Assembly: GCF_004339675.1 (NCBI RefSeq)
Contig: NZ_SLVM01000003.1
Span: 124,001-188,000 of the forward strand
Length of the DNA: 64,000 bases
Reading direction: 5' to 3'
Source of the DNA: Rhodovulum steppense
GTDB taxonomy: Bacteria > Pseudomonadota > Alphaproteobacteria > Rhodobacterales > Rhodobacteraceae
Under the pieces are notes generated by a model. The model searched no databases. It worked only from the letters and a program-made list of their open reading frames with translations, and had not been told where the DNA came from. Shown piece by piece: positions 1 through 64,000 of the stretch (position 1 is its first letter; each line of letters opens with the position of its first letter). The translations under genes were made by a program, and so were the position numbers.

Positions 1-698
1 CGGCGGCGCACCATCGGCGACTGGTCGGAGGTGGCCGCGACGATCACCGAGCGCGCCATGCCCTCGGGCCCCAGCACATGCGAGACGAACTCGCCGACCT
101 CGCGGCCGCGTTCGCCGACCATGGCGATCACCGCCATGTCGGCCTGAACGCCGCGGGCGAGCTTGGCCAGCAGCGTCGACTTGCCGACGCCCGAACCCGC
201 GAACAGGCCGATGCGCTGGCCGCGCACGATGGGCAGAAGCGTGTCGAAGGCTGCAAGCCCGGTGCCGAGCCGCGGGCCGAGGCCCCGGCGCGCGGTGGCA
301 GGGGGCGGCGCGGCGCGCAGCGGCCGCGGTTCCGGTCCCGGCATCAGCGGGCGGCCGTCGAGCGGCTGGCCGAACGGATCGACGATCCGGCCAAGCCAGC
401 CGCGATGCGGCGCGATATGGCCCGGGCCGGTCAACACGACGCGGTCGCCCACCGACAGCCCCTCGGGCGTGCCGTCGGGCAGCACGGTCACCGTGCCCTG
501 GGCCAGCGCCAGCACCTCGCCCCGCCGACGCACGCCACGGCCATGCCGGATCTCGACCAGATCGCCCAGCCCGGCCTCGGCCGACAGGCCCGAGACGGTC
601 ACCGTGCCGCTGCCCGCGGCGGTGACGCGGCCGACCGCGCGGATCGGGGCCAGCGCGGCGATATGCGCCTGAAGGGCGGCGAAGGGGCTTTCGGGCAT
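1..698 (-). CDS. fliI: Flagellum-specific ATP synthase FliI (partial, C-terminus beyond window)
   Basis: Reading the minus strand from the ATG at 698 gives 232 codons that run off the left edge, so only the N-terminal half is present. FliI is the cytoplasmic hexameric ATPase that energises flagellar type III export together with FliH and FliJ. The beta-barrel N-terminal domain is followed by a Walker A motif GSGVGKST at about residues 168-175 and by the F1-beta-like stretch MVGERGREVGEF. It is divergent from flgB, with a CtrA-box-like site in the 84-base gap. Recognition is firm; the missing part cannot be judged. Confidence 0.95.
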   Translation of the reverse strand, partial: MPESPFAALQAHIAALAPIRAVGRVTAAGSGTVTVSGLSAEAGLGDLVEIRHGRGVRRRGEVLALAQGTVTVLPDGTPEGLSVGDRVVLTGPGHIAPHRGWLGRIVDPFGQPLDGRPLMPGPEPRPLRAAPPPATARRGLGPRLGTGLAAFDTLLPIVRGQRIGLFAGSGVGKSTLLAKLARGVQADMAVIAMVGERGREVGEFVSHVLGPEGMARSVIVAATSDQSPMVRR

Positions 699-748
699 GC
701 GGGGTCTCCGGTCCGGGCCGACACTTACCGTTTCTAAAGGAATCATCC

Positions 749-763
749 TTAAGCCTTGATTGA
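749..763. promoter_or_regulatory. CtrA-box-like site between fliI and flgB
   Basis: TTAA-N7-TTGA, one mismatch from the TTAA-N7-TTAA consensus of the alphaproteobacterial regulator CtrA. It lies in the divergent fliI/flgB gap. Similar sites occur at two further flagellar promoters in this window, which supports the call. Binding itself is inferred. Confidence 0.4.
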
Positions 764-782
764 AGCCGAGGGAGAATCCCCG

Positions 783-1178
783 ATGTTCGAAAAGCTGGAA
801 ATCTTTCGCATGGCGCATGGGCTGGCAACGCATGCCGGCACGCGCCAGGCCGTCGTGGCCCGCAACGTGGCCAATGCAGACACGCCCGGATACCGGGCGC
901 AGGACATCGCGGCATTCGCCGACACCTACCGCAAGACCGGGGACGAGATGGGCCTGCGCAGGACGCGCGAGGGGCACATGCCGGCGCGCGACCCCCTGCC
1001 CTTCCGCACCGAGCTGCGCGCCGACGACGTGCCCGGCGAGCCGAACGGCAACAGCGTTGCCCTGGAAGAGGAAATGCTGAAGGCGGCCGACACCAAGAGC
1101 AAGCACGACCTGGCGCTGGCGGTCTACCGCTCGTCGCTCAGCATCATCCGCACCAGCCTTGGCCGGTCGGGGGGATAG
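783..1178 (+). CDS. flgB: Flagellar proximal rod protein FlgB
   Basis: A 131-residue rod protein assembled in the periplasm between the MS ring and distal rod. The family signature NVANADTPGYRA lies near the N-terminus and the C-terminal helix matches FlgB/FlgC/FlgG architecture. The frame stays open upstream to a TTG at 756, but the ATG at 783 has a purine-rich GAGGGAGA Shine-Dalgarno eight bases before it and gives the usual family length, so it is preferred. First gene of a tight operon flgB-flgC-fliE-fliQ-flgF-flgG-flgA-flgH. Confidence 0.93.
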   Translation: MFEKLEIFRMAHGLATHAGTRQAVVARNVANADTPGYRAQDIAAFADTYRKTGDEMGLRRTREGHMPARDPLPFRTELRADDVPGEPNGNSVALEEEMLKAADTKSKHDLALAVYRSSLSIIRTSLGRSGG

Positions 1179-1187
1179 GAGGCTTGA

Positions 1188-1580
1188 ATGACCGATCTCA
1201 GCGATAGTCGCGGCCTTTCGGCCAGCGGGTTGCGCGCCCAGGCACAGCGGCTGCGCCACCTGTCCGAGAACATCGCCAATGTCGATACGCCCGGCTATCG
1301 GCGCAAGCTGACGAGTTTCGAGGCCGAATTGGCGTCCAAGGGGCCGGAGGGCGCGGTCCGGACGGGGCCGGTTCGGCTGGACCGGACCGAGCTGCCGAAG
1401 GTCTATGACCCCTCGCATCCGATGGCCGATGCGACCGGGCATTACGACGGCTCGAACGTCAACCTCATCATCGAGATCGCCGACGCGCGCGAGGCACAGC
1501 GCAGCTACGAAGCGAACCTGAAACTGTTCGATCAGGCCCGGCAGATGTCGCGCGGCCTGTTCGACCTTCTGCGCCGTTAG
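1188..1580 (+). CDS. flgC: Flagellar proximal rod protein FlgC
   Basis: A 130-residue rod protein. It has the conserved N-terminal rod motif ENIANVDTPGYRRK and the C-terminal coiled segment ending in a leucine-rich helix. GGAGG precedes the ATG by six bases. It lies nine bases after flgB and eleven before fliE, the order commonly seen in alphaproteobacterial flagellar operons. FlgC is exported by the flagellar type III system and has no cleaved signal peptide; none is seen here. Confidence 0.94.
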   Translation: MTDLSDSRGLSASGLRAQAQRLRHLSENIANVDTPGYRRKLTSFEAELASKGPEGAVRTGPVRLDRTELPKVYDPSHPMADATGHYDGSNVNLIIEIADAREAQRSYEANLKLFDQARQMSRGLFDLLRR

Positions 1581-1591
1581 GAGATCGATCC

Positions 1592-1876
1592 ATGGATATC
1601 CGTTCCAGCATCGCCGCCAATGCCTATGCATCGGCCAGGCCCGCGACCCAGCCGCAGAAACCCGAGCAGGGCGGCGTCTTTGCCGATGCGGCCCAGAAAT
1701 TCGGCCAGATGCTGCAGAATGGCGAGCAGACGGCGATGGCGGCGATGTCGGGGGGCGCCGATCCGCATGCGCTGGTGCAGGCGCTGGCCCAGACCGAACT
1801 GGCCGTCGAGACCGCCGTGACCGTGCGCAACAAGGTGGTCGAGGCCTATCAGGAAATCCTCAGGATGCCGGTGTAG
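1592..1876 (+). CDS. fliE: Flagellar hook-basal body complex protein FliE
   Basis: A 94-residue protein, slightly shorter than enteric FliE (about 104). FliE joins the MS ring to the proximal rod and is an early export substrate. The C-terminal half has the family pattern ALAQTELAVETAVTVRNKVV followed by YQEILRMPV, the most conserved part of FliE. Position between flgC and fliQ fits. The ATG at 1592 is preceded by TAGGAGATCGATCC, a good ribosome-binding site. Confidence 0.93.
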   Translation: MDIRSSIAANAYASARPATQPQKPEQGGVFADAAQKFGQMLQNGEQTAMAAMSGGADPHALVQALAQTELAVETAVTVRNKVVEAYQEILRMPV

Positions 1877-1879
1877 GCC

Positions 1880-2146
1880 ATGACCGAATTCGTCTTCTAC
1901 GACACGTTGCGCCAGGGGCTGTGGATCGCGGTGATCATCTCGATCCCGATCCTGACCGCCGCGCTGGTCACCGGGGTCGCGATCGGCCTGTTCCAGGCGC
2001 TGACCTCGGTGCAGGAAATGACGCTGACCTTCGTGCCCAAGCTGGCGGCGATCCTGATCGTGTTCTGGATGTCGATGGCCTTCATGACCGAGACGCTGAC
2101 CAGTTTCTTCACCGGCCGGATCGTGCCGATGATCGCGGGGATCTGA
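1880..2146 (+). CDS. fliQ: Flagellar biosynthesis protein FliQ (export gate)
   Basis: An 88-residue inner-membrane protein with two transmembrane helices (about residues 14-38 and 52-75). FliQ is part of the FliP/FliQ/FliR export gate. Characteristic features are the N-terminal DTLRQGLWIAVIIS and the loop QALTSVQEMTLTFVPKL. The gene begins three bases after fliE and ends one base before flgF. fliP and fliR, its partners, lie elsewhere in this window. Confidence 0.95.
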   Translation: MTEFVFYDTLRQGLWIAVIISIPILTAALVTGVAIGLFQALTSVQEMTLTFVPKLAAILIVFWMSMAFMTETLTSFFTGRIVPMIAGI

Positions 2147-2147
2147 G

Positions 2148-2870
2148 ATGGACAGCACCGGATACACCACGCTGACCCGCCAGGTCGGGCTGATGCGCGA
2201 GATGCAGAGCGTGGCGAACAACATCGCCAATGCCTCGACAGCCGGGTTCCGGCGCGAGGGCGTGATCTTTTCGGAACATATCGCCGCGCTCGACGGGCCG
2301 GGGGGGTCGCTGTCGATGGCGAATGCGCATGTGCGCAACATCGACCTCAGCCAGGCGCCGCTGACCCAGACCAATGGCCAGTTCGATTTCGCCATCGAGG
2401 GCGAGGGGTTCTTCCTGCTGGAAACGCCGCAGGGCGAGCGGCTGACCCGGGCGGGCAGCTTCACGCCGGACGCCAATGGCGAACTGGTTTCGCCCGATGG
2501 CCACCGGCTGCTGGATGGCGGCGGAGCACCGATCTTCGTGCCGCCCGACGCCGCCTCGGTCGCGCTGGCGGCGGATGGGACGCTGAGCGCGGATGGCCAG
2601 CTTCTGGGGCAGATCGGGCTGTTCCTGCCCGCCGACCGCAACGCGATGACCCATGTCGCCGGCACGTTGTTCGACCCCGGCGGCGCACCCGAGCCGTTCC
2701 TGGAGGGCACCATCCTGCAAGGCTATGTCGAGCAGTCGAACGTGAACGCGGTCTCCGAGATCACGCGGATGATCGAGGTTCAGCGCGCCTACGAGCTTGG
2801 CCAGAACTTCCTCAACCAGGAGGACGAACGTATCCGCAGCGCCGTCCGCACCCTGAGCGGCAACAGCTAG
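2148..2870 (+). CDS. flgF: Flagellar basal-body rod protein FlgF
   Basis: A 240-residue proximal rod protein. It begins MDSTGYTTLTRQ, carries the rod motif VANNIANASTAGFRREG, the central FlgE/F/G fold (FAIEGEGFFLLE, LTRAGSFTPDANGELV) and the C-terminal SNVNAVSEITRMIEVQRAYE motif. It is shorter than FlgG and lies directly before it, the usual order. Start ATG at 2148 follows the fliQ stop by one base, indicating translational coupling. Confidence 0.93.
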   Translation: MDSTGYTTLTRQVGLMREMQSVANNIANASTAGFRREGVIFSEHIAALDGPGGSLSMANAHVRNIDLSQAPLTQTNGQFDFAIEGEGFFLLETPQGERLTRAGSFTPDANGELVSPDGHRLLDGGGAPIFVPPDAASVALAADGTLSADGQLLGQIGLFLPADRNAMTHVAGTLFDPGGAPEPFLEGTILQGYVEQSNVNAVSEITRMIEVQRAYELGQNFLNQEDERIRSAVRTLSGNS

Positions 2871-2888
2871 ACCGGAAAGGATTGACCC

Positions 2889-3674
2889 ATGCGCGCCCTC
2901 TCCATCGCCGCGACCGGCATGTCGGCCCAGCAGATGCGGGTCGAGGTGATCTCGAACAACCTCGCCAACATGAGCACCACGGGCTACGACGCCCGCCGGG
3001 CCGAGTTCGCCGACCTGCATTACCAGCAGGTGACGCGGCCGGGCACGATCAACGCCTCGGACGGCACGGTGCTGCCGACCGGGGTGCAGCTGGGCCTGGG
3101 CGTGCGGCCGGCCTCGGTCACGGTGAACCTGGCGCAGGGCGCGCTGTCGCAGACCGGGGGCGATCTGGACGTCGCGATCGAGGGGCGGGGCTATCTGGAG
3201 GTCACGCTGCCGAACGGCAACCCCGCCTATACCCGGGACGGCGCGCTGAAACGCACCGGCGACGGGCTGATCGTGACCTCGGACGGGTTCGAGGTGGCGC
3301 CGGGCATCGTCATCCCGGACGACGTGCGCAGCCTGTCGATCAATGCCGATGGCGAGATCTATGCCTATTTCCAGAACCAGGTGCAGCCGCAGCTTCTGGG
3401 CCAGTTCACGCTGACGATCTTTACCAACGAGAAGGGGCTGGAGGCCATCGGCTCGAACCTGTTCACCGAGACCGAGGCGTCGGGCGGACCGATCGCGGGC
3501 GTTCCCGGCGACGAGGGCTATGGCACGCTGCGCCAGGGCTATCTGGAGGAAAGCACGGTCGATCCGGTGCGCGAGATTACCGAACTGATCCAGGCCCAGC
3601 GCGGCTATGAGCTGAACTCCAAGGTCATCACCGCCGCCGACCAGATGCTGGCCGCCACGACGCAGGTGCGCTGA
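2889..3674 (+). CDS. flgG: Flagellar distal rod protein FlgG
   Basis: A 261-residue distal rod protein, the standard FlgG length. Seen are the N-terminus MRALSIAATGMSAQQ, the rod motif SNNLANMSTTGYDARRAEF, the central domain and the C-terminal STVDPVREITELIQAQRGYE. The ATG at 2889 has AAAGGA upstream. The stop codon overlaps the start of flgA by one base (TGATG), so the two genes are coupled. Confidence 0.95.
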   Translation: MRALSIAATGMSAQQMRVEVISNNLANMSTTGYDARRAEFADLHYQQVTRPGTINASDGTVLPTGVQLGLGVRPASVTVNLAQGALSQTGGDLDVAIEGRGYLEVTLPNGNPAYTRDGALKRTGDGLIVTSDGFEVAPGIVIPDDVRSLSINADGEIYAYFQNQVQPQLLGQFTLTIFTNEKGLEAIGSNLFTETEASGGPIAGVPGDEGYGTLRQGYLEESTVDPVREITELIQAQRGYELNSKVITAADQMLAATTQVR

Positions 3675-4111
3675 TGCGGACCGTGCTGCTCCTCGGCGCG
3701 CTTGCCGCCGCCGCCCCGGCCCCGATTTCGGCCGAGATGCTGGTGGCCACGCGAACGATCCGCGGCCAGACGATCCTGGGGCCCGGCGATGTCGCGCTGG
3801 CCGAGGGCACGATGGCGGGCGCGCTGACCGACCCCTACGACGCGATCGGGCAGGAGGCGCGCGTCAATCTCTATGCCGGGCGACCGATCATGGCCGGCGA
3901 TCTGGGCGCCCCCGCGATCATCGAGCGCAACCAGATCGTGACGGTCTTCTACCGCAACGGCGTCGTGAACATCGCGGCCGATGGCCGCGCGCTGGAACGC
4001 GCGGGCATCGGCGACCCGCTCAGAGTGATGAACCTCGCCTCGCGCACGACCGTCACCGGATTCGTCGCGTCGGACGGCACAGTGACCGTCGGCGCCTCTG
4101 CCAGACCCTAG
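3674..4111 (+). CDS. flgA: P-ring assembly chaperone FlgA
   Basis: A 145-residue periplasmic protein with a cleavable signal peptide (residues 1 to about 20, ending in ISAEM). It matches the SAF domain of FlgA (TRTIRGQTILGPGDVALAEG, LYAGRPIMAGDLG). FlgA assists FlgI in forming the P ring. It is shorter than enteric FlgA (about 219 residues) because it lacks the N-terminal extension, which is common in alphaproteobacteria. flgI itself is on the other strand near 19 kb. Confidence 0.88.
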   Translation: MRTVLLLGALAAAAPAPISAEMLVATRTIRGQTILGPGDVALAEGTMAGALTDPYDAIGQEARVNLYAGRPIMAGDLGAPAIIERNQIVTVFYRNGVVNIAADGRALERAGIGDPLRVMNLASRTTVTGFVASDGTVTVGASARP

Positions 4112-4123
4112 GAGCCCAAGCCC

Positions 4124-4861
4124 ATGAACCGCCTGATCCTTCTTGCCTGCGCTGCGGCGCTTGCCCTGCCCACCGCCTGTTCGAAGCTGGAGGATGTCGG
4201 CAAGGCACCGGCCTTCAAGCCGGTCGAGGGCAGCAACGAATATTACGCGATGACCGCGCAGGGCGGCCTGCCCAACGCCGCCGAGCGGCGCAGGCCGGTG
4301 GACAGCTCGTCGCTTTGGGCGGGCGGGCGCAAGTCGCTGCTGGGCGATCGGCGCGCGGGACGGCAGGGCGACATCATGACGGTCGTGATCCAGATCGACG
4401 ACAAGGCCGAGATCTCGAACCAGACCGCGCGCAGCCGCACCGGCTCGACCTCGATGGGCATTCCGCAGATGCTGGGCCTGCCCCAGATCATCGACCAGGC
4501 GCTGCCCGACGGGGCCACGATGGCCAATGCGGCCAATGCCAATTCGAGCACGAACCACAATGGCAACGGCTCGGTCCGCCGCAACGAGAAGCTGACGCTG
4601 CGCATCGCCGCGACGATCACCGAAGTCTTGCCGAATGGCGTGCTGCGGGTCGAGGGCTCGCAGGAGGTGCGGGTCAATTTCGAGATGCGGGAACTGATCG
4701 TCACGGGCTATGTCCGGCCCGAGGACATCTCGCGCCAGAACGAGATCACCTATGACAAGATCGCCTCGGCGCGCATCTCTTATGGCGGGCGCGGCCAGAT
4801 CACCGACATGCAGCAACCGCGCTATGGCCAGCAGGTCGCTGACATCCTGCTGCCGTTCTGA
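4124..4861 (+). CDS. flgH: Flagellar L-ring lipoprotein FlgH
   Basis: A 245-residue outer-membrane lipoprotein forming the L ring around the rod. A lipoprotein signal peptide ends in the lipobox LPTAC (Cys at about residue 19). Family motifs include SLWAGGRKSLLGDRRA, GDIMTVVIQIDDKAEISN and the C-terminal VRPEDISRQNEI. It starts 12 bases after flgA with AGGAGCCCAAGCCC as ribosome-binding site, and ends eight bases before a FliL-type gene. Confidence 0.94.
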   Translation: MNRLILLACAAALALPTACSKLEDVGKAPAFKPVEGSNEYYAMTAQGGLPNAAERRRPVDSSSLWAGGRKSLLGDRRAGRQGDIMTVVIQIDDKAEISNQTARSRTGSTSMGIPQMLGLPQIIDQALPDGATMANAANANSSTNHNGNGSVRRNEKLTLRIAATITEVLPNGVLRVEGSQEVRVNFEMRELIVTGYVRPEDISRQNEITYDKIASARISYGGRGQITDMQQPRYGQQVADILLPF

Positions 4862-4869
4862 GGGCCGAG

Positions 4870-5376
4870 ATGGGCAAGCTTCTCCCCGTCATCATCGCGG
4901 TCGTCGGCCTTCTTGCGGGGGCCGGTGCGGGGTTCTTCCTGCGCCCCGCACCCGAGCCCGAGGTCATGGCCGAAGGCGAAGCCGGCGAGGACGCCGCCCA
5001 GACCGCGGGCACGCCCACGGCGAAGCCCGCGGCCGACGGAAAGGCGGATGCGGAACGCGATTTCATCAAGCTGAACAACCAGTTCGTGATTCCGGTCGTG
5101 CGCAACGGCCGGGTCGCCTCGCTGGTGGTGATGTCCCTGAGCATCGAGGTCACGACGGGCAGCACGGAACTGGTCTTCAAGAACGAGCCCAAGCTGCGCG
5201 ACGCCTTTCTTCAGGTCATGTTCGACCATGCCAATGCCGGCGGGTTCGACGGCGCCTTTACCGAGACCGGCACCATGACCATGCTGCGGCGCGCCCTTCT
5301 GGAGGCGGCCGACCAGGTGATCGGCGCACGCGCGCGCGACATCCTGATCACCGATATCGTCCGCCAGGACGCCTGA
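4870..5376 (+). CDS. FliL-family flagellar basal-body protein (first paralogue)
   Basis: A 168-residue single-pass membrane protein. One N-terminal membrane helix (about residues 4-24) is followed by an acidic, Ala-rich linker and a periplasmic domain whose end ARARDILITDIVRQDA resembles the FliL C-terminus (RDLLITEFVLN in the second FliL of this window). FliL sits beside the stator and tunes torque. This copy is the last gene of the flgB operon, eight bases after flgH. Why the locus holds two FliL-type proteins is unclear; this one is the more divergent, so no symbol is given. Confidence 0.8.
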   Translation: MGKLLPVIIAVVGLLAGAGAGFFLRPAPEPEVMAEGEAGEDAAQTAGTPTAKPAADGKADAERDFIKLNNQFVIPVVRNGRVASLVVMSLSIEVTTGSTELVFKNEPKLRDAFLQVMFDHANAGGFDGAFTETGTMTMLRRALLEAADQVIGARARDILITDIVRQDA

Positions 5377-5384
5377 TCCGCCGA

Positions 5385-5732
5385 TCAGCTTTCGGCCGCG
5401 CCGCGGATCAGCCTATGCAGCGCCTCGTCCCGCCCGAAGGCGCGGGCGGCCTCTCGAAGCCGCAGCGCCTCTTCGGACCGGGCGCGCGCCAGAGCACCGT
5501 TCAACGCGGCGCGGCGCTGCAGATACCGGCGGCCGCGGCTCTGGCCCATCACGGCGCGCGCCGCGGGATCGGTTTCGGCTTCGCAGGCGCGCCATTCGGC
5601 ATCCAGCGCGGCGATCTCGGCCTCGATCCGGCGGCACTCTCCGGCCGCGGCCTTGAGCCGGGCAAGCGCGGCATCGCGCAGCATGCCGCCGACCTCACCC
5701 AACCGCCGCAACCTGCCATCGACCCGCGCCAT
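5385..5732 (-). CDS. Small coiled-coil protein downstream of flhB, possibly FliJ-like
   Basis: A 115-residue, Ala/Arg/Glu-rich, almost wholly helical protein with heptad-like repeats (for example LKAAAGECRRIEAEIAALDA). Its start overlaps the flhB stop (ATGA), so it is the last gene of the fliL-motA-flhA-fliR-flhB operon. FliJ, the coiled-coil partner of FliI, is small and helical and no other fliJ candidate is present, so a FliJ-like export role is a reasonable guess. Sequence similarity is too weak to name it. It converges on the FliL-type gene with an eight-base gap. Confidence 0.55.
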   Translation of the reverse strand: MARVDGRLRRLGEVGGMLRDAALARLKAAAGECRRIEAEIAALDAEWRACEAETDPAARAVMGQSRGRRYLQRRAALNGALARARSEEALRLREAARAFGRDEALHRLIRGAAES

Positions 5733-6811
5733 CAGCGGGCCCGCGCGCGGGTGCGCATCTCTTCGGCAAAGCGGATCGCGGCGGCCACGGCGCGGTAATG
5801 CTCGGGCTGGATCTCGGCGCCGATCTCGACGGTGGCGTAAAGCGCGCGCGCGGTCGGCGGATCGCGCCGCATCGGCACGCCCGAGGCGGCGGCGACCTCG
5901 CGGATCCGGGCGGCGACCTCGTCCACGCCCTTGGCCACGCAGACCGGCGCGCCGGGCGTCGCACGGTCCCATTTCAGCGCGACGGCGTAATGGGTCGGGT
6001 TGACGATCACCACATCGGCCTTGGGCACGTCGGTCAGCATCCGGTTGGTCGCGATGTCCATCCCGCGCTGGCGGCGCTGCTGTTTCATGTGGGGATCGCC
6101 CTCGGACTGCTTGATCTCGTCCTTCAGTTCCTGGTGCGACATCCGGTTCTTGCGGCGATGCTCGGCCAGTTGCCACAGGTAATCGACGGCCGCGATGCCG
6201 CCGGCGATCGCGACCGCGACCGCCATGAACTCGATCGCCATCCGCCCCAGCGTCGCGGCCGCCATGCCTGGCGAGAGGAACATCGTGCCGATCAGCTGCT
6301 CGATCCGGGCCGAGAGATAGACGCCGAGCAGAAGGATGTAGAGCGTCAGCTTGGCCGCGCTCTTGGCGAATTCGAACAGACCGCCGCGGCCGAACTTGTT
6401 CTTGGCGTTCTGGAGCAGCGAGATCTTGGACAGCTTGGGCTTGATCTTCTCGGGCGCGACGACAAGGCTGCGCTGGGCGAGGATCGAGGTCAGCGCGGCC
6501 AGGCCGGGCAGCGTCAGCCAGGGCAGCGCGGCCAGCATCGCGCTGGCCATCAGCCCGCCGACCGGCGCGCTGCCATGCCCGCCCAGCATCATCGGCGCGA
6601 TCCGGTCGGCCTGGCCGATCAGCCCGGCGCCGATCCCGCCCAGCGCGGTCAGGCTGGCCGCGCCCAGGCCCAGCGCGGTGAGGGTCAGGCCCAGATAGGC
6701 GGCGGCGGTGTGCAGGTCGGTGGATTTCGCAAACTCGCCCTTCTTGCGGGCGTCGTCCAGTTTCTTCTGTGTCGGCTCGAACTGCTTGTCGCCGGGGCTC
6801 TCGTCGCTCAT
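5732..6811 (-). CDS. flhB: Flagellar export apparatus protein FlhB
   Basis: A 359-residue export-switch protein with four membrane helices and a cytoplasmic C-terminal domain carrying the autocleavage motif NPTH at about residues 271-274. The conserved N-terminus FEPTQKKLDDARKKGE is present. FlhB recognises substrates and switches export from rod/hook to filament types. The frame is open far upstream, but that part overlaps fliR in another frame; the ATG at 6811 overlaps the fliR stop (ATGA) and gives the family length. The short C-terminal tail after the SpoU-like domain is Arg/Ala-rich. Confidence 0.95.
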   Translation of the reverse strand: MSDESPGDKQFEPTQKKLDDARKKGEFAKSTDLHTAAAYLGLTLTALGLGAASLTALGGIGAGLIGQADRIAPMMLGGHGSAPVGGLMASAMLAALPWLTLPGLAALTSILAQRSLVVAPEKIKPKLSKISLLQNAKNKFGRGGLFEFAKSAAKLTLYILLLGVYLSARIEQLIGTMFLSPGMAAATLGRMAIEFMAVAVAIAGGIAAVDYLWQLAEHRRKNRMSHQELKDEIKQSEGDPHMKQQRRQRGMDIATNRMLTDVPKADVVIVNPTHYAVALKWDRATPGAPVCVAKGVDEVAARIREVAAASGVPMRRDPPTARALYATVEIGAEIQPEHYRAVAAAIRFAEEMRTRARAR

Positions 6812-7578
6812 CGCCCGGCTCCGAACGGGGCGGCGTAAAGCTCGATCAGGCCGGTCTGCCACAGGCCCAGCATCGGCGGCAGGGCCAGCATCAGCAGGAT
6901 CAGCCCGCCTGCCGTGATCGCGGGCGCCCCGACGAAGGCGACCATGAGCTGCGGCATCGCCTTGTTGATGACGCCAAGCGCGAGGTTGTAGATCAGCGCG
7001 GCGATGACGAAGGGCATGGCCAGCGTGGCGGCCAGCGCAAAGCCCTGCGCGATCCGCAGCACGCCCCAATCGGCCAGTTCGGCGGCATCGGGAAAGCGGC
7101 CGGCGGGCAGCAGGTCGTAGGACAGGATCATCGCCTCGGCGGCGCGCACATGCAGCCCCGACATCACCGCCAGCGCCAGCCCCGCCATCACCATCAGCCG
7201 CCCCATGGCGGGTTGCGGATCCATCGCGGTCGCGCCCAGCATCTGCGCGAGCGACGTGGCCTGGGCGGCGATCTCGCCGGCGATCTGGAGCGCAAGGATC
7301 ATCAGCCGCAGCACCAGCCCCAGCGCAAGGCCGATCACCGTTTCGGTGGCGACGGCGATCCCCAGCGGGCCGGGCGCGATGTCGATCCCGGGCGCGACGG
7401 CGGGCGCCACGACCGCGGTGAAGGCCAGCGCGAGGCCCAGCCGGATCCGCACCGGAACCGCCCGCTCGCCGAAGGCGGGCAGCATCGCCAGCACCGCGCC
7501 GACCCGCAGGAACACCAGCCAGGAGGCCCAGAGCAGGGGCTGCCACAGCTCGGCCAGTTCCGCGAGGTCGTAGGTCAT
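6808..7578 (-). CDS. fliR: Flagellar biosynthesis protein FliR (export gate)
   Basis: A 256-residue inner-membrane protein with six hydrophobic segments; part of the FliP/Q/R export gate. Family landmarks are LVFLRVGAVLAMLPAFGER near the N-terminus, GEIAAQATSLAQMLG in the middle and YNLALGVINKAMPQL in the last third. The ATG at 7578 overlaps the flhA stop (ATGA), and the stop overlaps the flhB start, so flhA-fliR-flhB are translationally coupled. Confidence 0.94.
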   Translation of the reverse strand: MTYDLAELAELWQPLLWASWLVFLRVGAVLAMLPAFGERAVPVRIRLGLALAFTAVVAPAVAPGIDIAPGPLGIAVATETVIGLALGLVLRLMILALQIAGEIAAQATSLAQMLGATAMDPQPAMGRLMVMAGLALAVMSGLHVRAAEAMILSYDLLPAGRFPDAAELADWGVLRIAQGFALAATLAMPFVIAALIYNLALGVINKAMPQLMVAFVGAPAITAGGLILLMLALPPMLGLWQTGLIELYAAPFGAGR

Positions 7579-9668
7579 GCCGCCACCATGCCGACCAGGG
7601 AGGGGCGGGAATTGGTGCCGATTTCCTCGAAGGAGAGGACCGCCACCGAGATGCCCTTGGCCGAGAGCGCCGTCTGCAGGAAGCGCCTGCGCCGCCCCGA
7701 GGTGGCGATCACCGGGAAGACCCCGGCCTCGCCCGCGCGTGCGAGCCGTTCGGACACCGCGCCCGCCAGGCGGTTGAACTCCTCGGGCGGCAGGGCGACA
7801 TCGGGCGGGCCGTAATCGTTGGCGATCTGGTAGGAAGTGAAGCGGTCTTCCCATTCCGGGACGAGTTGCAGCAGGGGCAGCGTGCCGTCCTCGCGCCGGT
7901 GTTCGGCCACGAGCTGGAAGCCCAGGCGGCGGCGGACATGCTCGCAGATCGCCTCGGCGCTGGCATGCGAGGGGCGGGCCTCGGCGATGGCTTCGAGGAT
8001 CAGCGGCAGGTTGCGGATCGAAACCCGCTCCTCGAGCAGCAGGCGCAGAACGGCGAGCAGAAGGTCTGTCGGCACCTTGTCGGGCACAAGTTCCTCAAGC
8101 ATCCGGCGGTTGGCCGCGGCGCGGTCGGTGTCGGAAAGGTTGGTCAGTTCGTCGAGCAGCCGACGCAGCGCCTTGTTGGTCATCAGCCGGGCAAAGTTGC
8201 GCTTGACCACTTCCAGCAGATGGGTGGCCAGCACCTCGGAGGCGTTGACCACGGTGACGCCCATCAGCGCCAGTTCCTCGCGCTGGTCGGCGGCGACCCA
8301 GCGGGCGGGCGCGCCATAGACCGGCTCGCGCACATCCTCGCCCGGGGGCAGCGGCGTCGCCGCGTCGGGCTGCAGCGCCAGCACCTGTTCGGGGCGCAGC
8401 CGGTCGCGCGCCTGTTCGACCCCCTGGATGCGCATGACATAGGTTCCGGGCACCAGCGCGCCGTTGTCGGTCAGCCGGATCTCGGGAAGGATCAGACCGA
8501 AGCTTTCGGCCACATGGCGACGCATCGAGGTGATCCGGGCCTCGATCCCCGTGGCCGGGTCGAGCACCATGCCGACGAGATCGGGCGCGAATTCCAGGTG
8601 GATGTCGTCGAGGTCGAGCAGATCGCCCAGGCGGTTGGCAGGCTTGGCCTCGGCCGCCTCGCCGTCCTTGGGTTGCGCCGCGGCCGCGGCTTCGCGCTGG
8701 GCGCGGCGATACATCGCCACGGCGGCCAGGCCCAGCGCCGCGGCACCCGCGATGAAGGGCAGGAAGGGCAGGCCCGGGACCAGCGCAAAGAGGCCCAGCA
8801 GAACGGCGACGGTGCCCAGCGCGGCGGGGTGGCGGCCAAGCTGGCTGAACAGGGCGAAATCGGCCGTTCCGGTGGCGCCCCCGCGCGACAGCAGTAGCGC
8901 CGCGGCAATCGAGATGACGACCGCCGGGATCTGGGTCACAAGCCCGTCGCCCACGGTCAGGATCGCATAGGTCTCGAACGCGCGGCCGATCGGCATGCCA
9001 TGCACGATCACGCCCATCGCCAGCCCCATGATGAGGTTCAGCAGCGTGATGAGAAGCCCCGCGACCGCGTCGCCCTTGACGAATTTCGACGCCCCGTCGA
9101 GCGAACCGAAGAACGTGGTCTCGGCCTGTTCGCGTTCGCGCCGGGCCTTGGCCTCGGCATGGTCGATGGCGCCCGCGGCCATGTCGCTGTCGATGGCGAG
9201 CTGCTTGCCGGGCATGCCGTCCAGCGCGAAACGCGCGCCGACCTCGGCCATGCGGCCCGCGCCCTTGGTGATGACGATGAAGTTGACGATCATCAGCACG
9301 GCGAAGACCACGAGCCCGAGGAACACGCTGCCGCCCATGACGAACATCGCGAATCCCTCGATCACGTCGCCCGCGGCGCCGGTGCCGGTATGGCCCTGGC
9401 CGATGATCAGCTTGGTCGAGGAGACGTTGAGCGAGAGCCGCAGCATCACGGCGGCCAGAAGCACCGTGGGAAAGGCCGAGAAATCGAGCGGCCGCTCGAT
9501 GAAGAGCGTGACCGTGAAGATCAGGATCGCGATCGCGAAGGAGGCCGCGAGGCCGATATCCAGCACCCAGGCCGGCATCGGCAGGATCATCATCACGATC
9601 ACCGCCATCAGCGCGAGCGCGAGCAGGATCGTCGGGCGGAAGAGTTCCTTGAGCGTCAGGTTCGGCAC
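7575..9668 (-). CDS. flhA: Flagellar export platform protein FlhA
   Basis: A 697-residue export protein with about eight N-terminal membrane helices and a large cytoplasmic domain forming the nonameric ring. Landmarks include MILPMPAWVLDIGLAASFAI, the FHIPEP-type loop MAEVGARFALDGMPGKQ, and GDGLVTQIPAVVISIAAALL. The start is taken as the GTG at 9668 (VPNLTLKELF), which follows a G-rich Shine-Dalgarno; the frame continues to a TTG at 9707 but the extra residues are Arg-rich and unlike FlhA. 187 bases separate it from the upstream periplasmic-protein gene, and nothing is recognised in that gap. Confidence 0.94.
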   Translation of the reverse strand: MPNLTLKELFRPTILLALALMAVIVMMILPMPAWVLDIGLAASFAIAILIFTVTLFIERPLDFSAFPTVLLAAVMLRLSLNVSSTKLIIGQGHTGTGAAGDVIEGFAMFVMGGSVFLGLVVFAVLMIVNFIVITKGAGRMAEVGARFALDGMPGKQLAIDSDMAAGAIDHAEAKARREREQAETTFFGSLDGASKFVKGDAVAGLLITLLNLIMGLAMGVIVHGMPIGRAFETYAILTVGDGLVTQIPAVVISIAAALLLSRGGATGTADFALFSQLGRHPAALGTVAVLLGLFALVPGLPFLPFIAGAAALGLAAVAMYRRAQREAAAAAQPKDGEAAEAKPANRLGDLLDLDDIHLEFAPDLVGMVLDPATGIEARITSMRRHVAESFGLILPEIRLTDNGALVPGTYVMRIQGVEQARDRLRPEQVLALQPDAATPLPPGEDVREPVYGAPARWVAADQREELALMGVTVVNASEVLATHLLEVVKRNFARLMTNKALRRLLDELTNLSDTDRAAANRRMLEELVPDKVPTDLLLAVLRLLLEERVSIRNLPLILEAIAEARPSHASAEAICEHVRRRLGFQLVAEHRREDGTLPLLQLVPEWEDRFTSYQIANDYGPPDVALPPEEFNRLAGAVSERLARAGEAGVFPVIATSGRRRRFLQTALSAKGISVAVLSFEEIGTNSRPSLVGMVAA

Positions 9669-9855
9669 GGACGCCCCCCGCCTGTTGCGCAAGCCGCGTC
9701 GCGGCAAGGGGATGGGCCCGCGTCAGGGGCGGGCGGCACGGGCGCGCGACGGGATCTGGGATATGCCATTCTGGCCTGTCCGGGTCGTTGGGGGGCTGTT
9801 CGGTCCGTCCGAAGCCTAGGGCGGTACGGTTGACAAAAGCTGAATCCCCGCGGTC

Positions 9856-12111
9856 TCAGCGTGGCTCTGTCCTGGCGAGGAGATCCTTGAGCCGGTCGCG
9901 CATGACCCCGCTGCCCTCCAGCAGATCGCGCGCGCCTGCGAGGCTGGGCGCCTGCGCGGGGTCGAAGGCGGCGGCCGGGGTGGTCTGGCGCATCGCGGCA
10001 TAGCCGCTCTGGCTGTCGGGGCCCGCGGTCTCGACCGTGGACCAGTCCCGCTCGCGCCAGGCCAGCGCGGCCTGTCGGGCGGTATCGCCGGCCGCCCCGT
10101 AATGGCGGGCGGCCTCGACCAGATCACCGCGGGCGCGCGCGGCCTCGGCGCGCAGACGCTCGGCCTGGGTCGTTTCAAGGCCGGACAGGTATTGCGTCGC
10201 CTCGCCCGGCCGCCCGGCGGCCAGCGCAAGCCGGGCCCGCACGAGCCGTTCCTCGTCGGTGCCCTGGGGCGGGATGCCCGCGATGATCTGCCCGGCCCGG
10301 GGCGCGAATCCGAGGTCGAGCAGCCGGTCGGCCGCGGCAAGACGCGCCTTGGGTGTCAGCGCAATGGTCGGCACGGTCAGCGCGCCCGAGAATGCCTCGC
10401 GCAGGATGTCGGCATCGTTGCCGTCGCGGGCAAGCGCCCGCAGCAGGTCGGAGGCAAGATCCTCGCGGGGTTCCAGGCCGTGATGGAGCAACATGCCGAA
10501 GGCCGTCTGGAAATTGCCCCGCGTCGCGTGGCCGCGGATCGCGAGTTCGACCAGGCGCATGCCCTGCGGGGTGTCGCGTCGTTCATAGGCCAGCGCCTCG
10601 GCCAGCCGGAGGATGTCCATTTCGGGCACCTGCCCCGAGATCAGCAGGCTTTCGATCTTGACGATCACGGCCTCCGGCGTGGCCGGTCCGCCTTGCGCCA
10701 GCACCTCCTCGATCCTGGCCTCGGCGGTCTCGGTCTCGCCGCGGGACAGGTCGATCCTGGCCTCGACGATCGTCAGATCGCCCGAACGTGTCTTGTCGCC
10801 CGCACGCGCCACGGCGTTGCGCACCCGCGTCGCGGCCTCGGTCGCGCCCGAGGCGAGAAAACGCTCGGCCAGGATCGGGCCGAGATGGCGGCGCAGGTGA
10901 AGCGGCAGCTCCGAGAAGCTGCGGATCACCGCGGCCTCGTCGACCTCGGCGGCCGAGGAGATCTTCGGACGGGCGAGGGTCGCCCAGAGCGCGGCGCGGT
11001 TGGGACAGGAGAGCTGGCCGTCGAACAGGGCGGGGTTCTCGGCGATGCCCTCGTCGATGATCGCACCAACCTCGCGCCAGACCGCAGCGGGCGGCGTGTC
11101 CAGGCGGACCGTATCGATCACCGCCCGCACCTCGGTCCCGAAGCCGAGCGCGAGATAGGCGCGGACAAGCTTTTCGGCACCGGCCGGATCGGTGGCGTCG
11201 CGCATGTTCAGCAGCGCAGCGCGCCCCTCGGCGATCAGCGCCCCCGGGCTCTGGCCCTCCCCCCAGGCGGCGAGGTCGAAATAGCTGTCAGGGTAGCAGG
11301 GATCGCCGAGAGCCGAGCGGTCCTGCCGAGCGGCCTGGGGGCCTAATCCGCGGTCGATGCTGGTCTCGACATGGATGTTGGGCCGGTCTCCCAGCCCGGC
11401 AAGCGGCGTTTCGGCATCGGCCGATCCGGGCTCCGGCTCAGGTTCGCGCCCGCGCGCCTCGGACGGCGGCGGCCGGTCGGGGGTGATGTCGGCGGCTTGC
11501 AGCAGGCCCTGGGACGCAGCCCGGCCGATCTGCTTCATCAGTTCCGACCGGGCGCTTTCGACCCTGGGGTCGGGCGGGTCCACGGCCGCGAGCGGCTCCG
11601 GGGGAAGGAAACGGCCGATCACCGGGGACGGCGTCATGCGGCCGATATCGAGCGGCAGTCGCACGCGCGGGCGGGCGGGAACGACCGCCGGGCGGGCGGC
11701 CTCGACCGGACGGGGCTCGACCAGGGAGGCCTCGAAGGGCGAGTCGGCGGGGGCGGGACCGGTGCGCAGGTCGAGCACAAGCACGCCCGGACGCAGCAGC
11801 ATCGCATCGGCATGGACCCCGTCGGGCACGGCGAGCGCGACGATTCCGGGCTCGGCCTGGCGGATATCGGCCAGGCGGGTCCGCGGGATCAGGGTGAACA
11901 CGCCGCCCAGGGCGAAATCCAGTGCGGGATTGCCGAATCGCAGAAGGTAGCCGTCCGCGCCACGCCCCAGCGTCCAGCTCACATCGGCCGGAAACTCGAA
12001 GACGAGCCGCGAGAAATCCGCATGCTCGCCCGAGCGGATCGCGACGGTCTGGGCCAGCGCCGGTGTCCAGAACAGCGCGAGAAGAATGGCCAGAAGGCCC
12101 CGGCGGATCAT
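9856..12111 (-). CDS. Periplasmic AMIN-like/TPR-like protein in the motA operon
   Basis: A 751-residue exported protein of unknown function. A signal peptide (residues 1-20, ending ALAQT) is followed by a beta-rich domain resembling AMIN domains (SGEHADFSRLVFEFPADV to about residue 115), a Pro/Arg-rich linker (about 120-230) and a long helical region with TPR-like repeats up to the C-terminus. Its start overlaps the motA stop (ATGA) and flhA follows, so it is co-expressed with the motor genes. A part like that of rhizobial MotC, a periplasmic motor protein, is possible by position only; no sequence similarity to MotC was recognised. Confidence 0.8.
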   Translation of the reverse strand: MIRRGLLAILLALFWTPALAQTVAIRSGEHADFSRLVFEFPADVSWTLGRGADGYLLRFGNPALDFALGGVFTLIPRTRLADIRQAEPGIVALAVPDGVHADAMLLRPGVLVLDLRTGPAPADSPFEASLVEPRPVEAARPAVVPARPRVRLPLDIGRMTPSPVIGRFLPPEPLAAVDPPDPRVESARSELMKQIGRAASQGLLQAADITPDRPPPSEARGREPEPEPGSADAETPLAGLGDRPNIHVETSIDRGLGPQAARQDRSALGDPCYPDSYFDLAAWGEGQSPGALIAEGRAALLNMRDATDPAGAEKLVRAYLALGFGTEVRAVIDTVRLDTPPAAVWREVGAIIDEGIAENPALFDGQLSCPNRAALWATLARPKISSAAEVDEAAVIRSFSELPLHLRRHLGPILAERFLASGATEAATRVRNAVARAGDKTRSGDLTIVEARIDLSRGETETAEARIEEVLAQGGPATPEAVIVKIESLLISGQVPEMDILRLAEALAYERRDTPQGMRLVELAIRGHATRGNFQTAFGMLLHHGLEPREDLASDLLRALARDGNDADILREAFSGALTVPTIALTPKARLAAADRLLDLGFAPRAGQIIAGIPPQGTDEERLVRARLALAAGRPGEATQYLSGLETTQAERLRAEAARARGDLVEAARHYGAAGDTARQAALAWRERDWSTVETAGPDSQSGYAAMRQTTPAAAFDPAQAPSLAGARDLLEGSGVMRDRLKDLLARTEPR

Positions 12112-12977
12112 GCGGCCTCCTGCTTGGTTGCCTTCAGCGCCTCTTCGAGTTCCGAGAAGCTGGGGCGCATCGCGCCCGGCGTGTTCTGGCGGCCGACCTC
12201 GATGCAGATGGTGGGCGGGTGGTTGTGCAGGTTGGCGACCAGCACCTCGCGGATGAGGTGGTAGAAATGGGCGTCCTCCTCGGTGACGGCGCGCACCCGC
12301 ACGGCGAAGGGGCCAACGAAACCATAGGCGAGGAACACGCCGAGGAAGGTGCCGACCAGTGCACCGCCGATCATCTTGCCGAGGATCTCGGGCGGCTGGT
12401 CGATCGAGGCCATGGTCTTGATCACGCCGAGCACCGCGGCCACGATCCCCAGCGCGGGCAGGCCGTCGGCGACGGTCTGAAGCGCGTGGCTGGAATGCAT
12501 CGCGTGATGCATATGCGCCTCGAGCCGTTTCTCGAGCACCTCCTCGACCTGGTGGGGGTCGTCATAGTTCATGCTGGCTGCGCGCAGGGTGTCGCAGATC
12601 AGTTCGACCGCGGTGGAATCGGCGGCAATCCTGGGATAGCGGCCGAAGATGGGCGAGTCGGCGGGTGCCTCGATATGGGATTCCAGCTCCAGCGGGTTCT
12701 GCCGTGCGACGCGGATCATCTCGAACAACAGGCACAGAAGGTCGCGGTAATCCGCAGGTTTCCACTTGGGTCCCTTGAAGATCTTGCCGATATCCTTGAG
12801 CGTGTGCTTGATCGACGCCATGTCGTTGCCGATGGCAAAGGCCCCGATCGCGGCGCCGCCGATCATCATCATCTCGAACGGCAACGCCTTGATGATGATC
12901 CCGAGCTTGCCACCTGCAAGCAGGTAGCCCCCGAAGACCATCACGAAGACGACAAGAATCCCGACGATGCCGATCAT
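12108..12977 (-). CDS. motA: Flagellar stator protein MotA
   Basis: A 289-residue stator subunit with four membrane helices. Motifs include the N-terminal IGIVGILVVFVMVFGGYLLA, the cytoplasmic loop rich in charged residues, and the last two helices TVADGLPALGIVAAVLGVIK and GTFLGVFLAYGFVGPFAVR. MotA and MotB form the proton channel that drives rotation. It is encoded between a MotE-like gene and the periplasmic TPR-like protein, while motB lies 11 kb away at 23.6 kb; this split is unlike enteric motAB. Confidence 0.95.
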   Translation of the reverse strand: MIGIVGILVVFVMVFGGYLLAGGKLGIIIKALPFEMMMIGGAAIGAFAIGNDMASIKHTLKDIGKIFKGPKWKPADYRDLLCLLFEMIRVARQNPLELESHIEAPADSPIFGRYPRIAADSTAVELICDTLRAASMNYDDPHQVEEVLEKRLEAHMHHAMHSSHALQTVADGLPALGIVAAVLGVIKTMASIDQPPEILGKMIGGALVGTFLGVFLAYGFVGPFAVRVRAVTEEDAHFYHLIREVLVANLHNHPPTICIEVGRQNTPGAMRPSFSELEEALKATKQEAA

Positions 12978-13038
12978 GGCAGCTCCGATATGTTCCGTTC
13001 AGGACGGACTCTGGCAGGCCCGCGTTAAGAAAGACTGA

Positions 13039-13635
13039 TTATTCCCTTGGCGCCCGCGCGTTGCGGCCCGCCAGAATCACGCTGATCGAATAGGCAAGCG
13101 GCGGGTCGAGCCCCGCCAGGACCGCCGCGGCCGCATCCGGCCGCATCCGGCCGAGGAACCCCGCCGCGAATTCGGGGGCCATTTCGGCAAAAAGCGCGGC
13201 GGCCTCGTCGGGCTTCATGTTCTCGTAGACGGCGGTCAGCCGGGCGACATCGTTCTCGGCCGCGTCGTCTGCAATGGTGAGGGTGTCCCGGAGCGCGGCT
13301 TGCGCGGCCTCGAGCGCCTCGATCTGGCGGGCGATTTCCTCGCCCGCGATGTCGATTGTCGCCTCGCGTTCGTCCAGAAACGCCTCGCGGGCCGCGACCT
13401 CGGCCTCGCGGGCCTGGAGCGCGGCAAGCACGGCGGCGATGTCGGGCGGCGGGGGGCAGGGCTCGGCCACAGCCTCCTGCGTTGCGGGCGACGTCTGGGC
13501 AAGCCCGCGGATCTCGTCGGTCAGGGCCTGCGCGGTGCCGCCGCCGAAACGGATCAGCCCCGAGGCGAGGAAAAGCCCGGCGATGACCGGAAGCACCGCG
13601 CCGCCGCTGCGGAAGGGCGAGGATTTGCGGCTCAT
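13039..13635 (-). CDS. motE: MotE-like periplasmic protein (MgtE-N-like domain)
   Basis: A 198-residue protein with one N-terminal hydrophobic segment (about residues 13-32, signal anchor), a coiled coil rich in Glu/Ala (residues 65-130) and a C-terminal MgtE-N-like helical module VYENMKPDEAAALFAEM and FLGRMRPDAAAAVLAGL. That architecture matches the MotE/FlbB-type proteins of alphaproteobacterial motor operons; rhizobial MotE is a chaperone for the periplasmic motor protein MotC. ATGA overlap with the upstream 147-residue gene. Name by architecture and context. Confidence 0.72.
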   Translation of the reverse strand: MSRKSSPFRSGGAVLPVIAGLFLASGLIRFGGGTAQALTDEIRGLAQTSPATQEAVAEPCPPPPDIAAVLAALQAREAEVAAREAFLDEREATIDIAGEEIARQIEALEAAQAALRDTLTIADDAAENDVARLTAVYENMKPDEAAALFAEMAPEFAAGFLGRMRPDAAAAVLAGLDPPLAYSISVILAGRNARAPRE

Positions 13636-14075
13636 TCGGCGGCCTCCGGAACGCGGCGGCGGAACAGAACCGCCGGGGCCTCGGCGGGCGGCGGCGCATC
13701 CGCCGGAGGTGCCGGGGCCATCGGCGGCGATGCCGAAGCGGGGCCCGCCGGTGTCGTCTCGGCGGGCGGAGGCGCGGCGCGCGGCACCTCGGGCGGCAGA
13801 TCGTGCATTGCCGCGACCAGCAGTTCCAGGCGCCTTGCCACATCCTCGGCCCGTCCGGTCAGGCTTTGCAGCCCGTCGGTAGAATGGCGTGCGGTGCTTT
13901 GCGCCCCGTGCAGCACCTTGGTCATGTCGTCCACCTGGGCCGAAAGCACGGCGATCGCGCCCCCCATGCCCTTTTCCAGGTCGTTGAAGCGCCGCAGGCG
14001 CCGCGCCAGGACATGACAGTAGAGCGTGGCGCCCAGCGCCCCGGCGATCAGCAGGATATCCGCGATCAACGCCAT
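13632..14075 (-). CDS. Small membrane-anchored coiled-coil protein of the motor operon
   Basis: A 147-residue protein: one N-terminal membrane helix (residues 3-22), a cytoplasmic or periplasmic coiled coil (about 28-95, with QVDDMTKVLHGAQSTARHST) and a Pro/Ala-rich C-terminal tail. It lies ten bases after fliL and overlaps the MotE-like gene (ATGA). The place right after fliL is that of MotF, a bitopic protein needed for rotation in Rhodobacter sphaeroides, but this protein is shorter than MotF as I remember it, so the link is only a hypothesis. It could equally be one of the uncharacterised alphaproteobacterial flagellar families. Confidence 0.6.
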   Translation of the reverse strand: MALIADILLIAGALGATLYCHVLARRLRRFNDLEKGMGGAIAVLSAQVDDMTKVLHGAQSTARHSTDGLQSLTGRAEDVARRLELLVAAMHDLPPEVPRAAPPPAETTPAGPASASPPMAPAPPADAPPPAEAPAVLFRRRVPEAAE

Positions 14076-14085
14076 TCTCGCCTCC

Positions 14086-14583
14086 TCAGTTCAGCACGAA
14101 TTCGGTGATCAAGAGGTCACGCACCCGATCCTGCCCGGTGACGAGCTGGACCCGGCGCAGCATCTGCGCACGCAGGGTGATGAGCGCCGTCGGGCGCTCC
14201 AGCTCGGCGGCCTCGACGGCGCGCAGATAGCTGTTCAGCACGTCGACCACCCGCGGCATCAGCAGGGTCACTTCCTGCTGATGGACCGGGTTCACCTCGA
14301 GCTGGGCCTGAAAGCGCAAGTGACGCCGCTGCGATTCGGGGCCGAGCGAGATGATCATCGGCTCGATCGGGACGAAGGCGACGCTGCCCAGAACGGAATC
14401 GCTGACCCGGTCCGATGACCCGCTGCCCGTGGTCGTCTTGTCCGCCCCTCCCAGGATCAGGCCGGAATAGATCGCAAAAAAGGCCCCGCCGCCGAGGACG
14501 AGCGCCCCGACCAATCCGAGGATCAGCGGTTTCTTCGACTTGCTGGCGGGGGCTTCTGCCCCGTCGTCTTGCGTATCGGCCAT
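14086..14583 (-). CDS. fliL: Flagellar basal-body-associated protein FliL (second copy)
   Basis: A 165-residue single-pass membrane protein: cytoplasmic N-terminus with KSKKP, membrane helix at residues 18-40, and a periplasmic FliL domain (FVPIEPMIISLGPESQRRHL, FQAQLEVNPVHQQEVTLLMP, ending RDLLITEFVLN). This is the typical FliL and is divergent from fliF, heading the fliL-motE-motA-flhA-fliR-flhB operon. A CtrA-box-like site lies in the fliL/fliF gap. Confidence 0.9.
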   Translation of the reverse strand: MADTQDDGAEAPASKSKKPLILGLVGALVLGGGAFFAIYSGLILGGADKTTTGSGSSDRVSDSVLGSVAFVPIEPMIISLGPESQRRHLRFQAQLEVNPVHQQEVTLLMPRVVDVLNSYLRAVEAAELERPTALITLRAQMLRRVQLVTGQDRVRDLLITEFVLN

Positions 14584-14628
14584 TTCCCGGCCTCCTTGTC
14601 TGCCCGTTCCTCTATAGCCGCGGGAGGG

Positions 14629-14643
14629 CTAACCGATTGTTAA
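14629..14643. promoter_or_regulatory. CtrA-box-like site between fliL and fliF
   Basis: CTAA-N7-TTAA in the divergent fliL/fliF intergenic region, one base from the CtrA consensus TTAA-N7-TTAA. It is placed to act on either promoter. Inferred from sequence and from the similar sites upstream of flgB and flgE. Confidence 0.5.
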
Positions 14644-14707
14644 GCCGGTCCTGCGAAGGATGTGCGGCAGAAACGGGGCAGAAGCCCCCAGGATCGGGAG
14701 ACCCATC

Positions 14708-16357
14708 TTGCCGCAGCTTTTGGCCATATGGACCGGGCTGACCCCGAGCCGCCGGGTGATCGTTATTCTGGCGACCGTGGCGATGTTCGCCGCCGTTCTT
14801 TTTCTGTCGCGGGTGGCAACGACGCCCCGCATGGCGCTGCTCTATTCCGGTCTCGACAGTGCCGCAGCCGGCGAGGTGATCCGCGCGCTCGACCAGACCG
14901 GCATTGCCTACGAGGTGCGCGGCCCGGCGATCTATGTCGATGCCGGCCGCCGCGATTCGCTGCGCATGACGCTGGCGAGCGAAGGATTGCCGTCGAATGG
15001 CGCCGCGGGCTACGAGCTGCTGGACTCGCTGTCGGGATTCGGCACGACCTCGCAGATGTTCGATGCCGCCTATTGGCGCGCCAAGGAAGGCGAGCTGGCG
15101 CGCACGATCCTGGCCAATCCGCAGTTCCGCAGCGCGCGGGTGCATATCGCCACGCCCAGCGCGCGGCCCTTTGCACGCAATGTCAGGCCCGCCGCCGCCG
15201 TGACGGTCGGCGCGGCCGGCGGCCCGCTGGGCCCCGCCCAGGCCAAGGCGCTGCGCTACCTCGTCGCCTCGAGCGTCGCCGGGCTGATGCCCGCGGATGT
15301 CTCGGTGATCGACGCGAATAGCGGCACCGTGGTCACCGACGACACGACCGCGAGCTTTGGCGGCGACGCCGATGACCGTGCCGCGGCGCTGAAGGGTCGG
15401 CTGGAACGGCTGCTGGCCGCGCGGCTCGGTCCCGGACGTGCGGTCGTCGAGGTCAGCATCGAGACCGAAACCCAGAGCGAATCGATCCGCGAACGGCTGA
15501 TCGACCCCGAAAGCCGGATCGCGATCAGTTCCGAGAACGAGCAACGCTCGACGAACTCGAGCGAAACCGGCGGCGGCGCGGTGACCGTGGCGAGCAACCT
15601 GCCCGAGGGTGCCGGCGCCTCCGACCGCCAGTCGCAGCGCAAGGAAACCCAGACGCAGGAGCGCGTGAACTACGAGGTCTCGCAGACCGAACGCGAGATC
15701 CTGCGGGCTCCGGGTGCGGTCAAGCGGCTGAGCGTTGCGGTCCTGGTCGACGGGGTGGCCGGGCGCGACGAGGCGGGCAACCCGACCTGGAACCCGCTGC
15801 CCGAGGCCGAGATCGAGGCGCTGCGCGAGCTGGTCGCCTCGGCCGCCGGATTCGACGACTCGCGCGGTGATGTCATCACGCTGAAATCCATGCCGTTCGA
15901 GCCGGTCGAGGCGCTGGGCTCGGGTCCCGGAAGCAGCCTGCTCGGCGACGTTTCGCTTGATCCGCTGACGCTGATCCAGCTTGCCGTGCTGGCCGCAGTG
16001 GCGCTGATCCTCGGGCTTTTCGTGGTCCGCCCGATCCTTGCCGGGTCCGGTCGTGCGACACCCGCGGGCCTGCCGCCGCCGCAGCGGTCCGGTGCCGACT
16101 CTGGCGACGGCCAGACCTGGCTGGACGGCGAGATCGACCCCGATGACGGCTTTGCGCCGGGCCTGCCCATGGCCACGATGACGATGAACACGCTTGATCC
16201 GTCGGCCTTCACCGATAGCGGCTTTGGGGGTGGCGGCTTCGGCGCGTCCGACAACGACCCGGTCGGCCGACTGCGCGACCTTATCGAGGAACGGCGAGAG
16301 GAATCGGTGGCGATCCTGCGCGGCTGGATGGAGGAACGGCAGGAGACGCCGTCGTGA
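14708..16357 (+). CDS. fliF: Flagellar MS-ring protein FliF
   Basis: A 549-residue MS-ring protein. Membrane helices lie near the N-terminus (VIVILATVAMFAAVLFLS) and C-terminus (LIQLAVLAAVALILGLFVV), with the periplasmic ring-building motifs between (MALLYSGLDSAAAGEVIRAL, ERVNYEVSQTEREI). The start is taken as TTG at 14708 (LPQLLAIWTG), because GGGAG lies eight bases upstream and the sequence then matches family N-termini; an in-frame ATG at 14660 would add 16 residues but has its purine tract directly against the start. The acidic C-terminus (SVAILRGWMEE) binds FliG. Overlaps fliH by four bases. Confidence 0.93.
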   Translation: MPQLLAIWTGLTPSRRVIVILATVAMFAAVLFLSRVATTPRMALLYSGLDSAAAGEVIRALDQTGIAYEVRGPAIYVDAGRRDSLRMTLASEGLPSNGAAGYELLDSLSGFGTTSQMFDAAYWRAKEGELARTILANPQFRSARVHIATPSARPFARNVRPAAAVTVGAAGGPLGPAQAKALRYLVASSVAGLMPADVSVIDANSGTVVTDDTTASFGGDADDRAAALKGRLERLLAARLGPGRAVVEVSIETETQSESIRERLIDPESRIAISSENEQRSTNSSETGGGAVTVASNLPEGAGASDRQSQRKETQTQERVNYEVSQTEREILRAPGAVKRLSVAVLVDGVAGRDEAGNPTWNPLPEAEIEALRELVASAAGFDDSRGDVITLKSMPFEPVEALGSGPGSSLLGDVSLDPLTLIQLAVLAAVALILGLFVVRPILAGSGRATPAGLPPPQRSGADSGDGQTWLDGEIDPDDGFAPGLPMATMTMNTLDPSAFTDSGFGGGGFGASDNDPVGRLRDLIEERREESVAILRGWMEERQETPS

Positions 16358-16947
16358 CCCGGCTCAACCTGGAGGATTTCTCGGCCCCGCGGGTCGAGGA
16401 GCCGGAGGCCCGGCCCGAGCCGTTCGATGCCCAGGACATTCGCCTGAAGGCCTTCGAGGAGGGATACAAGGCCGGTTGGGACGATGCGGCCGCCGCGGAG
16501 GCCGAGTCACATGCCCGCATCACGGCGGATTTCGCCAAGACCCTTCAGGAGATGTCCTTCAGCTATCACGAGGCGCGCGCTCACATGCTCGCGGCGCTGG
16601 GGCCGCTGCTGAGCGCGATGGTCGAGCGGGTGCTGCCGCAGATCGCCGCCGCCGGGTTCGCCCGGACGGTGGTCGAGACGGCGATGCAGCTTGCCGAGAC
16701 CCAGGCCGAACGCCCGGTGCGGATTCGTGTCTGCCCCGAGAACCGGGCGGCGCTGGAGGGGCTGATCGCCACCGATCCGGGCCTGCCGCTGGCCGTGGTC
16801 GAGGACGACACGCTCGGCCCCGGGCAGGCGCTGGTCTCGGCCGGAACCGTCGAGAACGAAATCGACATAGACGGGATGCTGTCCGCGCTCCGGACGGCGC
16901 TCGACGACTTCCTGACCACCCAAGAGGAGACCCGCCACAATGGATGA
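16354..16947 (+). CDS. fliH: Flagellar export regulator FliH
   Basis: A 197-residue protein starting with GTG overlapping the fliF stop (GTGA). It has the FliH-type segment KAFEEGYKAGWDDAAAAEA, a helical middle (KTLQEMSFSYHEARAHM) and a C-terminal domain resembling the V-ATPase E-subunit fold (VRIRVCPENRAALEGLIA). FliH holds the ATPase FliI in check and tethers it to the FliN/FlhA base. Conservation in this family is low, but context between fliF and fliN supports the call. Confidence 0.82.
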   Translation: MTRLNLEDFSAPRVEEPEARPEPFDAQDIRLKAFEEGYKAGWDDAAAAEAESHARITADFAKTLQEMSFSYHEARAHMLAALGPLLSAMVERVLPQIAAAGFARTVVETAMQLAETQAERPVRIRVCPENRAALEGLIATDPGLPLAVVEDDTLGPGQALVSAGTVENEIDIDGMLSALRTALDDFLTTQEETRHNG

Positions 16948-17233
16948 CCCCATATCCGAGGAGCCGACCGGGATGCCGGGCGCCCGATTTCTCGATCAGG
17001 TACCGATCGAGATCACCGTTTCGGTCGGCAAGGCCCGCCCGCTGCTGCGGGATCTGCTGCGGGTCGAGCGCGGCGGCGTGCTGCCGCTGGATCGCCGGAT
17101 CGACGACCCGGTCGAGCTTTACATCGGCGACCGGCTGATCGCGCGCGGCGAGTTGCAGGAGGTCGAGGGCGCACAGCCAGGCCAGATTGCGGTGCGCCTG
17201 ACCGAGGTCATCGACAGCGTGAAGGGCGGCTGA
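16940..17233 (+). CDS. fliN: Flagellar motor switch protein FliN
   Basis: A 97-residue switch/C-ring protein. The C-terminal SpoA-like domain is clear: VPIEITVSVGKARPLLRDLL, GGVLPLDRRIDDPVELYIGD and RGELQEVEGAQPGQIAVRLT. It overlaps the end of fliH by eight bases and is followed three bases later by fliP. FliN binds FliH and receives CheY signals with FliM; fliG and fliM are not within this window. Confidence 0.94.
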   Translation: MDDPISEEPTGMPGARFLDQVPIEITVSVGKARPLLRDLLRVERGGVLPLDRRIDDPVELYIGDRLIARGELQEVEGAQPGQIAVRLTEVIDSVKGG

Positions 17234-17236
17234 GCG

Positions 17237-17977
17237 ATGCGCGCGCCCCTGATCCTTGCCGTGATCGCGCTGGCCGCGCTGACCCTGCCGGCCGGCGCAC
17301 AGGAGATCTCGATCTCGCTCGGCGGCGAGGGCGGCTCGCTTGCGGGACGGGGGGTGCAACTGATCCTGCTGATCACCGTGCTGAGCCTGGCGCCCGGGCT
17401 GGCGATCATGGTGACCTGTTTTCCCTTCATCGTCACCGTGCTGGCGATCCTGCGTCAGGCGATCGGGTTGCAGCAATCGCCGCCCAACATGCTGCTGGTC
17501 AGCCTGGCGCTGTTCCTGACCTATTTCGTGATGGAACCGACCTTCACGCTGGCCTGGCAGGAGGGCGTGGTCCCCCTGATCGAGGAGACGCTGTCGGTCG
17601 AAGAGGCGATCCCGCGCATCATCGACCCGTTCCGCGCCTTCATGGCGGCCCGGGCCGAGGCCGACACGTTCGATGCGCTGGCCGCGCTCCGGCCGCAGAC
17701 CGATCCGGCGGTGCCGATGGCCGAGGCACCGCTGTCGGTCCTGGTGCCCTCGTTCATGCTGAGCGAGATCGGCCGGGCCTTCGAGATCGGATTCCTGATC
17801 TTCCTGCCCTTCCTGATCATCGACCTGGTGGTGGCGGCAATCCTGATGTCGATGGGCATGATGATGGTGCCCCCGGTGATGGTCTCGATGCCGTTCAAGC
17901 TGGCCTTCTTCGTGGTGGCCGATGGCTGGACGCTGATCTCCGAGGCGCTGGTGCGGGGATACTTCCCGGCGGGATGA
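17237..17977 (+). CDS. fliP: Flagellar biosynthesis protein FliP (export gate)
   Basis: A 246-residue inner-membrane protein with a cleavable signal peptide (ending GAQEI at about residue 22) and four membrane helices. Landmarks: LAPGLAIMVTCFPFIVTVLA, RQAIGLQQSPPNMLLVSLAL and PSFMLSEIGRAFEIGFLIF. FliP, FliQ and FliR form the export channel. It is the last gene of the fliF-fliH-fliN-fliP operon; a 607-base non-coding stretch follows before the convergent flgI. Confidence 0.95.
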   Translation: MRAPLILAVIALAALTLPAGAQEISISLGGEGGSLAGRGVQLILLITVLSLAPGLAIMVTCFPFIVTVLAILRQAIGLQQSPPNMLLVSLALFLTYFVMEPTFTLAWQEGVVPLIEETLSVEEAIPRIIDPFRAFMAARAEADTFDALAALRPQTDPAVPMAEAPLSVLVPSFMLSEIGRAFEIGFLIFLPFLIIDLVVAAILMSMGMMMVPPVMVSMPFKLAFFVVADGWTLISEALVRGYFPAG

Positions 17978-18584
17978 TCCGCAAGCGATTGCCCGGGATC
18001 GAGATCGGGGTGGCGGGCGCATCGACCCGCTGCCCGATGCAAAAGGGCCTGGGACCGGCCGCTGCAGAACCACCGGGCCGCGCACCGGCCGGTCGAACGC
18101 CACCCGCCGGACAGCCCGGCCCTGTGCGCCGTCATCGCGATCGTCATCCCGGCGCGAGCCGCAGCCCCGGGATCCGGGCTGCGCGCGGGTCCGGAATGAC
18201 AGGCTGATCCGCGCGCGCTGCACTGCCCGGAGTGCATGCGGGGGCGGGGCATCCACGCGCCGGGATGACGCCCCCCGCCCTGACACTCGTCCCGGCCCAG
18301 GCGTTTTCAGGCCGAACCGGTCGCTGGCGGATCGGCCTGCGGGGCGCGACCGGCGCGGCCCCGCGCATCCAGCCGATCGCGGCGGCCCGGGCACGCAGCG
18401 CGCGCTCGGGCCTCGGGCGGCGGAGAGTTCGCCGTGGCCTGTGGCGTCGGCGGTCGGATCGGGGCGCGCGCCTGTGGGGCAGGGCCGGGGCAACCGGATC
18501 GCGGCATCGGCACCGCGCGCGTCGCCGGACATCGCCCCGGCAAGAGGCTGAGCGGCGGGACCGACCGCTCGGGCCGCGACGGGG
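17978..18584. other. Convergent intergenic region between fliP and flgI
   Basis: No gene could be supported. The short open frames here are Pro/Arg/Gly-rich and look like products of high GC. The region contains an interspersed palindromic repeat described separately (18142-18270). No clear T-tailed terminator was found for either fliP or flgI. Confidence 0.6.
18142..18270. repeat. REP-like palindromic repeat
   Basis: CGTCATCCCGG at 18142-18152 is inverted perfectly at 18260-18270 (CCGGGATGACG) and imperfectly at 18191-18200 (CCGGAATGAC). Between the first two arms GCAGCCC and GGGCTGC (18161-18182) flank CGGGATCC. GTCATCCC/GGGATGAC-ended hairpins of this kind are common intergenic repeats in alphaproteobacteria. 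Whether it is repeated elsewhere in the genome cannot be seen here. Confidence 0.55.
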
Positions 18585-19688
18585 TCAATGCACCAGGAAC
18601 TCCGCGTGCAGCGCGCCGGCGGCCTTGATGCTCTTGAGGATGTCGATCATGTCCCGCGGCGACACGCCCAGCGCGTTCAGCCCCGCGACAACCTCGGACA
18701 GCGAGGCGCCACCGGGCACCTCGGCCAGGCCGATGCCGGGCTCTTCCTCGATACCGGCCCGGGTTCGCGGTACGACCACGGTCTGGCCCGGGGCAAAGGG
18801 ATTGGGCTGCACGACCATCGGTTCCTCCTCGATCCGCAGCGTCAGGTTGCCCTGCGAGACGGCCACGCGCGAGATCCGCACGTCCTCGCCCATGACGATC
18901 GTTCCGGACCGCTGGTCCACGACGACTCGGGCCTTGCGCTGCGGCTCGACCGTGATGCCCTCGATGCGTTGCAGCGCATGGGCGGGCGACGGCGCCTGCG
19001 TCGCGCGGATGTCGAGCACGACCGTGCCCGAGTCGATCATGCGCGCCACGCCGCGCCCGTAATTGTTGTTGATCGCTGCCTCGATCCGGCCGGCGGTGGT
19101 GAAATCGGGGCTGCGCAGCGCCAGTCTCAGGGAGGTGAGCGTGCTGAAGTCGAAATCTATCTCGCGCTCGATCCGGGCGCCGGAGGGAATGACGCCCGCG
19201 GTCGGAACCCCCTGGATCACGGCGGCGCCCTGCCCCTCGGCCGCGGCGCCGCCCGCGATCACGGTGCCCTGGGCAACGGCATAGATCTGGCCGTCCGCCG
19301 CATTCAGGGGCGTCATCACAAGCGTCCCGCCCAGAAGACTCTTGGCATCGCCGATCGCCGAAACCGTCACGTCGATCTGCGAGCCTGCACGGGCAAAGGG
19401 CGGCAGGTTGGCCGTGACGAAGACGGCCGCGACATTCTTGGGCCGGAACTGCTCTCCGGTAACGTTAACGCCGAGCCGTTCGAGAATGCTGGACATGATC
19501 TCTTCGGTGAAGGGCGCGTTGCGGATGCCGTCGCCCGTGCCGTTCAGCCCGACCACGAGGCCGTAGCCGACCAGATCGTTGCCGCGCACGCCGTCGAACT
19601 CGACCAGATCCTTGATGCGGATCGGCGAAGCGAGGGCCGGCAGCGCGAGAAACAGGGCAAGAAGGAGCGTCGGAATGCGCCGCATCAT
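18585..19688 (-). CDS. flgI: Flagellar P-ring protein FlgI
   Basis: A 367-residue periplasmic P-ring protein with a signal peptide (residues 1-21, ending ALASP). Landmarks: RIKDLVEFDGVRGNDLVGYG, LVVGLNGTGDGIRNAPFTEE, AAVFVTANLPPFARAGSQID, and the C-terminal LNALGVSPRDMIDILKSIKA. The start at 19688 overlaps the flgL stop (ATGA). The frame stays open upstream for a further 2.5 kb, but that part is antisense-frame translation within flgL and flgK and is not real. Confidence 0.95.
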   Translation of the reverse strand: MMRRIPTLLLALFLALPALASPIRIKDLVEFDGVRGNDLVGYGLVVGLNGTGDGIRNAPFTEEIMSSILERLGVNVTGEQFRPKNVAAVFVTANLPPFARAGSQIDVTVSAIGDAKSLLGGTLVMTPLNAADGQIYAVAQGTVIAGGAAAEGQGAAVIQGVPTAGVIPSGARIEREIDFDFSTLTSLRLALRSPDFTTAGRIEAAINNNYGRGVARMIDSGTVVLDIRATQAPSPAHALQRIEGITVEPQRKARVVVDQRSGTIVMGEDVRISRVAVSQGNLTLRIEEEPMVVQPNPFAPGQTVVVPRTRAGIEEEPGIGLAEVPGGASLSEVVAGLNALGVSPRDMIDILKSIKAAGALHAEFLVH

Positions 19689-20698
19689 CTGAGGTAGTCC
19701 ACCAGGCTGAGGCGCGACAGGCGCGCGGTGACGGCATAGATTGTTTCGAGCTGTGTCTCGGCGGCCTTGAGTTCGGACGCCGCGTCGTAGGGATCGACGG
19801 CAAGCATGTCGAGCCGGGCAAGCTCCAGCATCTGGCGGCTGGAGGCGTTCTCGGTCCTTATGGTCTCGACCTGCGCCTGCGCGGTGCCGACCTCGCCCTG
19901 CAGGACGGTGAGATTGCCGGAATTGGTCAGGAGCCTTTCGCCGACGGCAATCGCAAGCGCCTTGCGTTGCGTGAGGTCGCCACCGAAAAGCGTGTCGTCC
20001 GAAAGAAGGGCGCCCGCGACCATGTCCCGCAGCGCGGTGCGGATGCCCGGATCCGACGCGGTGACGTCGAGCGTCAGGCTGCTGCGGTCGTTCAGGCGCA
20101 CGGGGCCGACGGGGGTATCCGACCCCAGATAGCCCAGGGTCTCGAATCCGCCGCCCGGCGTATCGAACCAGAGATCGACCGCGTCGAGCACATCCTGGGC
20201 AGAGGTCAGTCCCGCGACCGCGGCCTGGACCTCGGCGAGGATCTCCGGGCCCGTGGCGAGCGCCGGACCATTGGTCGCGGCGCCTGCGAACAGGGTTCGA
20301 CCGCCGACCTGGGCGTTGAGCGCGGCGGCGGAGATGTCGAGCCAGACCTTCGCGTCGGCTCCGAGTACGTCGATCGTGCGCGCGTCGAACATGTTCGCCG
20401 CGGTCATCAGGCTGGAGCTCATCTTGTTCGCGGCCTGGTGCAACTGCCCGAGGGCATGCTGCATCGCCTCGGTCGCAAAGGCGGCCTCCTTGGTGGCGAG
20501 ATCGTAGGAGTCCATGACCTTGAGCCCGCGCTCGATCCCGCCGAGCGCACGGAAATCGCCGCGCAGGCGGGCGGCCGGATCGGCGGTGAGACCGGTCGAG
20601 ACCTCCTGCCCGAGGCGGCTGATCCGGGCCTTGACCTCGGTGTTCTGGGTGCGCAGGGCATAGCCGCGGGAAAGATCGCCGATGGAAACGAAGGACAT
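19685..20698 (-). CDS. flgL: Hook-filament junction protein FlgL
   Basis: A 337-residue flagellin-like junction protein. The N-terminal helix GDLSRGYALRTQNTEVKARI and the C-terminal coiled helix (LDMLAVDPYDAASELKAAET, ending ARLSRLSLVDYLR) match the FlgL/flagellin terminal D0-D1 regions. It lies three bases after flgK and overlaps flgI. FlgL connects hook-associated FlgK to the filament. Confidence 0.9.
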   Translation of the reverse strand: MSFVSIGDLSRGYALRTQNTEVKARISRLGQEVSTGLTADPAARLRGDFRALGGIERGLKVMDSYDLATKEAAFATEAMQHALGQLHQAANKMSSSLMTAANMFDARTIDVLGADAKVWLDISAAALNAQVGGRTLFAGAATNGPALATGPEILAEVQAAVAGLTSAQDVLDAVDLWFDTPGGGFETLGYLGSDTPVGPVRLNDRSSLTLDVTASDPGIRTALRDMVAGALLSDDTLFGGDLTQRKALAIAVGERLLTNSGNLTVLQGEVGTAQAQVETIRTENASSRQMLELARLDMLAVDPYDAASELKAAETQLETIYAVTARLSRLSLVDYLR

Positions 20699-20701
20699 GG
20701 C

Positions 20702-22162
20702 TCAAAGCTCCATCAGAAGGCGCATCATCTGGTCGACGGTCTGGATGACCCGCGCATTGGCCGCATAGGCCTGTTCGTATCGCAGGAGTTTCTGAAGCTC
20801 GGCATCGGTGTCGACGCCGCCTTGCAGTTCGGCCTCCTTCAGGGCGCTGGTGCGGGCCATCGCGAAGCCCTCGTTCTCGATCGCGCGCTGGGCCTGGACC
20901 GAGATGCGGGAAACCGTCTCCGCGGCGAAGGCGGCTGCCGACAGGACCTGGCCGGCAAAGGGCCCGGATGCGGCGGGGCGTCCTGCGCTCAGGGCACCGG
21001 AAAAGGCATCGAGTTGACGGGAATCGCCGACATCGCCCGGCGCAGCGGCACCCAGCCCGGCGCGCAGTCGCCAGAGTGCGCCGCCCTTGTCCGGATCGAC
21101 CAGCGTGTTGACGGCGATCCGCTCGGACAGGCCAAGTTCCTGCGGCGGCAGCGCCGCCGGATCGAACGGGGCGTTCGCGCCATTGGTGAAGAGCCCCGCA
21201 GCGCCCGGGGCAAGGGTCGCATCGAGCGCGGGATCCTGAAACCGCTCGATCAGATCGCGGGCCAGCGCGTCCAGACTTTCCTGCGCCTGGGGAGCGATGA
21301 CGTCTCGCTGTTCGAAGAGCGCCCCCAGACGGCCACCGCCCATCGGCGCGAACCGGCCACTGGCGGCAACGGGCTCGCCATTCAGGGTGAGACCGGAGAG
21401 GGCCCCGCTGTCGAGCGTCATGTCCGAGACGATCATGCCCGCGGGATCGAACCCGAAGACCGATGGCCGTCCGTCGACCAGGGCGGCGCCGGTGGTGGAG
21501 TAGAGCGCGATGGTCCCGTTGTCGCGCGTGATCTGGCGCAACGGAACGATCTCGGCGATCTTGTCCACGAGAACCTGGCGTTGGTCGTAGAGCGCGCTGA
21601 TATCGGCCCGGGTGCCGTATTTGCCGCCGATCTCGGAATTGAGCTCGGCGATCCGGGCCAGAGAGTCGTTGAGGGTCAGGACATCGGCGGCGATGGCGGT
21701 CTCGGCATCCATGCGCACCGCCTGGATGTCGTTGGCTGCCGAGCGGATGGTCCCGGCAACCGACTGCGCGGCGGCCAGGACATCGGCCAGGCGCGTGGAG
21801 CTGTCGGGGCGGCTGGCTGCGGCGACGAAAGCAGATTCCATCGCGGCGATTCTGGCCGCGATGGAATCCGGGTCGTCTGGCGTACCGAGTGCGGCCTCGA
21901 TGCGCGAGAGCGCATCGGCGCGTACCCCGGCGCCGCCGGTATCGGCCTGGGAAAGCCGCCGGTCCGAGATCAGGGCGAGGTTGGTGTCGCGACGCACGCC
22001 GTCGATGCGCACGCCGCCCAAGGGGTCCGCCGAGGTATCCAGGGCGCGTCGGCCATAACCTTCGGTCAGCGCGTTCGAGACATTCGCCGACACGACCTGG
22101 GCGCCCCGCGACGCGGCGTTGAGGCCGGAAAGGGCATTGGACAGGGTTCCGGTCAGGCTCAT
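20702..22162 (-). CDS. flgK: Flagellar hook-associated protein FlgK
   Basis: A 486-residue first hook-filament junction protein. The N-terminus LSNALSGLNAASRGAQVVSA followed by NVSNALTEGYGRRA is the FlgK form of the rod/hook motif, and the C-terminus LLRYEQAYAANARVIQTVDQ is typical. It has the expected central region absent from FlgG/FlgF. The start at 22162 follows GAGGTGAGAA; flgE lies 38 bases upstream, so flgE-flgK-flgL-flgI form one operon. Confidence 0.94.
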   Translation of the reverse strand: MSLTGTLSNALSGLNAASRGAQVVSANVSNALTEGYGRRALDTSADPLGGVRIDGVRRDTNLALISDRRLSQADTGGAGVRADALSRIEAALGTPDDPDSIAARIAAMESAFVAAASRPDSSTRLADVLAAAQSVAGTIRSAANDIQAVRMDAETAIAADVLTLNDSLARIAELNSEIGGKYGTRADISALYDQRQVLVDKIAEIVPLRQITRDNGTIALYSTTGAALVDGRPSVFGFDPAGMIVSDMTLDSGALSGLTLNGEPVAASGRFAPMGGGRLGALFEQRDVIAPQAQESLDALARDLIERFQDPALDATLAPGAAGLFTNGANAPFDPAALPPQELGLSERIAVNTLVDPDKGGALWRLRAGLGAAAPGDVGDSRQLDAFSGALSAGRPAASGPFAGQVLSAAAFAAETVSRISVQAQRAIENEGFAMARTSALKEAELQGGVDTDAELQKLLRYEQAYAANARVIQTVDQMMRLLMEL

Positions 22163-22200
22163 TTCTCACCTCGCTTTCACGAAGGCCGATATCGGTCGGC

Positions 22201-23529
22201 CTAGCGCTTGATGTTCGTCGTCTCCTGGAGCATTTCGTCCACGGTCTGGATCACCTTGGCATTCGAGGAATAGGCCCGCTGGGTCTGGATCAGGTCGGTC
22301 AGTTCGCCGGCAACGTCGGTGGCGGATCCTTCCAGCGCGTAGCCCACGACATCGCCGGTCGGCCCGTCGCCGGCATCCCAGAGGAAGAACGATCCGCTGG
22401 TGGAGGACAAGGTGTAGATCTGGTTGTCGAGCGAGATCAGGCCGTTCGGGTTTGGCAGATCGACGATGGGCACCTGGTAGAGGGTCCGGGTGATTCCGGT
22501 GTCGAACACGGCCCTGACGAAACCGTTGCCATCGACTTCGACCGCGGTCAGGTTGCCGACCGGAAACCCGTTCTTGTTGATCGCCGTGGGGGCGAAGCTG
22601 TCCGAGAGCTGGGTCATGATGCTGCCCGAGTTCTGGGCGCCGATATTGATCGACATCGTGTCGCCCAGCGGGCCGACGGCGACGGTCAGAACGCCTGTCG
22701 TCGGGTTCCAGGCCCCCGCCCCTGCGGCGGTACCGGCCGCGGTCAGCGTGACCGTGTCGAGCGTGCCGCCATTGCCCTGCGTGGCGTCGAAGACCAGCGT
22801 GTATTCGCCGATCACGGCGCCGCCCTGGGCCGAGTCGGTCAGGGTCATCGTCCAGGTGTTCGATGAGCCGGGCGCACCGGGGATCGTCGGGGTATAGGTC
22901 ACCCCGATGCTCTGCGACGTGCCGAGGTTGTCGAAATACTCGACCGACAGGGGCAGCGGCGTTCCCGGCGCGCCGAACTCGGTCTCGGTCGCGGGCAGGT
23001 TGACGCCAAGCGTGATCTCGGTGGTCGGTTCGGCGGCGAACTGGTTGGTCTGGATCTGGACCGGGCGAAGCCCGTCGGCCGTGTCCCGGGGATAGGGCGG
23101 AATCGTCCCGTCGGGGTTCGCGGGCCAGCCGAGCAGCACCAGACCGGTCGAGGTGCGCAGAACCCCGTTGGAATCGGTCCGGAACGATCCGGTTGTCGCG
23201 AGATACATGGGATAGTCGTCCGTGCCCGAGATCAGGGCGGTTTCCTGTGTCACCGGCAGGAAACCCCGCCCGCGGACCGCGAGATCGGTGGGATTGTTCG
23301 TCGCCTCGAGCGCGCCCGGCTGATCGATCATGCGCATCGAGGTGATGCGCACGCCGCCCGCCGAGTAGGTGCCGCGGTTGGAGCCGATCACCATCGAATG
23401 GAAGTCGGTCTGCGACCGCTTGTACCCGTAGGTCGACGAGTTCGCGATGTTGTCGGCAATCGTCGCAAGCCGGTTCGCATTGGCCGCAAGGCCAGAGACA
23501 CCGGCATTGAGCGAGGAGGAAATGGTCAT
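22201..23529 (-). CDS. flgE: Flagellar hook protein FlgE
   Basis: A 442-residue hook protein. N-terminal rod/hook motif LATIADNIANSSTYGYKRSQ, central hook domains (GRGFLPVTQETALISGTDDY, then Thr/Gly-rich beta domains with LTDSAQGGAVIGEY), and C-terminus TDLIQTQRAYSSNAKVIQTV. The middle is less GC-rich and more Thr/Asn-rich than neighbours, as is usual for surface-exposed hook domains. A CtrA-like box lies 57-71 bases before the start. Confidence 0.95.
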   Translation of the reverse strand: MTISSSLNAGVSGLAANANRLATIADNIANSSTYGYKRSQTDFHSMVIGSNRGTYSAGGVRITSMRMIDQPGALEATNNPTDLAVRGRGFLPVTQETALISGTDDYPMYLATTGSFRTDSNGVLRTSTGLVLLGWPANPDGTIPPYPRDTADGLRPVQIQTNQFAAEPTTEITLGVNLPATETEFGAPGTPLPLSVEYFDNLGTSQSIGVTYTPTIPGAPGSSNTWTMTLTDSAQGGAVIGEYTLVFDATQGNGGTLDTVTLTAAGTAAGAGAWNPTTGVLTVAVGPLGDTMSINIGAQNSGSIMTQLSDSFAPTAINKNGFPVGNLTAVEVDGNGFVRAVFDTGITRTLYQVPIVDLPNPNGLISLDNQIYTLSSTSGSFFLWDAGDGPTGDVVGYALEGSATDVAGELTDLIQTQRAYSSNAKVIQTVDEMLQETTNIKR

Positions 23530-23585
23530 GTAAGCGCCTTTCTGCAGCTTGGTCCCCAGCCAAACGCACCGTTACATCCCGACAT

Positions 23586-23600
23586 TTAACACCCCCCTAA
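23586..23600. promoter_or_regulatory. CtrA-box-like site upstream of flgE
   Basis: TTAA-N7-CTAA (TTAG-N7-TTAA on the minus strand), one base from the CtrA consensus, in the 86-base gap between motB and flgE and 57-71 bases before the flgE start. Third such site at a flagellar operon head in this window. Inferred. Confidence 0.5.
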
Positions 23601-23615
23601 CATCTAAAATCCCAC

Positions 23616-24473
23616 CTAGTTCCCCGTGTCCGAGCGCAGCAGAACCAGTTCCAGCCGGTTGTTGCGCGGCGCCATCGGCATCGAGACCGCAGGCTTGCGA
23701 TCGGCATAACCGGTGATCCGCTCGAACCGGTCCGGGCGCAGTCCGGTCTGCTCGATCATGCGGCGCACGGCATGGGCCCGCGCGGTCGAAAGATCCCAGA
23801 CCGGATTGTCCGCAAGAACGATCGGCCGGGCGCTGACATATCCCGCAACGGCCACCTCGTTGCGAACCAGCGCGAAGGCCTGGCCAATAACCTCGATCAG
23901 TTCCTCGAGCACCGGCATCGCCTCGGTGCCGTCGGCGACGAAGAGCGGAGCGTCGTCGAGGTCGAAGATCTCGACGATCAGGCCCTCGTCGGTCAGCCGC
24001 GTCACGATATGGCGCAGCAACTGCTCGCTGAAGACGGTTTCGCCGCTCTTGCCGTTCAGCAGATCCTCGATCTCGCGCAGCGCCTCGGCCTCGGCCATCG
24101 CGTCGTTCTTCTGCTCTTCCGCCTGCTCGGACCCGATCATGCCGCGGGCCTGCCGCTCGGGCGTCGGGCTGGGCCGGTCGGCACCGGTGCCGGTCTGCGA
24201 GAGGATGCGTTCAGAGAATACGCTGTCCCCGCCGAAGGCGCCCTCGCCGCCACCGGAGACCCGGTTCACCGGGATCGTGGGATTGAAATAGTCCGCAATC
24301 CCCTTGCGTTGTTTTTCCGTCGTCGCGTTCAGCAGCCACATCAGCATGAAGAAGGCCATCATGGCGGTCACGAAGTCGGCATACGCGACCTTCCACGCTC
24401 CACCGTGATGTCCGCCGCCGCCCACTACCTTCTTACGCTTGATGATGACTGGCGCGTTCGTACCATGCGCCAT
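23616..24473 (-). CDS. motB: Flagellar motor protein MotB
   Basis: A 285-residue stator protein. The single membrane helix carries the proton-path aspartate in WKVAYADFVTAMMAFFMLMW (residues about 28-47), followed by the plug/linker and an OmpA-like peptidoglycan-binding domain (VAVAGYVSARPI, LSTARAHAVRRMI, RITGYADRKP, PRNNRLELVLL). The canonical OmpA signature is somewhat divergent, as usual in alphaproteobacterial MotB. ATG at 24473 follows AAGGTGGTGCA. Transcribed towards flgE and probably independent of motA, which is 11 kb away. Confidence 0.93.
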   Translation of the reverse strand: MAHGTNAPVIIKRKKVVGGGGHHGGAWKVAYADFVTAMMAFFMLMWLLNATTEKQRKGIADYFNPTIPVNRVSGGGEGAFGGDSVFSERILSQTGTGADRPSPTPERQARGMIGSEQAEEQKNDAMAEAEALREIEDLLNGKSGETVFSEQLLRHIVTRLTDEGLIVEIFDLDDAPLFVADGTEAMPVLEELIEVIGQAFALVRNEVAVAGYVSARPIVLADNPVWDLSTARAHAVRRMIEQTGLRPDRFERITGYADRKPAVSMPMAPRNNRLELVLLRSDTGN

Positions 24474-24720
24474 TGCACCACCTTCGTATTTGTACCCCAC
24501 CGCTTTTCTAGTGGGCAGCCATGGAATCCGGCGTAATGCCGAAACTTGGCGGAAATCGGGCGGCAACGCGCGAATCCACGGCCTTTTTTCGCGCATCTCC
24601 CGGCTTTCCCGGCCGCGCCGTGCATGCGCGCACAGGGTCCGTGTCCTGCCCCGTTCTTGCTGCGGGCCGTCCCGGCACCAGATTTGTTCGAGGGAAGACA
24701 GGTGGAAAGGAGGGCGCGCG

Positions 24721-25641
24721 ATGGCGGTGGAAGGTCTGCACCATGTCACCTCGCTGGCAAGCGGTGCGGTGGCGAACAATGCGTTCTTCACGACGATTCT
24801 GGGCCTGCGGCGGGTGAAGACGACGGTGAATTTCGACGCGCCGGAGGTTTATCACCTCTATTACGGGGACGAGATCGGGCGCCCGGGCAGCGTGCTGACC
24901 TGTTTCCCCTACGAAGGGGCCAGACGCGGACGCCGGGGCACGGGCGAGGTGCATGCGACGGCGTTCTCGGTGCCCGAGGGCAGCCTGCCGGACTGGCAGG
25001 CGCGGCTGCATGCGGCGGGCGTGCCCGGGCTGTCGGTCGAGGAACGCTTCGGCGAGGCGTGGCTTCTGTTCGACGGGCCGGATGGCGAGCGGCTGGCGCT
25101 GGTCGAGCGGGCGGACGGGCGCGCGCCCTGGACCGGGGGCGGCGTGGCCGCGGCAACGGCGATCCGGGGCTTTCATGCGGTGACGCTGCGGCTGGCCGAT
25201 GCCGGACCCACGGCAGAGCTGTTGCAGGCCATGGGCTATGACGAGACCGGCCGCGACCGGGCGCTGCGGCGGTTCGAACTGGGCCGGCATAACGGGGCCG
25301 GGATCGTCGATCTGGAAACGGTCGCGGCCGCGCCCGCGGTTCCGGGCGCGGGTTCGGTGCACCATGTCGCCTTTGCGGTGCCCGACCGGCCGGCGCAGGA
25401 TGCGCTGCGGCAGGCGCTGACCGATCAGGGGCTGCGCGTGACCCCGCCGATCGACCGCGACTATTTCCACGCGATCTATTTCCGCAGCCCAGGCGGCGTC
25501 CTGTTCGAGGTCGCGACGAACGCGCCGGGCTTTGCCCGCGACGAGACGCCCGAGCATCTGGGCGAAGCGCTGAAACTGCCGCGCCAGCACGAACATCTGC
25601 GCGCGCGGCTGGAGCGGGAACTGGTGCCGCTCTCCCCCTGA
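24721..25641 (+). CDS. VOC-family ring-cleaving dioxygenase/glyoxalase-like protein (MhqO type)
   Basis: A 306-residue protein with two vicinal-oxygen-chelate modules. Metal-ligand histidines fall in VEGLHHVTSLASGAVANN and in GSVHHVAFAVPD, the glutamate in SPGGVLFEVATNAPGFARDE. The layout matches the MhqO/ring-cleaving dioxygenase family linked to quinone and hydroquinone stress. A good GGAAAGGAGG tract precedes the ATG at 24721. It is a lone gene between motB and the betaine transporter; substrate unknown. Confidence 0.82.
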   Translation: MAVEGLHHVTSLASGAVANNAFFTTILGLRRVKTTVNFDAPEVYHLYYGDEIGRPGSVLTCFPYEGARRGRRGTGEVHATAFSVPEGSLPDWQARLHAAGVPGLSVEERFGEAWLLFDGPDGERLALVERADGRAPWTGGGVAAATAIRGFHAVTLRLADAGPTAELLQAMGYDETGRDRALRRFELGRHNGAGIVDLETVAAAPAVPGAGSVHHVAFAVPDRPAQDALRQALTDQGLRVTPPIDRDYFHAIYFRSPGGVLFEVATNAPGFARDETPEHLGEALKLPRQHEHLRARLERELVPLSP

Positions 25642-25856
25642 TGAAACCGCAATCGGCGTCAAAGGGGACGGTCCGGATCGTCGCTGACGCGCTATGTCAG
25701 GCAGCCGAGGGGATGGGGAGGCACGGATCGACCGGCCCGCGGCGGGCGCCCTCCCGCGGGACGGGGCCGCCTTTCCCGGCACCGGACTTCGCGAGGTTCC
25801 GCCGCCCGGCCCTTGTGGCGCCCGCCGGGCCTGCTCGGGGCTGGTGCCGCGGCGCG

Positions 25857-26918
25857 CTAGCTGGCGCGGGCGCGGATGCCGTTCTCGGCGGCGCCGGTGG
25901 GCACCAGGGCGCGGACCAGGTCCTTGACCGACAGGATGCCGACCTGCCGACCGTCACGCAGCACCCGGTAGCAGAGCCGCGTATCGCCCTCGGACAGCGC
26001 GATCACCGATTCCAGGGTGTCATCGGCATCGACATCGCCCGCAAGTCCGGCACGCGGCGCCTCGGTCCGCTCCATCACCGAGCGGACCCGCAGCACGCGG
26101 GCGCGGTTTATGTCGGAAATGAAGTCGACGATATAGGGGTCGTTGGGGTGCATCAGGATATGCTGCGGCTCGCCCTGCTGGACGATCTCGCCATCCTTGA
26201 GGATCACCAGATGGTCGGCGAGTTTCAGCGCCTCGTCCAGGTCGTGGGTGATGAAGACCACGGTCTTGTGCAACTCGTCCTGCAATTCCAGCAGCAGATC
26301 CTGCATGTCGGTGCGGATCAGCGGATCGAGCGCCGAGAATGCCTCGTCCATCAGCATGATATCGGCATTCGAGGTCAGCGCCCGCGCGATGCCGACGCGC
26401 TGCTGCATGCCGCCGGACAGCTGGTGCGGATACTGGTTGTCCTGCCCCTCCAGCCCGACGCGGTTCAGCCATTTGCGCGCCTCTTCTTCCCATTCGGGGC
26501 GGGGAATGCCGCGCACCTCCAGCGGGGTTCCGGCATTTTCCAGAACGCTGCGGTGGGGCAACAGGGCGAATTTCTGGAACACCATCGACATGTTCTCGCG
26601 TCGCAACCGGCGCAGTTGCTCCTCGCCATAGGCCAGAACGTCCTCGCCATTGACCACGACCTCGCCCGCGGTGGGTTCGATCAGGCGGTTGAGGTGCCGG
26701 ATCAGCGTGGACTTGCCCGAACCCGACAGGCCCATGATGACCGTGATCCGGCCCGCGCGCATGTCCACGTTGATGTCCCGCAGGCCCAGGACATGGCCGT
26801 GGGCCTCCAGCAGTTCGGCCTTTCCCATTCCGGCGCGGACATGGTCGAGTGCCGCGACAGGATGCGCCCCGAAGACCTTGTAGAGGTTGCGGATCGAGAT
26901 CTTGATATCGTCGCTCAT
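25857..26918 (-). CDS. Glycine-betaine/choline-type ABC transporter ATPase (ProV/OpuAA family)
   Basis: A 353-residue ATPase. Walker A GLSGSGKST lies near residue 64, the ABC signature is LSGGMQQRVGIARAL, and the Walker B region is IMLMDEAFSALDP. A C-terminal CBS-like regulatory part follows (RVRSVMERTEAP, LCYRVLRDGRQVGILSVKDL), as in osmotically regulated OpuA/ProV proteins. It follows the permease by ten bases and the binding-protein gene lies beyond. Substrate is a quaternary amine by family; choline and betaine cannot be separated from sequence alone. Confidence 0.9.
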   Translation of the reverse strand: MSDDIKISIRNLYKVFGAHPVAALDHVRAGMGKAELLEAHGHVLGLRDINVDMRAGRITVIMGLSGSGKSTLIRHLNRLIEPTAGEVVVNGEDVLAYGEEQLRRLRRENMSMVFQKFALLPHRSVLENAGTPLEVRGIPRPEWEEEARKWLNRVGLEGQDNQYPHQLSGGMQQRVGIARALTSNADIMLMDEAFSALDPLIRTDMQDLLLELQDELHKTVVFITHDLDEALKLADHLVILKDGEIVQQGEPQHILMHPNDPYIVDFISDINRARVLRVRSVMERTEAPRAGLAGDVDADDTLESVIALSEGDTRLCYRVLRDGRQVGILSVKDLVRALVPTGAAENGIRARAS

Positions 26919-26928
26919 CCCCCGGCCC

Positions 26929-27963
26929 TCACTGCTTCTGCGACGCGTTCACGCGCGCCAGTGCCGCCTTGGTCACCCGATCGAGGATGACCGCCAGCAG
27001 CACGATGCCCAGCCCCGACACGAGGCCCACGCCCAACTCCAGGTTGCGGATTCCGCGCAGCACCAGAACGCCCAGCCCCGGTGCCGAGACCAGCGAGGCG
27101 ATTACGACCATGGCCAGGCTCATCATGATGGTCTGGTTGACGCCCGCCATGATGTTGGGCAGCGCCAGCGGGATCTGGACGCCTTTCAGCTTCTGCCATG
27201 AGGTCATGCCGAAGGCGTCGGCGGCCTCGATCACCTCCTTGTCGACCAGCCGGATGCCCAGGTTCGTCAGCCGGATAACCGGCACGATGGCGTAAAGGAT
27301 GATCGCGATGCCGTAGAGCTTCGGCTCGGTCACCGAGAACAGGAAGATCAGCGGGATCAGGTAGACGAAGGGCGGCAGCGTCTGAAGCATGTCCAGCACC
27401 GGGATCGTCATGTTCTGGAAGGTGTTGCTGCGCGACATGGCGATGCCGATGGGCACCCCGATCAGCACGCAGATCGCCGCGCAGACGAAGATGATCGCCA
27501 GCGTCTGCATCGCGTAATCGTAATGGTCGATGAAGGCCAGGAACCCGATGCAGAGCGCGACGAACCCCACCAGTTTCACCGAGCGCGCGACCAGTTGCGT
27601 GACCAGCAGCAGCAGCGGGATCATGATCCACCAGGGCGCCGTCTGAAACAACCACAGCGCGCCTTCGAGAAACCAGCTGAGCGGCTGGGTCAAAGGGTCG
27701 AGAAAAAGGCTGAGGCCGTCCTTGATGGACAGAAAGCCGTTTTCCAGACCCTTGGTCAGATCGCGCGCCTGGGGAAAGTTCGGGCAGGCCCGATTCAGCG
27801 CGTCCATCGAGGGAAAGGGCAGATCCCAGATCGTGGGGGCGGGCGCCGCGCCGCCGCTGGCCCGTCCGATCAGGTCGGCCATCGACATCGGCGCACTGCT
27901 ACCGCCCGACTCGCACCATCCGCGCAGCCCCAACCCGTCGAACAGGAAATCGTAACTCGCCAT
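26929..27963 (-). CDS. Glycine-betaine/choline-type ABC transporter permease (ProW family)
   Basis: A 344-residue permease with about six to seven membrane helices. A hydrophilic N-terminal part of about 100 residues (with WDLPFPSMDALNRACPN) precedes the membrane domain, as in ProW. The coupling loop IRLTNLGIRLVDKEVIEAAD with the EAA motif (AADAFGMTSWQKLKGVQIPL) is clear. Located between the binding protein and ATPase genes, all on the minus strand. A hairpin (28011-28036) separates it from the binding-protein gene. Confidence 0.9.
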   Translation of the reverse strand: MASYDFLFDGLGLRGWCESGGSSAPMSMADLIGRASGGAAPAPTIWDLPFPSMDALNRACPNFPQARDLTKGLENGFLSIKDGLSLFLDPLTQPLSWFLEGALWLFQTAPWWIMIPLLLLVTQLVARSVKLVGFVALCIGFLAFIDHYDYAMQTLAIIFVCAAICVLIGVPIGIAMSRSNTFQNMTIPVLDMLQTLPPFVYLIPLIFLFSVTEPKLYGIAIILYAIVPVIRLTNLGIRLVDKEVIEAADAFGMTSWQKLKGVQIPLALPNIMAGVNQTIMMSLAMVVIASLVSAPGLGVLVLRGIRNLELGVGLVSGLGIVLLAVILDRVTKAALARVNASQKQ

Positions 27964-28010
27964 CTTTCGGTTCTCCGTTGCCGGGCCCGCAAGACCCGTC
28001 GTGAAACGAA

Positions 28011-28036
28011 GACGGGCCCGCCGGGGCAGGCCCGTC
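28011..28036 (-). terminator. Hairpin between binding-protein and permease genes
   Basis: GACGGGCC and GGCCCGTC form an 8-bp stem; on the minus strand it is followed by TTCGTTT. In this position it could partly end the binding-protein message and so let it be made in excess over the permease. No perfect T tract. Confidence 0.45.
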
Positions 28037-28054
28037 CGTCGGCATGGGCCGGGA

Positions 28055-29026
28055 TTACTGGCTCAACAGTGCGGCCAGCCGCTCGCGCGCGGCGTCGTTC
28101 AGCCAGGCCGACCAGAGATCCGGATAGGTGGTCAGGAAATGCACCGCCGCCTCTTCGCCCGAGGCGCTGTTCTCGTCCATCCAGGCGACGACCGAACTCA
28201 TCACGTCGACATCGAAGCTGACCTTGGCCAGGAACGCGGCCGCGTCGGGTTCGCGTTCGGCGAAATCGGCGGTGACCACGGTCAGCACCGGCGCCGCGGG
28301 GAAGGCCGAGGGTTTCGGGTCCGGATTGGCCGGGTTCTGGTTGGCCGCATGGGCGGCGGCGTCATAGTCGCCCATGTCGACGGCGACCATGTCGTATTTG
28401 CCCAGAACCGCGGTCGGCGCCCAGTAATAGCCGAACCAAGGCTGTCGGTTCTCGTAGGCCGAGGCCATCGAGGAGGCCAGCGTCTCGCCCGAGCCGTGGT
28501 TGAAGATCCGCAGCCCCGCCTCTTGCAGGCCGAAGGCGGGGATCAGATTGTCGTTGACGATGCGGCAGCCCCAGCCGTCGGGACAGTTGTTGAAGGTGCC
28601 GCCCACGAGGTCGGGATTGGCCAGGATGCCCTCGATCGTGGTCAGTTCGGGATGGGCCTCGGCCAGGTAGGAGGGGATCCACCAGCCCTCCACCCCGCCG
28701 GGGCTGAGAACCTCGCCCAGTTCCACGACCTTGCCCTCGGCCTTGAGGCGGGCATAGACCTCGCCGGTCGAGTTGATCCACATCTCGGAGACAGTGTCCG
28801 GGCGGCCATTCTCGGCGATCGAGGTGACCGCGGGCACGGTGTCCGAGGGCACGACGCTGACCGTGCAGCCATAGCCCTGTTCGAGCAGGAATTTCTCAAC
28901 CTGGGTCACGACCGAGGCCGAGGACCAGTTCATTTCGGCGATCGACACCGTGCCGCATTCGGCCTGGGCCAGGGTCGGGATGGCCAGCGCACAAAACAGG
29001 GCGCCCGCAGCGGTCTGATGTTTCAT
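28055..29026 (-). CDS. Glycine-betaine/choline-type ABC transporter substrate-binding protein
   Basis: A 323-residue periplasmic binding protein of the OpuAC/ProX class with a signal peptide (residues 1-22, ending TLAQAE). Aromatic residues expected to cage the quaternary amine are frequent (EGWWIPSYL, QPWFGYYWAPTA). The start at 29026 has a perfect AGGAGG Shine-Dalgarno; the frame is open eight codons further but without such a site. Divergent from the class V aminotransferase gene. Paired Cys in ECGTVSIA and NNCPDGWGCRIV suggest disulfides. Confidence 0.9.
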   Translation of the reverse strand: MKHQTAAGALFCALAIPTLAQAECGTVSIAEMNWSSASVVTQVEKFLLEQGYGCTVSVVPSDTVPAVTSIAENGRPDTVSEMWINSTGEVYARLKAEGKVVELGEVLSPGGVEGWWIPSYLAEAHPELTTIEGILANPDLVGGTFNNCPDGWGCRIVNDNLIPAFGLQEAGLRIFNHGSGETLASSMASAYENRQPWFGYYWAPTAVLGKYDMVAVDMGDYDAAAHAANQNPANPDPKPSAFPAAPVLTVVTADFAEREPDAAAFLAKVSFDVDVMSSVVAWMDENSASGEEAAVHFLTTYPDLWSAWLNDAARERLAALLSQ

Positions 29027-29331
29027 CGTGTTTCCTCCTGGGAAGTTCATCCTGGATATCGGCCCGCGTCGGATTTCCCGTCACGAAGCAGGCCTGCGGA
29101 ACCGGTTCCGGCGTCCGCGCGGCAATGCGCGTCGTGTCGCGCAGGGCATCTGCCACGCCCAAGGCGTCGGCAACCGGACAACCGACAGGGGGCGGGGACA
29201 GACCGGCGCCACACTGGCGGCGCTACGCACCCGTCCCTGTCGATATCGCGGAGATGTTATGTCACCGGTCCGGGAATGCCAACCGGGAGTTTTCCATTTG
29301 CGACATTGTCTGTCGTTTTTCGTCATTGAAC

Positions 29332-29353
29332 GCCCGCCGGGGACGGGCTTTTT
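29332..29353 (+). terminator. Terminator-like hairpin in the leader of the aminotransferase gene
   Basis: GCCCG-loop-CGGGC stem (29332-29348) followed by TTTTT (29349-29353), 62 bases before the aminotransferase start. It may end a short RNA or act as an attenuator. The rest of the 388-base divergent gap (29027-29414) shows no gene; no known riboswitch core was recognised. Confidence 0.5.
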
Positions 29354-29414
29354 CGCTGGCGCGGGGCCGGTTCCGGGCATAGATCTGAGCCCGAACAGAA
29401 CAGGAGGCCCCGCG

Positions 29415-30548
29415 TTGCCCGGCTTGTGTCCCGATGTCGATCCCGAAGGCCTGAGCGAATTCTCGGTGGTGTTCACCGACCGCTCGCTGAACCACATGTC
29501 GGCGAAGTTCCAGAGCGTCATGCGCGACATCTCGGCGATGCTGCGCGAGGTCTATGGCGCCGAGGCGGTGGCGCTTGTGCCCGGCGGCGGCACCTTCGCG
29601 ATGGAGGCGGTGGCCCGCCAGTTCGCGACCGGACGCCGCGCACTGATCGTCCGCAATGGCTGGTTCTCCTATCGCTGGACGCAGATCTTCGAGGCGGGCG
29701 GTTTCGCGGCCGAAACCACGGTGGTCATGGCGCGGCCCTCCGGCAACACGCCCCACGCCCCCTATGCGCCCCCGCCGATCGAGGATGTCACCGCCGCGAT
29801 CCGCGACACGCGCCCCGAGGTCGTCTTTGCCCCGCATGTCGAAACCTCGTCGGGCATCATCCTGCCCGACGACTATATCCGCCATATGGCCGTGGCCGCG
29901 CATGAGGTCGGCGCGCTGATGGTGCTGGACTGCATCGCCTCGGGCTGCGTCTGGGTGGACATGGCGCAAACCGGCGTCGATGTGCTGATCTCGGCCCCGC
30001 AAAAGGGCTGGTCGGCCTCGCCCTCGGCGGGAATGGTGATGCTGTCGGCCCGCGCCGCCGCCCGGCTTGAGGAAACCGCCTCGAATTCATTCGCGATGGA
30101 CCTGAAGAAGTGGCGCGCCATCATGAAGGCCTACGAGGATGGCGGCCACGCCTATCACGCCACCATGCCGACCGATGCGCTGGTCGGCCTGCGCGACGCG
30201 ATGGCCGAGACGAAGGCCATGGGCTTCGACGCCGCGAAAGCGGCGCAATGGAAGCTTGGTCAATCCGTGCGCGAGATGCTGGCCGGGATGGGTGTCGCTT
30301 CGGTGGCCGCCCCGGGCTTTGGCGCGCCCGGCGTCGTGGTGTCCCATACCGACGATCCCGACATCCAGAACGGCCGGAAATTCGTCGCCGAAGGCATGCA
30401 GATCGCCGCGGGCGTGCCGCTTCAGGTGGGCGAGGGCGCCGGGTTCCGCACCTTCCGGCTGGGCCTGTTCGGTCTGGACAAGCTGACCGATATCGACGGC
30501 ACGCTGGCGCGACTGCGCGCGGTTCTGGAACGGGTGATCGGGGCCTGA
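29415..30548 (+). CDS. Class V aminotransferase (alanine/serine-glyoxylate type)
   Basis: A 377-residue PLP enzyme. Seen are the substrate/PLP region LVPGGGTFAMEAVARQFATG, the PLP-holding aspartate in MVLDCIASGC and the Schiff-base lysine in LISAPQKGWSASPSAGMVML. The start is taken as TTG at 29415 because CAGGAGG lies seven bases upstream and family proteins begin near here (PGLCPDVDPEGLSEF); in-frame codons further upstream would add unlike sequence. It likely transfers amino groups between a small amino acid and glyoxylate or pyruvate. Divergence from the betaine transporter suggests a link with betaine-glycine-serine catabolism; that is inference. Confidence 0.85.
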   Translation: MPGLCPDVDPEGLSEFSVVFTDRSLNHMSAKFQSVMRDISAMLREVYGAEAVALVPGGGTFAMEAVARQFATGRRALIVRNGWFSYRWTQIFEAGGFAAETTVVMARPSGNTPHAPYAPPPIEDVTAAIRDTRPEVVFAPHVETSSGIILPDDYIRHMAVAAHEVGALMVLDCIASGCVWVDMAQTGVDVLISAPQKGWSASPSAGMVMLSARAAARLEETASNSFAMDLKKWRAIMKAYEDGGHAYHATMPTDALVGLRDAMAETKAMGFDAAKAAQWKLGQSVREMLAGMGVASVAAPGFGAPGVVVSHTDDPDIQNGRKFVAEGMQIAAGVPLQVGEGAGFRTFRLGLFGLDKLTDIDGTLARLRAVLERVIGA

Positions 30549-30592
30549 TTTCCGGCGAGCGAGGCGCGGCCGGTTCATCGGCATGTCGATGA

Positions 30593-30610
30593 CCTCCGCG
30601 CGAGCGGAGG
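30593..30610 (+). terminator. Hairpin after the aminotransferase gene
   Basis: CCTCCGC-GCGA-GCGGAGG, a 7-bp perfect stem with a GNRA-type loop 45 bases after the stop codon. No T tract, so a weak terminator or 3'-end stabiliser. Confidence 0.4.
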
Positions 30611-30635
30611 TAATGCGCGCCGGGGTCGGGTGTCT

Positions 30636-30671
30636 TTCAGGCGTGAGGCCAATCTCACGGTGAAGCCTGAA
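30636..30671 (+). promoter_or_regulatory. Hairpin next to a Shine-Dalgarno sequence
   Basis: TTCAGGC-GTGAG-loop-CTCAC-GGTGAA-GCCTGAA forms a 7-bp outer and a 5-bp inner stem. It ends at the AAGGAGG Shine-Dalgarno (30670-30676) of the broken small gene that follows, so it could have masked the ribosome-binding site. Confidence 0.4.
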
Positions 30672-30682
30672 GGAGGCAGGAC

Positions 30683-30905
30683 ATGGAACGCACTCCGCGG
30701 CCCTCGCCCTTGCCTTTCTGTCCGCCGGGGCCGCCTCGGCCATGTACAGCATGATGCCCTGTCCTCCGACGAAGCGTACTCGATCCGGCAATACGCGCCC
30801 GGCGCCGGTCTTTCCGGCCTGACCCGGGGTGAGATCCTGCAGATCGTGAACCATATCGGGACGGACGCGACCCCGCCCGAGACCCGCGGATCATCCGCAG
30901 AATGA
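30683..30905 (+). pseudogene. Broken gene for a small secreted protein
   Basis: An ATG at 30683 has AAGGAGG seven bases upstream, but its own frame soon stops. Shifting by one base gives a good signal peptide (ALALAFLSAGAASAMYS), and shifting again from about 30745 gives SSDEAYSIRQYAPGAGLSGL followed by TRGEILQIVNHI and a stop at 30903. The last part resembles small exported proteins of Rhodobacteraceae as I remember them. Two frameshifts are needed, so this is a decayed gene or carries sequencing errors. The remaining sequence from 30906 to 31094 shows no gene. Confidence 0.5.
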
Positions 30906-31094
30906 CGGCGTGATCGGCAGGACCGACAGGACGGGATGGCTCTGGACCGGCGGGGGCGGGCCGACATCGTCCGCGCGGCCCTTGCGCAGAGGCGTTCACG
31001 AATGTTTGCTTCACGCGATTGCGTGTCGCATTTCAGAACGATTATTCTTCTATTTCCGCCCATGCCTTTGCCGGGACATGCGGGAGTACGGGCA

Positions 31095-31694
31095 ATGCGG
31101 AACAGGATCGACGATGAAAGGCAGGTGCCCGATCTGCTTGCCTCGGGCGACCGGGCCACATTCGAGCGGCTATATCGCCAGCATAACGGCGCGATGATCC
31201 GGGTCTGCACCGCGATCGTCGGCAACCGGGCCGCTGCGGAAGAGGTCGTGCAGGATGGCTGGATCGCGATCCTGCAGAATATCGGCGGGTTCGAGGGCCG
31301 CGCGTCGCTGGCCGGATGGATGTTCGCCATCGTCCTCAACAAGGCGAAAAGCCGCGCGCGGCGGGACGGAAGGTCGGTGTCCTTCGACGCGGGCGGCGAG
31401 GAGAACAGCCTGGCCGCCGCCTTCGACGGGCGCGGGCGGTGGAAGGACATGCCCGAGCTTTGGGACGAGGTCACGCCCGAGCGGATACTGGCCGGGCGCC
31501 GGGTGCTGGACCATGTCACCGCCGCCATCGAGGCCCTGCCCCCGGCCCAGCGCGCCGTCATCGTGCTGCGCGGCCAGCACGGGCTGGACCCGGCCGAGGT
31601 CTGCGCGGCGCTGGGGATCAGCGAAGGCAACATGCGGGTGCTGCTGCATCGCGCGCGGCTGGCGGTGCGGGCGGCGCTTGACGATCTGCTGTAG
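31095..31694 (+). CDS. ECF-type RNA polymerase sigma factor
   Basis: A 199-residue sigma-70-family protein with region 2 (FERLYRQHNGAMIRVCTAIV, AEEVVQDGWIAILQNI, LAGWMFAIVLNKAKSRARR) and region 4 (AIEALPPAQRAVIVLRGQHG, ALGISEGNMRVLLHRAR). Regions 1 and 3 are absent, as in ECF sigma factors. The ATG at 31095 has GGGAG eight bases upstream; in-frame ATGs further upstream would add a tail without homology. The next gene, 95 bases later, is a zinc-finger anti-sigma candidate. The signal sensed is unknown; metal stress is possible given the bufferin operon nearby. Confidence 0.9.
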   Translation: MRNRIDDERQVPDLLASGDRATFERLYRQHNGAMIRVCTAIVGNRAAAEEVVQDGWIAILQNIGGFEGRASLAGWMFAIVLNKAKSRARRDGRSVSFDAGGEENSLAAAFDGRGRWKDMPELWDEVTPERILAGRRVLDHVTAAIEALPPAQRAVIVLRGQHGLDPAEVCAALGISEGNMRVLLHRARLAVRAALDDLL

Positions 31695-31725
31695 CATCCC
31701 GTCGCGGGGGCGGGTCGGGGATGGC

Positions 31726-31733
31726 GTGTAACG
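31726..31733 (+). promoter_or_regulatory. GTGTAACG element upstream of the anti-sigma gene
   Basis: GTGTAACG, 55 bases before the anti-sigma start. The same octamer occurs on the minus strand upstream of the bufferin precursor gene (35242-35249). TGTAAC-type elements are typical -35 sequences of ECF sigma factors. A GTCT lies 16 bases downstream as a possible -10. Inferred. Confidence 0.35.
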
Positions 31734-31788
31734 GAACGCGGGATCGGGAGTCTTCCCGACAACCGGATGGAAGGCAGGGACTGGCCCG

Positions 31789-32037
31789 ATGTTGAACTGC
31801 AAGGACGTCGCCGCACGCGCGAGCGCGTTGATCGACGGCGAGTTGAGCGGGTGGCAGGCCATGCAGATGCGCCTGCATCTGGCGATGTGCCGGGGTTGCA
31901 GCGCCTTTGTCGGCCAGATCCGGCAGACCCGCGATCTGACCGAGGCGGCCCTGCGCGAGGGGACGGCGCATCCGGGCGATGATGCGCGGCTGGCCGCGAT
32001 CCTTGCGCGCCTTCCCGATCAGCGCCGGGGGGTCTGA
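31789..32037 (+). CDS. Zinc-finger anti-sigma factor candidate
   Basis: An 82-residue cytosolic protein with the ZAS motif H-x3-C-x2-C (HLAMCRGC, residues about 29-36) after the N-terminal CKDVAARASALIDGELSG. Short ZAS proteins of this type bind ECF sigma factors. It lies right after the sigma gene on the same strand. No membrane helix is present, so it would be a soluble anti-sigma, perhaps sensing redox or metals directly through Cys/His. It ends 22 bases from the convergent TetR gene. Confidence 0.75.
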   Translation: MLNCKDVAARASALIDGELSGWQAMQMRLHLAMCRGCSAFVGQIRQTRDLTEAALREGTAHPGDDARLAAILARLPDQRRGV

Positions 32038-32059
32038 ACGCGCGGCGGCCCGGCCGGTT

Positions 32060-32692
32060 TCAGCGCGCGCCCGGCCGAAGCAGGGCGGCCTGCGCGGCGC
32101 GGGCGACGGGCGCGAGTTCACCGGCCCCGGCGCCCGAGCGGGCGCGCAGCATCAGGCCGCGGGCGACGGCGGCGGCCAGTCCCGCCGCCGCGGGGGCGCC
32201 GGTCTCGCCCGTCTCGTCCCATCCGGCGGCGCGGAAGCGGGCCGCCAGCCGGGCCTCCATCCCGTCATAGCGCCGGGCCAGTTCGGCGCGGAAGGCCGGG
32301 TTCGCCCCGGCGGCATCGGCCAGCACGCAGGAGATCAGGCAGCCGGGCGTCCCGGGGTCGGCCGTGGCCAGCGCGATCACCTGCTCGAAGAAGGCGGCCA
32401 GATCCTCGGCCAGCGTGCCACAAGGCCCCAGAGCGGCCACCACCGGAACGATCCGCGTCTCGACATATTGGCCGATGGCGGCCAGGAACAGCCCCTGCTT
32501 GTCGCCGTAGAGATGGTAGAGGCTTGCCCGCGGCATCCGCATCGCGCGGCAGAGCCTGTCGATCGAGGCGCCGTCATAGCCCGCGGCCCAGAACACGCGG
32601 ATCGCCGCGTCAAGCGCCGCGCGCTCGTCGAACTGGCGGGGTCGGCCGCGCGGGCGCGGGTCTGCGATGCTGGGGCTGTCTCCTGGGGCCAT
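32060..32692 (-). CDS. TetR/AcrR-family transcriptional regulator
   Basis: A 210-residue regulator. The N-terminal helix-turn-helix is clear: AALDAAIRVFWAAGYDGASI, RLCRAMRMPRASLYHLYGDK. The C-terminal domain resembles TetR_C proteins with LISCVLADAAGANPAFRAEL. The start at 32692 gives MAPGDSPSIADPRPRGRPRQ, the basic GRPRQFDE being common in this subgroup. It lies 69 bases downstream of doxX on the same strand and may regulate that operon; a Cys-containing stretch (DPGTPGCLISC) could sense small electrophiles. Confidence 0.87.
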   Translation of the reverse strand: MAPGDSPSIADPRPRGRPRQFDERAALDAAIRVFWAAGYDGASIDRLCRAMRMPRASLYHLYGDKQGLFLAAIGQYVETRIVPVVAALGPCGTLAEDLAAFFEQVIALATADPGTPGCLISCVLADAAGANPAFRAELARRYDGMEARLAARFRAAGWDETGETGAPAAAGLAAAVARGLMLRARSGAGAGELAPVARAAQAALLRPGAR

Positions 32693-32761
32693 CCTGCCAA
32701 GATAGGCAGGGCGGCGGTCGGGACAATCCGCTTTCCGCGCGGCGCCGGTCGGGTTCGGCCG

Positions 32762-33232
32762 TCACGCGGCCTGCGCGGCGGCGGGGCGCGGCCGCGGCCT
32801 GCCGGGGTCCAGCCCCAGCAGGTGGTCGAGCGAGGCCCGCCCCGGCCCGCCTGCGACGAGTGCCAACAGCGCGGCGGCCCAGAGGCCGTGGGTGATCCAG
32901 GCGCCGGGATAGACGAAGATCTGGATCACCGCCGTCATGGCCAGCAATCCCAGCGCCGAGAACCGGGTGAAAAGGCCGAGGATCAGCAGGACCGGCAGCA
33001 CATGCTCGGCCAGGGTGGCCAGAACGGCGGCCAGTTCGTGCGGGATGACCGGAAGCGCGTATTCATGCTCGAACAGGAACCAGGTGGAGTCCCTGATCGA
33101 GAACAGCCCGTCGACCTTGGTGCGGCCCGATTGCAGGAAGACCATCGCCGGGAAGAGGCGCAGCCCGAGGACGACGAGATCATTCGGAACATGGGCAAGC
33201 GCCCGGTTCAGGCTGCGGATCAGGGGTTTCAT
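32762..33232 (-). CDS. DoxX-family membrane protein of the bufferin operon
   Basis: A 156-residue inner-membrane protein with four hydrophobic helices ([40 protein letters not shown], then two more) and the DoxX N-terminal pattern with KVDG. Its start overlaps the preceding DUF2063 gene by 53 bases. DoxX proteins are frequent members of DUF2282/DUF692/DUF2063 operons; the role there is not settled and may involve redox support or export. Confidence 0.82.
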
Positions 33233-34007
33233 CGTCGGTCCTCCCGGGGGTGATGAGGGCGCCCGCCTGCATCAGGCGGACGAGGATGGGCTGGGGGTCA
33301 TGCGCGGGCTGGGCCGTGGCGGCACGGTGCGCGGCGGCGGTCAGCGGGGCGCCGGTGCGCAGGGCCTCGACCAGCGCGGCATCGCCCGGGCCGATGGCGG
33401 CGACCGGCACGTCGAAGCGGGTATCGCGCAGGATCAGGGCGGTCTCGGCCGCGGGGGGGAACGGGCCGCCTGGGTCGCGGCCGGGCTGGTTCGCGGCCCA
33501 GATCGACACCGCCGGATGGGCAAGCCGCAGCACCTGCACCGAGGGGTGAAGGCAGAGCCGCAGGCGGGACGGATCGGCCCCGGCCAGCGCCGCGGGCAGC
33601 AGGGGTGGCCGGTCGGCGGCATGGAAGGCAAGGCCGCGGGCATGCTCGATCCGGGCGATGTCGGCCAGGTAGGGATGGGCGGCCAGCGGCGGAAAGGTCT
33701 CCAGAAACCCGGGCAGGTCCGCGCCCCAGTCCAGCAGAACGGGCGAGCGCGGCCGGTGGGTTTCCGCGAAGACCCGGGCCATCGCGCGGAAGAAGTCTTC
33801 GCCCAGCAGCCGCCGGATCACCGGGAAGCGGGCGGCCAGCGCGTCGATCAGGCCGATGGCGACGTTGTTGCGGTAGACCGCGAAGCGGCGCGCGGCCTCG
33901 TCCGGCATCTTGGCGGTCAGGCCCGGCGGCAGTATGCCGTCCCGCAGCCCGGCGGCGAAGCGGGCGGTGAAGTCAGGATGCGCGGGCAAGGCCCTGCCCC
34001 CCGCCAT
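33180..34007 (-). CDS. bufC1: BufC-like protein (DUF2063, putative DNA-binding domain family)
   Basis: A 275-residue protein. The N-terminal helical DUF2063 domain is recognised by [34 protein letters not shown] and [20 protein letters not shown], followed by [20 protein letters not shown]. Despite the family's old name, members encoded beside DUF692 act as partner proteins of the maturase. It overlaps the DUF692 gene by 35 bases and doxX by 53 bases, pointing to tight co-translation. Confidence 0.85.
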
Positions 34008-34824
34008 CCAGGATCGCCTGCGCCCGGTCGGCCTCGGCGGCGAGCACGGGCCAGTCGGGCAGATCGTTGTCCCATTCGACCAGCGTGGGCCGGGGACCGA
34101 TGCGCGCGATCACCTCGGCGTAAAGCGTCCAGACCGGGTCGGCGACGGGGCTGCCATGGGTGTCGATCAGCAGCGGGCCGGAGGGCAGATCCTCGCTGTC
34201 ATGGCCGCCCAGATGGATCTCGCCCACCCGATCCATCGGGAAATCGGCCAGATAGGCCCGCGGATCGGTGCGGTGATTGCTGGCCGAGACGAAGACATTG
34301 TTGATGTCGAGCAACAGCCCGCAGCCGGTGCGGCGGCTTATCTCGGACAGGAAGTCGACCTCGGGGATCGTCGATTGCGCGAAGAGCACACAGGTCGCGG
34401 GGTTTTCCAGCAGCATGCGCCGCCCCAGCGCCTGTTGCACCGCGTCGACATGGTCGCAGACGATGGCCAGCGTTTCCCCGGTATAGGGCAGCGGCAGCAG
34501 GTCGTTGAGATACTCGGCCCCATGGCTTGACCAGGCGAGATGCTCGGAGAAGCTTTCGGGCTGGTAGCGGTCGATCAATGCCCGCAGGCGGGCGAGGTGA
34601 TCGGCATCGAGCGGCCCCGCCCCGCCGATGGACAGCCCGACCCCGTGCAGCGAGATCGGAAAATCCGCGCGCAGGGCGGTCAGCTGGGCATGGGGCAGGC
34701 CGCCCGCGCCCATGTAGTTCTCGGCATGGACCTCGAAAAAGCCGATGCGGGCGGCGGTTTCGCGGATCGCCGCGAAATGCTGCGGCTTGAAGCCGACACC
34801 GGCGGCATTGGGGAGAACGGTCAT
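33973..34824 (-). CDS. bufB1: BufB-like multinuclear iron maturase (DUF692)
   Basis: A 283-residue TIM-barrel DUF692 protein. Motifs include [94 protein letters not shown] and [12 protein letters not shown], which carry the His/Asp/Glu iron ligands of the family. DUF692 enzymes modify cysteines of ribosomal peptides; those beside DUF2282 precursors turn Cys into thiooxazoles in bufferins. It lies 55 bases after the precursor gene. Start ATG at 34824 gives the normal family length. Confidence 0.9.
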
Positions 34825-34879
34825 CGCGGACCCTCGCGGCTGGGATGGCCGGGGCGGGCCTGTGACCCGCCCCGAAGGA

Positions 34880-35161
34880 TCAGGACGGGATGTCGCGATC
34901 GAGCGGCTCCAGCGCGCCCATGCGATCGCCGGGCAATTCGATCTGGGTGCAGGTGCCGGTGGGCACCAGCGTCCAGGCATTGCCCTGGTAATCGACCCTG
35001 GACGTGCCGGCACAGGTCGTGCCGGGACCGGCCGCGCAGTCGTTCTGCCCGGCCAGTGACACACCGTAGCATTTTTCCATCTCCTGGGCATGGGCCGGAG
35101 CGGTTGCCATAACGCTCAGCGCACAGGCCAGCGATGCGCCAAGCCCGAGGGTCGGTTTCAT
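34880..35161 (-). CDS. bufA1: Bufferin-1-type precursor (DUF2282)
   Basis: A 93-residue exported precursor. Signal peptide at residues 1-25 (ending APAHA), then a core with four cysteines at 31, 42, 50 and 71 in the DUF2282 pattern [19 protein letters not shown] and WTLVPTGTC. Bufferins are ribosomal peptides whose cysteines are modified by the DUF692 enzyme and which bind copper in the periplasm. ATG at 35161 is preferred (GGAGAGAG upstream); in-frame ATGs at 35182 and 35170 sit at or in that tract. First gene of bufA-bufB-bufC-doxX; a GTGTAACG element lies 80 bases upstream. Confidence 0.88.
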
Positions 35162-35241
35162 GATGTCCATCTCTCTCTCCATGTCAGACCGGTTCGGGGC
35201 CATTCACGACCCACGCCGATCTGTCGGACGGGAGAGGCCGT

Positions 35242-35249
35242 CGTTACAC
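35242..35249 (-). promoter_or_regulatory. GTGTAACG element upstream of the bufferin operon
   Basis: GTGTAACG on the minus strand, about 80 bases before bufA, identical to the octamer before the anti-sigma gene (31726-31733). With GTCCGAC downstream it resembles ECF-type promoters such as the GTAACC/CGAA class known for a Caulobacter ECF factor controlling a similar operon. Inferred. Confidence 0.4.
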
Positions 35250-35429
35250 CGCTCACGAAAGCGTGTCGCGACACCTGTCGGCGCCGACGCCCCCCCCGGA
35301 GGGGGAGGCAGGTCAGACATGCGCACATGATCGGTTTCCAGCAACCCGCGTGAGCCGCCTTTGGCAGATCGCGTCCGATGCCGGGTCGCCTGGGTTGCGG
35401 CCGCCCACCCGGCGCAATAGGCTCGTCTC

Positions 35430-35894
35430 ATGACCAGCATCCCTTGCACCGCCGCGCCCGTCGTCTGGACGACCCCGGATCCTGATGCCCTTGTGCCGCG
35501 TTGGTCGCGCCTGAGCGGCCATCTTCGAAACATGCTGTTCGCGGCATGCCTGTCGCTGTCGGCGACGATGATCCTGCATGCGGAGGAGGCGCCGCAGGAC
35601 TGGGTACCGGACGTGCTGGACTTCCCCGAAGATATCGAGGTTCTGACGGATCGGGCCATCGGCTCGACGCTGCGGATGTTCTCGTTCAGCACCGAGCAGG
35701 ATGCCGAAGCGCTTATGGTCGCGTGGGAAGAGGCGCTGCGGGTGGCAGGCTACACGATCATCCAGACGCAGGGGGAAATGCTCGACGCGACGATCGAGTT
35801 TTCGGGGCAGGACATCGGCAACGCCAAGATCGTCCTGACACCGACGGCCGGGGACGAGCGCGCCGTCATCGAATTCGACGCCACGCTTCGATAA
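35430..35894 (+). CDS. Small exported protein of unknown function
   Basis: A 154-codon frame; not recognised. A hydrophobic segment LFAACLSLSATMILHAEEA (about residues 36-54) looks like a signal peptide, so the true start may be downstream, for example GTG at 35493, which keeps the basic residues PRWSR before it. The mature part is acidic (LDFPEDIEVLTDRAIGSTLR, YTIIQTQGEMLDATIEFSGQ) and ends 29 bases before a strong hairpin. It is divergent from the bufferin operon. Confidence 0.6.
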   Translation: MTSIPCTAAPVVWTTPDPDALVPRWSRLSGHLRNMLFAACLSLSATMILHAEEAPQDWVPDVLDFPEDIEVLTDRAIGSTLRMFSFSTEQDAEALMVAWEEALRVAGYTIIQTQGEMLDATIEFSGQDIGNAKIVLTPTAGDERAVIEFDATLR

Positions 35895-35922
35895 CCGCCG
35901 AGAGGCGGCGCGGCCGGAGTCG

Positions 35923-35950
35923 ACTGCGCCCGCCTCATGGCGGGCGCAGT
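35923..35950. terminator. Bidirectional terminator hairpin
   Basis: ACTGCGCCCGCC-TCAT-GGCGGGCGCAGT, a perfect 12-bp stem with a 4-base loop, placed between two convergent genes (stops at 35894 and 35973). No T tract on either side, but the position fits shared termination. Confidence 0.7.
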
Positions 35951-35972
35951 GCCGTTCACCTGTTCGCCGGAG

Positions 35973-36341
35973 CTATCGCTCCAGCCTGTCGACGATCCGC
36001 GCGCTGAGTTCGGCGTCGACCTGCGCGATGGCCAGGATCTCGACATAGCGGTCTACGTCGATCCCAGGGGTTGCCTCCACCGCCTCGGTCTTCCTGACCT
36101 GGGCCGCTTCCTGAAGGCCCTCAAGCTCGGCCTCGTTGGTGGTCTGCGCCATCTGGGCGCCGTATTCCGCGTCGATGGCCAGCACGCTTTCATAGGCGGT
36201 GACGAAGGCATCTATCTCGTCGCCGGTCACATTCTCCGCGGAGGGGGTGGCCTGCTGCGCCTGCGCCACGGCCGCGACGGGCATGGCAATCCCCGTCAGG
36301 GTGGCAAGGGCAAGCGCGCTGACAGTCCTGGCAAGTTTCAT
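35973..36341 (-). CDS. DUF4168-family exported protein
   Basis: A 122-residue protein with a signal peptide (ending AAVAQAQ near residue 28) and a helical DUF4168 domain (VTGDEIDAFVTAYESVLAID, with YVEILAIAQVDAELSARIVD at the end). Function of the family is unknown; it is common in proteobacteria and cyanobacteria as a small periplasmic protein. Good AAGGAGGACC before the ATG. Stands alone, 124 bases from the outer-membrane protein gene. Confidence 0.78.
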   Translation of the reverse strand: MKLARTVSALALATLTGIAMPVAAVAQAQQATPSAENVTGDEIDAFVTAYESVLAIDAEYGAQMAQTTNEAELEGLQEAAQVRKTEAVEATPGIDVDRYVEILAIAQVDAELSARIVDRLER

Positions 36342-36367
36342 GTGGTCCTCCTTGGTTTTCCGTTCGA

Positions 36368-36391
36368 CACCGCGCGGCGATCCGCGCGGTG
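36368..36391 (-). terminator. Hairpin after the outer-membrane protein gene
   Basis: CACCGCGCGG-CGAT-CCGCGCGGTG, a perfect 10-bp stem, 75 bases downstream of the minus-strand outer-membrane protein gene. No T tract. Confidence 0.5.
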
Positions 36392-36465
36392 CCCCTGAAC
36401 GTATGAACCTTGTCCTCGGAGACCAAATCGATGCGCAAGAAGATGCTGACCGGCCCGCGCGCCGT

Positions 36466-37209
36466 TCAGAACCGCCAGGTGACGCCGAAAAGCGGGCCGC
36501 TCATCGTGGCGTCGATGCGGGTTCCGCCGTCGCGGTAATCGACGCCGAGCGCGCGGTAGCCCGCCGACAGGAAGACCCGGTCGCTTAGCTGACGGTTCAG
36601 CGTCGCGACCACCTGGCCCGTGCGTTCGGACCCGACCCCGAAGCCACCGAAATCGCCGTAAAGAATGGCCGACCATTGCGGCGCGAGCGCGATATTGGCC
36701 CGCAGGGCGAGGACCGGATCCGTGAAACTGCGCGTCGGCGAGGCGGAGAGCCCTGCCAACGGCACATCGACCGATCCCTTGATCCGCCAGTGCCGCACCC
36801 CTGCGAGCAGGTCGACCGAGAGGCCGGGTTCGTCCACCGCCCTGACCCCGGCGGCCAGCGTCAGCGATGTCTGCTCGAGCTTGCCCCTGGCCGGGGCGCC
36901 GGGGGGAACCAGACCGCTGCGCGAACTGGCGGAATGGCTCAGATCGCCCAGCAGGACGAACCGGTCCCGCCGCGCGTAGCCCGATAGGAAAAACGCCGCG
37001 TCGAGATCCTCGAGAACTTCGGAAAAGGACGAGTCGAACGATATCGTGGGGGCGCCGCCAAATGGCGTGATGTCGCCGCCCACGCCCGCGGCCCAGGCAT
37101 AGGGCGTGACCTGCCAGACCCAGTCGGGGCTTTCCTGTGCCGCGGCGGGGCCACAGGCCGCCGCCAGGAGTGCAGCCCACACGCCCTGCCCCACCCGTTT
37201 CGTGGTCAT
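36466..37209 (-). CDS. Beta-barrel outer-membrane protein
   Basis: A 247-residue exported protein with signal peptide (ending AAAQES) and alternating amphipathic strands typical of an eight- to ten-stranded barrel (WVWQVTPYAWAAGVGGDITP, FVLLGDLSHSASS, WSAILYGDFGGFGVGSE, VFLSAGYRALGVDYRDGG), ending in GVTWRF, whose C-terminal Phe is the barrel-assembly signal. The start overlaps the amidohydrolase stop (ATGA), so it is co-translated with that enzyme. Substrate unknown. Confidence 0.78.
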   Translation of the reverse strand: MTTKRVGQGVWAALLAAACGPAAAQESPDWVWQVTPYAWAAGVGGDITPFGGAPTISFDSSFSEVLEDLDAAFFLSGYARRDRFVLLGDLSHSASSRSGLVPPGAPARGKLEQTSLTLAAGVRAVDEPGLSVDLLAGVRHWRIKGSVDVPLAGLSASPTRSFTDPVLALRANIALAPQWSAILYGDFGGFGVGSERTGQVVATLNRQLSDRVFLSAGYRALGVDYRDGGTRIDATMSGPLFGVTWRF

Positions 37210-38669
37210 GCCAGCATGTCCTTGACGATCCGCCCGCCCTTGAGGATCAGGCGCAGCGAGGTTTCGGAGGTTTCGAGCCAGGCGAGATCGGTTTCCGGAT
37301 CGCCCTCGATCACCAGCAGATCGGCCAGCGCATCCTTGCGGATCACGCCCAGGGCCCCGGCATAGGGCGCGCGGTCGCCCGAAAGGGCCAGCAGCGCGCC
37401 CGCCGCGCCGGTGGCCTTGTGCAGGGCTTCGAGCGGCGACATGAAGCGGGCGAACTTGGCCAGGTTGCGGCCCTGCAACGCGCCGCCCTGCGCGTTGAAC
37501 AGGATGTCGGTGCCGAAGGCGACATTCACGCCATGCTTGCGCGCCAGATCGAAGGCGCGCACCGTGCCCTCGGCGACCTGCTGCTGCTTGGCGATCTGGC
37601 GGGGGTCGGTATAGGCGTTGGAATCCTCGTCGGCGAGGAAGGGCTGGATCGACCACCAGACGCCATTGTCGGCCATCATCCGAACGGTGTCCTCGTCCGC
37701 CAACTGGCCGTGCTCGATGGATCTCACGCCGGCGGCGATGGCCCGCCGGATGCCGGTCGAGGTGTAGACATGGGCGCAGACATAGGTGCCCCAATCCTCG
37801 GCCGCCTCGACCGCGGCGCGCATCTCGCGTTCGGTGTATTGCGTGGCGTCCAGCGGATCGTAGAGCGAGGCGACCCCGCCGCCCGCCATGATCTTGAGCT
37901 GGCTCGCCCCCTTCATCAGCTGTTCGCGCGCGGCGCGCAGGACCATGTCGGCGCCGTCGGCGATCTGCGCGACGCCCTGCCGTTCGATGTAATTCGCGGG
38001 CGTGTCGGGAAAGCGCGGCAACTCGTTCAGCAGGCGGAAATCGCCATGCCCGGCGGTCTGCGAGATCATCGCGCCCGAGGGGAAGATGCGCGGCCCGGCC
38101 ACCACGCCGCGGTCGATCGCCAGTTTCAGCCCGAAGGCGGGACCGCCGACATCGCGCACGGTGGTAAAGCCGCGCATCAGCGTGGCACCCGCCTCGCGCC
38201 CGGCCATCAGGTGAACGAAGCCGATATCCTGCGTCAGCGCCACGATCTGGCTGACCGCGACCAGCGTCGCATGCCAATGCGCGTCGATCAGGCCGGGGAT
38301 GACCGTGCGCCCGCCGCAATCGATCCGCTCTGCCTCCTGCGGGCCCTGGCCGATCGGCGGCAGGGCGGCGATCCGCTCGCCCGCGATCAGGATGTCGACG
38401 CCGTCGCGCAGCGCCAGCGTCTCGCCGTCGAAGAGGCGCAGATTGGTCAGCAGCAGCGGGCGGCCGGGCGTCTGGGCGCGGACCTCGCGCGGGGCAAGGC
38501 CGAAGCCTGCGAACATGCCCAGCACGGCCGCCGTGCCGCCGATCATCCGGCGCCGGTTGATGTCCGCCTCGATCCGGGCAAAGGCGGCCTGCGTCCCGGG
38601 CGCGCCGCAATGGCAGATATCGACGGGCGCGCGATCTGCCGGATCGACAGAGTGACAGACCTGGCACAT
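37206..38669 (-). CDS. Tat-exported amidohydrolase with Cys/His-rich N-terminus
   Basis: A 487-residue metal-dependent hydrolase. The amidohydrolase core shows the metal motif LIDAHWHATLVA, later histidines in TAGHGDF, CAHVYTSTG and IEHGQLADE, and the catalytic Asp in VAFGTDILF. A twin-arginine-like signal (NRRRMIGGTAAVLGMFAG) starts only at about residue 38; before it lies a CxxCH motif (CQVCH, residues 2-6) and a CHC (19-21). The class hydrolyses imidopeptides or lactam-like amides. Its gene is followed, with ATGA overlap, by an outer-membrane protein. Substrate not predictable. Confidence 0.83.
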   Translation of the reverse strand: MCQVCHSVDPADRAPVDICHCGAPGTQAAFARIEADINRRRMIGGTAAVLGMFAGFGLAPREVRAQTPGRPLLLTNLRLFDGETLALRDGVDILIAGERIAALPPIGQGPQEAERIDCGGRTVIPGLIDAHWHATLVAVSQIVALTQDIGFVHLMAGREAGATLMRGFTTVRDVGGPAFGLKLAIDRGVVAGPRIFPSGAMISQTAGHGDFRLLNELPRFPDTPANYIERQGVAQIADGADMVLRAAREQLMKGASQLKIMAGGGVASLYDPLDATQYTEREMRAAVEAAEDWGTYVCAHVYTSTGIRRAIAAGVRSIEHGQLADEDTVRMMADNGVWWSIQPFLADEDSNAYTDPRQIAKQQQVAEGTVRAFDLARKHGVNVAFGTDILFNAQGGALQGRNLAKFARFMSPLEALHKATGAAGALLALSGDRAPYAGALGVIRKDALADLLVIEGDPETDLAWLETSETSLRLILKGGRIVKDMLA

Positions 38670-38835
38670 GTTCGACCCCCGGCGACCTTTCCAAGCTTGA
38701 GTCTATGCGTCCCGGCCCGCGAGTCAACGCATGGAAAGCCCTGCACCGCAGGGCACAGGGCCGGTCAACGGGGCGCAAGGACCGTTCCCGGACTGGACAT
38801 ACTGCCCCATCATTCATCAAGGCGCGCAAGAATCG

Positions 38836-38876
38836 GGCAGAGTCGCTGACCTGGGGGCTCCGGCCGATTGTCCGGC
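38836..38876 (+). promoter_or_regulatory. ANTAR-type dual hairpin in the amiC leader
   Basis: Second hairpin GCCG-ATTGTC-CGGC (38863-38876) has a six-base loop with A at position 1 and G at position 4, the signature bound by ANTAR proteins. The first candidate GGC-AGAGTC-GCT (38836-38847) has the same A1/G4 loop on a shorter stem with one G-U pair. Fifteen bases separate them. AmiR, the encoded ANTAR protein, is the likely ligand. The rest of the 331-base gap before amiC shows no gene. Confidence 0.6.
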
Positions 38877-38933
38877 TTGCCCGCATGCGGATCATATGGT
38901 GAAGTCTGGGAAAGGTTTATGGTCGGCAATCGG

Positions 38934-38969
38934 GCCCCGGCCCCCTGCGTGGGGGACTGGGGCTTTTTT
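38934..38969 (+). terminator. Intrinsic terminator in the amiC leader
   Basis: GCCCC-GG-CCCCC-TGCGT-GGGGG-ACT-GGGGC followed by six T (38964-38969). It lies 31 bases before the amiC start, so it would stop transcription of the whole operon unless overridden. The upstream segment 38853-38865 (GGGGGC-TCC-GGCC) can pair with the 5' arm (38933-38945) and would prevent the terminator. Fits antitermination by AmiR. Confidence 0.8.
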
Positions 38970-39000
38970 AGTTCGGCCCGTCACGGAAAGGAACGGGTGC

Positions 39001-40131
39001 ATGGCAACGGCAAGGATCGGATTGCTCTTCTCGACGACCGGCCCCTATTCGGCGCTCGGCCGGAGTGCGCTCGACGGCGCGTTGATGGCGGTCGCCGAGG
39101 TCAACGCGCGCAATGGCCTGACGCTTGTGCCGGTCTGCGCGGATCCGCGGGGCGTTCCGGCGGATTACGAGAGGCTGGCGGCAGAGCTGCTGGGCGAAGG
39201 CGCGTTGCGGCATATCGTGGGCGGCATCACGTCATGGTCGCGCAAGGACATGATCCCGGTGATGGAGCGGCATGGCGCGCTTCTGTGGTATCCCTGCCCC
39301 TATGAGGGGTTCGAGTGCAACGATCATGTCGTCTATCTCGGCGCCTGCCCGAACCAGCATCTGGTGCCGCTGATCGACCATGTGCTGCGCAAGGGGCATC
39401 GGCGGGCCTTTCTCGTCGGGTCGAACTATGTCTGGGGCTGGGAGACCCTGCGCGTCGCGCGGGAATGGGTCTCGGCCGGGCAAGGCGGCGAGGTCACGGG
39501 CGAACGCTACCTGCCGCTTGGCGATACCGCTTGCGGGCATCTGATCGAGGAGATCGCGGCGCAGCAACCCGACCTGATCGTCAACAGCCTGATCGGGCCG
39601 TCGAGCCACGCCTTCATGCAGGCGCTGTCGCGGCTGGATCTGCCGGGGGGGCGACCGCTGGTGGTCAGCGCCAACCAGACCGAGGCCGATCTGGACGCCC
39701 TCGGCCCTGCGGCGGACGGGATGCTGTCAATGGGGGCGTGGTTCGAAACGCTGGACGACCTGACCACGGTGGCATTCCGCAACCGCATCGCCGCGCATTA
39801 CGGCGCGGAGTATCGTGCATCCTGCAACTTCGCCACGGCCTATACCGCGGTGCACCTGCTGGCCCGCGGGCTGGAGCGCGCAGGACGCGACGATCCGCGC
39901 GCGGTGTTCGCGGCGGTGGCGGGCAGCCCCGAGGACACGGTGCTGGGGCCGGTGACGATCGACCCGGTGACGCGGCATACCAGCCTGATCCCGCGCCTTG
40001 CCATGGCCGAGGCGGGCCGATTCCGGATCGTGGACGACCCGATGATCGCCGTTACGCCGGACCCCTATCTTGCCCGTGTCAGCGGCCCCGTGCCGCCCCA
40101 CGCGACGCCAAGGCTGAGGATCGTGTCATGA
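39001..40131 (+). CDS. amiC: Amide-sensing regulator AmiC (periplasmic-binding-protein fold)
   Basis: A 376-residue protein of the AmiC/FmdD branch of type I binding proteins. It lacks a signal peptide (MATARIGLLFSTTGPYSALG), as expected for cytosolic AmiC, which in Pseudomonas holds AmiR inactive until an amide binds. Recognised segments are WYPCPYEGFECNDHVVYLGA and NQHLVPLIDHVLRKGHRRAF. GGAAAGGAA precedes the ATG. Followed by amiR with ATGA overlap, the same order as in the Pseudomonas amidase operon. A transporter-binding role is less likely, since a separate exported binding protein lies downstream. Confidence 0.88.
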   Translation: MATARIGLLFSTTGPYSALGRSALDGALMAVAEVNARNGLTLVPVCADPRGVPADYERLAAELLGEGALRHIVGGITSWSRKDMIPVMERHGALLWYPCPYEGFECNDHVVYLGACPNQHLVPLIDHVLRKGHRRAFLVGSNYVWGWETLRVAREWVSAGQGGEVTGERYLPLGDTACGHLIEEIAAQQPDLIVNSLIGPSSHAFMQALSRLDLPGGRPLVVSANQTEADLDALGPAADGMLSMGAWFETLDDLTTVAFRNRIAAHYGAEYRASCNFATAYTAVHLLARGLERAGRDDPRAVFAAVAGSPEDTVLGPVTIDPVTRHTSLIPRLAMAEAGRFRIVDDPMIAVTPDPYLARVSGPVPPHATPRLRIVS

Positions 40132-40718
40132 CCCCGCGGCTGGAACTGAATTTCGCAGGCCGCAGTGCCGTCGTGCTGCACCCGGCCGAAACCGTCCGGA
40201 CCGAACTGGCCGCGCGCCTGGCCGCGCTTGGGGTGAGTGTCGCGGCCGACTGGCCCGCAAGCGGCGCCGTGGACCGGGCCGATTTCCTGTTCGTCGATGT
40301 GGACATGGGCCATGACGACCAGATCCCGTGGGAGCCGGGAACCGCGCCGATCCCGCTGATCGGGCTGGTGCGCTCCGAAAGCCCGGGGCGGCTTTCCTGG
40401 GCGCTGGGGCAGAATTGCGATGCCTTCCTGTCGCAGGCGGCGCTGGGGCTGGTCTACTCGACGCTGGTGATCGCGGCCGCCAAGTCGGCCGAGCGTCTGC
40501 GCGTGCGGCGCCGCGAGGAGGAAGCCGCGCGACGGGCGGGGATGCGCGACGTGCTGGTGCGGGCGGTTCTGGCGATCATGCAGGCCGAGGACGTGGAAGA
40601 GCTGGCCGCGCTCCGGCAGTTGCGTGCCTTCGCGATGGTCGAACGCATCGCGCTGGAAGATGCCGCGGCGCTTTACCTGAACGACCCGCGCCCCCGCCGC
40701 GCAGGGCAACCCCGATGA
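40128..40718 (+). CDS. amiR: ANTAR-domain transcription antiterminator AmiR
   Basis: A 196-residue protein: a degenerate receiver-like N-terminal domain (about 1-120, with FLFVDVDMGHDDQ), a linker helix (RLRVRRREEEAARRAGMRD) and a C-terminal ANTAR three-helix domain (VLAIMQAEDVEELAALRQLR, AFAMVERIALEDAAALYL). ANTAR proteins bind paired hairpins with A1/G4 loops and stop terminator formation. Such hairpins and a terminator lie upstream of amiC. Overlaps amiC and the permease gene by ATGA, so regulator and transporter are co-translated. Confidence 0.86.
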   Translation: MTPRLELNFAGRSAVVLHPAETVRTELAARLAALGVSVAADWPASGAVDRADFLFVDVDMGHDDQIPWEPGTAPIPLIGLVRSESPGRLSWALGQNCDAFLSQAALGLVYSTLVIAAAKSAERLRVRRREEEAARRAGMRDVLVRAVLAIMQAEDVEELAALRQLRAFAMVERIALEDAAALYLNDPRPRRAGQPR

Positions 40719-41602
40719 CCGACGCCACCGCCGCAACGCCGCCGCGGGGGCAGGGTTCGGTTCTGGTCGCGCTGCTGCGGCGCCCCCGGTCCGCCTTCGG
40801 ACTGATCGTGATCCTGACGATGGTCGGCGCGGCGGTCTTCGCGCCCTGGCTGATGCCCTATGACCCGAACGACCAGATGTTCGACGGCCTCAGCCTGGAG
40901 GGCGCGCCGCTGCCGCCCTCGTCGGAATTCTGGCTGGGCACCGACCTTCTGGGCCGCGACCTGTTCTCGCGGCTGATCCTCGGCGCGCAGACCTCGCTCA
41001 TCATCGGGGTGCTGGCCAATGGCATCGCGGTGCTGCTGGGCGCGACGGTGGGCATCACGGCGGGGTATTTCGGCGGCTGGATCGGCGGCATCCTGATGCG
41101 GTTTACCGACCTGATGATGGCCTTTCCCGCGCTGTTGCTGGCCATCGTGCTGGCCGCGATCTTCAAGCCCTCGCTGCTGATCGTGGCGATGGTGATCGCG
41201 ATGGTGAACTGGGTCCAGATGGCCCGCGTGATCTATACCGAGACCCGCAGCCTCGCGCAGCGCGAGTTCATCGAGGTGCAGCGCGCGATGGGCTCGTCCA
41301 CCTTCCGCATCCTCGGCCGCCACATCCTGCCGCATCTGGTCTATTCGATCATCGTCTTCGGCACGCTGGGGATCTCGACCACCGTGCTGCTGGAGGCGAC
41401 GCTGAGCTACCTCGGCGTCGGCGTCCAGCCGCCCACGCCCTCATGGGGCAACATCATCTACGAGAACCAGACCTATTTCGCCAACGCGCCCTGGCTGGTG
41501 TTCTTTCCCGGCCTTGCCATCGTGCTGCTGGCGCTGGCGTTCAACCTGTTGGGCGACGCGCTGCGCGACACGCTCGACCCGCGGCTGAAGGGGCGGCACT
41601 GA
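40715..41602 (+). CDS. Dipeptide-type ABC transporter permease (DppC family)
   Basis: A 295-residue permease. The N-terminal tail is followed by the DppC helix FGLIVILTMVGAAVFAPWLM, the periplasmic pattern PPSSEFWLGTDLLGRDLFSR and a coupling loop TRSLAQREFIEVQRAMGSST. The family handles peptides, nickel and other small compounds; here the amide context suggests short amides, urea-like compounds or amidated peptides. Overlaps amiR (ATGA) and the partner permease (TGATG). Confidence 0.92.
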   Translation: MTDATAATPPRGQGSVLVALLRRPRSAFGLIVILTMVGAAVFAPWLMPYDPNDQMFDGLSLEGAPLPPSSEFWLGTDLLGRDLFSRLILGAQTSLIIGVLANGIAVLLGATVGITAGYFGGWIGGILMRFTDLMMAFPALLLAIVLAAIFKPSLLIVAMVIAMVNWVQMARVIYTETRSLAQREFIEVQRAMGSSTFRILGRHILPHLVYSIIVFGTLGISTTVLLEATLSYLGVGVQPPTPSWGNIIYENQTYFANAPWLVFFPGLAIVLLALAFNLLGDALRDTLDPRLKGRH

Positions 41603-42522
41603 TGTGGGCCTATGTCGTCCGTCGGCTGGGCGAGTCGCTGCTGATCCTGCTGGGGATCAGCGTGGTGACATTTGCCCTGCTCTACCTCGTGCCCGCCGAT
41701 CCCGCGCGCCAGATTGCGGGCCGGTCCGCCACCGCCGAGACGGTGGCCAATATCCGCGCCCAGCTTGGCCTCGATCAGCCCTTCCACATCCAGTATGCGC
41801 GCTACCTGGGCAACCTGCTTCAGGGCGATCTGGGCCGGTCCTACCTGCAACGGACCGAGGTTTCGGAACTGATCGCGGCGCGGATGCCCGCCACGCTGTT
41901 GCTGATGGCAGCGGCGATCACGGTCGAACTGATCCTGGGGCTGACCATCGGCGTCATTGCCGCGCTCCGGCGCAATTCGGCGCTGGACCAGTCGCTGATG
42001 GTGTTTTCCTTCGTCACCATCTCGGCGCCGCAATTCGTGGTCGGCATCCTGCTGCTCTATGTCTTCGCGGTGCAACTGAACTGGTTTCCCATCGGCGGCT
42101 ACGGCACCTTTGCCCATCTGGTGCTGCCCGCGATCACCATCGGGCTTCTGGGCACCGGCTGGTATTCGCGCATGATGCGCAGTTCCATGATCGACGTTCT
42201 GGCGCAGGATTTCGTGCGCACCGCGCGGGCCAAGGGGCTGGGCCGGATGCGCATCATCCTGCGCCATGTCGCCCCCAACGCGATCCTGCCCATCATCGCC
42301 ATGATCGGCATCGACATCGGGCTGTTCATGTCCGGCATCGTGGTGGTCGAAAGCGTGTTCGGCTGGCCCGGTATCGGCCAGCTGGCCTGGCAGGCGATCC
42401 AGCGCGTGGACATTCCCATCATCATGGGGGTCACGCTGATTTCGGCCTGTTTCATCGTGCTGGGCAACCTCTTGGCGGACCTGATCGCCCCGCTGGTGGA
42501 CCCGCGGATCAAGCTCAAATAA
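41602..42522 (+). CDS. Dipeptide-type ABC transporter permease (DppB family)
   Basis: A 306-residue permease with six helices. Typical DppB features: N-terminal YVVRRLGESLLILLGISVVT, the segment VPADPARQIAG, and the coupling loop VLAQDFVRTARAKGLGRMRI. The C-terminal motif LIAPLVDPRIK matches the family. The unusual order, DppC before DppB, is noted. A 20-base gap with AACAGGAGAGGAAG leads to the binding-protein gene. Confidence 0.92.
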   Translation: MWAYVVRRLGESLLILLGISVVTFALLYLVPADPARQIAGRSATAETVANIRAQLGLDQPFHIQYARYLGNLLQGDLGRSYLQRTEVSELIAARMPATLLLMAAAITVELILGLTIGVIAALRRNSALDQSLMVFSFVTISAPQFVVGILLLYVFAVQLNWFPIGGYGTFAHLVLPAITIGLLGTGWYSRMMRSSMIDVLAQDFVRTARAKGLGRMRIILRHVAPNAILPIIAMIGIDIGLFMSGIVVVESVFGWPGIGQLAWQAIQRVDIPIIMGVTLISACFIVLGNLLADLIAPLVDPRIKLK

Positions 42523-42542
42523 CCAACAGGAGAGGAAGACCC

Positions 42543-44168
42543 ATGAAAAAGACGCTTGCCACAAGCCTCCTTGCGCTGGGAACGGCCTTCGGCCCGGTTC
42601 AGGCGCAGGATTTCCTGGATGCCAAGCAGGGCGGCGCGATGATCGTCACCTACAAGGACGACGTCTCCACCCTTGATCCGGCCATCGGCTATGACTGGCA
42701 GAACTGGTCGATGATAAAGTCGCTGTTCGACGGGCTGATGGATTACGAGCCCGGCACCACCGAACTGAAAAAGGACCTGGCCGAGGATTACACCATCTCG
42801 GATGACGGGATGACCTATACCTTCACGCTGCGCCAGGGCGTCAAGTTCCACAATGGCCGCGAGATGACGGCCGAGGACGTGAAATATTCGCTCGACCGGG
42901 TGACCAATCCCGCGACGCAAAGCCCCGGCGCCGGGTTCTTCGGCTCGATCGCGGGTTATGACGCGATGGCCGCGGGCGAGGCCGACAGCCTGTCGGGCGT
43001 GACCGTGATCGACCCCTATACCGTGGAAATCAGGCTGTCGCGGCCCGATGCCACCTTCCTGCATGTGATGGCGATCAACTTCTCGTCCATCGTGCCGAAA
43101 GAGGTGGTCGAGGAGTTCGGCGAGGATTTCGGCAAGAACCCGGTCGGCACCGGCGCCTTCTATCTTGAAAACTGGACGCTGGGCCAGTCGCTGACCTTCG
43201 CCCGCAATACCGAGTACTGGAACGAGGGGCTGCCCAAGCTCGACAAGATCACCTTCGAGATCGGGCTGGAACCCATCGTCGCCCTTCTGCGGCTGCAACA
43301 GGGGCAGGCCGATATCCCCGGCGACGGCATCCCGCCCGCCAAGTTCCTGGAGGTGACGCAGGATCCGGCCTTCAAGGATCTGGTGATCGAGGGCGGGCAG
43401 TTGCATACCGGCTACATCACCATGAACGTCAACATGGCGCCCTTCGACAACGTCAAGGTGCGCCAGGCGGTGAACATGGCGATCAACAAGGACCGCGCCG
43501 TGCGCATCATCAACGGCCGCGCGGTGCCCGCCAACCAGCCGCTGCCGCCCACGATGCCGGGCTATGCGCCCGATTACGAGGGCTATCCCTACGACCCCGA
43601 GGCCGCCAGGGCGCTGCTGGCCGAGGCGGGCTTCCCCGACGGCTTCTCGACCGAGATGTACGTCTTCAACACCGACCCGAACCCGCGCATCGCGCAAAGC
43701 TTCCAGCAGGATCTGGCGGCCATCGGCATCCGTGCGGAAATCCGCAGCCTCGCACAGGCCAACGTGATCGCCGCGGGCGGCGAGCCGGACCAGGCGCCGA
43801 TGATCTGGTCGGGCGGCATGGCCTGGATCGCCGACTTCCCCGACCCGTCCAACTTCTACGGGCCGATCCTGGGCTGCGACGGCGCGGTGCAGGGCGGCTG
43901 GAACTGGTCGTGGTACTGCAACGAGGACCTGGACGCCGCGGCCAATGCCGCCGACGCGATGACCGACCCCGCCGAGGCCGAGGCGCGCGAGGCCGCGTGG
44001 CGCGACATCTACCTCAAGATCATGGAGGATGCGCCCTGGGTGCCGGTGTTCAACGAACAGCGCTTCACCATGCGCTCGGCCCGTCTGGGCGGCCCCGACG
44101 CGATCTTCGTCGATCCGGTCCATGTGCCGGTGAACTACGACTTCGTGTATTCGACCGATGTGCAATAA
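42543..44168 (+). CDS. Dipeptide-type ABC transporter substrate-binding protein
   Basis: A 541-residue SBP_bac_5 protein with signal peptide (residues 1-21, ending PVQAQ). Typical features are VSTLDPAIGYDWQNWSMIKS, LRQGVKFHNGREMTAEDVKY, NPVGTGAFYLENW and a C-terminal domain with FNEQRFTMRSAR. It is exported to the periplasm and feeds the two permeases. Its last 11 bases overlap the formamidase gene, so the binding protein and the enzyme are coupled, which argues for an amide as ligand. Confidence 0.9.
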   Translation: MKKTLATSLLALGTAFGPVQAQDFLDAKQGGAMIVTYKDDVSTLDPAIGYDWQNWSMIKSLFDGLMDYEPGTTELKKDLAEDYTISDDGMTYTFTLRQGVKFHNGREMTAEDVKYSLDRVTNPATQSPGAGFFGSIAGYDAMAAGEADSLSGVTVIDPYTVEIRLSRPDATFLHVMAINFSSIVPKEVVEEFGEDFGKNPVGTGAFYLENWTLGQSLTFARNTEYWNEGLPKLDKITFEIGLEPIVALLRLQQGQADIPGDGIPPAKFLEVTQDPAFKDLVIEGGQLHTGYITMNVNMAPFDNVKVRQAVNMAINKDRAVRIINGRAVPANQPLPPTMPGYAPDYEGYPYDPEAARALLAEAGFPDGFSTEMYVFNTDPNPRIAQSFQQDLAAIGIRAEIRSLAQANVIAAGGEPDQAPMIWSGGMAWIADFPDPSNFYGPILGCDGAVQGGWNWSWYCNEDLDAAANAADAMTDPAEAEAREAAWRDIYLKIMEDAPWVPVFNEQRFTMRSARLGGPDAIFVDPVHVPVNYDFVYSTDVQ

Positions 44169-45098
44169 CTGCAATCACACGATCCACGGTCGTCATCATC
44201 ATTTCGGGTGGGATCGGTCGATCCCCCCCGTCGCCACCGTGGCGCCCGGGGAATCGGTGCATTTCGAATGCGTCGATGCCTCGGGCGGGCAACTCGCGCA
44301 GGACAGCAGCGCCGCCGATCTGGCCAGCCTGTCCTTCGAGCGCGTCAACCCGGTCACCGGCCCCGTCCATGTGGACGGGGCCAGACCGGGCGACGTGCTG
44401 AAGATCACCATCGACGGCTTCACGCCGTCGGGCTGGGGCTGGACGGCGAACATCCCGGGCTTCGGCCTTCTGGCCGACCAGTTCCCCGAAGCGGCGCTGA
44501 ACATCTGGTCCTATGATGCCGACACGCTGGCCCCGGCGCTTTACTGCGACGTGGCGCGCGTGCCGCTCAAACCCTTTGCCGGCACCATCGGCCTTGCCCC
44601 AGCCGAGGCCGGGCATCATTCCGTGGTGCCGCCAAGGCGGATGGGCGGCAACCTGGACATCCGCGACCTTGCCGCGGGCACGACCCTTTACCTCCCCGTC
44701 GAGGTCGAGGGCGCGCTGTTTTCCATCGGCGACACCCATGCCGCCCAGGGCGATGGCGAGGTCTGCGGCACCGCGATCGAAAGCCCGATGAACGTCTCGC
44801 TCACGCTCGACCTCATCAAGGACCAGCCGCTGAAATTCCCGCGCTTCACCACGCCGGGGCCGGTGACGCGGCATCTGGATGCCCGGGGCTACGAGGTGAC
44901 GACCGGCATCGGCCCCGACCTGATGACCGGGGCGCGCGACGCGCTGGCGGCCATGGTCGACCTGATCTGCGCGCAGCACAAGCTGTCGCCGGTTCAGGCC
45001 TACATGCTGTGCTCGGTCTGCGGCGATCTGCGCATCTCCGAGATCGTGGACATGCCGAACTGGGTCGTCTCGTTCTACCTGCCGCGGATCGTCTTCGA

Positions 45099-45102
<4 letters not shown>
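44158..45102 (+). CDS. fmdA: Acetamidase/formamidase family amidase
   Basis: A 314-residue enzyme hydrolysing formamide or short amides to ammonia and the acid. The N-terminus MCNNCNHTIHGRHHHFGWDR is typical of FmdA-type proteins. Other landmarks are GARPGDVLKITIDGFTPSGW, PPRRMGGNLDIRDLAAGTTL, SIGDTHAAQGDGEVCGTAIE and the Cys-containing AYMLCSVCGDLRISEIVDMP. Starts within the end of the binding-protein gene (11-base overlap) and its stop overlaps the ATPase start (ATGA). Position under AmiC/AmiR supports amide use as nitrogen source. Confidence 0.87.
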
Positions 45103-46892
<1,790 letters not shown>

Positions 46893-46916
46893 CCGCCGCC
46901 CTTTCAGGAGACCCCC

Positions 46917-47606
46917 ATGAGCTGGAAGACCGCCTTTCGCTCCTTCTACTACGAAACCGCCGACGAGCCCGAGGATATCGTCCTGCCCCCCGCCGAAACG
47001 GCGCTTCTGGTGATCGACATCCAGAACACCTATCTCGAACCCAAGGACACGCCCGAGGAAAACACCCGCTGGCAGCCCTTCTTCGACCGGATGCGCGACG
47101 TGGTGATCCCGAACACCCGGCGCTTGCAGGACTGGGCGCGCGGGAACGGGATCGAGGTGATCCATGCCCGCATCGCCTGCCTGAAACAGGACGGGCGCGA
47201 CCGCTCGCTGTCCCAGAAGAAACCCGGCTTCAACTACCTGCTTCTGCCCAAGGACCGCGCCGACAGCCAGATCGTGGACGAGGTCGGCCCGCGGGCGGAC
47301 GAGATCGTGGTCACCAAGACCACCGACAGCGCGCTTACGGGGACCAACCTGCGGATGATCCTGCACAACATGGGCATCCGGCATGTGATCGTGGCGGGCA
47401 TCTTCACCGATCAATGCGTCAGTTCCAGCGTGCGCAGCCTGGCCGACGAAAGCTTCAACGTCGTGGTGGTCGAGGATTGCTGTGCCGCCGCAACCGACGA
47501 ATTGCACCGCCATGAACTCGCCGTCATCAACATGATCTACTGCCATGTCGTCAGCAGCGCCGAGGTCAGAGGCTTCCTTTTGCAGCAAGAGCCGGGCCGA
47601 TCCTGA
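46917..47606 (+). CDS. Isochorismatase-family cysteine hydrolase
   Basis: A 229-residue hydrolase with the catalytic triad pattern of the family: Asp in LLVIDIQNTYLEP, Lys in DEIVVTKTTDSALTGTNL and Cys in VAGIFTDQCVSSSVRSLAD. Family members cleave amides such as biuret, ureidoacrylate, nicotinamide and N-carbamoyl compounds. As the last gene of the AmiC/AmiR-controlled operon, 24 bases after the ATPase, an amide-like substrate is likely; biuret-type hydrolysis is one option. Start ATG 46917 has CAGGAG upstream. Confidence 0.87.
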   Translation: MSWKTAFRSFYYETADEPEDIVLPPAETALLVIDIQNTYLEPKDTPEENTRWQPFFDRMRDVVIPNTRRLQDWARGNGIEVIHARIACLKQDGRDRSLSQKKPGFNYLLLPKDRADSQIVDEVGPRADEIVVTKTTDSALTGTNLRMILHNMGIRHVIVAGIFTDQCVSSSVRSLADESFNVVVVEDCCAAATDELHRHELAVINMIYCHVVSSAEVRGFLLQQEPGRS

Positions 47607-47946
47607 ACGTGCCCGCCCGGAACATGCCACGAATGTCGGCGGTGCACGCGGGCGGCAGAAGAATAAGCAGGAGATCGAACAGCCCGTGTTTTCGACAAGA
47701 TGTCCGTGGGAGCACATTCCCGCGAAACAGGTGCTTTGCACCGCAAAATCCCCGGATAGAAAAGGTTTTTCATTCATTTCCATATTGCCCCTTGAAAAGC
47801 CCTTGCCGAGTAATCAGGTGTTGGGGGCTGCGTTCTTCTCTTTCGAACCTCTGCTTCCGTTCACCCGGCTCTCAGTTGATCGATACGGACTGACCGTGCC
47901 GGGCTGTCGCATTCTGCGGGCAGCACCTGAACAGGAGACCACGGAT
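47607..47946. other. Leader region of the cold-shock gene
   Basis: No gene. The middle (47690-47830) is less GC-rich than the surroundings and must hold the promoter, but no convincing -35/-10 pair was found. A long untranslated leader is usual for cspA-type genes. Confidence 0.5.
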
Positions 47947-48153
47947 ATGGCCAATGGCACCGTGAAATGGTTCAATTCCACTAAAGGCTTCGGCTTCATC
48001 GAGCCCGCGACGGGCGGCAAGGACGTTTTCGTCCACATCTCTGCGGTCGAGCGCGCTGGTCTTACCGGCCTCGACGACAATCAGAAGGTGACCTTCGACG
48101 TTGAGTCTGGCCGCGACGGCCGCGAAAGCGCGAGCAACCTCGCCCTCGTCTGA
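47947..48153 (+). CDS. cspA: Cold-shock protein CspA family
   Basis: A 68-residue single cold-shock domain. RNA-binding motifs RNP1 (KGFGFIEP) and RNP2 (VFVHISAVE) are intact, after the N-terminal NGTVKWFNSTKGF. It binds single-stranded RNA/DNA and acts as RNA chaperone. The ATG at 47947 follows AACAGGAGACCACGGAT. A perfect 28-base palindrome lies 62 bases after the stop. The frame is open far upstream but only this part is a cold-shock domain. Confidence 0.96.
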   Translation: MANGTVKWFNSTKGFGFIEPATGGKDVFVHISAVERAGLTGLDDNQKVTFDVESGRDGRESASNLALV

Positions 48154-48214
48154 GATCGGAGCGGCGAGGCGGCGACTCCGCTGCCTCCTGTCCATACAAG
48201 CCGAGCAAAACAAG

Positions 48215-48242
48215 GCGCCCTCCCGTTCGAACGGGAGGGCGC
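48215..48242 (+). terminator. Palindromic terminator of the cold-shock gene
   Basis: GCGCCCTCCCGTTC and its perfect reverse complement form a 28-base palindrome, giving a 12-bp stem with a 4-base loop (TTCG, a stable UUCG-type loop). No T run follows directly, only ATCGTTCC. Very stable 3' end. Confidence 0.75.
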
Positions 48243-48318
48243 AGATCGTTCCGGGAAGACCGGATCACGGCCGATGGTTCGACGGGCCGTCGCCTCTTTT
48301 GGGCAAAGGACGAGGCAC

Positions 48319-48528
48319 ATGCGCACGAAAGACACCCTGTTCCGTTCGACATCGCAGGAAACCAAGGCGGACACCACGGCACGCGTAGCCCGGGAAATCA
48401 TCCAATCCGAGGCCGAGGAACGCCAGAAGAAGACGGCCGCCCAGAGAGCTGCCCGCCTTGAGAGGGAAGCCGTGGACCGGGGTCTGGCCGAACCCCGCAA
48501 ATCCAGCGCAGCCGCGCCAAAGCCGTGA
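48319..48528 (+). CDS. Small hydrophilic helical protein downstream of cspA
   Basis: A 69-residue, highly charged, helical protein (ARVAREIIQSEAEERQKKTA, LEREAVDRGLAEPRK) without signal or membrane segment. The start at 48319 follows AAAGGACGAGGCAC; the frame opens 15 codons earlier without such a site. It is reminiscent of small alphaproteobacterial proteins found after cold-shock genes, from memory. No function can be given. The terminator palindrome separates it from cspA. Confidence 0.65.
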   Translation: MRTKDTLFRSTSQETKADTTARVAREIIQSEAEERQKKTAAQRAARLEREAVDRGLAEPRKSSAAAPKP

Positions 48529-48751
48529 AGTCCGACCTGCGGCTTGTTCGGGCTGCAATCGGCGTCCGCCTGCACCTTTCCTGACCCCTTGCGTCGGCCG
48601 GGCCTGCCCCGTTTCGGAACAGGCGATGTTTCCGGGTCAGGCGCCGTCCCGCGAAGAACGCGCGGCGGCGCGGGCTATCGGGGGGCCGACTGGGCCTGTA
48701 TGGTGACAATATGCAGAATGACCCATCGCCTCCTCGTTCCGGGCACGCGGC

Positions 48752-49564
48752 ATGCTGATACGCATCGGGTGCCGCCTGGATTTCGTGTTCTCGCAGCCGA
48801 CGCCAATGATTGCGATGCTGAATGTGCATTGCGCGCGGTTCGACGACCTGGAACGCGCCGACAACCTCGTGACCTCGCCCAGCGTGCCGCTGGAAAGTTA
48901 CAGGGACGGCTTTGGCAACTGGTGCACGCGGCTGGTGGCGCCGGTCGGCGAGTTCACCCTGTCGACCGACGGCCTCTTCCGCGATTCGGGCCTGCCCGAT
49001 CCCGTCTCGCAGGACGCGGGGCAGCACGCGGTCCAGGACCTGCCGGTCGAGACACTCGTCTTCCTGCTGGGCAGCCGCTACTGCGATACCGACCTCCTGT
49101 CCGAGCAGGCATGGCAGTTGTTCGGGAGAACGCCCCCGGGGTGGGCGCGGGTGCAGGCGGTCTGCGATTTCGTGCACGACCATGTGACGTTCGATTACAT
49201 GAAGGCGAACGCGACCCGGACCTCCTCGCAGACCCTCGCCCAGGGACAAGGCGTTTGCCGCGACTTCGCCCATCTCGCCATCGCACTCTGCCGCTGCCTG
49301 AACATCCCCGCCCGGTACTGCACCGGCTATCTCAGCGATGTCGGAGAACCCGAACCCCATCCGCCCGGGGATTTCGCGGCCTGGATAGAGGTGTTCCTGG
49401 ACGGCCGGTGGTGGGTTTTCGACCCCCGCAACAACGCCCGGCGGACCGCCAGGATTCTCGTCGCGCGCGGCCGGGACGCGGCCGATGTACCCCTGACCCA
49501 GACCTTCGGCCCAAACATGCTGACGGATTTCCGCGTCTGGGCGGACGAGATCAGGACCGCTTGA
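48752..49564 (+). CDS. Transglutaminase-like protein with altered catalytic His
   Basis: A 270-residue transglutaminase-like protein. An N-terminal beta domain is followed by the papain-like core: the nucleophile Cys169 lies in GQGVCRDFAHLAIALCRCLN and IPARYCTGYLSD follows. The usual His-Ala-Trp is replaced by Ala209-Ala-Trp in DFAAWIEVFLDGRWWVFDPR, while the Asp of FDPRNN is kept. I recall a subfamily with this change; such proteins may be cross-linkers, proteases or have lost catalysis. No signal peptide. Lone gene; the next 470 bases are non-coding. Confidence 0.82.
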   Translation: MLIRIGCRLDFVFSQPTPMIAMLNVHCARFDDLERADNLVTSPSVPLESYRDGFGNWCTRLVAPVGEFTLSTDGLFRDSGLPDPVSQDAGQHAVQDLPVETLVFLLGSRYCDTDLLSEQAWQLFGRTPPGWARVQAVCDFVHDHVTFDYMKANATRTSSQTLAQGQGVCRDFAHLAIALCRCLNIPARYCTGYLSDVGEPEPHPPGDFAAWIEVFLDGRWWVFDPRNNARRTARILVARGRDAADVPLTQTFGPNMLTDFRVWADEIRTA

Positions 49565-49886
49565 CGGCCCTCTGGCGACAGCGGGATCTCGTCGGATTTT
49601 CCGAACGGCCCGCCATCTCGGCCATGCCTTGCGCACGCGCGCATCGTGGGGAGCCTGGTCGATCTGCATCAAGCGGAGTTTCGGCCCCCACCCCCCGCAT
49701 GACCGTCGCGCACGGGTCCGACGAAATCGGGTGAACGACCCCGGCCTGCCTGTCCGAAAGGCTGCCAGACCGTCAATTTGCTTCGTATTACTAACCTAAA
49801 AGCGGAACTAGAGGGCTGCTTCCTTGACACCGCACCCGGAGATTGCGAAGGTGTTTCGATTGAATGTCATGGAATGGCAGAAAGAT

Positions 49887-49901
49887 GCAGATGGAATCTG
49901 C
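49887..49901. promoter_or_regulatory. Palindrome upstream of the TRAP operon (site 1)
   Basis: GCAGAT-GGA-ATCTGC, a perfect 6-bp inverted repeat, 134-148 bases before the TRAP binding-protein start. Operator-like by symmetry and position. Confidence 0.4.
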
Positions 49902-49926
49902 GGCCTTCCAGCCAGGTTCGCAGGCA

Positions 49927-49944
49927 GCAAATCATTTGATTTGC
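49927..49944. promoter_or_regulatory. Palindrome upstream of the TRAP operon (site 2)
   Basis: GCAAATCA-TT-TGATTTGC, a perfect palindrome of 18 bases in an AT-rich pocket, 91-108 bases before the TRAP binding-protein start. A strong candidate operator for a dimeric repressor; the regulator is not in view. Confidence 0.5.
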
Positions 49945-50034
49945 CTAAGCATATGGGCAGCCGTCGCCCGGCAGAACCACCCGACGGTTCGGGCCGCATC
50001 CGGCCCGTACGAAGGCAACCAGAGGAGAGATCCG

Positions 50035-51057
50035 ATGAGAAAGTTTCACCGCCTTGTGGCGACCACGGCGCTTGGAGTCGCGCTGACGGCGACGGCCGCG
50101 CAGGCCGATACCTGGCGCTATGCGTTCGAAGAGGCCATGGACGAGGTGCAGGGCATCTTTGCCCAGAAGTTCAAGGCGGAGGTCGAGGCCAATTCCGACC
50201 ACGAGATCCAGCTTTTCCCCTATGGCACGCTGGGCGAATCCGCCGACACCATGGAACAGGCGCAGGCCGGCATCCTGCATTTCGTGGACCAGTCCCCCGG
50301 TTTCACCGGCTCGCTCATCCCCGAGGCGCAGGTGTTCTTCGTGCCCTACCTGCTGCCGACCGATACCGAGACGCTGGCCAGTTTCTTCCGCAATTCCGAG
50401 GCGATCAACGGGATGTTCCCCGAGCTTTACGCCGAGCAGGGGCTGGAGCTTCTGACCATGTTCCCCGAGGGCGAGGTGGCGATCACCACCAAGGGGCCGT
50501 TCACGTCGCCCGAGGAGCTGAATGAGGTCAAGGTGCGCACCATGACCAACCCGCTGCTGGTGGAAAGCTACAAGGCCTTCGGCGCGACGCCCACGCCCCT
50601 GCCCTGGGGCGAGGTCTATGGCGCGTTGCAGACCAACATCATCCAGGGCCAGGAAAACCCGATGTTCTTCATCGAGTCGACCAAGATGTACGAGGTCACC
50701 GACCACGTCACGATGATCGGCCACAACAACTTCACTACCGCGGTCATGGCCAACAAGGACTTCTTCGACGGGCTGTCGGAGGAGGATCAGCAGGTGATCC
50801 GCAACGCCATCGACGTGGCCTTCGACCACATCATCGACTATCAGGACGGGCTGCACGAGGCCTCGATCGAGAAGATCAGGGCGGCCAAGCCCTCGATGAC
50901 CTTCACCACGCTGACCGAGGAACAGCGCGCGCCCTTCAAGGAGGCCGCCCGGGAGGTCGAGGCGCGGTTCATCCAGATGACGGGCGAGCGTGGGCAGGCG
51001 ATCCTCGAACAGATGAAAGAGGACCTCGCCGCGGCGCAGGAGGCGTCCTCGAGCTGA
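50035..51057 (+). CDS. dctP: TRAP transporter substrate-binding protein (DctP family)
   Basis: A 340-residue periplasmic binding protein with signal peptide (residues 1-24, ending TAAQAD). DctP features: [40 protein letters not shown], and the conserved arginine segment [13 protein letters not shown] before the [20 protein letters not shown] helix. The start has AGAGGAGAGATCCG upstream. The operon SBP-small permease-large permease-UspA is the layout of the ectoine/hydroxyectoine TRAP system TeaABCD of Halomonas, so a compatible solute is possible; the ligand cannot be read from sequence with confidence. Confidence 0.9.
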
Positions 51058-51068
51058 TGACGGCCCCT

Positions 51069-51102
51069 GGCGGGCGCCCCCAGCTTGGGCGCCCGCCTTT
51101 TT
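51069..51102 (+). terminator. Terminator between TRAP binding protein and permeases
   Basis: GGCGGGCGCCC-CCAGCTT-GGGCGCCCGCC followed by five T: an 11-bp stem with T tract, 11 bases after the dctP stop. It would end most transcripts after the binding-protein gene and give it excess over the permeases. Confidence 0.85.
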
Positions 51103-51127
51103 CGCGCCCCTTCGAAGGATAACGGCC

Positions 51128-51754
51128 TTGCCGGACAGCCCGTCCCCGCAGCCCCGTCCCCACACCGATCCCGCAGCGCCGGACAGCGCGGCCGAAACCG
51201 CCTATGTCTCGACCCTGCCGGGGGTGCTGGGCAGGCTGGATATGGCCATCGCGCGGCTGGAATCGGTGCTGCTGGCGGGCGGGGTCCTGCTGATGGCGCT
51301 GAACACCATCGCCAATGTGGTCGGGCGCTATGTCTTTCAAAGCTCGTTGTTCTTTTCCGAGGAACTGAACCGCATCCTGATCATCGTGATCACCTTCGCG
51401 GGCATCAGCTATGCGGCGCGGCAGGGGCGCCATATCCGCATGACGGCGATCTACGACATGCTGCCGGGTCGCGCGCGCAAGGCACTGATGATCGGGATCG
51501 CGCTGGTCACGGCGGCGTTCATGTTCCTGCTGTGCTGGTATTCGCTGCAATACCTGCTGACCCAGGCGGGGCGCGGCCGCGTATTGCCTGCGCTGCAAAT
51601 CCCGGTCTGGACGACGCTGATCATCGTGCCCATCGGGTTCTTCATGACCGGGCTGCAATACCTGCTGACCGCCATCAAGAACGTCATTTCCAGGGATATC
51701 TACCTCTCGACCGCCGTGCTCGAAGGGTATGAAGACGACGAGATGGAGGTCTGA
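51128..51754 (+). CDS. dctQ: TRAP transporter small permease (DctQ family)
   Basis: A 208-residue membrane protein with four helices, longer than the usual 160-180 residues because of a Pro/Ala-rich N-terminal tail of about 35 residues. Family features are [40 protein letters not shown] and the last helix near [14 protein letters not shown]. The start is TTG at 51128 with GAAGGA eight bases upstream. Three bases separate it from the large permease. C-terminus is acidic ([10 protein letters not shown]). Confidence 0.88.
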
Positions 51755-51757
51755 GCC

Positions 51758-53044
51758 ATGGGCATCACGATCTTTTCCATCATGGTCGTCCTGCTGCTGC
51801 TGGGCTTTCCCATGATGATCCCGCTCATCATCGGCGCCTTCGTGGGGTTCGTCACGCTGTTCGGCGGCCTTTCCCAGCTGGAAACCATGATCCAGCAGAT
51901 GATGGCGGGGATCAGGCCCGCCTCGCTGATCGCGGTGCCGATGTTCATCTTCGCCGCCGACATCATGACGCGCGGCCAGTCGGCGGGGCGGCTGATCGAC
52001 ATGGTGATGGCCTTCGTCGGTCACCTGAGGGGCGGGCTGGCGATTTCCACCGCCAGCGCCTGCACCATGTTCGGCGCGGTCTCGGGGTCCACGCAGGCGA
52101 CCGTGGTGGCCATCGGCGGGCCGCTCAGGCCGCGGATGCAGAAGGCGGGCTATGGCGACAGCTTCATCCTGGCGCTGATCGTGAACGCCTCCGACATCGC
52201 CTTTCTGATCCCGCCCTCCATCGGGATGATCATCTATGGCGTGGTGTCGAACACCTCGATTGCCGAACTGTTCATCGCGGGGATCGGGCCGGGGCTGCTG
52301 ATCCTGGTGCTGTTCTCGATCTATTCCTGGATCTACGCGGTGCGCAACGACGTGCCGACCGAGGAACGGGCCGACTGGGGCACACGCCTGCGCGCGGTGC
52401 GCGGCGCGCTCTGGCCGCTGGGCTTTCCGGCGATCATCATCGGCGGCATCTATGGCGGCATCTTCAGCCCGACCGAGGCGGCCGCGGCCTGCGTGCTTTA
52501 CGCGATCATCCTGGAAATGGTCGTGTTCCGCGAGCTTGACCTTGCCGGCCTCTACCGCACGGCCAAGTCCACCGGGCTGATCACCGCGGTCGTGTTCATC
52601 CTGGTCGCGGCGGGGGCGGCGTTTTCCTGGGTGATCTCGTTCGCGCAGATCCCGCAGGCGATCCTGTCGGGCGTCGGAATCGACGAGATGGGACAGATCG
52701 GCGTGCTGTTCGTCATCTCGATCGCCTTCTTCATCGGCTGCATGTTCGTCGATCCCATCGTGGTGATCCTGATCCTGGTGCCGATCTTCGCCCCGGTGGT
52801 CAGTTCGGTCGGGCTGGACCCGGTGCTGGTCGGCACGCTCATCGTGCTGCAGGTGGCCATCGGGTCGGCCACGCCGCCCTTTGGATGCGATATCTTCACC
52901 GCCATCGCGGTCTTCAAGCGGCCCTACTGGGAGGTGATCCGCGGCACGCCGCCCTTCATCGTGATCCTGCTTTGCGTGTCGGTCGCGCTGATCTTCTTCC
53001 CGCAGATCGCGCTGTTCCTGCGCGACCTCGCCTTCGACAAGTGA
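51758..53044 (+). CDS. dctM: TRAP transporter large permease (DctM family)
   Basis: A 428-residue membrane protein with about 12 helices, full family length. Landmarks are LGFPMMIPLIIGAFVGF, the hairpin IRPASLIAVPMFIFAADIM, ISTASACTMFGAVSGSTQAT, ASDIAFLIPPSIGMIIYGVV and the second-half mirror VDPIVVILILVPIFAPVVSS with IGSATPPFGCDIFTAIAVF. It is the sodium-coupled transport subunit. A UspA gene follows after 34 bases. Confidence 0.93.
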   Translation: MGITIFSIMVVLLLLGFPMMIPLIIGAFVGFVTLFGGLSQLETMIQQMMAGIRPASLIAVPMFIFAADIMTRGQSAGRLIDMVMAFVGHLRGGLAISTASACTMFGAVSGSTQATVVAIGGPLRPRMQKAGYGDSFILALIVNASDIAFLIPPSIGMIIYGVVSNTSIAELFIAGIGPGLLILVLFSIYSWIYAVRNDVPTEERADWGTRLRAVRGALWPLGFPAIIIGGIYGGIFSPTEAAAACVLYAIILEMVVFRELDLAGLYRTAKSTGLITAVVFILVAAGAAFSWVISFAQIPQAILSGVGIDEMGQIGVLFVISIAFFIGCMFVDPIVVILILVPIFAPVVSSVGLDPVLVGTLIVLQVAIGSATPPFGCDIFTAIAVFKRPYWEVIRGTPPFIVILLCVSVALIFFPQIALFLRDLAFDK

Positions 53045-53078
53045 CCGCGCCCGCAACGTCGCGACGAAAGGAGGACGC

Positions 53079-53516
53079 ATGTTCAAGTCCATTCTCGCCC
53101 CCTTCGACGGGTCGGAGAACGGCAAGCGCGCGCTGCAGAAGGCGGCAGAGCTTGCCCTGCTATGTCACGCGCCCTTGTCGATCCTGACGGTATACCGCCA
53201 TCACTCGATGCTCGAGGCGTCGCTGTCGATGGTGCGCAAGGACGAGCCGGGAAACCTGGACGACGTCATGCGCGGCCATGCAAGGGAGGTCGCCGAACTG
53301 GGCAAGCAGATCCTGCGCGAGGCCGGGGTCGAGGCGCCGCGCGCCTTCGTCAAATCGGGGCCGACCGCGCGAACCATCGTGCGTTTCGCCGCGGACCATG
53401 GCCACGATGTCATCGTGATCGGCAGCCGCGGCATGGGCTCGATCGAGGATTACCTTCTGGGCAGCGTGTCCCACAAGGTGACGGGCATGGCGCGCTGCCC
53501 GGTGCTGGTCGTCTGA
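53079..53516 (+). CDS. Universal stress protein (UspA family), TeaD-like position
   Basis: A 145-residue UspA-fold protein. ATP-binding features include FKSILAPFDGSENGKRALQK at the N-terminus and the C-terminal phosphate loop VIVIGSRGMGSIEDYLLGSV-SHKVTGMARCPVLVV (Gly-x2-Gly-x9-Ser type). The gene closes the TRAP operon, as TeaD does in the Halomonas ectoine system, where the Usp protein modulates uptake with ATP. Start has AAAGGAGGACGC upstream. Confidence 0.9.
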   Translation: MFKSILAPFDGSENGKRALQKAAELALLCHAPLSILTVYRHHSMLEASLSMVRKDEPGNLDDVMRGHAREVAELGKQILREAGVEAPRAFVKSGPTARTIVRFAADHGHDVIVIGSRGMGSIEDYLLGSVSHKVTGMARCPVLVV

Positions 53517-53606
53517 GTCCGGCACGACCCTCGGCGAGGATTGAGTTCCCGGTCGATCCGGCCGATAAGAAGACATTCGAGAAATCCGGCGGAAAGGCGA
53601 CCGCAC

Positions 53607-53771
53607 ATGTCGCGGGCGGCTCAGGACATGAGCGATCTGTTCAAGGAACTCGACGACTGCCCGACACCGATCGGGGCGCCGGGAATGCGTCGCCGCCGTG
53701 ACCTTCGACACCCGCTGACCGGGCGGGGCTTCACCCGGACGGTCGATCTGGCAAGGGCAGCGGCGGCATGA
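53607..53771 (+). CDS. Short open frame, possibly a truncated protein remnant
   Basis: A 54-codon frame with GGAAAGG nine bases before the ATG and ATGA overlap with the methyltransferase gene. Residues MSDLFKELDDCPTPIGAPGM followed by RRRRD resemble, from memory, the N-terminus of spermidine-synthase-like proteins; the rest of such a protein is missing. It may be a remnant or a short leader that couples translation. Low confidence that it makes a functional protein. Confidence 0.35.
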   Translation: MSRAAQDMSDLFKELDDCPTPIGAPGMRRRRDLRHPLTGRGFTRTVDLARAAAA

Positions 53772-54451
53772 CGCCTGCTGGTCCCGATAGGGCGGTCGCC
53801 CTTCGACCCCAGGCCTGCCCGGTCTGCGCCGCTGCGGGCGCGCCTTTCCTGTCGATCGAGGGGCGGGACTATTTTCGCTGTCCGGCCTGCGACGTGCGGT
53901 ACCTGCACCCGGCACAGCGGCCCGGGCGAGAGGCGGAACAGGCGCATTACCTTTGTCACGAAAACCACCCCGACGATCCCGGCTACCGCCGGTTCCTGTC
54001 CAGGCTGGCCGATCCGCTGATCGCGCGGCTTGCGCCCGGGGCAAGCGGGCTGGACTATGGCTGCGGGCCGGGCCCGGCGCTGGCAGCCATGCTGTGCGAG
54101 GCGGGGCATCGGGTGGCCCTTTACGATCCGTTCTTCGCACCCGATCCGGCGCCGCTGGCGGCCACATACGATTTCGTCACCTGCACCGAGGTGGCCGAAC
54201 ATTTCCACCGCCCCGCGCAGGAATTCGACCGCCTGCGCGCGTTGGTCCGCCCCGGCGGCTGGCTGGCATTGATGACCTGTTTCCAGACCGAAGATGCGCG
54301 TTTCGCGGCCTGGCACTACCGCAAGGATCCCACCCATGTCGTGTTCTACCGGGAAGAGACGTTCCGGCGTCTCGCGGCGACCTGGGGCTGGGCCTGCGAG
54401 GTGCCGGTGAAGGATGTCGCGCTGCTGCGACGCCCCGGGGCGGGCGCATGA
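53768..54451 (+). CDS. Class I SAM methyltransferase with N-terminal zinc ribbon
   Basis: A 227-residue methyltransferase. Two Cys pairs CPVCAAAG and CPACDVRY (residues about 17-44) form a zinc-ribbon-like start; the SAM motif I is SGLDYGCGPGPALAAMLCEA and motif II/post-I VALYDPFFAP; the catalytic region reads DFVTCTEVAEHFHRPAQEFD. Target unknown. The stop overlaps the next gene, a Hen1-like methyltransferase, by ATGA, so the two are made together. The YRKDPTHVVFYREETF segment is shared by many small-molecule and RNA-type enzymes. Confidence 0.85.
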   Translation: MTPAGPDRAVALRPQACPVCAAAGAPFLSIEGRDYFRCPACDVRYLHPAQRPGREAEQAHYLCHENHPDDPGYRRFLSRLADPLIARLAPGASGLDYGCGPGPALAAMLCEAGHRVALYDPFFAPDPAPLAATYDFVTCTEVAEHFHRPAQEFDRLRALVRPGGWLALMTCFQTEDARFAAWHYRKDPTHVVFYREETFRRLAATWGWACEVPVKDVALLRRPGAGA

Positions 54452-55056
54452 CCACCTGGCTGCACGAGGAACGGCTGTGCGCCGTACAGGCGATGGTGCG
54501 CGACAGCGGGGCGCGGCGGGTGCTGGATCTTGGCTGCGGCGAGGGGGATCTGTTCCTCCGGCTAGCGACGGAACCCCATGTCGCGGAACTGGTGGGCCTG
54601 GATATCTGCGCCGCGTCGCTGGACCGGCTGCGCCGACGGCTTGCGGCCTGCGAAATGCGGGGGCCGCGCATCGACCTGCGCCATGCCTCGATGACCGAGC
54701 CCTCGGCCGATCTGGCAGGCTTCGACTGCGCCCTGCTGGTCGAGACGATCGAGCATGTCGATCCCGGTCACCTGTCGCGGCTGGAACACGCCCTGTTTCG
54801 CAGGATGCAGCCCGCGACCGTGGTGATCACCACCCCGAATGCCGAGTTCAACCCGCTGCTGGGCGTGCCGACGCACCGCTTTCGCCATCCCGGGCACCGC
54901 TTCGAATGGGACCGCGCCCGGTTCCGCGCCTGGTGCGCCCGCGCCGCTGCGACGGCGGGCTATAGCGTCGCGGTTCAAGACATCGGTGGGTGCCATCCCG
55001 ATCTGGGCGGAGCCAGCCAGATGGCCGTGTTCCGCTGCGGTAAGAACGCGGCCTGA
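54448..55056 (+). CDS. Hen1-like RNA 3'-terminal 2'-O-methyltransferase
   Basis: A 202-residue methyltransferase domain. SAM motif I is VLDLGCGEGDL (residues 25-35). The Hen1 metal site is complete: Glu99, Glu102 and His103 in VETIEHVDP and His150 in RFRHPGHRFEWDRARF, with ITTPNAEFNPLLG between. These residues bind the metal used to recognise the two hydroxyls at an RNA 3' end. Bacterial Hen1 partnered with the repair enzyme Pnkp is about twice as long; this is only the methyltransferase domain and no pnkp is present. RNA as substrate is inferred from the motifs. Confidence 0.75.
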   Translation: MTTWLHEERLCAVQAMVRDSGARRVLDLGCGEGDLFLRLATEPHVAELVGLDICAASLDRLRRRLAACEMRGPRIDLRHASMTEPSADLAGFDCALLVETIEHVDPGHLSRLEHALFRRMQPATVVITTPNAEFNPLLGVPTHRFRHPGHRFEWDRARFRAWCARAAATAGYSVAVQDIGGCHPDLGGASQMAVFRCGKNAA

Positions 55057-55494
55057 ACGACGCCGGATGACAGGATCGAAAGACGCGAGGGCCGAAGACC
55101 AGGCTCGGTTGACTGACTGCCTGAACCACATCGACGCCAACCCGGCCGGGATGGGCGCGCGCCGGTCTCGTCGTTGGTTCATGTCTGCGGGTTCGGCCCC
55201 GAGCGATACGGCGCGCCCGCAGGCACCGTTCCCGGCGGTCCGACGCTGCGTACGCGGGCGACTGCCGGGCGGGCTGTCCCGCAATCGTCTGCGCATTTGC
55301 GCGGCGACTGGCGGGATGGTGGACAAACCTGCCTGAAACTCCTATGTACGGGCGCGGGGCGATCCCGATGCATACTTTCGTATGCCGGTCATTCGATCGC
55401 ATTAATCATAAATCAATGATGTTCCGGCACATCGTCTGCAACTGACGTGGCGGATGGGCCGCGGACACTGAAATTTGAAGAAAAAGGACACCAC
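55057..55494. other. Intergenic region before the 84-residue protein
   Basis: No gene. It holds a small hairpin GCATAC-TTTC-GTATGC (55370-55385) and an AT-rich stretch around 55395-55420 with the inverted repeat ATCAT/ATGAT (55405-55420), a likely promoter or operator area for the following gene. Confidence 0.45.
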
Positions 55495-55749
55495 ATGACA
55501 CTCAAGGTCGATATTCAGCAAAAAGGGCACGAACTTGTCGGCAAGGGCACGATCGACGGGATCGTGCCGTTCTATTTCAAGGATCAGGGGCATCGCTGGA
55601 TGGTCCGGATCGGTCGGCACTGGACGCTGAAGGAGCAGGAAACGCCGAACGCGCCCGGCCCGTCGATCGCCTCCTCGCGCAGCAAGATGTACTGGGCCAT
55701 CGCGCAGTATCGGAACCAGTCGCGGGACCGGGCTGTCGGCGTGGCGTGA
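55495..55749 (+). CDS. Small protein of unknown function
   Basis: An 84-residue protein, not recognised. It starts with alternating residues (MTLKVDIQQKGHELVGKGTI) likely forming strands and ends in an Arg/Tyr-rich helix (KMYWAIAQYRNQSRDRAVGV). No signal peptide, no Cys. A purine-rich GAAGAAAAAGGAC tract precedes the ATG at 55495. Lone gene between an AT-rich upstream region and the MFS transporter. Confidence 0.5.
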   Translation: MTLKVDIQQKGHELVGKGTIDGIVPFYFKDQGHRWMVRIGRHWTLKEQETPNAPGPSIASSRSKMYWAIAQYRNQSRDRAVGVA

Positions 55750-55958
55750 CGGCTTCCCCGCACTGCCCTCCGGCCCGGGAGATCTGAACGGAGCCCTCCG
55801 AAGGCAGGCCAGGCATCGGCGCAGGGTTCGGCCCGGCACCTTGCCTCTTTACCAGACCGATGCCACGATGACGATCTGCCGGACAGGGGGCGGTACGCAT
55901 GGCTGCATGCGGACCGTGCGTCTGTTGCGACCCGCCGATCCCACTGGACCTTCAACGG

Positions 55959-57176
55959 ATGCTCGATTTTCTGCGCGCGAACCTGCGCTGGCTTGGGGCG
56001 GGGTTCCTGCTGACCTTCGCCTCGGCCTTCGGACAGACCTGGTTCATCTCGCTTTTCGCCGGTGCGATCAAGGAGGCGCACGGGCTGACCGATGGCAGCT
56101 GGGGCGGGCTTTACACCCTCGCCACGCTGGCGGCGGCGGCACTGATGTTCTGGCGCGGTGCGCTGGCCGATACCGTGCCGCTGTCCCGGCTTGCCCCCGC
56201 CACGACCGTCGTTTTCGCCTGCGCGGCACTGGCGATGGCCTGGTCGCCCTCGATCTGGGTGCTGCTGGCATCGCTTTTCGTGCTGCGGTTTTGTGGGCAG
56301 GGCATGTTCAGCCATATTGCAATGACGGCGATGGGCCGGTGGTTCGAGGCGCGGCGCGGCCAGGCCGTGTCGATCGCCAATCTCGGCCACCCGGTCGGCG
56401 AGGCGGCGCTGCCCGTCGCCACGGTGCTGGTGATCGGCGCGATCGGCTGGCGGCCGACATGGGTCCTGGTGGCCGCGATCCTCGCCTTGGTGCTGGCCCC
56501 CGTGCTGGCGCTGCTGCTGTCCGAGAGCCGCGCGCCGCAGGGCGTGGCCCGCGCCGCGGCCAGCACCGGGCTTGAGGGGCGCCACTGGCAGCGGCGCGAC
56601 GCGGTGCGGCACTGGCTGTTGCCTGCGCTGGTGCCGGTGCTGCTGACGCCCGGATTCATCGGAACGGTGGTTTTCTTCCATCAGGTGCATGTGGCCGGGG
56701 TGAAGGGATGGACGCTGGTCGACATGGCACCCGGCTATTCGGCCTTCGCGGTGACGACGGTGGTGTTCGCCTTCGCCTCGGGCTGGCTCGCCGACCGGTT
56801 CGGGCCGCATCGTCTGCTGCCGGTGCTGTTGCTGCCGACCGGGCTCGGCGTCGCGTTGATCGGCCCTGCCGACAGCGTGGCCGTCTGGTATGTCGTGCTC
56901 GCCGTGATCGGTATGACGCAGGGTATGTCCAGCGCGCTGTGGGGCACGCTGCTGCCCTTCGTCTATGGCACGCAGAATCTGGGGGCGATCCGCGCGATGG
57001 CGACCACGATCATGGTGGTGTCCACCGCCATCGGCCCGGGGATCACCGGCGTCCTGATCGACCGGGGCATCGACTTCCCCACCCAGAGCCTGTTCATGGG
57101 CGGCTGGTGCATGGCTCTTGCGCTGGGATGCCTTGCCATCGAGCGGCGGCTGAGCAGCGAACTGGCGCGATACTGA
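55959..57176 (+). CDS. Major facilitator superfamily transporter
   Basis: A 405-residue membrane protein with about 12 helices. MFS landmarks: FLLTFASAFGQTWFISLF in helix 1, the helix 4-5 segment FCGQGMFSHIAMTAMGRWFE, ARRGQAVSIANLGHPVGEAA in helix 5, and the second-half loop ASGWLADRFGPHRLLPVLLL. Helix 5's GHPVGE is a pattern seen in organic-anion and nitrate-like MFS groups. The ATG at 55959 is favoured over 55899, whose extra 20 residues are Cys/Pro-rich. Substrate unknown. Confidence 0.83.
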   Translation: MLDFLRANLRWLGAGFLLTFASAFGQTWFISLFAGAIKEAHGLTDGSWGGLYTLATLAAAALMFWRGALADTVPLSRLAPATTVVFACAALAMAWSPSIWVLLASLFVLRFCGQGMFSHIAMTAMGRWFEARRGQAVSIANLGHPVGEAALPVATVLVIGAIGWRPTWVLVAAILALVLAPVLALLLSESRAPQGVARAAASTGLEGRHWQRRDAVRHWLLPALVPVLLTPGFIGTVVFFHQVHVAGVKGWTLVDMAPGYSAFAVTTVVFAFASGWLADRFGPHRLLPVLLLPTGLGVALIGPADSVAVWYVVLAVIGMTQGMSSALWGTLLPFVYGTQNLGAIRAMATTIMVVSTAIGPGITGVLIDRGIDFPTQSLFMGGWCMALALGCLAIERRLSSELARY

Positions 57177-57392
57177 CCGGCGCATCATGCGAGTCCGCCC
57201 GTGGCGCCGCCGGGGTGGCCATGCCGCCGAACTTGATGTTAGACTTGCCGCAACGAACGGAAAACGAGTGCGGGGGACGTGCCGCCACCCATCATGCGGC
57301 CCCAGATCATCCGGGCCGCCCCGACTTCGACAAATCGGTCGAACGGCACAGCGTCCTTGCCGCACTCATGACCGGGTGACGGGAGGAGGAAC

Positions 57393-57806
57393 ATGTTCTC
57401 CAGGATTGTGGTTCCGGTGGATCTGGCCCATCTCAACAGGCTCGACAAGGTTCTGAGCGTCTCGGCCGACCTGGCCGGGCTTTATGACGTGCCGATCATC
57501 TATGTCGGCGTGGCCAGCACCGTGCCCGACGAGGTCTCTCGCACACCGGAGGAATATGCCGGAAAACTTGAGGCATTCGCGGCCGCGCAGGCCAGGGCTC
57601 ACGGCATCGAGGCCATGTCCCACCCGCTGGCCAGCGCCGATCCGCAGGGCGATCTGAACAGGATCCTGCGCACCGCCATTGACACGCTGGGCGCCGACCT
57701 CGTCGTGATGGCCTCGCATGCGCCCAACTGGCTTGACTGGCTGCTGGCCTCGCATGGCGGCAGCGTGGCCGAACACAGCCATGCCTCGGTCTTCGTCGTC
57801 CGCTGA
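57393..57806 (+). CDS. Universal stress protein (UspA family) paired with BCCT gene
   Basis: A 137-residue UspA-fold protein (MFSRIVVPVDLAHLNRLDKV, TLGADLVVMASHAPNWLDWL, SVAEHSHASVFVVR). The C-terminal nucleotide loop reads ASHAPNWLDWLLASHGGSVA, lacking the usual Gly-x2-Gly, so ATP binding is uncertain. GGGAGGAGG precedes the ATG. It lies 43 bases before the BCCT transporter gene; with the TRAP/UspA pair this makes two osmolyte-type transporters each with a Usp gene. Confidence 0.85.
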   Translation: MFSRIVVPVDLAHLNRLDKVLSVSADLAGLYDVPIIYVGVASTVPDEVSRTPEEYAGKLEAFAAAQARAHGIEAMSHPLASADPQGDLNRILRTAIDTLGADLVVMASHAPNWLDWLLASHGGSVAEHSHASVFVVR

Positions 57807-57849
57807 GCCGATCCGGACCCCGCACAGGGAACACGAGAGGGATAACCGC

Positions 57850-59547
57850 ATGAGCGACACACGAACCGGCGCATCTGGCCAGGACAGCGAAAAACCCGAG
57901 CTCGAGGTCGCCGCAGAGGAAAGCCCCGATGTCGAGCCGATCCCCGAACCGGAGGGACCGACCGAAGTCATCGAGACCGATTACGAGATCGGGCAGGACA
58001 ATGTCGAACGGAGCTGGACGCTGAGCTTCGATATCCACCAGGTGGTGTTCACCTGGTCGGCGCTGGCAATCATGGCCTTCATCGTGCTGACGCTGGCGTT
58101 GCAGACCGAAATCGAACCCTTCTTCACCGGCCTGCGGAACTGGCTGACCGGCAATCTCGACTGGTTCTTCTTGCTGTCGGGCAACATCTTCGTCATCGTC
58201 TGCCTGGTGCTGATCGTGACGCCGCTGGGCAGGATCCGCCTGGGCGGCCCCGAGGCGACGCCGGATTACGGCTATATCGGCTGGTTCTCGATGCTGTTTG
58301 CCGCGGGGATGGGCATCGGGCTGATGTTCTTCGGCGTGTCCGAACCGCTGAGCCATTATTCCTCGGCCTTCGGCGGCATAAGTGTGGGCGAGGATGGCGC
58401 GCGCACCGACTGGGCGCCGCTAGGCGGCGCCGAGGGCAACGTGGCCGAGGCGACGCGGCTGGGCATGGCCGCGACCATCTTTCACTGGGGTCTGCATCCC
58501 TGGGCGATCTATGCGGTGGTGGCACTGGCGCTGGCCTTGTTCAGCTATAACAAGGGGCTACCGCTGACACTGCGCTCGGCCTTCTATCCGATCTTCGGCG
58601 ACCGGGTCTGGGGCTGGCCAGGCCACATCATCGACATTCTCGCGGTGTTCGCCACCATCTTCGGGCTGGCGACCTCTCTGGGGATCGGGGCGCAGCAGGC
58701 GGCGGCCGGGCTGGACTATCTGTTCGGTCTGGGCACCGGCGAGGCGACGCTGGTGTTCCTGATCATCTTCATCACCGCCATCGCACTGGTCTCGATCGTG
58801 CGTGGCCTCGATGGCGGGGTGAAGGTGCTGTCCGAGATCAATATCGCGCTGGCCGCGGCGCTGCTGCTGTTCATCATCCTTGCCGGTCCGACCGTCGAGA
58901 TCGTCACCGGGTTCTTCGCCAATCTCGGCGCCTATGGGCAATACCTGCCAGCGCTTTCGATGCCCTTCGGTCGCGAGGATGCCAATTTCGCGCAAGGCTG
59001 GACGGCCTTCTACTGGGCCTGGTGGATCAGCTGGTCGCCTTTTGTCGGCATGTTCATCGCACGCGTCAGCCGTGGCCGCACGGTGCGCGAGTTCCTGATC
59101 GCCGTGCTGATCGTGCCGACGCTGTTGTCCGTTCTGTGGATGACCGCGCTGGGCGGCACAGCGATTTCCCAGGTGGTGAATTACGGCGTCACCGCCGTGC
59201 AGGACGCCGCGCTGGAACTGAAGCTCTTCGAAATGCTGGCCGGCCTGCCGCTGACGGCGATCACCTCCTTCGTGGGGATCGTGCTGGTGCTGGTCTTCTT
59301 CATCACGTCGTCGGATTCGGGCTCGCTGGTGATCGACACGATCGCGGCGGGGGGCAAGATCAACGCGCCCGTCGTTCAGCGGGTGTTCTGGGCCATCGTC
59401 GAGGGGCTGGTGGCGATCGCACTGCTGCTCGGTGGCGGGCTGATCGCGTTGCAGGCGATGGCGGTCTCGACCGGCCTGCCCTTCACGCTGGTCCTGCTGG
59501 CCGCCTGCTATGCCATCATCCGCGGCCTGATGAACGAGCCACGCTGA
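57850..59547 (+). CDS. BCCT-family betaine/choline/carnitine-type transporter
   Basis: A 565-residue transporter with about 12 membrane helices and an acidic N-terminal tail of about 60 residues (EPIPEPEGPTEVIETDYEIG). The BCCT signatures are present: GMGIGLMFFGVSEPLSHY, WGLHPWAIYAVVALALA and FYWAWWISWSPFVGMFIARV-SRGRTVREF. The tail could be the osmosensing part. Likely imports betaine, choline or ectoine with sodium or protons. The start follows a purine-rich GAGAGGGATAACCGC. A strong hairpin lies ten bases after the stop. Confidence 0.93.
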   Translation: MSDTRTGASGQDSEKPELEVAAEESPDVEPIPEPEGPTEVIETDYEIGQDNVERSWTLSFDIHQVVFTWSALAIMAFIVLTLALQTEIEPFFTGLRNWLTGNLDWFFLLSGNIFVIVCLVLIVTPLGRIRLGGPEATPDYGYIGWFSMLFAAGMGIGLMFFGVSEPLSHYSSAFGGISVGEDGARTDWAPLGGAEGNVAEATRLGMAATIFHWGLHPWAIYAVVALALALFSYNKGLPLTLRSAFYPIFGDRVWGWPGHIIDILAVFATIFGLATSLGIGAQQAAAGLDYLFGLGTGEATLVFLIIFITAIALVSIVRGLDGGVKVLSEINIALAAALLLFIILAGPTVEIVTGFFANLGAYGQYLPALSMPFGREDANFAQGWTAFYWAWWISWSPFVGMFIARVSRGRTVREFLIAVLIVPTLLSVLWMTALGGTAISQVVNYGVTAVQDAALELKLFEMLAGLPLTAITSFVGIVLVLVFFITSSDSGSLVIDTIAAGGKINAPVVQRVFWAIVEGLVAIALLLGGGLIALQAMAVSTGLPFTLVLLAACYAIIRGLMNEPR

Positions 59548-59556
59548 CGCAACGCC

Positions 59557-59582
59557 CCTTCGCCGCCCTCCGGCGGCGAAGG
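59557..59582 (+). terminator. Terminator hairpin after the BCCT gene
   Basis: CCTTCGCCGCC-CTCC-GGCGGCGAAGG, a perfect 11-bp stem with a 4-base loop, ten bases after the stop. No T run follows. Confidence 0.65.
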
Positions 59583-59639
59583 CCCCCAGACCGGTCGCGC
59601 TGCGGGAAAGAGGTTGCGAAAATCTGTCCATAACCCAAA

Positions 59640-59651
59640 ATATGTGCATAT
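59640..59651. promoter_or_regulatory. Palindrome upstream of the arsR-like gene
   Basis: ATATG-TG-CATAT, a perfect 12-base palindrome 26 bases before the arsR-like start, in an AT-rich pocket and followed by CCGCATAAG. The position and symmetry fit an operator for the encoded ArsR-family repressor (autoregulation). Confidence 0.5.
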
Positions 59652-59676
59652 CCGCATAAGCGCAGAAGTCGTCGCC

Positions 59677-59973
59677 ATGCCCCTTGCCGTCCTGTCCGCC
59701 CTTTCCGAACCGACCCGCCTTGGGGCGATGGCGATCCTGTCGGATGGCGGCGAGCATTGCGTCTGCGAATTGATGGCCCGGCTGGAGGCCACGCAAAGCC
59801 GGATGTCGCGCCACATGAAGGTGCTGAAACTGGCGGGCCTCGTGGTGGACCGGCGCGATGCGCAATGGGTGCGCTACCGGCTGAACCCCGATCTTGCACC
59901 CGAACTTGGCGCCATCGTCACCGCCGCGCTGGCCGCGGCCGCGCAGGACAGCCCCGAAAGGAAGGTCGCATGA
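59677..59973 (+). CDS. ArsR-family metalloregulator
   Basis: A 98-residue winged-helix repressor. ALSEPTRLGAMAILSDGGEH leads into Cys28-Val-Cys30 (HCVCELMARLE), the arsenic-type metal site of ArsR, followed by the recognition helix TQSRMSRHMKVLKLAGLV. The ATG at 59677 fits the family start; the frame stays open to a TTG at 59614 through the palindromic operator. It overlaps the permease start (ATGA), so repressor and transporter are coupled. Confidence 0.9.
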   Translation: MPLAVLSALSEPTRLGAMAILSDGGEHCVCELMARLEATQSRMSRHMKVLKLAGLVVDRRDAQWVRYRLNPDLAPELGAIVTAALAAAAQDSPERKVA

Positions 59974-61025
59974 GTGCCGAAACGCAAGCCCCCGACCGCC
60001 GCGGCCTGCCCGACTGGGCCTGGTATGCCGGGCTGCCGGTCGCGGCGCTGGCCTGGTGGCTGGCCTATGGGCAGCTTGTGCCCTTCTCGGAATGGGTCGT
60101 GTCGCTGCTGCCGGTCGACCGCCACAGCCATACCGGCGAGGCGCTGGCCTTCTTCGTCTATGACGTGCCCAAGGTATTGCTGCTGCTGACGCTGATCGTC
60201 TTCGTCACCGGCGTCCTGCGCAGCTGGTTCAGCCCGGAAAAGACCCGCGCGATCCTGGCCGGGCGGCGCCAGATCTGGGGCTATCCGCTGGCCGCCACCC
60301 TCGGCGTGATGACGCCGTTCTGTTCCTGCTCGTCGGTGCCGCTGTTCATCGGCTTCGTCTCGGCGGGCATTCCGCTGGGCGTGACGTTTTCCTTCCTGAT
60401 CGCCGGGCCGATGGTCGGGCCGGTGGGGCTGGGCCTGCTCTACGGTCTGGTCGGCTGGCAGGTCGCGACGCTCTACCTGGTCTTCGGCTTCACCATCGCG
60501 ACGGTGGCAGGCTGGGTGCTGGGCCGGATGCGGCTGGAACGCTTCCTTCAGGACTGGGTGCGCGAACTGACCGCCGCGCCGGTGGGCGATCTGCCGCAAG
60601 AGCGGCTGGGGATGGTCGACCGGCTGAAGATCGGGCTGGACCAGGTGCGCGAGATCGTCGGCCGGGTCTGGATCTGGGTCGTCGTCGGCATTTCCATCGG
60701 CGCGCTGATCCACGGCTATGTGCCCGAGGCGGTGATGCTGCGCATCATGGGCGGCGAGGCGTGGTGGTCGGTTCCGGCGGCCGTCGTCGTGGGCGTGCCG
60801 ATGTATACCAATGCCGCGGGCGTCATCCCGATCGTCGAGGCGCTTCTGGGCAAGGGGGCCGCGCTGGGCACGGTGCTGGCCTTCATGATGAGCGTGATCG
60901 CCCTGTCGCTGCCCGAGATGATCATCCTGAAACAGGTGCTGACGCTGCGCCTGATCGCGATCTTCGTCGCCGTTGTCAGCCTGGGCATCCTCGCCACCGG
61001 CTTTCTGTTCAACGCCATCGTCTGA
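59970..61025 (+). CDS. Permease of the ArsP/DUF318 family
   Basis: A 351-residue membrane protein with about eight to ten helices. The family motif TPFCSCSSVPLFIGFVSAG is present and repeated in mirror form as VVVGVPMYTNAAGVIPIVEA. ArsP members export trivalent organoarsenicals; related members are proposed for other metals. An ArsR with a CVC site before it and a thioredoxin-like protein after it support an arsenic-related efflux role, but substrate is inferred. Confidence 0.87.
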   Translation: MSAETQAPDRRGLPDWAWYAGLPVAALAWWLAYGQLVPFSEWVVSLLPVDRHSHTGEALAFFVYDVPKVLLLLTLIVFVTGVLRSWFSPEKTRAILAGRRQIWGYPLAATLGVMTPFCSCSSVPLFIGFVSAGIPLGVTFSFLIAGPMVGPVGLGLLYGLVGWQVATLYLVFGFTIATVAGWVLGRMRLERFLQDWVRELTAAPVGDLPQERLGMVDRLKIGLDQVREIVGRVWIWVVVGISIGALIHGYVPEAVMLRIMGGEAWWSVPAAVVVGVPMYTNAAGVIPIVEALLGKGAALGTVLAFMMSVIALSLPEMIILKQVLTLRLIAIFVAVVSLGILATGFLFNAIV

Positions 61026-61041
61026 CCGAAAGGAGACGCCC

Positions 61042-61278
61042 ATGAAAACCGTCAAGGTCTACGGCCCCGGCTGCAAGCGCTGCGAGACGACCGAGCAGAT
61101 GGTGCGCGAGACCGCCGCCCGCCTCGGGCTGGAGGTCGAGGTCGAAAAGGTGACCGACGCCCGGTCCATCGCCATGGCCGGCGTGATGTCCACCCCGGGT
61201 ATAAGCGTCGATGGCAAGCTGGTGCATGCCGGCGGGCTGCCCGATGCGGTCAGGCTTGAAGCCTGGCTGTCGGCCTGA
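61042..61278 (+). CDS. Small thioredoxin-family redox protein
   Basis: A 78-residue thioredoxin-fold protein with the active-site motif Cys11-Lys-Arg-Cys14 (VYGPGCKRCETTEQMVRETA) and the cis-proline region GVMSTPGISVDGKLVH. It matches the small redox-active disulfide protein 2 family, whose genes often follow ArsP/DUF318 permeases. It starts 16 bases after the permease with AAAGGAGACGCC as ribosome-binding site. Probably supplies electrons for the permease or for thiol-bound metal. Confidence 0.9.
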   Translation: MKTVKVYGPGCKRCETTEQMVRETAARLGLEVEVEKVTDARSIAMAGVMSTPGISVDGKLVHAGGLPDAVRLEAWLSA

Positions 61279-61305
61279 CAGGATCGTCCGGCGGAGGAGC
61301 CGTTG

Positions 61306-62217
61306 ATGAGATTCCGATTGCTGGCCACCATTGCCGCGGCCCTGCCGACATATGCGCTGGCCGATGTGCTGGAGGTTCAGCCCGTCGCTGACGATGTCTG
61401 GGCCATCGTCGGCCCGATGGAACAGCGCGACCCCCAGAACCTGGGCAACAACGCCACTTTCGGCCTTGTCGTGACCGGCGCGGGTGCGGTGCTGATCGAC
61501 CCGGGCGGGTCGTGGCAGGGGGCCGAGATGCTGCATGCGGCGATCCGCGGCGTGACCGACCAGCCGGTGACCCATGTCATCAATACCGGCGGGCAGGATC
61601 ACCGCTGGCTGGGCAATGGCTACTGGCAGGCGCAGGGGGCGACCGTGATCGCCTCGGTGGCCGCCGTCGCGGACCAGCAGGACCGCGCCTCGATGCAGAT
61701 GACGGGGCTGGCCGAGCTGATCGGCGACGGGCTTGCGGGCACCGAGCCCAGCCATGCGGATGTGACCTTCGAGACCGATCACACGCTGGACCTGGGCGGG
61801 ATGAGCTTCGAGATCATGCATCGCGGCCCGGCGCATACGCCCGGCGACAGCTTCGTCTGGCTGGACGAACGCGGCGTGATGTTCACCGGCGACATCGTCT
61901 ATGTCGGGCGCATCCTGGGCGTCGGCCCGCAATCCGACGCCAAAAGCTGGATCGAGATGTTCGAGGCGATGGCCGCCGTCCAGCCCGCCCATATCGTGCC
62001 CGGCCACGGCCCCGCCACGGATCTCGCCACCGCGCGACGCGACAGCTACGATTACCTGGTGAACCTGCGCATGCGGATCGGCGCGCTGATCGAGGACGGC
62101 GGCACCATGATCGACGCCCCCGGCATCGACCAGTCCGACTGGGCGTATCTGGACCAGTTCGACAGCCTCGCGGGCCGCAACGCCCAGGCCACCTATGAGC
62201 AGATGGAATGGGAGTGA
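61306..62217 (+). CDS. Exported metallo-beta-lactamase-fold protein with degenerate metal motif
   Basis: A 303-residue exported protein (signal peptide ending YALAD, residue 20) of the MBL fold. The motif expected as H-x-H-x-D-H reads Gly95-Gly-Gln-Asp-His-Arg in VINTGGQDHRWLGNGYW, so the first two histidines are lost. Later ligands seem kept: HRGPAHTPGDSFVW, FTGDIVYVGR and IVPGHGPATD. It is related to SoxH/quinoprotein-linked hydrolases by overall pattern, as far as can be judged. ATG 61306 is chosen over the TTG next to it. Confidence 0.83.
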   Translation: MRFRLLATIAAALPTYALADVLEVQPVADDVWAIVGPMEQRDPQNLGNNATFGLVVTGAGAVLIDPGGSWQGAEMLHAAIRGVTDQPVTHVINTGGQDHRWLGNGYWQAQGATVIASVAAVADQQDRASMQMTGLAELIGDGLAGTEPSHADVTFETDHTLDLGGMSFEIMHRGPAHTPGDSFVWLDERGVMFTGDIVYVGRILGVGPQSDAKSWIEMFEAMAAVQPAHIVPGHGPATDLATARRDSYDYLVNLRMRIGALIEDGGTMIDAPGIDQSDWAYLDQFDSLAGRNAQATYEQMEWE

Positions 62218-62238
62218 GGCCCGCCCCCCGGACGGGCC
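62218..62238 (+). terminator. Hairpin after the MBL-fold gene
   Basis: GGCCCG and CGGGCC pair across a nine-base loop directly after the stop codon. Weak terminator candidate; no T tract. Confidence 0.35.
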
Positions 62239-62323
62239 TCGCGGGGTAGCGCGCCCGAAGTTCTCCGGTCGCGAAACGCGCCGCGCCGGTCTGACAAGGG
62301 GGTGCGCGCAGGAGACAGGCGGC

Positions 62324-63202
62324 ATGACGGGCGCGGTGCTTTCAAGGCGGCGGCTGACGGCGGGACTGGCCGCAGCGCTGGCGCTTGCAGGCCCCGCCCG
62401 TCCGCAAGGCATCGTCGAACGGGCCGCACCGCTGCGCATCGGGCTGACCCCGGTCTTTCTGGACAATGAATGGCGCGTGCTCGAAGCGCTGGCCGCCCAT
62501 GTCCGCGGCGTCACCGGCCGCGAGGTCGAGTTCGTCCAGCGCCGCACCTACAAGGAGGTCGTGGCGCTGCTGCTGCTGGGCGAACTGGATGCCGCCTGGC
62601 TGTGCGGCTATCCGTTCCTGCAACATGCCGACCGGCTGAGCGTGCTGGCGATCCCGCTCTGGCAGGGCCAGCCACGCTATCAATCCTATCTCATCACCGC
62701 CGAGAACCGCCGGGCGTCAGGGCTGGCCGATCTGCGCGGCGACATCCATGCCTATTCCGACCCGGATTCGAATTCCGGCCATCTGGTGACGGTGGCCGAA
62801 CTGATCAGGCTGGGCGAACGGCCCGAGGCGTTCTTTGCGCGCAGCTTCTTCACCTTCGGCCATCGCAACGTGGTGCGCGCGGTGGCCCGTCGGCTGGCCG
62901 GATCGGGCAGCGTGGATGGCTATGTCTACGACACGCTGGCCGAGACAGAGCCCGATCTGGTCGCGCGCACCCGCATCCTGTGGCGGTCGGACTGGCACGG
63001 CTTTCCGCCCATCGTGATCCCGTCCGAGGCCAGCGACAGCCCCGCCGCGCGCGCGCTGGACCGCGCGCTGTTCGGCATGGCCGGGACCGGGCCGGGGCGC
63101 GATGTTCTGCGCCTGTTGCAGCTTGACGGTTTCGCCCGGCCCGCCCCCGACAGTTTCGACAGCATCGCCGCGCTGATGGCGCGCGTGGCCGACCGGGGCT
63201 AG
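62324..63202 (+). CDS. PhnD-like periplasmic binding protein
   Basis: A 292-residue exported protein. The N-terminus LSRRRLTAGLAAALALAGPA is a Tat-like signal (SRRRL). The PhnD/phosphonate-binding-like fold is recognised by LRIGLTPVFLDNEWRVLEAL, VEFVQRRTYKEVVALLLLGE, DAAWLCGYPFLQH and AYSDPDSNSGHLVT. No transporter follows; the next gene three bases later encodes a sensor kinase, so it probably serves as the ligand-binding part of a sensing system. Ligand unknown. Confidence 0.85.
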   Translation: MTGAVLSRRRLTAGLAAALALAGPARPQGIVERAAPLRIGLTPVFLDNEWRVLEALAAHVRGVTGREVEFVQRRTYKEVVALLLLGELDAAWLCGYPFLQHADRLSVLAIPLWQGQPRYQSYLITAENRRASGLADLRGDIHAYSDPDSNSGHLVTVAELIRLGERPEAFFARSFFTFGHRNVVRAVARRLAGSGSVDGYVYDTLAETEPDLVARTRILWRSDWHGFPPIVIPSEASDSPAARALDRALFGMAGTGPGRDVLRLLQLDGFARPAPDSFDSIAALMARVADRG

Positions 63203-63205
63203 GCG

Positions 63206-64000
63206 ATGGGCACGCGCCTGCCGCTTCCGCTCAGTCTGCGCGTGCCGCTGATCGTGGCAGGGCTGATGGTGCTGATGGGGGTGATCGCTTCGCAACTGGT
63301 GGTCACCTCGCTGGTGCGCTCGCAGGAACGCCAGTTGGCCGATCTGGCGCAAAGCGAGTTCGCCACGCTGTCGACCACGCTGGCACCGCTGATCCAGCGC
63401 GAGGATCTGTGGGAGATGTTCGACGCGCTGGACCGCGCCACGTTTCAGGCAGGACGCTTCGCCCCGGCGGCGGCCAGCCTCGTGGATGCGCGCGGGCAGG
63501 TCATCGTCTCGACCCGGCCCGAGCGTCACCCGATCGGCAGCCCGGGCGTAGCCCTGATCGCGGGCGCGGTGCCGCTGGAGGATCTGTCCTATGACAATGC
63601 GCGCGAGCTGATCTCGGTCCGGCAGGTGGTGGAATACCAGGGCCGCCCGGTCGCCCAGCTTGTCATTGATTTCAACGCCTCCGAACTGGCGGCCGAGCGT
63701 CGCCGGGCCTGGTTCTGGCTGATCGCCGGGAACACGGCGGCGACCCTGATCTTGGCGCTTGCGGGCTATCTGCTGATCCGCCGGGTGCTGGCGCCGATCG
63801 GGCGGCTCTCGCGCGAGATGTCGCGATCGGGCGGCGCCTCGCAGACCTTTCCCGAGGCGATGATCCCGCGCCACGATGTCGAGCTTGCCAACCTTTACGA
63901 CACCTACAACGCGATGATCCGCGCGGTCGAGGCGCGCGGCCAGACCGAGCGACGCTTGGCAGAGCGCGAGCGCTTCGTCAGCCTCGGGCGGCTGGCGGGC
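63206..64000 (+). CDS. Sensor histidine kinase (partial, C-terminus beyond window)
   Basis: The first 265 codons of a membrane sensor kinase. Two membrane helices (about residues 14-33 and 170-190) enclose a periplasmic domain of about 135 residues; a HAMP-like segment (RRVLAPIGRLSREMSRSGGA) and the start of the HisKA dimer helix follow (AERERFVSLGRLAG, just before the phosphorylated His). The kinase core and any response regulator lie past the right edge. Coupled with the binding protein upstream, likely a two-component system with a soluble periplasmic ligand receptor. Confidence 0.87.
   Translation, partial: MGTRLPLPLSLRVPLIVAGLMVLMGVIASQLVVTSLVRSQERQLADLAQSEFATLSTTLAPLIQREDLWEMFDALDRATFQAGRFAPAAASLVDARGQVIVSTRPERHPIGSPGVALIAGAVPLEDLSYDNARELISVRQVVEYQGRPVAQLVIDFNASELAAERRRAWFWLIAGNTAATLILALAGYLLIRRVLAPIGRLSREMSRSGGASQTFPEAMIPRHDVELANLYDTYNAMIRAVEARGQTERRLAERERFVSLGRLAG

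What the first reader, a model, noticed from the sequence alone, without database searches (positions are those of the whole stretch)
38836..38969. AmiR/ANTAR antitermination leader controlling a whole amide operon
Upstream of amiC-amiR lies an intrinsic terminator with six T and, before it, two small hairpins whose six-base loops have A1 and G4 (AGAGTC and ATTGTC), the signature of ANTAR RNA targets. The segment 38853-38865 can also pair with the terminator's 5' arm, and it overlaps the second ANTAR hairpin. A single leader would thus gate an eight-gene operon. Pseudomonas amiE is the known model; here the target would be a dipeptide-type ABC transporter with formamidase and a cysteine hydrolase. 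The first hairpin is weak (3 bp with a G-U pair), and it is not clear from sequence how AmiR binding to the second hairpin would favour read-through, because that hairpin hides part of the terminator-pairing strand.
Basis: partly seen in the sequence, partly recalled or inferred. Interest (0 to 1): 0.75.

Follow-up and report, generated by a model that had tools for sequence, protein, structure and literature searches.

The report
One-hairpin AmiR switch on amide operon
A short RNA leader in front of an amide-uptake operon of a Rhodovulum bacterium carries a terminator that the regulator AmiR probably disarms by gripping one small six-base-loop hairpin, so it looks like a stripped-down form of a known RNA switch and not the two-hairpin site that was first proposed.

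Summary
Theirs (38836-38847, 38862-38877) are absent as a pair from the 10 other clade leaders examined and lie upstream of the predicted -10 box, so are probably not transcribed. It occurs, followed by a T-run, in 49 of 54 distinct amiC-amiR loci (6.3 expected from shuffles). Its loop has A1 in 49 of 49, G5 in 42, the textbook G4 in 3. Other Rhodobacteraceae carry a 5' hairpin before it (21 of 23), in one case drawable as an A1/G4 hexaloop; the window's clade lacks it (1 of 11, chance level). The window thus looks like a natural single-hexaloop ANTAR attenuator with a shifted loop signature: a new variant of a known kind. No binding, start site or termination has been measured.

The parts
38876..38905 (+). 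predicted promoter: CTTGC block, -35 TTGCCC 38877-38882, spacer 17, -10 TGAAGT 38900-38905; start of transcription expected near 38911-38914
   Evidence: CTTGC invariant in 11 of 11 Rhodovulum/Tropicimonas leaders, 47-60 nt before P2. Best-scoring promoter in 150 nt puts the -10 end 15-34 nt before P2 in 8 of 11 (shuffles 1.7), 15 of 23 (3.7) and 8 of 15 (2.2) leaders of three groups. Not mapped experimentally
38925..38936 (+). P2: antiterminator hexaloop hairpin GGC[AATCGG]GCC, proposed AmiR target
   Evidence: 49 of 54 distinct amiC-amiR loci have GGC-N6-GCC then a T-run, 6.3 expected from shuffles; loop A1 49/49, G5 42/49, G4 3/49
38934..38969 (+). intrinsic terminator; its first three bases are the 3' strand of P2; T6 at 38964-38969
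   Evidence: 38934-38965: -27.2 kcal/mol; alignment A1 and its consensus fold
39001..40131 (+). amiC: amide sensor and AmiR partner; no signal peptide seen by eye
   Evidence: PF13433 Peripla_BP_5, E 2.5e-91
40128..40718 (+). amiR: pseudo-receiver plus ANTAR antiterminator
   Evidence: PF21332 AmiR_N above cut-off; ANTAR PF03861 at E 0.0078, below cut-off; family profile to 1qo0_D AmiR, 1s8n, 6wsh EutV, 4akk NasR
40715..41602 (+). DppC-type ABC permease
41602..42522 (+). DppB-type ABC permease
42543..44168 (+). SBP_bac_5 substrate-binding protein
44158..45102 (+). FmdA/AmdA acetamidase-formamidase family
   Evidence: PF03069, E 1.9e-65
45099..46892 (+). double-domain ABC ATPase (best NCBIfam match GsiA, below its cut-off)
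46917..47606 (+). isochorismatase-fold hydrolase
   Evidence: PF00857
   Evidence: 0 of 10 other clade leaders have the pair; upstream of the predicted -10 box

Best explanation
Transcription starts near 38912 and gives a leader of about 57 nt. By default the segment 38934-38963 folds into a strong terminator and stops RNA polymerase at the T6 tract before amiC. When an amide binds AmiC, AmiR is released, binds the nascent hexaloop hairpin P2 (GGC-AAUCGG-GCC, 38925-38936) and holds it. Because P2's 3' strand (38934-38936) is the base of the terminator's 5' arm, which pairs next to the U-tract (38961-38963), the terminator can form only shortened and detached from the U-tract, and polymerase reads through into amiC-amiR, the dipeptide-type ABC transporter, the formamidase-like and the isochorismatase-fold genes. 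amiC and amiR sit behind their own attenuator, so induction should feed itself. Shown here: the sequence elements, their conservation, that P2 and the full terminator compete for the same bases, and the operon order in relatives as far as their DNA was held. Inferred: the start site, termination, AmiR binding to P2, the ligand.
For: (1) GGC-N6-GCC followed by a T-run in 49 of 54 distinct amiC+amiR loci, 6.3 expected from dinucleotide shuffles, 1.2 with A1; 49 of 50 with AmiC >=40% identical; in the exception, L019, whose amiC match starts late, GGCAATTGGGCC is visible upstream. (2) Loop base A1 49/49 and G5 42/49, though the selection asked for neither. (3) The GCC that closes P2 pairs into the terminator in the consensus fold of 37 leaders: its three bases pair in 35, 35 and 37 of 37. 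(4) P2 alone -2.7 against terminator -27.2 kcal/mol, so P2 needs a stabilising protein; with P2's 3' strand taken away the rest folds at -17.3 with its stem detached from the U-tract. (5) A model of these leaders gives one strong hit in the own genome, upstream of amiC (50 bits, next 22.5); in 295 family genomes 18 of the 20 hits with E<0.01 sit directly upstream of amiC; at least 13 of the 20 were not in the seed, and 11 of those 13 are upstream of amiC. (6) The same model finds, weakly (21.5 bits), a leader before an amidase gene in L102, on the strand of an amiR. (7) AmiR is a recognisable ANTAR protein. (8) The upstream gene (37206-38669, minus strand) is divergent, so this terminator does not end an upstream + strand operon.
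Against: No binding, start-site or termination data. The loop signature is A1/G5, not the published A1/G4 (PMC3369931). EutV antitermination needed two hexaloops with constrained spacing (PMC3369931, PMC8934654), and only one is found in the window. The window AmiR's ANTAR match is under the Pfam cut-off (16.4 against 27.3 bits). Four amiC-amiR loci with divergent AmiC (32-38%) show no such element. Of 10 examined model hits with E 0.01-0.1, 7 are not near amiC. The 54 loci are related, so counts are not independent events.
Confidence: 0.78

Rival explanations
1. The reader's dual A1/G4 hairpins (38836-38847 and 38862-38877) are the AmiR target and the transcript starts upstream of 38836.
For: They match the published loop rule, and a dual arrangement occurs only four times in 64 kb; the block 38816-38925 differs at only seven places between the two closest species.
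Against: 0 of 10 other clade leaders have the pair; in the closest relative G4 of loop 1 and the stem of hairpin 2 are changed. They do not overlap the terminator, and the second hairpin runs into the invariant CTTGC block that fits a -35 box.
Confidence: 0.05
2. Dual-hexaloop AmiR control is kept in the window clade, with a weak first hairpin that simple stem searches miss, or one supplied in trans.
For: 21 of 23 other Rhodobacteraceae leaders have a 5' hairpin ending within 4 nt of P2. Weak A1/G4 hexaloops (3 bp or wobble-rich) can be drawn within 27 nt of P2 in 3 of 11 clade leaders, L002, L007 and L008, but not in the window. In the amidase leader L182 a hexaloop A1/G4 hairpin folds upstream of P2. 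Three of the 11 clade leaders keep a longer gap between promoter and P2.
Against: A stem of >=4 bp is found in 1 of 11 clade leaders, shuffles give 0.6; 3 of 11 weak A1/G4 hexaloops is within chance (mean 1.05, maximum 5); in 8 of 11 the best -10 box ends 17-21 nt before P2, leaving about 12 nt of transcript before P2.
Confidence: 0.13
3. Ribosome-coupled attenuation by a small leader peptide starting just before P2 (ATG at 38919).
For: An ATG lies shortly before P2 in the window and in several relatives.
Against: The closest relative has CTG instead, and the distance from ATG to P2 differs between species (6, 9, 11, 5, 5 and 8 nt in L001, L004, L005, L007, L008, L035, read), so the frame is not conserved; other Rhodobacteraceae leaders have a hairpin there instead.
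Confidence: 0.03
4. The P2-like sequence is only the foot of a constitutive terminator, with no regulation.
For: The terminator alone is strong.
Against: The loop A1 and G5 are outside the terminator stem yet conserved, the element sits between a predicted promoter and the regulators, and strong model hits are nearly confined to amiC-amiR operons.
Confidence: 0.04

Closest known systems
Pseudomonas aeruginosa amiE leader with AmiC/AmiR (PMC3369936 main text part 1 and PMC3369931 passages read)
   Same: AmiC-AmiR pair, intrinsic terminator in a transcribed leader, hexaloop P2 overlapping the terminator's 5' arm
   Different: Here the leader stands directly before amiC-amiR followed by a dipeptide-type transporter and FmdA, not before amiE; the dual A1/G4 motif reported for amiE is not found: one hexaloop, loop AATCGG
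Enterococcus faecalis EutV/eut leaders (PMC3369931, PMC8934654; abstract and passages)
   Same: P2 is embedded in the terminator; protein-stabilised antiterminator
   Different: EutV needs two hexaloops with A1/G4 and constrained spacing; EutV is activated by phosphorylation, AmiR is held by AmiC
Klebsiella NasR/nasF leader (PMC3369936)
   Same: ANTAR protein, hexaloop hairpins and terminator
   Different: Nitrate-sensing domain in the same protein; dual motif with A1/G4
NasT leaders (Paracoccus PMC5424462, Bradyrhizobium PMC6759348; search listing and start of abstracts only)
   Same: ANTAR regulators of alphaproteobacteria; antitermination named for Bradyrhizobium NasT
   Different: Nitrate assimilation or denitrification genes, sensor partner NasS; RNA loops not compared here

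Membership tests
ANTAR protein (AmiR type) | AmiR pseudo-receiver N-domain and C-terminal ANTAR three-helix domain with conserved alanines | tested here: met
   PF21332 over cut-off; all 24 aligned members match PF03861 at E<=5, the window protein at E 0.0078 but under the curated cut-off; A146, A161, A169, A180 invariant and M170, R173 nearly so; profile to 1qo0_D E 2.2e-37
ANTAR RNA target (dual hexaloop, Ramesh 2012) | two hexaloop hairpins P1 and P2 | tested here: not met
   window: only P2. A >=4 bp stem before P2 in 1 of 11 clade leaders, shuffles 0.6; weak A1/G4 hexaloops in 3 of 11, not the window, shuffles 1.05
ANTAR RNA target (dual hexaloop, Ramesh 2012) | A at loop position 1 and G at position 4 | tested here: not met
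   P2: A1 49/49, G4 3/49, G5 42/49; window loop AATCGG
ANTAR RNA target (dual hexaloop, Ramesh 2012) | P2 overlaps the intrinsic terminator's 5' strand | tested here: met
   GCC 38934-38936 shared; in 37 aligned leaders the three bases pair into the terminator in 35, 35 and 37
ANTAR RNA target (dual hexaloop, Ramesh 2012) | ANTAR protein binds the RNA and induces read-through | not testable with these tools
   needs gel shift and reporter
Rfam families | match to a curated RNA model | tested here: not met
   0 gathering-level matches in the window

The most novel reading that the evidence does not exclude
The Rhodovulum/Tropicimonas clade has natural single-hexaloop ANTAR attenuators: the first hairpin still present in other Rhodobacteraceae was lost, and AmiR antiterminates from one P2 hairpin whose recognition base has moved from loop position 4 to 5. 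This would show that the dual-hexaloop rule is not required in vivo and that the ANTAR loop code can shift.
Probability: 0.47. Interest if true: 0.62.

Novelty: new variant of a known kind. Interest (0 to 1): 0.5.

Why it matters
Walshe et al. 2022 (PMC8934654; [quoted passage not shown] A clade in which the first hairpin seems to be gone while P2 is kept is a ready natural test, with leaders of about 57 nt, one strong target in the genome, and relatives that still carry a first hairpin as a control. The G5 loops also give a comparative handle on how ANTAR domains read RNA.

Tried and rejected
Rfam at gathering level: nothing. A Pfam ANTAR search of the own genome found nothing, but it rang in no control genome either, so it is uninformative. 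A terminator-plus-hexaloop scan over 16 fetched AmiR regions gave many hits that look coding and three that I judged convincing, L114, L115 and L117. A wider terminator listing was used only for reading single leaders. Canonical amidase leaders: of 34 amiE-like loci printed with about 170 nt upstream (19 of the loci, 15 of the loci), only two, L151 (the same gene as in L102) and L182, showed a leader with such a terminator by eye, so the loop rule in canonical systems rests on two cases here. Leader-peptide attenuation considered and rejected. A sigma-54 reading of the CTTGC block was considered by eye; no -24 element seen. Covariation of the first hairpin was judged from the listed stems and shuffles, not by a pair-count tool. 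Paper searches (listings only apart from the three papers named) listed no paper that I could recognise as being about amiC-amiR leaders of Rhodobacteraceae; one listed paper is on NasT-type genes of Paracoccus (PMC5424462, same family) and one (PMC13209695) holds the words AmiC, AmiR and formamidase; neither was opened. Supplements of Ramesh 2012, which hold their genome-wide hit list, could not be read, so these leaders may be in that list. Rows dropped before counts: 8 duplicate loci (from then on); only the 49 leaders with GGC-N6-GCC were counted, so invariance of those six bases is by selection. Alignment A1 used 37 of the 49.

Full report
What is there. The window lies in what is probably a Rhodovulum genome (nearest named relative found: R. 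tesquicola, amiC 94% identical). Genes downstream of the leader: amiC 39001-40131, amiR 40128-40718, two Dpp-type permeases, an SBP_bac_5 protein, FmdA/AmdA, a double ABC ATPase and an isochorismatase-fold hydrolase, ending at 47606, with overlaps or short gaps. The gene upstream (37206-38669, amidohydrolase family) runs the other way. All 35 loci L031-L065 keep the order amiC-amiR-permease-permease-binding protein; the later genes lie outside the DNA held for them and were not tested.

Both hairpins and the terminator exist at the stated places. A1/G4 hexaloop hairpins are common in this GC-rich DNA (one per 292 nt on the + strand; four dual arrangements in 64 kb). None of 10 other leaders of the same clade has the pair; L006 and L007 have one such hairpin in that stretch. 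L002, the closest, has lost G4 of loop 1 and a stem pair of hairpin 2. Aligned leaders of 11 Rhodovulum/Tropicimonas genomes share an invariant CTTGC block, at 38876-38880 in the window, and the P2 block; CTTGC starts 47-60 nt before P2 in all 11. The best-scoring promoter puts -35 at 38877-38882 and -10 at 38900-38905, ending 19 nt before P2 (which scanned only 60 nt). A scan of 150 nt keeps that site for the window and places the -10 end 15-34 nt before P2 in 8 of 11, 15 of 23 and 8 of 15 leaders of the three groups, against 1.7, 3.7 and 2.2 in shuffles; in L004, L008 and L039 a better-scoring site lies further up. This remains a prediction.

The conserved element. Searching 250 nt upstream of amiC in 54 distinct loci that have both amiC and amiR, 49 hold GGC-N6-GCC followed by a T-run; shuffles give 6.3. 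With AmiC at 40% identity or more it is 49 of 50, and in the fiftieth (L019, whose amiC match starts at residue 49) GGCAATTGGGCC is visible further up. The four others (L024, L026, L027, L028) have AmiC of 32-38% identity and lack it. Over the 49, loop position 1 is A in 49, position 5 is G in 42, position 4 is G in 3. The loci are related, so these are not 49 independent events. In the window it is GGC[AATCGG]GCC at 38925-38936, and GCC 38934-38936 is also the base of the terminator (GCCCCGGCCCCC-TGCGT-GGGGG-A-CTGGGGC, 38934-38963, T6 to 38969).

Mechanism. P2 alone folds at -2.7 kcal/mol, the terminator at -27.2. With P2's 3' strand taken away the rest of the terminator folds at -17.3 with its stem detached from the U-tract. 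This is the published ANTAR logic: stabilising P2 shortens the terminator stem and separates it from the U-tract (PMC3369936, main text part 1). Because amiC and amiR lie behind the leader, induction should feed itself.

Specificity. A covariance model of 37 leaders (R1) has one strong hit in the own genome (50 bits; next 22.5). In 295 family genomes, 31 have a hit at E<=0.1 (stricter filters). Of the 20 hits with E<0.01, 18 lie directly upstream of amiC; of the 10 examined hits with E 0.01-0.1, 3 do; one more was not fetched. Six of the 20 are seed members by handle and a seventh (G582) seems to be one because its AmiC identity and span equal those of L052; of the other 13, 11 are upstream of amiC. 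The exceptions under 0.01 are L136 (looks coding) and L139 (before a cytosine/purine-type permease, PF02133, next to a divergently placed AmiC homologue).

First hairpin. In 23 leaders with AmiC at 50-57% identity, 21 have a stem of 4-7 bp ending within 4 nt of P2 (shuffles: mean 4.3, maximum 9); in 15 more distant ones, 11 (mean 1.5, maximum 5); in the 11 of the window clade, 1 (L004; mean 0.6, maximum 3). Stems differ in sequence while staying paired (for example GGTCG/CGACC, GGCCG/CGGCC, GGCGG/CCGCC, TGGCT/AGCCA). An A1/G4 hexaloop of >=3 bp within 27 nt of P2 is found in 1 of 23 (L049), 0 of 15 and 3 of 11 (L002, L007, L008; shuffles 1.05, maximum 5) leaders of the three groups; the three in the window clade are weak, lie at different places, and the window itself has none. 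In the 60-nt scan the -10 box ends 24-32 nt before P2 in the 23, but 17-21 nt in 8 of the 11 of the window clade; the other three (L006, L035, L039) have 25-30 nt and still no such hairpin. Loss of the first hairpin in this clade is therefore likely but not proven.

The protein. AmiR matches AmiR_N above cut-off and ANTAR only weakly on its own (E 0.0078), but all 24 aligned relatives match ANTAR at E<=5, and the family profile finds solved AmiR (1qo0_D, E 2.2e-37), 1s8n, EutV (6wsh) and NasR (4akk). Conserved alanines and an R-x2-A-M-x2-R stretch are kept.

Comparison with canonical systems. The model also picks up, weakly (21.5 bits), a leader before an aliphatic-amidase-like gene on the strand of amiR in L102; naming the enzyme AmiE rests on recall. 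A second amidase leader (L182/L211), with amiC and amiR homologues downstream, has P2 AGAGC[AAATGA]GCTCT, again A1 and G5, and upstream GCATC[AACGTC]GATGC with A1/G4. L102 has P2 loop AACAAG, with neither G4 nor G5; its upstream hairpin gives an A1/G4 hexaloop only if drawn with a mismatch, and the fold predicted another loop. Two cases do not settle the rule, and the published statement for P. aeruginosa is A1/G4 in both loops (PMC3369931 passages).

Verdict. It is filed as working like an ANTAR attenuator with an ANTAR protein beside it; as a dual-hexaloop ANTAR target it fails two tested defining features. I read passages and section 10 part 1 of PMC3369931, the outline, abstract and passages of PMC8934654, and part 1 of the text of PMC3369936.

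Noticed in passing
L139:1501-1562 (+): A P2-plus-terminator leader (loop AGTTAG) with a TTGACA before it stands upstream of a cytosine/purine-type permease, beside a divergently oriented AmiC homologue (35% identical): AmiR-like control may extend to nucleobase transport.
   Followed up: partly
L112:2441-2618 (-): Two leader-like units with terminators in tandem upstream of a binding-protein-like gene (27 and 15 bits with model R1).
   Followed up: no
leaders of L009-L065, about 26 nt upstream of P2: A hairpin with a stem that changes while staying paired and a variable 4-9 nt loop precedes P2 in 21 of 23 leaders outside the window clade with AmiC at 50-57% identity; its function is not explained by the A1/G4 rule.
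   Followed up: partly
window 38816-38925: The region around and upstream of the predicted promoter differs at only seven places from the closest Rhodovulum species, while DNA further up differs more; it may hold a DNA-level regulatory site.
   Followed up: no
L105, L110, L111 leaders: AmiR proteins with a QAT instead of an AM motif seem to go with leaders whose P2 loops are T1/G4 and, in L105 and L111, a first hairpin with A1/G4 (read by eye), so loop code and ANTAR sequence might co-vary.
   Followed up: no
window 47947-48153: A cold-shock-like protein (start MANGTVKWFNSTKGFGFIEP) follows the operon on the same strand; named by recall.
   Followed up: no
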